From positions 1 to 20,237 of the IMG/VR virus record IMGVR_UViG_3300028571_000160: 20,237 bases of DNA. The stretch is one strand, 5' to 3'. Shown piece by piece: positions 1 through 20,237 of the stretch. Each line of letters opens with the position of its first letter. Position 1 is the first letter of the stretch. The translations under genes were made by a program, and so were the position numbers. This DNA comes from a virus. The notes below the pieces were generated by a model, which had not been told where the DNA came from, made no database searches, and saw only the letters and a program-made list of their open reading frames with translations.

Positions 1-666
1 TTTTTTCTTGCCAAGATATGCTTGTAGTGCAGATTCATCCATGGCATCTTCTTCAACGCTTTCTTTGGCACGCAGTTTAGCTAGTACTGCACCAGCTACT
101 CTTTCACCGGCTTCTTTGCTGCCATAGTGCTCACCAGCCGACTTGGCAATTTTTTCAAAGTTTTTTCCAGGCTTGCCAATGTCTTTTCCAGCACTGGCCT
201 TCTTGGCACTGTAACCAACTTCAGCCACAGGTGTGAGATTCAATCCACCAGAATAGTTTTCGTTTAGGATAGATTTTGTCTTGTTGATGCTTTCTACCAA
301 ATTGTCTGCTTGATTGGCCATGGTACCACTGGGTGTTATCATAGCAATACCAGCGTGTTTAAGTATGCTACGCAGCTCTGGAGATTCTTTTACTTCTTTC
401 TTATCTGCTGCTGCTTTTTTCATTGATTCTTTTTTGTTGCCATCTTTGTCTAGATCTAAGAAGTCTGGCTTGTCGCCTTCCATAACTTCTTCTTCGGGAC
501 ACTCGCAGTGGCTTTCATACATGCCGCATTCGTTGCATTTTTCACCATGTACACCTTCGCTCACAGTCTTGAAACCATATGCCTGAGTGTTGTTGGCCGC
601 ATCACGATAGTGAGGATCTTTTTCAGCAATGGCTTTGAGTTTGTCTAATACGTTGTAAATGTTCAT
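1..666 (-). CDS. Unknown phage protein, partial (C-terminus beyond left edge), with Cys4 and DxDxDG motifs
   Basis: The minus strand stays open from an ATG at 666 to the window edge (222 codons, no stop), so the C-terminus is missing. A good Shine-Dalgarno (AGGAAAAT) precedes the ATG, and only 2 nt separate it from the stop of the 210-aa gene, so the two are probably co-transcribed. Residues about 44-56 read CNECGMYESHCEC, four cysteines in a zinc-ribbon-like spacing. Next comes PDFLDLDKDGNKKESM, whose DLDKDG core resembles a calcium-binding loop and which I recall in structural proteins of marine T4-like phages. The rest is Lys/Ala/Glu-rich and probably helical. The first 15 residues end in IAE, which fits the (L/I)xE consensus cut by the T4 gp21 prohead protease, so a head-internal location is possible. 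I do not recognise a function. Confidence 0.75.
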   Translation of the reverse strand, partial: MNIYNVLDKLKAIAEKDPHYRDAANNTQAYGFKTVSEGVHGEKCNECGMYESHCECPEEEVMEGDKPDFLDLDKDGNKKESMKKAAADKKEVKESPELRSILKHAGIAMITPSGTMANQADNLVESINKTKSILNENYSGGLNLTPVAEVGYSAKKASAGKDIGKPGKNFEKIAKSAGEHYGSKEAGERVAGAVLAKLRAKESVEEDAMDESALQAYLGKKK

Positions 667-668
667 GA

Positions 669-1301
669 TTATTTTCCTACGTTGATGGTCATATCGCCGG
701 CATGCACTTTGGCAGGGCGGCTTACTCGACTGAAAGGACTGGTGTTGTCCTGTGGCAAGTCATTGGTGGTTTTTGCTTTGGGTGTTTTACCACCTGCTAC
801 TTCAAACTTTGCGCCGTCTTTGGCTGCTTCTGCTGCCATGGCAGCATCTCTAGTGGCATAGCGTTTGCTGAGTTCTTTTTGCTCGGCACTGGGTGCGCCT
901 AGGTCTGTGGTCATTAACAAAGAATCTTTTTCGCTGGTTTTTTCTGTGTCCAACTGTCCTTCAGCATCCTTTTCAATGCTGTCGTCCCACTTGCGATCCA
1001 CTACCACAATGTTGGCAGTTGGCACACCGCACAGATGTACCTGCTGCTGGATCTCATCTAGGCTGGCAGGATACTTGAATGTAAAATCAATGATGTTGAT
1101 TTCTGTGTTTTTCAAGCCAGGAAAATCCGAAGGTGTGGCCAGGATAGGCGTTTTTTTAGCCGTGCTCATTGACACCACATCGTACTTGTCTAGGCGTTGC
1201 TTGATATCTGCCTGACATTTGGCATCCAGTTCACCGGCAATTTTTATGCGGTAACTGAACTCCCTGGCATCTTCTATTAAGTATTCTTTAAAACTTTTCA
1301 T
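669..1301 (-). CDS. Putative internal head protein with capsid-targeting-like N-terminus
   Basis: This is a 210-aa protein. It begins MKSFKEYLIEDA, closely resembling the T4 internal-protein capsid-targeting sequence (MKTYQEFIAEA), which is removed after (L/I)xE by the gp21 protease; here the predicted cut follows L-I-E at residue 10. Residues about 15-100 look like a compact alpha/beta domain. They include KKTPI and SDFPGLKNTEINIIDFTFKYP, a pattern I recall in uncharacterised T4-like cyanophage proteins. The remainder (about 105-210) is charged, Ala/Lys-rich and probably disordered. TAGGAA lies about 8 nt before the ATG, and a GCTAAATA late-promoter-like motif lies 22 nt upstream, giving this gene its own late transcript. 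A role as an internal head or scaffold protein is inferred from the N-terminus only. Confidence 0.7.
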   Translation of the reverse strand: MKSFKEYLIEDAREFSYRIKIAGELDAKCQADIKQRLDKYDVVSMSTAKKTPILATPSDFPGLKNTEINIIDFTFKYPASLDEIQQQVHLCGVPTANIVVVDRKWDDSIEKDAEGQLDTEKTSEKDSLLMTTDLGAPSAEQKELSKRYATRDAAMAAEAAKDGAKFEVAGGKTPKAKTTNDLPQDNTSPFSRVSRPAKVHAGDMTINVGK

Positions 1302-1323
1302 AGGTCATTCCTAGGTTATGATT

Positions 1324-1331
1324 TATTTAGC
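1324..1331 (-). promoter_or_regulatory. Late-promoter-like motif GCTAAATA for the 210-aa gene
   Basis: GCTAAATA reads on the minus strand in the 34-nt gap between gp16 and the 210-aa gene. It resembles the T4 late promoter TATAAATA, which starts transcription about 6 nt past its last base. The predicted start near 1318 leaves a 17-nt leader containing the Shine-Dalgarno TAGGAA. The same octamer heads the gp19, gp13 and gp14 units. Confidence 0.55.
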
Positions 1332-1335
1332 GTTT

Positions 1336-1839
1336 TTAATGTTTTACTTCGCCTTCTTTTAGTCTACGCATGAGTTCGTTGCGATCTAAAATCACGCCTT
1401 CTGCTGTGGGTATAGCAGTAGGGCCGCTGAGTAAATCTTCTGATTGGCGCAGTTGATCGCCTTTGAGCTTGGCGTGTTTGAGTTGCAGGTCGATTTGACG
1501 TAGTTTTTTGTTTACTTTGGCTGTTTTGGCAGTGATAGCGTGGCCCAGCATGGTGCCAGCCACAGCAAATATCTCACTTGCGTATCTGCTGTCCACTTGC
1601 ATACCCAGATTCATCAAATCTTCGTAGCTTTCTTTGGCCAAGCCCACAAGTTCGTCAATTTCCGTGTCGGCTGCTTCCAGGCCCTTGACTGCAGGCAGCG
1701 CTGACTCTATGCGCTCTAAGTTGGCCAATGCTGTGGCAGTAACGGGCACATCTTCCGATTCTATCTGCACAGCAGGAGTTTCCGTTACTGTTTCTTCGTC
1801 CTGCGGTAATTCAAACAATTCTTCTAATTTTTTGGTCAC
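1336..1839 (-). CDS. 16: Terminase small subunit (T4 gp16-like)
   Basis: This 167-aa protein resembles T4 gp16, the small terminase subunit. In T4, gp16 forms a ring that recognises concatemeric DNA and stimulates gp17 during head filling. The acidic N-terminus (residues 1-35) is followed by a central coiled-coil hairpin (about 65-130). Within it, ESYEDLMNLGM and SRYASEIFAVAGTML correspond to the T4 segment ALTLARESEHPRAYEVVGNLM, and the second helix (KVNKKLRQIDLQLKHAKL) matches the T4 LADINQQLMDLHEKK helix. The C-terminal DRNELMRRLKEG is a short basic tail. The start is GTG, overlapping the gp4 stop as GTGA, and is supported by a near-perfect Shine-Dalgarno AAGGAGGT 5 nt upstream. The large subunit gp17, which usually follows gp16, is not in the window. 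Confidence 0.8.
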   Translation of the reverse strand: MTKKLEELFELPQDEETVTETPAVQIESEDVPVTATALANLERIESALPAVKGLEAADTEIDELVGLAKESYEDLMNLGMQVDSRYASEIFAVAGTMLGHAITAKTAKVNKKLRQIDLQLKHAKLKGDQLRQSEDLLSGPTAIPTAEGVILDRNELMRRLKEGEVKH

Positions 1840-2270
1840 CTACGACCTCCTTGATAAAATATGTCTTCTTCTGTGACTACTCTAAAAGTAAGGCCTTGAC
1901 GTTTACACCAAGCCTGGGCCGCTGCCCACTTGGCATAGTTGATGGCCACGGTCATGCGTTCTCTGTTGCTGGCCTTGCTTTCAATGATACTTTGCTTCTT
2001 GGGCTTGATTTCCACTACCTCAGTGCAGATTTGATTTTTCTTGTTGAGATACTGCACCAGAAAATCAGGCACATATATGGTCTGCTTGCCTGTCACGGGG
2101 TTTTGATAAGGAATGCGTATGCTTTCGCTGGCCCATTTGATGATGTTTTTGTTGTTGTCGCAGAAGTTCATAAAACTCAACTCCCAGCCTGAACGATATC
2201 TGGGACGACCTAGGCCTACATACTTGTCGGGATTTTGGGGTACAAATTCCCCTTGAGCAAACTTGGACAT
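1836..2270 (-). CDS. 4: Head completion nuclease-fold protein (T4 gp4-like)
   Basis: This 144-aa protein is a clear relative of T4 gp4 (the gene once called 50/65), which is needed to complete DNA-filled heads before tail joining. It has the TnsA/restriction-endonuclease fold signature: RSGWELSFMNF with E30, YVPDFLV with D69, and VVEIKPKK with E87 and K89, matching the E...D...ExK catalytic layout. The N-terminal PQNPDKYVGLGRPRYRS also follows the family pattern. All putative catalytic residues are present, so nuclease activity is plausible. The ATG lies 1 nt after the stop of the 129-aa gene and has no strong Shine-Dalgarno, suggesting translational coupling. Its own stop overlaps the gp16 GTG, so the 129-aa gene, gp4 and gp16 look like one operon. 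Confidence 0.87.
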   Translation of the reverse strand: MSKFAQGEFVPQNPDKYVGLGRPRYRSGWELSFMNFCDNNKNIIKWASESIRIPYQNPVTGKQTIYVPDFLVQYLNKKNQICTEVVEIKPKKQSIIESKASNRERMTVAINYAKWAAAQAWCKRQGLTFRVVTEEDIFYQGGRR

Positions 2271-2271
2271 T

Positions 2272-2661
2272 TCAATCTAGTATGGTCCTGGTCACGTAGT
2301 AGTTACTGCTGAACTTGCGCACAGTACCCAACAGTGTGCTGGTGCTCTGGATCTGATTCAACCAATAGGCCATCAGCGTGTCAATGGTTATGCCCTGGCT
2401 GTTGTCGATCTGCTGCAAGAGATCTTGCACAGTGATGTTTTCACCGTTGCTCTGAAAATTTGCTGCAATCCTAAAAAGATTGTCTGTAAACGCAGCTGCG
2501 GCTTCTTTGCTGTCAGCGGTTTTTTCAAAATATCCCAGAGTATAATCATAGGTATCTTGATCTACACCGTAGCCATAGATGCCGTCGTAGGCAGCATTGA
2601 ACTGCTGATACACAGCACTGGTACGATCTTTCACATTGTCGGGGTTGTTCACTGAAGGCAT
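2272..2661 (-). CDS. Conserved phage protein of unknown function, probably virion-associated
   Basis: This 129-aa protein is predicted to be mostly helical, rich in Tyr, Asn and Gln, with no signal peptide or membrane segment. Its C-terminus (MAYWLNQIQSTSTLLGTV followed by YYVTRTILD) resembles a pattern I recall at the end of small structural-type proteins in marine T4-like phages. I cannot assign a function. It heads an operon with gp4 and gp16, which suggests a head-completion or neck role. A GGTAAATA motif lies 5 nt before the ATG, with only a distant AAGG overlapping it, so its mRNA may be leaderless. Confidence 0.75.
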   Translation of the reverse strand: MPSVNNPDNVKDRTSAVYQQFNAAYDGIYGYGVDQDTYDYTLGYFEKTADSKEAAAAFTDNLFRIAANFQSNGENITVQDLLQQIDNSQGITIDTLMAYWLNQIQSTSTLLGTVRKFSSNYYVTRTILD

Positions 2662-2666
2662 ATGAA

Positions 2667-2674
2667 TATTTACC
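2667..2674 (-). promoter_or_regulatory. Late-promoter-like motif GGTAAATA, 5 nt before the 129-aa gene
   Basis: GGTAAATA on the minus strand ends 5 nt before the ATG at 2661. With T4 late-promoter geometry (last motif base at -6), transcription would start on the A of the start codon, giving a leaderless mRNA. It lies in the only gap (37 nt) between the second tube-fold gene and the 129-aa/gp4/gp16 operon. Confidence 0.45.
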
Positions 2675-2698
2675 TTGTGTATTTTACCAAACTAAGGA

Positions 2699-3874
2699 TT
2701 AGTTGCCGCCGCTGATTCTAGGTGTGTTATTCTGCGGAACAGTGTTGGTGTTGTTGCCCTTGGGCGGTGTGGGGAAGAAAGTGCTTAGAGTTTTGTTGAT
2801 AGCTGGCACTTGATTTCTTATCACTGTTTCGACCCCTTGACTCAAGATCTGGGTGCCAACCTGCGTGACTTCTTGCTTGGCTATGGATTTCAAACTCTTG
2901 TCTTTGAATGTCTGATATGTACGAACACCTTGCAGCACAGCACCGATAGGGTTGCCTGCTGCCAGATCATTCAGTATGCCTTGTCCGGCATCCAGCAATC
3001 CGCCTTTGCCTAGTATGGTTGCATTGCCTCCGGGTCTTGTGATTGCGCTGGAAACTTGATCATAGTCAGCAGTCCTGCCAAAGAACGGCGGTGCGCCTGC
3101 CTTGGTGGCGCCATTGAGTGCGCCGGAATAGTATTTGACCAGCTCGTACTTGATGGTCATGGTATTCTGCATGGTTTCGCCGCCGGCAGCATAGTCGTAT
3201 GTGTCATGTGCAAAATCTGTGATCACAGGATTTATCAATGTGTAGGCACTGTAGTTGTGCTGATTGAATCCAAAGATAGTGATGTCATTGAAGAAGTTGG
3301 TGGACGCACCAGGCTGATTATTCACAGGTGAGCCACGTCCTTCGCCTACCAAACCAAAGTCTCCAATCTGGCGCTCGCCTGCATAGATGTCGTTTGAGTT
3401 ATAACTAAATCCTGCAAATGTTGGATCCGACCCCGGGCTGCCGTTGCTGGCAGGAATGCCGTTGTAACTGTATTGGCTGTCTTTGATGTAATACTGATAA
3501 TAGGCATACCACATCTGACGAACTAGATCACTGTTGTCATCGTGAAAAGTTATTTGTACAGGATTGTAATTGATCTTGGTGTTGGCATAGCGTTTGCGAT
3601 TGTACTGATTGAGTTCTTCTACCTGGAATTGATAACTGGGCAATTGCACGCTCTTGACTGTTTTGCTAATAGTGGTATTGGCTTCGCCCAGCAGTTGCGT
3701 GATTCCTGGAATCTGGCCGTTGATGTTGAACACACAATGGAATAGAAACTTGACCTTGGGCGCATAAGCAAATGCGTTAGGTACAAATGTTTTTGATGCG
3801 TGTTGATAGTCCTTGAGCTGAGGACCGGTGATCCCGCTCAAGAACCCTTTTATGAAGTCATTACCGAAGGCCAT
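2699..3874 (-). CDS. Second tail-tube-fold protein (gp19/gp54-like) with C-terminal extension
   Basis: This 391-aa protein follows gp19 and appears to share its fold. KVKFLFHCVFNI is a first tube strand. Next come TVKSVQLPSYQFQVEELNQY and ITFHDDNSDLVRQMWYAYYQ, which mirror the T4 gp19 pattern of a 'LP' loop, a strand and then a helix carrying Trp. INPVITDFAHDTYDY with MTIKYELVKYYSG is the closing strand pair. The C-terminal third (about 275-391) is Gly/Asn/Pro-rich and has no counterpart in gp19. It could be the tube initiator (gp54-like) or another tail-tube-fold structural protein; I cannot decide. ATG 3874 is preferred over the TTG at 3877, because AGGAGG sits 5 nt before the ATG but only 2 nt before the TTG. 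It is co-transcribed with gp19 (14-nt gap). Confidence 0.65.
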   Translation of the reverse strand: MAFGNDFIKGFLSGITGPQLKDYQHASKTFVPNAFAYAPKVKFLFHCVFNINGQIPGITQLLGEANTTISKTVKSVQLPSYQFQVEELNQYNRKRYANTKINYNPVQITFHDDNSDLVRQMWYAYYQYYIKDSQYSYNGIPASNGSPGSDPTFAGFSYNSNDIYAGERQIGDFGLVGEGRGSPVNNQPGASTNFFNDITIFGFNQHNYSAYTLINPVITDFAHDTYDYAAGGETMQNTMTIKYELVKYYSGALNGATKAGAPPFFGRTADYDQVSSAITRPGGNATILGKGGLLDAGQGILNDLAAGNPIGAVLQGVRTYQTFKDKSLKSIAKQEVTQVGTQILSQGVETVIRNQVPAINKTLSTFFPTPPKGNNTNTVPQNNTPRISGGN

Positions 3875-3888
3875 CAAGCCCTCCTAGA

Positions 3889-4548
3889 TTAGCCGCCAGT
3901 TTGACCTGCGCCAGTTATAGAACCAAGAGCTCTACTGACTGCTCCGCCCAACTGTTGACCAACGCCGCCGCCTGTGGTGGGGTCAACGCCTTGCAGTGCA
4001 TTATCAAATCTAATGCTTAGAGAAATAGTTACTGGCTCACTGGAACCATAGTTCAAATCATTGTAATTAGCACTGGCAAGATAGCAGCCCAGCAAGTTCC
4101 ATGTTTCCAATACCACTGGCTCCAGAGCACCGTTGCCGCCGTCTAGTATTTCGCACTGCATGGAAAACTTGTAGTTTACACCTGCTGTGGCACTGGCTTG
4201 CTCATAGAAATCCAATTGTTTCTGCAGTTGCTCGCCTACTAATCTTGTAACCGAACCCGAAGCATCATCGCGAACGTTCAATGTCGTGGCTTCCCATGAA
4301 TGTTTTCCAGGCAGATACACTGTGGAATTGTAAATGGGTATGGTCATTTCTTCAAATGAAACACTGGGTCTAGCAAAGTCAATGACTTGCTTGGTTAATT
4401 CTGTGGTTGCTGTTGTAACACCAAAGCCGTAGAGTAGTACACGGAATCGGTACTTGAGCTTGGGCATCAACAGGCCTTGATTACCTTGACCTTCGATAGG
4501 TACTGTTAGGTTCTGCAAGCTCTGTACGGTCTGTGATGAAAGTGGCAT
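3889..4548 (-). CDS. 19: Tail tube protein (T4 gp19-like)
   Basis: This 219-aa protein is the inner tube through which DNA passes, polymerising in hexameric rings inside the sheath. It has the expected order: LKYRFRVLLYGFG (first strand), a QVIDFARPSVSFEEMTIP loop, STVYLPGKHSWEATTLNVRDD (T4 gp19 has a similarly placed DRTFDDWTVTVMND), the helix LVGEQLQKQLDFYE, and the closing strands WNLLGCYLASANYNDLNYG and VTISLSIRFDNAL. T4 gp19 is 163 aa; the extra length is mainly a Gly-rich C-terminal tail. AGGAG lies 8 nt before the ATG and a GCTAAATA late motif lies 21 nt upstream. Its position just after the sheath gene matches the T4 gene order 18-19. Confidence 0.87.
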   Translation of the reverse strand: MPLSSQTVQSLQNLTVPIEGQGNQGLLMPKLKYRFRVLLYGFGVTTATTELTKQVIDFARPSVSFEEMTIPIYNSTVYLPGKHSWEATTLNVRDDASGSVTRLVGEQLQKQLDFYEQASATAGVNYKFSMQCEILDGGNGALEPVVLETWNLLGCYLASANYNDLNYGSSEPVTISLSIRFDNALQGVDPTTGGGVGQQLGGAVSRALGSITGAGQTGG

Positions 4549-4569
4549 TTCGATTTCTCCTGTTACTGT

Positions 4570-4577
4570 TATTTAGC
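4570..4577 (-). promoter_or_regulatory. Late-promoter-like motif GCTAAATA for gp19
   Basis: GCTAAATA on the minus strand lies between the post-sheath hairpin and gp19. The predicted start near 4564 leaves a 15-16-nt leader holding the AGGAG Shine-Dalgarno. gp19 and the second tube gene can therefore be transcribed independently of the sheath. Confidence 0.6.
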
Positions 4578-4593
4578 CCTGGGTCCGGAAGCT

Positions 4594-4617
4594 AAAATAA
4601 GGGTTGCCCCTTATTTT
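4594..4617 (-). terminator. Perfect 10-bp hairpin with GCAA tetraloop after the sheath gene
   Basis: On the minus strand AAAATAAGGG, loop GCAA and CCCTTATTTT form a perfect 10-bp stem closed by a GNRA tetraloop. The stem starts inside the sheath stop codon (TAA at 4618-4616). The A/T-flanked shape, ending in TTTT, suits a rho-independent terminator for gp18, or an mRNA-stabilising 3' hairpin. The stem is nearly symmetrical, so it could work on either strand, but only the minus strand is transcribed here. Confidence 0.7.
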
Positions 4618-7600
4618 ATGCTCCTGCCGAGATCTCTCCTGTGTTCTTGACACGGATCGGTATGTAGATAAATTCAACTGTTTTAACTGGCTCAACAGCA
4701 ATATCAACATACAGTTCGTTGCGATCCACACGCTCAGGTGTGTTGTTTGATTCATCGCACACTGCCAAGTAATCATAAAGACCGCGTTTTGCTACCAAAT
4801 CATTCAACAGTGTTGTCACTGTGGCCAAGACCTGGCTGCGTGTAAATGCATCGTTGGGCTCAAACAAGTATGGTTGTACTGCTGTGGCCAACTGTGTACG
4901 CAGATAAACAATCAAGCGTGCCACGTTCACACGGTTTAGTGCAGATCCCACATTGTAACGTGTCTTCTGACCATAAGCAGTGATGCCTGTGCCAGGAATA
5001 AACGTGATAGGATTGATGGCGTTTTCATACAAGATGTCACGCAGGTCGCGGCCCATATTGGTTTGTGTGAACTCGCCAGTCTGACCGTTGATATAACCAA
5101 TGCGTGCAGCATTATCTACCACACCACGACGTGTGCCAGCAGGAGCAAACCATGGATAGCTGGCTTCGTCTGAACGTACATATGTACGCAACATCATATG
5201 GCTGGGCGGTTGTACCACGATCGTGCCATCTGTGTTGTTGGTCTGGCAAGAAGGATAGTATGTGGCCACATAAGGATCCCCTGTGGTCACATAATCTTCG
5301 GGCAACACCTGTGCACCGGCCAAATCATTGGTGGCATAGATCTGCAGAGGCTGGCTTGTTGCAGGCAGTCTCATGGGTGTGTCACCAATGATGAACGCTG
5401 TGTTGCTGCGATCATTGTTGAGCACTACCAAGTTCTGGATCAACTCAGGATACTGTGGGCAGGCCAGCAGGTTGAATATGCGTGCATCTTCGCGAGCCTC
5501 TGAACTGACATCAATGGCAGCACGCAGAGCCTGTACAATCAAAGCACGCTGTGCTTTGCGTCCAGCATACATAGCGCCGTTGTCACGCAGGCCAGATGCT
5601 GTGACCCAGGTATACGAATACGTAGGCAAGGTCTGATCAGGATACTTCTGTGCTGTGAAGTAGTTGGTGGTAAAGGCCTTGACGTTAAAGCCCGAACGAC
5701 GCATATTCCAAAGCAAGATACCTTCAGGATATAGATCAGGATCTGGAGCATCCAAGTCCAAGTAATCACTGTTCAACAAACTTTGGATAGTAGGTACAGG
5801 ATCGTTCACAGGGTCAACTGTGCCTGCGCTGGCCCAACGTGCATCAGCAAACAAGATGCCGTTTTGGCTGGTCTGATCGGCATTGTCAATCAACACCCAC
5901 TGATAATCACCGGGTGCTACTTCTTCCCAACGCTTGACGATGGGATAGTTGTCAAGGTCGCTGGTGTCAATCCACAACTGACCCACTTGATCTGTCAGTT
6001 GGATTTCACTACTGTTGACCGTGATAGTTGTGGGCTCAGTGGGACTGATGATAGGACCTGTTTCGTTGAGTCCTGTGCTGAGATTGTAGCCACGGATGTC
6101 TGCTGTGACATTGTAGTAACCTTTCCAAACACCGCCATCTTTGATCATGATGTCAACTTGATCAGCAGCTGAGTAGTACCAGTATGTGCCGTTGTCAGGC
6201 AAGCGATCAGGTGCTGTGGGCTGATAGTAAACTTCTGTGCCCAGCGCCCAGGTGCTGCCGTCTACCCAGTTACTGAGTTCAACCACATCGCCGTCGCCGC
6301 CTAGGCCAGTGCTGCCAAAGTAGTTGTTGGTCTTGGCATTGACTGTTACAGTGGTTGCTGCACCATCGTTGGGCACAAAGCCTGCGATGCTGACCACTGA
6401 ACTGTTGACGCCACCATCTTGCAGCAGGATACTGCCACCATATTCATGTGACAGCACGATGTAACCCTGAGCATTGACTTCAGCAGTGACGCCGTCTAGA
6501 TTGGCACCCGACACAGCTGTAACAAAATCCTCAGCGCTGTAAGTGCCGCCAACTGTACACTCTACAGGAGTAGCGTATACGCTGGATCCCTTGACGCTGG
6601 CACTGATATAGAAAGTCTTATCTGTGGAACTAGTAAAGTCAGGATCGGCTGCTACGCCTTGTGCATTGGTAGCACCTGCTGCATAACGCTGGAATAACTG
6701 CATACCAACCAAACCATTGGTTACAGTATTGGTAGTAGTATTGACTGTAAAATTATTAGTATCTGCCATGGGATGGATTTGTGCATAAGTCGCACCAGCA
6801 GCAATATTCTTGCCGCCGCCTGCAGGATCTAATGCATTATTAACAGCCGCATCACTGATGTACAAAGGACAACTCTGCTGTACAAACTGTAGCAGTGTAG
6901 TGCTCCACTTGCTGACATTCAATAGTGTTCCATTGTTGACTGCTGTGGTCTTGTTCCAGATAGATCCCGAAGGACGCTGAGTGTCCAATGTACTGGTCCA
7001 GCGTGGAGGATTGGTATGTGGTCCTGCTCGTGTCACTGGTACATTATAGGTATCGGCTGTAACTCCCAGCAGACTCAACATACTGGCATCACCCCCTAAA
7101 GCGATAGTGCCGTAAGCACCACCTGAAGGTTGTGCTGTGTATCCGCCGTAGATATTAAGTCTATTGTTGACCACGCCTGCTGTGATACCCGTGATGCTGG
7201 CAGCATTAATGGCTGCAGCCAAGGTAGATATAGTAGCACCCTGTGCGTTGGGAGCCCAAATAGAATTGGGATTGCCCACTACCACTCCCCCATCGGCACC
7301 TACGATCACAGCATAGCTGGCATTGTACCCACCGGTTATGGCAGCAATACTGGTCAAACCAGATGCTGTACCTGCTGCCCAAGTAGTACCGGTTGGTGAC
7401 ACGTAGACTTCTCCAGAAGCAGCAATAGCCACAAACTGTCCGTTGGTATATGTGACATCTACTAAATTTTTAGTTGATGCAATAGCGCTGGCAGTCACAG
7501 CACTCCATGCCGATACGTTGCTAGCTGCATCCGAGGCATTGCGTAACACAGTGCCGCCGGCACCAACTACGATAGTAGTGCCGCCGTTGTAAGCCACGGC

Positions 7601-8923
7601 ATTGAGTGTATTGGTGGTAAGGCTCGCATTTGACACATTAGACAGCGTTGACCAAGCATTGCTAGTGTATAACATACGACCGCTGGCTCCTACTGCAAAT
7701 TGAACACTGGCGTTAGCCAAAGTAGCCACTCCTAAAAGTTGTGTACTGACGTTAGCGTTAGAACCGGCTGCTGTAAAGCCTGCCAACAAGTTAGCCGTGG
7801 TATAGATAGTACCCGAATCGCCTACTGCTGTAAATGAATTGCTGGTATAGGTCACATCACGGAATGCACCGCTGAACGTACCATTGCCTACCTGTGTCCA
7901 AACAGCAGTATTGGCTCCGCCCACTAAGACATTACCGTTGTCACCCACAGCCACATAAGCGGTTCCGTCAGTGGCTACTGCACGCAAGTTACCAGAGAAG
8001 CCAGCGGTGTTGGCCACTGACCACTGATCGGTCACGTTGGCAGCAGGAGCGTAGTAGATTTCATTTGTAGATGAGTTAACTGTTGCACCCACAGCAACAT
8101 AAGTGTTGCTGCCGCCACCGTATGCTACATCTAACAAATCTGTGTCAATACCGCTGTTGATAGTGGTACCGTTGAGTGTGAGATAACCTTGTACACCTGT
8201 GGTAACTGCTGCAGATTGCACAGTAGGCCATACATTTTGCCAGTCAGCGGAACCAACTTCAACCCACTCATTATAATTACTGTCAGTACTGGGAATGGTG
8301 TTACCTGCTTTGTAGTACAAGGGCAGTTCTGTATTTGTAGCCACGATAGCATAATCACCAATCATGCCCACACTTTGCAGAGGTGCCACATTGGGACCTG
8401 TGGTCAAATCAGGATCTGTGATCACCGTAGGCGTTTTCAGTGTAAATGCGCCTGTGCCGCCGCCGCCTGTGCTGTTCCACTCAAACACACCAAATGTGCT
8501 GGCGTCTGTGTCCAACCAGTAGGTGTTGGGAGCGGGATCGCCCAAGGGACGATTCAAGCTGGCACTTAATGCTGCCAAGTCAATGTTGGCACGCATCATA
8601 AATGCGCGGTTGCTGACGCCTAGTACTGAGTAAGCTGCCAACAAGCCATATTCGTTGAGTTCGTAACCGTTGATGGGTGTACCAGCGGTGGTTGTGTAGA
8701 AGAATGGATTACCAAATGTGGTGGCCATATCACGCTGGCTGGTAATTAAATATACCTTGCCTGCGTTGACTTCCAGCGTGCCTGCTGCTACGCCTGTACC
8801 TGTGCCAGAAATTTTGTTCTGGGCTGATGCAAAAAGTATGAAAGGTACGGTACCTGCTGCTGCGGGTAAGTATTGACTTTCGTCTATGACTGTTACTTCT
8901 ACGCCTGGGCTTATAAGGGCCAT
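4616..8923 (-). CDS. 18: Giant tail sheath protein (T4 gp18-like) with inserted beta-propeller
   Basis: This is the contractile sheath subunit, 1435 aa against 659 in T4. The N-terminus MALISPGVEVTVIDESQY is the standard sheath opening. The conserved C-terminal half (about 1035-1435) contains the sheath core: GILLWNMRRSGFNVKAFTTNYFT, RKAQRALIVQALRAAID, the GINPITFIPGTGI-type segment, and the terminal VEFIYIPIRVKNTGEI strand used for intersubunit linkage. Extra material lies between. Residues about 263-558 form seven blade-like repeats (YVAVG, FTAVGDSG, IVVGAGG and similar). A domain resembling split beta/alpha modules occurs at about 244-262 plus 562-592, and again at about 770-837. The Shine-Dalgarno AGGAG is inside the 3' end of the upstream endonuclease gene. 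Insertions presumably point outward from the tail, where sheath domains vary most between phages. Confidence 0.93.
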   Translation of the reverse strand: MALISPGVEVTVIDESQYLPAAAGTVPFILFASAQNKISGTGTGVAAGTLEVNAGKVYLITSQRDMATTFGNPFFYTTTAGTPINGYELNEYGLLAAYSVLGVSNRAFMMRANIDLAALSASLNRPLGDPAPNTYWLDTDASTFGVFEWNSTGGGGTGAFTLKTPTVITDPDLTTGPNVAPLQSVGMIGDYAIVATNTELPLYYKAGNTIPSTDSNYNEWVEVGSADWQNVWPTVQSAAVTTGVQGYLTLNGTTINSGIDTDLLDVAYGGGSNTYVAVGATVNSSTNEIYYAPAANVTDQWSVANTAGFSGNLRAVATDGTAYVAVGDNGNVLVGGANTAVWTQVGNGTFSGAFRDVTYTSNSFTAVGDSGTIYTTANLLAGFTAAGSNANVSTQLLGVATLANASVQFAVGASGRMLYTSNAWSTLSNVSNASLTTNTLNAVAYNGGTTIVVGAGGTVLRNASDAASNVSAWSAVTASAIASTKNLVDVTYTNGQFVAIAASGEVYVSPTGTTWAAGTASGLTSIAAITGGYNASYAVIVGADGGVVVGNPNSIWAPNAQGATISTLAAAINAASITGITAGVVNNRLNIYGGYTAQPSGGAYGTIALGGDASMLSLLGVTADTYNVPVTRAGPHTNPPRWTSTLDTQRPSGSIWNKTTAVNNGTLLNVSKWSTTLLQFVQQSCPLYISDAAVNNALDPAGGGKNIAAGATYAQIHPMADTNNFTVNTTTNTVTNGLVGMQLFQRYAAGATNAQGVAADPDFTSSTDKTFYISASVKGSSVYATPVECTVGGTYSAEDFVTAVSGANLDGVTAEVNAQGYIVLSHEYGGSILLQDGGVNSSVVSIAGFVPNDGAATTVTVNAKTNNYFGSTGLGGDGDVVELSNWVDGSTWALGTEVYYQPTAPDRLPDNGTYWYYSAADQVDIMIKDGGVWKGYYNVTADIRGYNLSTGLNETGPIISPTEPTTITVNSSEIQLTDQVGQLWIDTSDLDNYPIVKRWEEVAPGDYQWVLIDNADQTSQNGILFADARWASAGTVDPVNDPVPTIQSLLNSDYLDLDAPDPDLYPEGILLWNMRRSGFNVKAFTTNYFTAQKYPDQTLPTYSYTWVTASGLRDNGAMYAGRKAQRALIVQALRAAIDVSSEAREDARIFNLLACPQYPELIQNLVVLNNDRSNTAFIIGDTPMRLPATSQPLQIYATNDLAGAQVLPEDYVTTGDPYVATYYPSCQTNNTDGTIVVQPPSHMMLRTYVRSDEASYPWFAPAGTRRGVVDNAARIGYINGQTGEFTQTNMGRDLRDILYENAINPITFIPGTGITAYGQKTRYNVGSALNRVNVARLIVYLRTQLATAVQPYLFEPNDAFTRSQVLATVTTLLNDLVAKRGLYDYLAVCDESNNTPERVDRNELYVDIAVEPVKTVEFIYIPIRVKNTGEISAGA
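7250..8137 (-). other. Seven-repeat beta-propeller-like domain within the sheath gene
   Basis: Sheath residues 263-558 carry seven repeats of about 40 residues with the pattern (D/A)VAY-x-Y/F-V/T-AVG-x-x-G-x-(I/V)-Y/L. They are centred on residues 264-293, 314-336, 355-379, 397-424, 441-462, 487-515 and 525-555. Examples are DVTYTSNSFTAVGDSGTIYT and DVTYTNGQFVAIAASGEVYV. The pattern and the count of seven match Ycf48/BNR-type beta-propellers. Known propellers of this kind bind proteins or glycans; what this one binds cannot be read from sequence. Confidence 0.7.
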
Positions 8924-8924
8924 T

Positions 8925-9632
8925 TTATTCTCCTAAAATCTGTTTAAGTTTGCGCTTGGAAATACCTAATTTTTCTAAGCATTCCTTACGTGTACCATAG
9001 TCACAGCCATTGATCGTCACTGGTTTAGCATTGGCATTTTTAGTACCTTTCCTGCTGTTGCCAATGGTCTGTTTCATTTGCTGTATTGACTCCTGGGTGT
9101 GCTTTTTTCCAAAAAACCCATTAGAGTTTCCAGGGTGCCCGCATTTTATTTTTCGTTGTTCAGCGGGCATAATTTCCCATAGATTTTTTACAGTTTTTCC
9201 TATTTGTAATTTTGTTTCTGCAGTAGGTTTGTAAGTTTTGGCATGATGAGTGTTTCTTAAAGCCTCTTTATGGGCTTCTGTCTTAGCCTTACCTTTCAAC
9301 GCAGCAGACATTTTTAATCCTATTTTTTGGTTTACCAAAGGACCAAGATTTCCGCCATGGCCTCCAAATGCCACATTGTAAGATAAAGGATCATTGACAA
9401 TACTTTCGTTTATAATCTCTTTCTCTTTGGCATTCATTGATTCTTCAGTATCAAACACAAATAAAACTTCCTTGACAAAATTCTCTGCGCCGTATTTTTT
9501 TACAGCATTTGACAATCTTGTTCCGCTACCCAAATAATCATCGTTGATATCCATGGTCTTGTGTTTACCAATGTAGTATTTTTGGTTGATTAAATTAGTA
9601 GTTTTATAAACTGTAAAGTACAAGGGTTTCAT
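8925..9632 (-). CDS. Free-standing GIY-YIG homing endonuclease
   Basis: This 235-aa protein is a site-specific endonuclease of the kind that spreads its own gene between related phages. The GIY-YIG domain is complete: TVYKTTNLINQKYYIGKH (residues 7-24), R39 in GSGTRLSNAVKKYGAENF, E70 in NAKEKEII, and N86 in SYNVAFGGHGG. DNA-binding repeats follow: a NUMOD3-like NSNGFFGKKHTQESI (about 169-183) and an IENR1/helix-turn-helix-like tail with INGCDYGTRKECLEKLGISKRKLKQIL (about 207-233). By eye the gene is more A/T-rich than its neighbours, consistent with lateral arrival. Its 3' end encodes the sheath Shine-Dalgarno, and its stop is 1 nt before the sheath ATG. AATAAATA lies 6 nt before its ATG and no Shine-Dalgarno is visible. 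Confidence 0.9.
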   Translation of the reverse strand: MKPLYFTVYKTTNLINQKYYIGKHKTMDINDDYLGSGTRLSNAVKKYGAENFVKEVLFVFDTEESMNAKEKEIINESIVNDPLSYNVAFGGHGGNLGPLVNQKIGLKMSAALKGKAKTEAHKEALRNTHHAKTYKPTAETKLQIGKTVKNLWEIMPAEQRKIKCGHPGNSNGFFGKKHTQESIQQMKQTIGNSRKGTKNANAKPVTINGCDYGTRKECLEKLGISKRKLKQILGE

Positions 9633-9638
9633 ATGTTC

Positions 9639-9646
9639 TATTTATT
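9639..9646 (-). promoter_or_regulatory. Late-promoter-like motif AATAAATA before the homing endonuclease and sheath
   Basis: AATAAATA on the minus strand is the closest match in the window to T4 TATAAATA (7 of 8). It ends 6 nt before the endonuclease ATG, predicting a start 1 nt before the ATG. I found no comparable motif between the endonuclease and the sheath, so this may be the sheath's promoter as well. Confidence 0.55.
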
Positions 9647-9675
9647 ATTTTGTGCCAAATCTGGCTGGTTATGGC

Positions 9676-9692
9676 AACCTACTAAGTAGGTT
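9676..9692. repeat. 17-bp near-perfect palindrome between divergent endonuclease genes
   Basis: AACCTACTAAGTAGGTT has 8-bp arms around one central base. It lies in the 77-nt gap between the divergent GIY-YIG and HNH-like genes, between their two late-promoter-like motifs. A folded RNA would have only about 6 stem pairs, so a protein-binding site (operator or nuclease target) is as likely as a terminator. Confidence 0.4.
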
Positions 9693-9696
9693 TTGC

Positions 9697-9704
9697 TGTA
9701 AATA
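9697..9704 (+). promoter_or_regulatory. Late-promoter-like motif TGTAAATA for the HNH-like gene
   Basis: TGTAAATA on the plus strand ends 5 nt before the ATG at 9710. Under T4 late-promoter geometry the transcript would begin on that A. This decides between the ATG at 9704 (inside the motif) and the one at 9710. Confidence 0.4.
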
Positions 9705-9709
9705 TGTGT

Positions 9710-10048
9710 ATGAGACCCTTGTGCAAAGCCTGCGAACGCCGTCCAAGAGCCATTGCTTACTATCGCAATGACAAGTGTGTGTATCGCAGTAGATGCACTG
9801 AGTGTGAACGGCGCCATAAAAAACTACCCGCACAAACTCCACGCTGGTCTGCGCAGGGCTACAAGTTGAAAAAAATCTGTGACCTATGCGGGTTCCGTGC
9901 CAAAATAGCACGACAACTCATGGTGTATCATTTGGATGGAAATTTGAACAACGGCCAACTGCATAATCTACGCACAGTGTGTCATAACTGCGCGGTAGAA
10001 CTAAGCTGGGACAAGAGTGTCTGGCGTCGCGGTGACCACGTTGAGTAA
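9710..10048 (+). CDS. HNH-like zinc protein, possible endonuclease
   Basis: This 112-aa basic protein has four CxxC pairs (CKAC, CTEC, CDLC, CHNC), enough for two zinc sites. CDLCGF, then VYHLDGNLNNGQLHNLRTVCHNC, follows the HNH pattern: His, Asp and Asn in the H-x-D-x-N segment, an NL strand, then a closing CxxC. It is probably a small HNH endonuclease; a zinc-finger DNA-binding protein is the alternative. It is the only plus-strand gene between 1 and 13259 and is divergent from the GIY-YIG gene. Its last 48 nt overlap the 3' end of gp1 on the opposite strand. The upstream in-frame ATG at 9704 would add two residues but overlaps the promoter-like motif, so 9710 is preferred. No Shine-Dalgarno is visible. 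Confidence 0.7.
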   Translation: MRPLCKACERRPRAIAYYRNDKCVYRSRCTECERRHKKLPAQTPRWSAQGYKLKKICDLCGFRAKIARQLMVYHLDGNLNNGQLHNLRTVCHNCAVELSWDKSVWRRGDHVE

Positions 10049-10675
10049 AGCATCAATCTGACAGTACAACTCGTCCAAGGAGTTGTTGTTGTCAATCACA
10101 TGATCAAAATCGCTGCCAATCCAGGATGTTTCGCTGGGATGGATTTTGTAATCTTCCATTTTGGACTTGCTCAGCGCCCAGCCAATGAATCTAGGGCCGG
10201 CATTGACTGCTTCAGCGTGTCTGTACCATTCGGGATCAGGACCACGTTTCACACGTATGACCAAACCGTTCTGTTGCTTGATAGCCGCAATTTCATTGGG
10301 AAATCTGCAGTCACTGATAACGATATCGTCCTGAGATTTAGACAGTTTGTGCTCTACAGCAGCGATCCAGATGTCATCGTGGAAGGCCCGGCGGCACACT
10401 TCTGTGCCCCAATACTGTAGTATCCAGCGCGGCGTTAGATGCGGTATGCCCAGTCTTTCTGCCCACCAAGGATCCACACATTCGCGCCATTCTCTGCTGC
10501 TTTTGCTACGACCTTCCAGCATTTCCCTGTCCCAGCCAAACACAGCGGCCACTGCGTCTTTAAGGCTGTTGGCAAAGGATTCTCTGCGGAATTGATGTAT
10601 GTTCACTAGATAGTCAGCGATGGTGTCTTTGCCTGAGCCGATAAGACCACAGACGCCAATGATTCTCTTGGACAT
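10001..10675 (-). CDS. 1: Deoxynucleoside monophosphate kinase (T4 gp1-like)
   Basis: This 224-aa cytoplasmic enzyme is predicted to phosphorylate dNMPs to dNDPs for phage DNA synthesis; T4 gp1 (241 aa) accepts dTMP, dGMP and hydroxymethyl-dCMP. The P-loop GLIGSGKDT is at residues 10-18. Next come the substrate region RRESFANSLKDAVAAVFGW, the EGRSKSSREWRE segment, PRWILQYWGTEVCRR, and the Walker B-like strand DIVISDCRFPNE. VIRVKRGPDPEWYRH follows as the lid and base-contact region, and SETSWIG is typical of this family. The start overlaps the upstream 63-aa gene as TAATG, so the two are coupled. The 3' end overlaps the convergent HNH-like gene by 48 nt. Which modified bases, if any, it serves is unknown. 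Confidence 0.87.
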   Translation of the reverse strand: MSKRIIGVCGLIGSGKDTIADYLVNIHQFRRESFANSLKDAVAAVFGWDREMLEGRSKSSREWRECVDPWWAERLGIPHLTPRWILQYWGTEVCRRAFHDDIWIAAVEHKLSKSQDDIVISDCRFPNEIAAIKQQNGLVIRVKRGPDPEWYRHAEAVNAGPRFIGWALSKSKMEDYKIHPSETSWIGSDFDHVIDNNNSLDELYCQIDALLNVVTATPDTLVPA

Positions 10676-10866
10676 TATCGCCCCCTGCCGCTGGTTCTGC
10701 GTACTTTGGAGCCACCAAAACCCCGGGAGTTTTTAGGTCCCTTCGGCGGAGGCGGTGCCTTGGGCTTTGGTGACAAGACTGGCGTTGCTGCTTGATCTGT
10801 AGCAACGTTGGCATTGGCTGATATACCAATGCGTTCAAATAATTTAGGAATTTTTTTCTCTACCAC
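10675..10866 (-). CDS. Small Pro-rich basic protein, unknown
   Basis: This 63-aa protein has two halves: an N-terminal KKIPKLFERIGISANA segment that may be helical, and a Pro/Lys-rich stretch (SPKPKAPPPPKGPK) ending in a basic Gly/Arg tail (FGGSKVRRTSGRGR). It is probably disordered and could bind nucleic acid; I do not recognise it. The start is GTG, supported by GGGAGG 5 nt upstream. It ends in TAATG overlap with gp1, so the two are translated together. A clear Shine-Dalgarno and the coupled stop support it as a real gene despite its size. Confidence 0.65.
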   Translation of the reverse strand: MVEKKIPKLFERIGISANANVATDQAATPVLSPKPKAPPPPKGPKNSRGFGGSKVRRTSGRGR

Positions 10867-10886
10867 TGTTGCCTCCCTGCGTAATG

Positions 10887-10895
10887 TATTTTATA
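10887..10895 (-). promoter_or_regulatory. Possible late promoter TATAAAATA for the 63-aa gene and gp1
   Basis: TATAAAATA on the minus strand resembles T4 TATAAATA with one extra A. It would start transcription near 10881, about 14 nt before the GTG, leaving a leader with the GGGAGG Shine-Dalgarno. A weaker GTCAAATA (10939-10932) lies further upstream in the same 78-nt gap. Confidence 0.35.
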
Positions 10896-10944
10896 ACATC
10901 TTTAGAGAGAGTGCAAATTTTTAGGCAAGAATATTTGACGCAGT

Positions 10945-11703
10945 TTAACCTTGTACCCAGTAGTAAGGCTGGCTGCCATCCACGTACTTCTGTAGATCAT
11001 CAATCAACTTGGCCATGTCTTCTTTGGCTTCGGCCTTGAGTTGTGCGCCATTCAGCGTGGTGCCACCGCCGGGACCGGCGATTGAATTGAATTTTTCACG
11101 AGCTTCGCCGATGATCTGTTTGCACACAGCATAGGTGTAGTCACGGATCCAAGGCAGGATGCGATAGTCGGTCAAGAGTTGTATTTCGGGACGCATCTGA
11201 TCGCACCACAGCAGGATAACTTCGCCTTCGCCCTTGGGATAGTTGATGATGTGCAGCACCTTGGTCACCGGATTGTAGGTGTAGTTGATGAATCCACCAA
11301 ACATCCTAGCAGCCTGCTCTACATATTGGGTGTAAAAGTCGTAAGTGGCCAAACCGCCCGAATAGTTGAAATTCAGCAGGTATGTGTTCATGATGGCACT
11401 GCTGAAAGGATCGAAACTCTGGCTGAAAGGACCTTGGGCAAAGCCAATGGTACGGCGGAAGATCTGACGTACATTGTAGATCTCCTGCGGCAATGTGTAG
11501 TGTGTTAGATCGCTCTGCAGGGTGATAAAGTTGTAGGCTTCTTCGTAGGCATTTTGAGCCCGTTGCCTGTAGGTCAATACTGCCTGTTCGTAGGCCACTT
11601 CATAGTCCGGGGCGTTGAGTTCTACGTCAACCAAGTTGCCGCCCAAGCGGGTGTTCACATAGTCAAATACTTTGGATTTAAGATTGGTCAGTGTATCACT
11701 CAT
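10945..11703 (-). CDS. 13: Neck protein (T4 gp13-like)
   Basis: This 252-aa protein is assigned to gp13, part of the neck ring that closes the filled head and docks the tail. The N-terminal LKSKVFDYVNTRLGGNLVDVELN follows the T4 gp13 opening, which as I remember it is LKDFILRRLGAPIINVELT. The helix with YEVAYEQAVLTYRQRAQNAYEEAYNF and the strand pair ITLQSDLTHYTLPQEIYNVRQIF also fit. Residues 150-215 include a VLHIINYPKGEGEVILLWCD hairpin and the helix LPWIRDYTYAVCKQIIGEAREKF, typical of connector-adaptor proteins. T4 gp13 is 309 aa. The gene has its own late-promoter-like motif and hairpin immediately upstream, and lies near gp14 and gp15, which are on the other strand. Confidence 0.72.
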   Translation of the reverse strand: MSDTLTNLKSKVFDYVNTRLGGNLVDVELNAPDYEVAYEQAVLTYRQRAQNAYEEAYNFITLQSDLTHYTLPQEIYNVRQIFRRTIGFAQGPFSQSFDPFSSAIMNTYLLNFNYSGGLATYDFYTQYVEQAARMFGGFINYTYNPVTKVLHIINYPKGEGEVILLWCDQMRPEIQLLTDYRILPWIRDYTYAVCKQIIGEAREKFNSIAGPGGGTTLNGAQLKAEAKEDMAKLIDDLQKYVDGSQPYYWVQG

Positions 11704-11709
11704 AAGAAA

Positions 11710-11737
11710 AGCCCTGTGCTGTATTTAGCACAGGGCT
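11710..11737 (-). terminator. 11-bp hairpin between the 384-aa gene and gp13; terminator and possible translational switch
   Basis: On the minus strand AGCCCTGTGCT, a 6-nt loop AAATAC and AGCACAGGGCT form a perfect 11-bp stem followed by TTTTCTT, the form of a rho-independent terminator for the 384-aa gene. The U-tract runs straight into the gp13 ATG. The 3' arm contains the gp13 Shine-Dalgarno (AGGG), and the loop region contains GCTAAATA. Read-through RNA would hide the gp13 ribosome-binding site, whereas RNA started at the internal motif would lack the 5' arm. Confidence 0.75.
11722..11729 (-). promoter_or_regulatory. Late-promoter-like motif GCTAAATA inside the gp13 leader hairpin
   Basis: GCTAAATA spans the loop and the inner base pairs of the 11710-11737 hairpin. 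Predicted transcription start is near 11716, giving a 12-13-nt leader containing AGGG. It is the same octamer as before gp19, gp14 and the 210-aa gene. Confidence 0.6.
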
Positions 11738-11756
11738 GGCTGCTGTGAGTGTTAGT

Positions 11757-12911
11757 TTACCAAACTTTAAGGATTATGAGATTTTCGTTGAAACGCCCGT
11801 TGAGTTTGATTTCGGTGGCCTTGATGTCTTTGAAGTATTTGCGAGCCCCGGGCTTGCCGCCTGCAAACAATGCTTTCAGTTGATCTGCTGGTTTTCGCAG
11901 AGTTTTGCTCACACTGAGATTGGCATCAAAACCAATGATGGTGTTGTTTTTCACAGTCATCGACCCCACGTGTGAGTCGGCCACATAGTGCTGTAGTTTG
12001 CGCTTGGTGGTATCGTAGGTGTAGAACTCTGTGCAGTCTGCCAGTTTGGTGGCAGGCTCGGAAGTGAGTTTCAACTCTGGGAACGACTGTAGATATTTCA
12101 ACTTGCGAACGATCTGATCGGGCGTTTGTTTTTTCTTGGCTCTGGGTTTGCGTTCTACCTTTTTGATCTGCACATAGCTGTCGCAATCGGCCACTACCAA
12201 CTCGCAGAACTTCAGCATCTGTTTCAGTTCGTTTTTGCCCCAGCGGCTGTAGCCTTCAACCAACTGAGCATCCTTGCCTTCCAGGGCTTCTGTGAGTTCC
12301 GCCACTTTGCTGGCAAAAGGATCGCGCACTTGACTGATGTGTGTGGGCTGAACATTCATACCGCGTATGATGGTCATGGGCTTGTGGTTGTTCAGGTTCA
12401 GTTTTACTTCTGCGCCTGTGCAAAAATCATCGTACAGGGCTTCTAATTCGCCAGCGGCCTCAATGGCTTTGTCACGCAGTCTGTCCTGTATGTTGGGCTT
12501 GATCACATCATCTTCTTTGACTTCTTTCTTTACTTGTTCTTTCAATGCCTTGAGTCTGTTGATTTCTGTGCTGACGTGCAGTTGCTCGTGCTCACTGAGT
12601 TGTAGGCCCACTGTGGTCATGCGAGCCAGCCAGCCTGTCACGTGCTTGAATTCGTAGTCGCTGACACCCTTGATGCGTTTGGCTTCTGTGCCGCGCCCGT
12701 TGCGTTCTAGATAATCCAGCAGGAATTCTTTGCTGTCTTTGCGTTGGAAATTGTAGTTGTACCAATTGATGGCGTGAAGCACAGCAGATGAACGTTTGTC
12801 GGCTTCGGGCTGTGTGCGCCAGTCTGGCTCGGATCCCACATTTTTAAGATCACCGTCCCGTGGTTTTAGTAGTTTTATGGCTGTGGATTTTGCTGTGCTG
12901 GTTCTGACCAT
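11757..12911 (-). CDS. Conserved T4-like phage protein of unknown function
   Basis: This 384-aa soluble protein is highly charged and has no signal or membrane segment. The N-terminal part (WRTQPEADKRSSAVLHAINWYNYNF, then EFLLDYLERN) resembles a conserved hypothetical protein I recall from T4-like cyanophages. The middle (about 90-170) is coiled-coil-like. A strongly basic linker KVERKPRAKKKQ precedes a C-terminal domain (about 265-384) with beta-rich TEFYTYDTTKRKLQHYV and NLIILKVW. Function is unknown; the basic patch hints at nucleic-acid contact. The frame can also start at a GTG at 12923 that overlaps the previous stop, but GAGG 6 nt before the ATG at 12911 makes 12911 the better start. 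It is transcribed from the 89-aa gene and ends at the 11710-11737 hairpin. Confidence 0.8.
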   Translation of the reverse strand: MVRTSTAKSTAIKLLKPRDGDLKNVGSEPDWRTQPEADKRSSAVLHAINWYNYNFQRKDSKEFLLDYLERNGRGTEAKRIKGVSDYEFKHVTGWLARMTTVGLQLSEHEQLHVSTEINRLKALKEQVKKEVKEDDVIKPNIQDRLRDKAIEAAGELEALYDDFCTGAEVKLNLNNHKPMTIIRGMNVQPTHISQVRDPFASKVAELTEALEGKDAQLVEGYSRWGKNELKQMLKFCELVVADCDSYVQIKKVERKPRAKKKQTPDQIVRKLKYLQSFPELKLTSEPATKLADCTEFYTYDTTKRKLQHYVADSHVGSMTVKNNTIIGFDANLSVSKTLRKPADQLKALFAGGKPGARKYFKDIKATEIKLNGRFNENLIILKVW

Positions 12912-12919
12912 GTATTGCC

Positions 12920-13189
12920 TCACTTTTTGCTTAATTTAGCCAAGAATATATGCTTTTCTAATTCTAACAGGTTTGTGTTTATTTGGTCAACCAGTTTCTG
13001 GTGTTTTGGTAAAACTCTGTGTAGCCTGCGCTGTTCTACTTCGATGTTGCTGAGTTCGGCCACAAGATGATCTATGGCCCTGATGATGCGATGCCCATCT
13101 GCACCCTGCTCCAGTCCGCGTAGATACTGGCGTAGCAGGGGTTCTACACTGTTCCAATCTTCTGCTTGCTGGATAACCAACTGTGTCAT
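12920..13189 (-). CDS. Small helical protein, unknown
   Basis: This 89-aa protein is predicted to be almost wholly alpha-helical with heptad-like spacing (VEPLLRQYLRGLEQ, IIRAIDHLVAELSNIEVEQRRL, LVDQINTNLLELEKHIFLAKL), suggesting a coiled-coil dimer. I do not recognise it. It is the first gene of a minus-strand unit with the 384-aa gene, and its stop lies within the alternative GTG start of that gene. The only ribosome-binding hint is a weak GGTG. ACCAAATA lies 24 nt upstream in the divergent region shared with gp14. Confidence 0.65.
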   Translation of the reverse strand: MTQLVIQQAEDWNSVEPLLRQYLRGLEQGADGHRIIRAIDHLVAELSNIEVEQRRLHRVLPKHQKLVDQINTNLLELEKHIFLAKLSKK

Positions 13190-13213
13190 AGCACCATATT
13201 ACACTAAAAAGAA

Positions 13214-13221
13214 TATTTGGT
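13214..13221 (-). promoter_or_regulatory. Weak late-promoter-like motif ACCAAATA for the 89-aa gene
   Basis: ACCAAATA on the minus strand would give a start near 13208 and an 18-nt leader. The CAAATATTCTT that includes it recurs exactly at 10937-10927 upstream of the 63-aa gene. ACCAAATA also occurs inside the 89-aa coding sequence (near 12979), so this variant is less specific than TAAATA. Confidence 0.3.
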
Positions 13222-13245
13222 CAAATTGTGGGCTACCAAAAAACC

Positions 13246-13253
13246 GCTAAATA
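13246..13253 (+). promoter_or_regulatory. Late-promoter-like motif GCTAAATA, 6 nt before the gp14-like gene
   Basis: GCTAAATA on the plus strand ends 6 nt before the ATG at 13260. T4 late-promoter geometry puts the start at 13259, giving an essentially leaderless mRNA. There is no Shine-Dalgarno before this ATG. It faces away from the 89-aa unit in a 70-nt divergent region. Confidence 0.55.
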
Positions 13254-13259
13254 CCTATT

Positions 13260-14579
13260 ATGCCCAAACTCAGTCTTTACCGCGAGAATTTCACCAACGA
13301 CTACAAATGGTTTGACCGCAGGATTTCGGAACAATTCACGGTGGGCTGTGCCACGGTATTGATACACAAGTATGTGGGACCTATCAATCAAGGCACCTCT
13401 AACGATGCTACGCAACCTGATTATCTAAATCAAAGCGTGAACAACATCCAAGATCTGCTGTATCTAGAAAACAGAGATCGCAAGTATGATACCACGGTGT
13501 ATAGACTGCGGATGCATCATACCATGCAGAACATAGACTTTGACCTAACACAGTTTGGCCTATTCCTCAACAACGACACATTGTTCTGCACAGTACACAA
13601 AACCGACTGCGTGAATACCCTGGGACGACTGCTGATGTCAGGCGATGTGATCGAAATGCCTTATCTACGTGAGTTCTTTCCGCTAAACTACGACGAAGTA
13701 CAAACCAGTCTCAAAAGATATTATGTGGTGCAAGACACAGCCAATGCAGCTGAAGGATTCAGTCCCACTTGGTATCCACACCTATGGCGTGTGAAGTGCG
13801 AGCCCTTGGTAGACAGCCAAGAGTTTGCTCAGATTCTCAATCAACCCGAAGATCAAACCAACTACTTTGGACCCTGGGGCAACACTATCGCTTACTTCGA
13901 AGGCGACCGTGTTACATTTGGCGACAAGAATTACATTGCCAAACAGGATGTGCCTACTGGTGTGGCACCTACCGGCAAAGATGACGATCCATATTGGGGC
14001 CTAGATCCCAACCAGACTTTCCGAGATATGATGTCTACTTACCAGAAGAACATAGACATCAACAATGCTATCTTGGCACAGGCCGAAGCAGAAGTTCCGC
14101 TGTCAGGCTACGACACTGTACCATTTTATATCGTGCCCACCACCGTGGACGGCGAGCCCTTGGGATCTACCTACACCGCAGATCAGACCTTGGTAAACAG
14201 TTCACAAACAGACATACCATCATCTTCTGAAAGTATCACGCCCAGAAACAATGCTTGGACCATGGGTTATCTCACCGGAGACGGACTGCCTCCCAATGGC
14301 GCACCTGTAACTCCTGGTGTGGTGTTCCCACGCAATCCCAGAGAAGGCGATTTCTGTTTACGTTTAGATTACATGCCCAATAGACTGTTCCGTTTTGATG
14401 GCGCACACTGGGTCAAGTTTGAAGATCGTGTTAGAACCAATATCACACCCAGCAATACCAACGATACCGAGCACTATGGCTTTTATAACAATCCCGGTGA
14501 TATTCCAACCACGGATCGCGGTGAGATTCCGCGCAAACAATCATTATCTAAAGCACTGCGGCCCAAGGACGATAACTAA
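13260..14579 (+). CDS. 14: Neck protein (T4 gp14-like) with C-terminal extension
   Basis: This 439-aa protein has a first half (about 1-195) that follows the gp14 neck-protein layout. TVGCATVLIHKYVGP matches T4 ECYYVPREYVSP in position. TQFGLFLNNDTLFCTVHK matches SNFGMQVQDEVTLSIN. LLMSGDVIEMPYLREFF matches KEGDLIYFPMDNSLF, and KRYYVVQD with YPHLWRVKCEPLVDSQE matches the final strand pair. The extension (about 200-439) holds IAYFEGDRVTFGDKNYIAKQD...YWGLD (203-248), which resembles a type-3 chitin-binding module, and PREGDFCLRLDYMPNRLFRFDG plus W (359-385). T4 gp14 is 256 aa. It is first in a plus-strand operon with gp15, which agrees with the T4 order 13-14-15, although gp13 is inverted here. 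The gp14 assignment rests on pattern and context. Confidence 0.65.
   Translation: MPKLSLYRENFTNDYKWFDRRISEQFTVGCATVLIHKYVGPINQGTSNDATQPDYLNQSVNNIQDLLYLENRDRKYDTTVYRLRMHHTMQNIDFDLTQFGLFLNNDTLFCTVHKTDCVNTLGRLLMSGDVIEMPYLREFFPLNYDEVQTSLKRYYVVQDTANAAEGFSPTWYPHLWRVKCEPLVDSQEFAQILNQPEDQTNYFGPWGNTIAYFEGDRVTFGDKNYIAKQDVPTGVAPTGKDDDPYWGLDPNQTFRDMMSTYQKNIDINNAILAQAEAEVPLSGYDTVPFYIVPTTVDGEPLGSTYTADQTLVNSSQTDIPSSSESITPRNNAWTMGYLTGDGLPPNGAPVTPGVVFPRNPREGDFCLRLDYMPNRLFRFDGAHWVKFEDRVRTNITPSNTNDTEHYGFYNNPGDIPTTDRGEIPRKQSLSKALRPKDDN
13866..14003 (+). other. Carbohydrate-binding-like module in the gp14-like protein
   Basis: Residues 203-248 have the aromatic and GDxV layout of type-3 chitin-binding (CBM5/12-like) modules: W206, Y212, GDRVTFGDKNYIA and a closing YWG. 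Such short modules are often used in phage tails as structural or glycan-binding inserts. This is a pattern match only. Confidence 0.4.
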
Positions 14580-14584
14580 TAGTC

Positions 14585-16000
14585 ATGGCCAACAATCTCG
14601 TACCTTACTTTTACGACGGGCAAATCCGTAGATTCATGCTTCAGATTGCTCGTGCATTCAGCAACTTCCAGTGTGAGTATGGCAAGGATCAAGAAGGCAA
14701 TCCCATATTGGTCAGGATACCTTGTATGTACGGCAATGCTTCTAGACAGGCTGCTGACATCATAGCCAAGAACACACAAAACAACTTGCCAGCAGCGCCG
14801 CAGATTACCTTTTATATCTCTGCTGTGAAGTATGCAAGAGATCGTGTGCAGGATCCCACCTTCACTGGCAAGATCGCTGTGCGCCAACGAACCTACGACG
14901 AAGTGACCAATACATATGAACGCACACAAGGCAATGCGTTTATTGTAGAACGCATGATGCCAGTACCCTACGACATCACAGTCAACGTAGACTTCTGGAC
15001 CAGCAACGAACAACAAAAACAAAGCATCTTTGAACAGATTGGTACCTTGTTCAATCCTGCGATAGAAATACAAAGCACTGACAACTACATTGACTGGACC
15101 AGCTTGACTACTTTAGAGCAGACTGATCTACAGTGGAGCAGCCGCACAGTGCCCGTGGGACAAGGCAATCCCATAGACATCATGACCTTTACACTTAAAC
15201 TGCCGGTATGGATATCACCGCCAGTGAAAGTCACCAAGTATGGTGTGATCCACAAAATCATTACCAACATCTTTGATGAGTCGGGCGATGCCAACAATGC
15301 TCTCACAGGCGACGACATCTTGGCTGGCACCCGCGCTGTGATAACTCCCATGGGCTATCAGATCCTGCTGTTGGAAGGCCAGGTACAATGCCTGCGCAGC
15401 AATGTGCCGCATCAACCGCCCAACGTTGAACTCAATGATCCCGCAGAAGATCAGACTAGCACACTGCTATGGCACAATGTGGTTGACTTGTATGGCGTAC
15501 TGCGCAATGGCATCAGTCAGATACGCATACAGAATCATGATCTAGAAACTGAAATAGTGGGCACAGTGGCTTATCATCCGTCAGATGATCGTGTGCTGTT
15601 GTTCTCTGCCGACGCAGATACATTGCCTCCCAATACCTTACAGCCTATCTCTGCTGTGATCAATCCGCAACGTTCGGGCCCAGGTTCGGGCCTGCCCTTG
15701 GCATCACCGGGACAGCGTTATTTGTTGACTGACAACATAGGCAGTGAGGACAACACTGATCCAGCACCGGCCTGGACTGAAAACGGCGTGGCATTGATTG
15801 CCGCTGCCGACGACATCATTGAGTATGATGGTCAGCGTTGGTTTATCTCCTTTGATGCCAGCGAAGTAGAGCCTGGCCAGCAGATAGAGTTTGTGACCAA
15901 TCTCAAGACCAAAGTGCAGTACAAGTTTGACGTTGATCTGGGCTGGATCAAAAGTTACGAAGGTTTCTATCGCGGCGGCGATTGGAGCATTGTGCTTTGA
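14585..16000 (+). CDS. 15: Tail sheath stabiliser / tail completion protein (T4 gp15-like) with large C-terminal extension
   Basis: This 471-aa protein has an N-terminal half that is clearly gp15, the hexameric ring that caps the tail tube and sheath and meets the neck. PYFYDGQIRRFMLQIARAFSN matches T4 YFYNSSFRRYATLMGDLFSN, and ILVRIPCMYGNASR matches KFIRVPITYASKE. PYDITVNVDFWTSNEQQKQSIFEQIGTLFNP matches PIKMIYELSIFTRYEDDMFQIVEQILPYF, and FTLKLPVWISPPV matches LTFEVNGWMYPPV. T4 gp15 is about 272 aa. Residues 250-471 are extra and include SPGQRYLLTDNIG and DDIIEYDGQRWFISFDAS, echoing the RFDG-W motif at the end of the gp14-like protein. The gene follows gp14 by 5 nt and overlaps the preferred Nudix start. 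Confidence 0.87.
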   Translation: MANNLVPYFYDGQIRRFMLQIARAFSNFQCEYGKDQEGNPILVRIPCMYGNASRQAADIIAKNTQNNLPAAPQITFYISAVKYARDRVQDPTFTGKIAVRQRTYDEVTNTYERTQGNAFIVERMMPVPYDITVNVDFWTSNEQQKQSIFEQIGTLFNPAIEIQSTDNYIDWTSLTTLEQTDLQWSSRTVPVGQGNPIDIMTFTLKLPVWISPPVKVTKYGVIHKIITNIFDESGDANNALTGDDILAGTRAVITPMGYQILLLEGQVQCLRSNVPHQPPNVELNDPAEDQTSTLLWHNVVDLYGVLRNGISQIRIQNHDLETEIVGTVAYHPSDDRVLLFSADADTLPPNTLQPISAVINPQRSGPGSGLPLASPGQRYLLTDNIGSEDNTDPAPAWTENGVALIAAADDIIEYDGQRWFISFDASEVEPGQQIEFVTNLKTKVQYKFDVDLGWIKSYEGFYRGGDWSIVL

Positions 16001-16416
16001 AATCAGTTGATGCTGTAGGCATCATGTTTTACAGTGCTGCCACACATAGATATCTTTACTTACTGCGCAACGATCCCAAACACCCAGGCTCCTGGGGACT
16101 ACCCGGTGGTAAGATAGAATCAGGTGAATCCATACTGGCTGCAGTGGAGCGAGAATGTCGGGAAGAACTAGGCATGATTCCTGCGTACCAAAAACTCATT
16201 CCCATTGAAAAGTTTACCAGCAACGACAACAACTTCAACTATCATACTTTTTTTTGCGCTGTGGTGGAAGAATTTGTGCCCACGCTAAATCACGAACACA
16301 TTGGCTATGCCTGGGTGGCCGCAGGTACAGTGCCCAAACCTCTGCATCCAGGTCTGTATGCCACATTCAAGATTGAAGAAATCCGAGATAAACTGGCAGT
16401 GATTGAACGCCACTGA
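15997..16416 (+). CDS. Nudix hydrolase
   Basis: This 139-aa enzyme has a perfect Nudix box: G38, E44, R52-E53, E56-E57 and G59 in GGKIESGESILAAV followed by ERECREELG, preceded by SWGLPGG. Family members cleave nucleoside diphosphates linked to another moiety (NTPs, sugar nucleotides, NAD, RNA caps). The substrate here cannot be told. No start ATG lies upstream of the core strand. TTG at 15997 overlaps the gp15 stop (TTGA) and has GGAG 9 nt upstream, so it is preferred over TTG 15982. The internal ATG at 16024 would remove the first beta-strand. It ends 6 nt from the convergent LamG gene, with no terminator visible between. Confidence 0.87.
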   Translation: MKSVDAVGIMFYSAATHRYLYLLRNDPKHPGSWGLPGGKIESGESILAAVERECREELGMIPAYQKLIPIEKFTSNDNNFNYHTFFCAVVEEFVPTLNHEHIGYAWVAAGTVPKPLHPGLYATFKIEEIRDKLAVIERH

Positions 16417-16422
16417 TTGAAG

Positions 16423-17133
16423 TTATACTCCGTACCTTGATCTGACTAAGTTGTAATTCTGTTGGATTTCTGTTGAGGTCAACGCACGGTTGTAGATCAA
16501 AGCCTGACCTATTCGGCCTTGTAGTGGTTCACTGCCGCCCAGATTAGTAGCACCAACTTGTAACAGACTTGATGTGACATTGATTCCTGTGGCACCAGCT
16601 GACGCAATTTCTGTGCCGTTAACCCAGATTTTTCTAGTGGTGCCATCCCATTGGGCCACAGCATTAAACCATTGCGATGTAGGACTAACTGAGCTGGTTG
16701 CGGCTAGATCATTGCCATACCAATAGTTTATCAAAATGTTAGTGGTGCTACATCTAAATTGATTGGTTTGATTGCCACCAGTTGAATTACCTACACCAAT
16801 CATGCCTCCAGACCCAGGCCAAGTTCCAGTGGGCCACTGAACCCATACACTCATGGTATAGGCACTGGATCCAGTAGGAACACCTGTGGTTGAGGCTCGG
16901 TTAAAATATCCATTGCTGACCAAAGTAAAGTATCCGCCGCCTGAACTAGTATACGAAATACTGCCCGAGTTCTGCATTGCAACATCGTTGCCTTGCCCAC
17001 TTAGATCAAACCAAGTGGTGCCTGTGCCCGGATAACTTGTGGTGTTGCTGGCGTCAAGATACAGTTGTAGGCCGTTGTTTACAACACCATCATATACAGT
17101 GACACCAACGAGTGTAACGCCTTGTATGATCAT
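16423..17133 (-). CDS. LamG / concanavalin-A-like adhesin-type protein
   Basis: This 236-aa protein is nearly all a LamG_3-type jelly-roll domain. LQLYLDASNTTSYPGTGTTW with FDLSGQGNDV is the first-strand signature. YTMSVWVQWPT, a central INYWYGNDL strand, WFNAVAQWDGTTRKIWVNGTEI and LQGRIGQALIYNRALTSTEIQQNYN give the typical order and ending of phage and bacterial LamG modules. No signal peptide is seen. Such proteins in phages are commonly tail-fibre tips or head decorations that bind sugars. It starts 10 nt after the fibre gene stop and is probably co-transcribed with it, so a fibre-associated adhesin is the best inference. The Shine-Dalgarno is weak (GGA). Confidence 0.8.
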   Translation of the reverse strand: MIIQGVTLVGVTVYDGVVNNGLQLYLDASNTTSYPGTGTTWFDLSGQGNDVAMQNSGSISYTSSGGGYFTLVSNGYFNRASTTGVPTGSSAYTMSVWVQWPTGTWPGSGGMIGVGNSTGGNQTNQFRCSTTNILINYWYGNDLAATSSVSPTSQWFNAVAQWDGTTRKIWVNGTEIASAGATGINVTSSLLQVGATNLGGSEPLQGRIGQALIYNRALTSTEIQQNYNLVRSRYGV

Positions 17134-17143
17134 GATTGATCCA

Positions 17144-20100
17144 TTAACTGATTTGGACCCAACCGTAACGCACAGTTACAGTATTGCCGCTGGTGTTGTT
17201 GATGCCAAAGTCAAATCTATTGGTAGTTGCACTGGGAGCAACACTGCTCCGAATTATGGTGTTTGCAGTGCCCACAAACTGATTGGGTATGCTGGTAAAG
17301 TCAATGGGTGTGCCACCACCGCTGTAGACCCAGGCATACTGAGCACCCACAACAGATACGTTGGTGTTGGTCACTGTGGCCGTGGCATTCCAGGTCAAGA
17401 TACCATTGGGGATATTGCAATCAACCCACATATAATAGGTCTCGTTGGGATTCACAGTGAAACTCTGGGTGCTGTTGCCCACAGGCACAGTCCAACTGCC
17501 TTCAAATCTTGTGACCACATCCACCGGTGTGTTGTTGGCATAGTTTACAGAGAATGTGTTGCCGGGTAAAGTGAAGTTACCGGTGTTGTCAAATGTCCAA
17601 TTGTATGAGCCGGCTACCAAGGTCACATTGGACGATGTGCCTGTGACATTGCCTGTGATTGATATGTTTCCAATTAAGTTTTGTGCAGTAACGTTGCCAG
17701 AGAATGTGGCTCCTGACCCGTTGACGTTGCCTGCAATGTTGGCTATGCCGCCAACGTATATGTTGCCAGTAAGTCCAGCGCCACCAGTTACAATCAATGC
17801 ACCTGTGGTAGTTGAGGTAGCCGCAGTTCCTATTGTAACACCCAATGTTGGTATGTTAGCACCGTTGTTGTTTAATGTGATAGAAGCGGCACCACCTGGA
17901 CTCAGAAGACGTCCAGTTCCGCCAACTTTGATTTGACCTTGGAAGTCAGTTTGGTTGTTGGCTGACCAACTGATATTGCCACCAGTGAATGCCGAGGATT
18001 GTAGCTGACCACCAGTTACGATATTGCCTGTGGCCACAACACGTCCGCCTGTGATCAAGTTGCCACTGGTGATATTGCCTGTAGTGCTTACTGTGTTGCT
18101 ACCATATGCACCCAAGAATGTTGCCACCTCGGCATTGCCATAACTTGCGGCTATACCAGTGAGTTGACTACCGTTACCTATAAAGTAGTTGCCGGTAACA
18201 TTGCCCACAGTGGTGATGCCCACATTGGCTATCAAGGTACCCGACGCAGTGATGTTGCCTGTAGCGCCCACGGTAGAGATACTGCTGAAGCCGGACAAGG
18301 TGGGTGCCGGGCTGGCTCCTGTAGCGCGGATGCCTCCGGATACCACAAGATAAGCTGCCGATACATTGCCAGTGGTTGTAATGTTACCCGGAGCACTTAA
18401 GGTACCATCGTTGTCAAACTGCCAACTGCTGCTATTGGCTCTGATATAAACATTGCTATCGCTGGATGTCAACTCAATGTCATTGACAGCACCTGTGCCA
18501 TTGGCTGCAGCATTACCAAACGTCAATGCCGAACCAGGTGATGCATTTAAAGCACTGTATGAGAATTTTTTAGTAGCACTGTCTAAAGTCCAGGCATTGG
18601 TCTGTGAATCAGTTGACAAATACCATTGACTTGTTGTAGTATCAAACAAGTTCCATTGTAGTGTAATGGTATCGTTGCCTATAGAATTGTCACTGAACTG
18701 CCAAGCAAAAGCGTTTAAGTTGCCAACAGTGCTATTGGGAGATTTAAATGTGTTGCCGCTGTAGACATAGTTGTTGGCGAATATTAGATTTCCGGGCGCA
18801 GTTAAATTACCAGTGTTGTCAAATGTCCAGGTGTTTATAGCCACACCATTGTTGACTGCTGTGATCTGCACATTGCCACTGCTGAGTGTGTTTCTACCGC
18901 CTTGTAGATTGAGATTGCCGGCTTCTGTGACAATGGCACTGTTGCCAGTAATGTTAACAATTTCGTTATTTTGACCAAACACCCACTTGGTTAGGTAGTC
19001 AGTGGCACCGCCGTCGTAGTTGACTCGAATGTTGAAATCATTGTCGGCTTCAACATCAACATCGCCGCCCACAGATCGCAAAATCAGTTCTTCGTTGTCC
19101 CAGGAAATCACCATGTCATCGCTAACAGGTCCTATCGCACCGTCGCCGCCATCTACTATAATGCTACCACCGTTGGGCAAATTCAAGTTGCCATCATCAC
19201 CAAACTGCCATTGGTATGCGGTTCCGCTGGTATCTGTGTAGATGTTGACCACAGCGTTTGCTTCAAGATTGATAGATTCTGCTGCCTGTACTTCAAAGTT
19301 ATCGGAGTTGGTGTCAATCCTAGGTGTGCCCGGGAACGTTAAACGACCATCTGTGCCAAACAGCCAAGTGTTACCGGTGCCGGTGACTAAGGATACATTT
19401 CCTGCAGTGATAGATATGTTACTGTATCCTGGAGATACAGCTATACCACCGCTGCTATATGCAGTCCAGGTATTTCCATTCACTGGATTGGTCAGTGCCG
19501 CATCATTGTAGAGCACAAAGTTACTGGGATCTATGGATGCGTAATACCATGTACCGTTTGCTTGAGTAGTTCCAACCACACCAGAAATTGTTACTTGTCC
19601 AGTTTCAATGGCGCCAAACACACTTCCAGTCAAGGTAACTATCACAGTTGGGCTTCCAGTGTTAATGCCACTGATGTTGGAACTAAATTGGAATCCTGTA
19701 GAGATGGTTTGTATGTTGCCTGCAACAGTTAAATTTCCATCTATATCAAAGTTCCAGATCCGTGCTGTGCCGCCCACTGGAGCATTGGCTGTGATGTACA
19801 GGCCATTGGTTTCATTGGCCACGATGTTGCCGGCCACTTTCAACGGAACGTTTTGTATCAACACTTCGGTTGGCAACACAACAAGATTGTTGTAGCCCCC
19901 AGCTCCGATGTTGACCCCATTGTTACCTATCCGGGCACTGATGTTTTCCACAGTGAAATTTAGACTGTCAAGATTGGTAATGTTTCCTGAGAGTCCAACG
20001 AAATAGTTTGCTGTGACATTGCCTGAGGCACTGACATTGCCTGCTGAAATGTTGCCCGAGAATGTAGGCAAGTAGTTGGCCACATTGGCATTGCCATAAC

Positions 20101-20237
20101 TTGAAACAATACCAGTCAACTGACTGCCATTGCCCACGAAGTAGTTGGCCGTGATGTTGCCCGTGGTGCTGATGGGATTGGATCCAAGTGCAGCCAAGTT
20201 GGCCACAACGTTGGCATTGCCGTAAGTGGCCGCTAGG
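17144..20237 (-). CDS. Long repetitive tail fibre protein, partial (N-terminus beyond right edge)
   Basis: The frame is open from the stop at 17144 to the window edge, giving over 1025 residues. A GTG at 20206 is possible, but upstream codons read LAATYGNANVANL, a repeat unit also found inside the protein, so the true start lies outside. The sequence is beta-rich (Gly/Asn/Thr/Ser). Numbering from 20206, the module TGN(I/V)T-x-NYF-(V/I)-GNGSQLTGI occurs at 15-33 and 668-685. WxFDxxGxLxxPG occurs seven times (near 151, 281, 333, 408, 460, 595 and 870). TSTTTGALIVTGGAGL (798-813) is a recurrent phage-fibre motif. The last 135 residues are non-repetitive, include YYMWVDCNIPNG, and are the candidate receptor-binding tip. 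It may instead be a baseplate-attached structural fibre; the class is confident, the exact role is not. Confidence 0.87.
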   Translation of the reverse strand, partial: LAATYGNANVVANLAALGSNPISTTGNITANYFVGNGSQLTGIVSSYGNANVANYLPTFSGNISAGNVSASGNVTANYFVGLSGNITNLDSLNFTVENISARIGNNGVNIGAGGYNNLVVLPTEVLIQNVPLKVAGNIVANETNGLYITANAPVGGTARIWNFDIDGNLTVAGNIQTISTGFQFSSNISGINTGSPTVIVTLTGSVFGAIETGQVTISGVVGTTQANGTWYYASIDPSNFVLYNDAALTNPVNGNTWTAYSSGGIAVSPGYSNISITAGNVSLVTGTGNTWLFGTDGRLTFPGTPRIDTNSDNFEVQAAESINLEANAVVNIYTDTSGTAYQWQFGDDGNLNLPNGGSIIVDGGDGAIGPVSDDMVISWDNEELILRSVGGDVDVEADNDFNIRVNYDGGATDYLTKWVFGQNNEIVNITGNSAIVTEAGNLNLQGGRNTLSSGNVQITAVNNGVAINTWTFDNTGNLTAPGNLIFANNYVYSGNTFKSPNSTVGNLNAFAWQFSDNSIGNDTITLQWNLFDTTTSQWYLSTDSQTNAWTLDSATKKFSYSALNASPGSALTFGNAAANGTGAVNDIELTSSDSNVYIRANSSSWQFDNDGTLSAPGNITTTGNVSAAYLVVSGGIRATGASPAPTLSGFSSISTVGATGNITASGTLIANVGITTVGNVTGNYFIGNGSQLTGIAASYGNAEVATFLGAYGSNTVSTTGNITSGNLITGGRVVATGNIVTGGQLQSSAFTGGNISWSANNQTDFQGQIKVGGTGRLLSPGGAASITLNNNGANIPTLGVTIGTAATSTTTGALIVTGGAGLTGNIYVGGIANIAGNVNGSGATFSGNVTAQNLIGNISITGNVTGTSSNVTLVAGSYNWTFDNTGNFTLPGNTFSVNYANNTPVDVVTRFEGSWTVPVGNSTQSFTVNPNETYYMWVDCNIPNGILTWNATATVTNTNVSVVGAQYAWVYSGGGTPIDFTSIPNQFVGTANTIIRSSVAPSATTNRFDFGINNTSGNTVTVRYGWVQIS
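18095..18211 (-). repeat. Fibre repeat module, inner copy
   Basis: This stretch encodes TTVGNVTGNYFIGNGSQLTG followed by IAASYGNAEVATFLGAYGSN (about residues 665-704). It is a diverged copy of 20069-20167, and the tail of the unit recurs at the window edge. Confidence 0.75.
20069..20167 (-). repeat. Fibre repeat module, outer copy
   Basis: This stretch encodes TTGNITANYFVGNGSQLTG followed by IVSSYGNANVANYL (about residues 14-46). It is similar at DNA and protein level to the copy at 18095-18211. The preceding ATYGNANVANLAALGSN up to 20237 is the end of a further copy cut by the window edge. Confidence 0.75.

Follow-up and report, generated by a model that had tools for sequence, protein, structure and literature searches.

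Background

Tail sheath size rises with phage genome size, as seen in a survey of 112 sheaths, and large phages possess multi-domain ('type 3') sheaths in which accessory domains are placed between the N- and C-terminal parts of a conserved core (PMC9230969). The accessory domains are positioned on the side facing away from the tube, are thought to be non-essential for contraction and have been proposed to aid adsorption; those described have an Ig-like beta-sandwich fold or, in the case of AR9/PBS1, an alpha-helical one (PMC9230969). The word 'propeller' is absent from this survey, and no report of a propeller in a tail sheath was found in the literature, where propellers are known from other phage parts. 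Virion proteins with a built-in propeller include T7 gp12 and the SU10 nozzle, the K1F endosialidase and a structural protein of phAss-1 (PMC10607447). The sheath block described here resembles them in this respect, but they are nozzle components, a tailspike enzyme and a capsid-associated protein, none of them a tail sheath, and no sequence match of the block to their propellers was found.

The locus considered here lies in a window of 20,237 nucleotides, the whole stretch of viral DNA that was analysed. It encodes a sheath that follows the same inserted-accessory-domain plan as the multi-domain sheaths (PMC9230969), the add-on being a predicted propeller instead of an Ig-like or helical domain. 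The propeller sheath is thus a variant of the known multi-domain sheath.

The sheath gene and its neighbourhood

A single unbroken open reading frame of 1435 codons on the minus strand (4616-8923) is identified by sequence matches as a gp18-type tail sheath. Its residues 1327-1425 match the Pfam family PF17482 (Phage_sheath_1C; 6e-16, 58.8 bits against a cut-off of 26.9), and the frame also matches phrog_10581 (1.5e-196), phrog_23 (1.4e-39) and the T4 gp18 chain 9mkb (1e-26). The C-terminal part of the conserved sheath core, defined by the phrog_23 stretch, comprises residues 1097-1429 (4637-5635, minus strand) and is 95-98% identical among the propeller carriers that cover it. The sheath is followed on the same strand by two proteins of the tail tube family, a tail tube protein directly downstream (3889-4548, minus strand; phrog_4542, 6e-48) and a second tail-tube-like protein (2699-3877, minus strand; phrog_13438, 8e-17).

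An insertion in the outer domain

Alignment with sheaths that are about 60% identical shows that a block of residues ~258-562 (7238-8152, minus strand) is extra sequence, missing at one and the same point in all 33 compared homologues. Full-length sheaths of the insert-free kind have 1077-1148 residues versus 1435 with the block. The block is flanked by residues 118-257 (8153-8572, minus strand) and 563-660 (6944-7237, minus strand), which are the two halves of an outer accessory domain, the second resuming with the helix 'STLAAAIN'; this domain runs uninterrupted in L020, L030, L037 and other insert-free sheaths. In a full-length model of the L030 sheath, with an outer region mostly at pLDDT 80-93 and a sheath core of low confidence, the insertion point is the loop between a strand (240-243) and a helix (249-258). 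Judged from the alignments and this model, the block sits within a single loop that joins a strand to a helix in an outer accessory domain of the sheath. An earlier sequence-only reading had placed the block correctly, and the relatives lack it at exactly that point, but the limits it gave (263-558) were slightly too narrow. It had also stated that sheath-type sequence returns after the block; the sequence there is the second half of the outer accessory domain and not yet core, the conserved core matched by phrog_23 being residues 1097-1429.

The reading frame is open through the block, or through the part of it covered, in ten independent contigs including the window. Since the other nine come from other metagenomes and carry the block in the same continuous frame, an assembly chimera or frameshift fusion is ruled out. 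An ordinary sheath domain in disguise is likewise ruled out, as sheath-family profiles miss the block and the 33 homologues are without it. No flanking DNA repeats or target-site duplication of at least 20 bases were detected at the insertion.

Distribution of the block is patchy and confined to one clade of large, uncultured phages. Insert-free members of the subfamily (L020, L030, L037, L039 and L045, and the jumbo contigs L026, 315 kb, and L032, 210 kb) share the outer domain and the domain order but have no propeller, and the propeller profile matches nothing else on the two jumbo contigs. Three scans of this sheath family gave 189 complete sheath reading frames with no further propeller-bearing sheath among them, and an additional small scan and the isolate sheaths likewise gave none. 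The large sheaths of L217 and L237 contain other, unrelated repeat domains; these two, L231 and L250 were not accepted as further propeller sheaths, some being large for other reasons. A second case may be A0A8S5SZY6, a 1037-residue 'Tail sheath protein' of Myoviridae sp. ctWb16, whose BFVD model is the only sheath in the top 50 BFVD matches (E 9.5e-8 over 580 columns, at a TM-score of 0.15). A pattern-based scan of bacterial and archaeal genomes, with a reach limited to close relatives, yielded no cellular donor.

Repeats and predicted fold

The block consists of seven successive repeats of ~42 residues, starting at residues 262, 312, 353, 395, 439, 486 and 522 (spacing 36-50 residues). A strict AVGxxGxI-type motif occurs five times, against a mean of 0.1 and a maximum of 3 in 5000 shuffles. 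When each blade is left out and scored with a profile of the other six it beats 94.5-100% of its own shuffles, strongly for blades 3 and 6 and only moderately for blades 1, 2 and 7. The repeat pattern is therefore real but degenerate in several blades, and these are not seven clean copies. AlphaFold2 strands and repeat analysis together delimit the blades, all on the minus strand, as residues 261-312 (blade 1, 7988-8143), 313-353 (blade 2, 7865-7987), 354-395 (blade 3, 7739-7864), 396-439 (blade 4, 7607-7738), 440-486 (blade 5, 7466-7606), 487-522 (blade 6, 7358-7465, with an Asp-box-like S-x-(D/N/T)-G-x-T-W) and 523-558 (blade 7, 7250-7357). Blades 6 and 7 are the most conserved. The block is low in charge (5 K/R and 12 D/E in 295 residues) and rich in N, S, T and G.

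An AlphaFold2 model of residues 110-665 shows the strand pattern of blades at residues ~261-550, arranged as seven blades of three or four strands. A Foldseek search of the PDB returned 1398 matches at E <= 1e-3, of which the best 50 are all propellers or propeller-bearing chains; among the matches listed are the seven-bladed 7bie (TMt 0.66, rmsd 7 Å) and the Ycf48 structures 8am5_S, 5oj3 and 2xbg (TMt 0.54-0.58). The block is best explained as a seven-bladed beta-propeller of broad Ycf48/BNR-like type, whose ring may be closed. What the sequence-only reading had proposed for residues 263-558 (8137-7250), seven consecutive repeats forming a propeller inserted in the sheath, is borne out by the repeat analysis, the shuffles and the predicted blades, with propellers including the seven-bladed nvWrap-T and Ycf48 heading the structural matches; the profile search it called for gave a propeller-type family below cut-off (DUF6242, below) and no sheath domain, and neither of the two results it had named as refuting the idea was obtained.

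Some features would suit a beta-rich repeat region of another shape, such as an open solenoid or a propeller with a blade number other than seven. Model confidence is moderate (pLDDT 71.7, pTM 0.61), even the best PDB match superposes loosely within a range of 7-11 Å rmsd to known propellers, the fourth strand is poorly formed in blades 3, 6 and 7, and Pfam propeller families all fall under their cut-offs. The block has no sequence match to a solved propeller, and its profile finds only chance matches to the sigma-1 receptor (E ~0.25) among solved structures. The seven regular repeats and the propellers among the listed structural matches nevertheless stand against an open form, as does the return of both block ends to one loop of the host domain, which is expected if first and last blades meet, and such a form is improbable.

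Relatives of the module

The nearest phage relatives of the block are propellers in gp7, the 'baseplate wedge initiator' of cyanophages S-SSM7 and S-CAM9, which provide its best BFVD structural match (6.8e-13) at 34-35% identity and a profile alignment probability of 94-95%. Unlike the sheath, gp7 is a baseplate wedge protein of 3000-3900 residues, present in few copies at the tail tip. Related blades also occur in a 6028-residue virion protein on the contig of carrier L018 itself, and together with gp7 these indicate that the module moves among virion proteins.

Ycf48/PSII_BNR propellers form a seven-bladed ring, as may the block, and have a blade pattern similar to its own (LxDVxYxxGxYVAVGxxGxIYxSxDGxTW), but they are linked to the photosystem whereas the block sits in a phage sheath. 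PF14870 (PSII_BNR) has no match in the window at E <= 0.1, NF010237 does not match the sheath block, and by the model comparisons the likeness is structural only. No psbA, which would hint at a photosynthetic host, was found on the L018 contig or on other carrier or related contigs. The best Pfam match of the block is DUF6242 (PF19755; 2.8e-5, 24.5 bits, under the curated cut-off of 29), weakly matched by all eight aligned block members, and the NCBIfam family BamI_Bacteroidota is matched at 9.7e-7 (28.4 bits, under a curated cut-off of 370). Repeated Asp-boxes (SxDxGxTW) of BNR/Asp-box sialidases are lacking, the single Asp-box-like motif being that of blade 6 (STDGSTW in L004, SPTGTTW in the window). 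Because the block has five K and R in 295 residues and no sialidase profile matches it, a sialidase catalytic arginine triad is unlikely.

Divergence and exchange

The propeller is the fastest-diverging region of the sheath. It is 70% identical to that of L005 and 55% to that of L017, while residues 1-117 and 901-1080 are 93-99% identical to the same two sheaths and the C-terminal core is 95% identical to L017. The propeller is under purifying selection, with a dN/dS of 0.08-0.22 in pairwise comparisons, rough values as dS is near saturation for diverged pairs; the fast divergence is also compatible with simple relaxed constraint. Length and blade number are intact across carriers sharing only 55-70% identity. 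At third codon positions the sheath gene is 0.88-0.98 identical to that of L001 over residues 301-500, dropping to 0.54 at residues 151-200 and 0.52 at 801-850, and the pattern for L005 is the opposite, which argues for allele exchange. The propeller thus appears, from these comparisons, to be swapped among relatives by recombination as part of a mosaic.

Possible roles

The sheath subunit of this large myovirus has gained the predicted propeller as a plug-in insertion in an outer-domain loop. One propeller per subunit, six per ring along the tail, would face outward, given the position of accessory sheath domains away from the tube and the bulk of a propeller, far too large to pack there, and the contracting core would be left undisturbed. 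The array would most likely serve for multivalent adhesion, each propeller binding only weakly and all together keeping the tail attached to polysaccharide of the cell surface or the environment ahead of baseplate engagement, by avidity and not by catalysis. To this reading, a seven-bladed propeller plugged into the sheath and displayed outward for weak adhesion, we assign a probability of roughly one half.

Propellers are common protein-binding scaffolds, and the block could instead bind a neighbouring subunit or a different virion protein, for instance a decoration protein or the tail 'hairs', so anchoring appendages or stiffening the tail without host contact. The Rak2-like jumbo phage CBB, with a homologous sheath (36% identical), offers a parallel. 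Stable hair-like whiskers line its contractile tail, attached by a protein yet to be identified, and one of the Kelch-type propeller proteins that it encodes is part of the virion (PMC5259590); accessory sheath domains of phage 812 have been reported to touch neighbouring subunits (PMC9230969). An inter-subunit lattice contact should, however, be among the more constrained regions, and no region of the sheath diverges more than the propeller. The nearest relatives without the block are presumably viable, and no partner is identifiable in the window; docking or cementing is rather unlikely.

A nearly neutral hitchhiker, that is, a mobile propeller kept in a permissive loop only for being well folded and harmless, at most shielding the tail, would account for the patchy occurrence in one clade and for the loop as insertion site; the unrelated repeats of L217 and L237 indicate that the outer sheath tolerates inserts. 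Low dN/dS and unaltered architecture in diverged carriers speak instead for selection for a folded domain, and 305 residues would be a costly load on a protein made, as the T4 sheath protein is, in well over a hundred copies. Such a passenger is less probable than docking.

Significance

Sheath accessory domains have so far been mostly Ig-like, and what they do for large phages is not settled. A self-contained propeller, present or absent among ~60%-identical sheaths, provides a natural with/without comparison for the role of outer domains in adhesion, appendage docking or stability. Sheath, gp7 of the baseplate wedge and giant virion proteins share a propeller module, and the outer sheath surface is a tolerated insertion site, useful for protein display on contractile nanomachines. 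More tentatively than the adhesion reading itself, recombining propellers built into the sheath may cover the contractile tails in a clade of large phages as a regular array. The whole shaft would then be adhesive or offer tail hairs a place to dock, and phages would exchange propeller alleles as cassettes.

Sheath gene and neighbouring genes

The window spans an entire viral record of 20,237 bases. Its ORF at 4616-8923(-) has a 1435-aa product whose C-terminal part matches the tail sheath in Pfam (PF17482), in PHROGs 10581 and 23, and in the T4 gp18 structures, which bears out the sequence-only reading of this gene as a sheath gene. Tail tube proteins are encoded downstream on the same strand, and further genes of the window encode neck, head-completion and sheath-completion proteins of a T4-related myovirus. 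Among cultured phages, the sheath, tail tube and completion proteins have their nearest relatives in jumbo phages (Agrobacterium phage Atu_ph07, Sinorhizobium phage Phosso and Pseudomonas phage PA5oct). Within 16423-20236(-) lie a gene for a LamG/concanavalin-like protein (16423-17133(-)) and, upstream of it, one for a protein of at least 1020 aa with GN(V/I)TANYFVGNGSQLTGI-type repeats that is cut by the window end; these are probable tail fibre or adhesin genes.

A repeat block inserted in the sheath

The seven consecutive repeats proposed earlier are real. They begin at sheath residues 262, 312, 353, 395, 439, 486 and 522, within a block at about residues 258-562 (7238-8152), where the strict motif occurs five times against a mean of 0.1 and a maximum of 3 in shuffles, and each unit scores against a profile of the other six above at least 94.5% of its own shuffles. 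With blades 1, 2 and 7 degenerate and DNA-level direct repeats of 20 bases or more no longer present, the array is probably an old one.

Among 254 sheath ORFs from three viral-contig scans (189 with a complete 5′ end), blades are confined to one clade, comprising the window and the contigs or ORFs L001, L002/L016, L003, L004/L014, L005, L006/L013, L007, L017 and L018. None of the 33 sheaths of about 60% identity that were compared has the block, and in all of them the gap falls at one point, flanked by '..INGTTI' and '..TISTLAAAIN..'; this upholds the earlier suggestion of an insertion. Full-length insert-free sheaths have 1077-1148 aa, and the contigs with such relatives reach 315 kb. In the model of one of them (L030), whose outer domain has a pLDDT mostly of 80-93, the insertion point is the loop joining strand 240-243 to helix 249-258 of this domain; the window model has the propeller between strand 144-147 and helix 456-465, and the host domain in this model is thus intact around it. 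An assembly chimera is ruled out because the block, or the part covered, is read through in one frame on nine other contigs.

Predicted fold

An AlphaFold2 model of residues 110-665, built with 40 aligned sequences (pLDDT 71.7, pTM 0.61), shows seven blades of three or four strands at residues ~261-550, as had been anticipated. Foldseek gave 1398 PDB matches at E <= 1e-3, and each of the 50 listed is a propeller or a chain that contains one; the seven-bladed nvWrap-T (TMt 0.66) is among them. The matches have an rmsd of 7-11 Å and some fourth strands are weak in the model, so a closed ring is no more than likely. The proposed Ycf48/BNR type held in part: Ycf48 structures are among the matches listed (TMt 0.54-0.58), but a search with the PSII_BNR profile gave no match. 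Matches under the cut-off to DUF6242 (2.8e-5) and a BamI profile (9.7e-7) are only suggestive of propeller kinship.

Probable exchange among carriers

Residues 1-117 and 901-1080 of the window sheath are 93-99% identical to those of the carriers L005 and L017, and the C-terminal core is 95% identical to that of L017, while the propellers share only 70% (L005) and 55% (L017). Pairwise dN/dS in the propeller is 0.08-0.22, rough values with dS near saturation, which argues that the fold is maintained by purifying selection. Third-position identity shows a mosaic sheath among carriers. L001 has the propeller of the window (0.88-0.98 at residues 301-500), set in a background that is less closely related (0.54 at 151-200, 0.52 at 801-850); with L005 the background is alike (0.90-0.98 at 1-150, 0.84-0.93 beyond 900) and the propeller differs (down to 0.20 at 351-400). 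Such a pattern would be expected if propellers were swapped by homologous recombination. Residues 661-900, which form another outer domain of similar strand-strand-helix type, are a second stretch that diverges fast (~70-75% nucleotide identity at 801-850 in every comparison).

A GIY-YIG/NUMOD3 homing endonuclease gene (8925-9632(-)) is flanked by the dNMP kinase and sheath genes, its stop codon adjoining the sheath start codon. It is absent from the carriers L004 and L005, as the kinase-to-sheath gap there is 391 bases versus 1077 in the window. Adjoining it on the opposite strand is a small cysteine-rich ORF (9704-10048(+)) with an HNH-like pattern, judged by eye (CDLCGF...YHLDGNLNN...CHNC). 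The freestanding homing gene next to the mosaic sheath could help drive allele exchange.

Related blades in other proteins

The 133-kb contig of carrier L018 also encodes a 6028-aa protein (L265, G001:C1:92000-111000) that matches the virion structural family phrog_10938 and in which the blade profile detects a series of related blades (E 6e-12). In the 4773-aa part read, Ycf48-like blades lie at ~3811-4125 and a second set at 3346-3461; this giant virion protein gives the same phage another propeller. The first half of a 1129-aa protein on contig L008 (3657-7046), for which PHROG and Pfam gave no match, also has Ycf48/BNR-like blades. In sequence, the block is matched best among cultured phages by the gp7 baseplate wedge proteins of cyanophages S-SSM7 and S-CAM9 (34-35% identity, tblastn E 0.03-0.3); S-SSM7 gp7 is also the top BFVD structural match (6.8e-13), and profile alignment of gp7 with the block has a probability of 94-95%. 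This distribution suggests that the module moves between tail and virion proteins. The extra length of L217 (1368 aa) and L237 (1346 aa), which are likewise unusually long sheaths from the wider family, does not come from a propeller but from a different repetitive beta domain with SGxGYxxGDxLTV-type repeats; the outer sheath thus takes up modules of various kinds.

Possible role and novelty

The block has few charged residues (5 K/R and 12 D/E in 295 aa); A, T, G, V, S and N are abundant. Among carriers the propeller is the most variable stretch of a sheath that is otherwise strongly conserved, and apparently also the one most often exchanged, which fits contact with something variable outside. 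The T4 sheath has six subunits per ring, with a rise of ~41 Å and a radius of ~120 Å when extended, and 16 Å and ~165 Å when contracted. On these dimensions the outer surface per subunit would be ~5100 square Å extended and ~2800 contracted, leaving room on each for a propeller ~45 Å wide, so that geometry would allow outside contact. The leading guess is weak multivalent adhesion through the sheath propellers. The main rival is that they would instead dock tail hairs, which have been seen on phage CBB, a phage with a related sheath whose hair-anchoring protein is not known (PMC5259590). That the propeller is a neutral passenger is less likely, because the purifying selection on it speaks against this.

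Phage virion propellers are already known from nozzles, endosialidases and one capsid-associated protein (PMC10607447), whereas that of the window is in the tail sheath; CBB has free Kelch-type propeller proteins (PMC5259590). In a survey of 112 sheaths (PMC9230969), accessory domains lie away from the tube, with proposed roles in adsorption or stability, and are mostly Ig-like, unlike the propeller predicted here. No report of a sheath propeller was found in the open papers searched, a collection with few subscription journals. A second case may be the BFVD model of ctWb16, which carries the label tail sheath. The window sheath may therefore be classed as a multi-domain sheath, itself a known kind, in which the accessory domain is of a new type.
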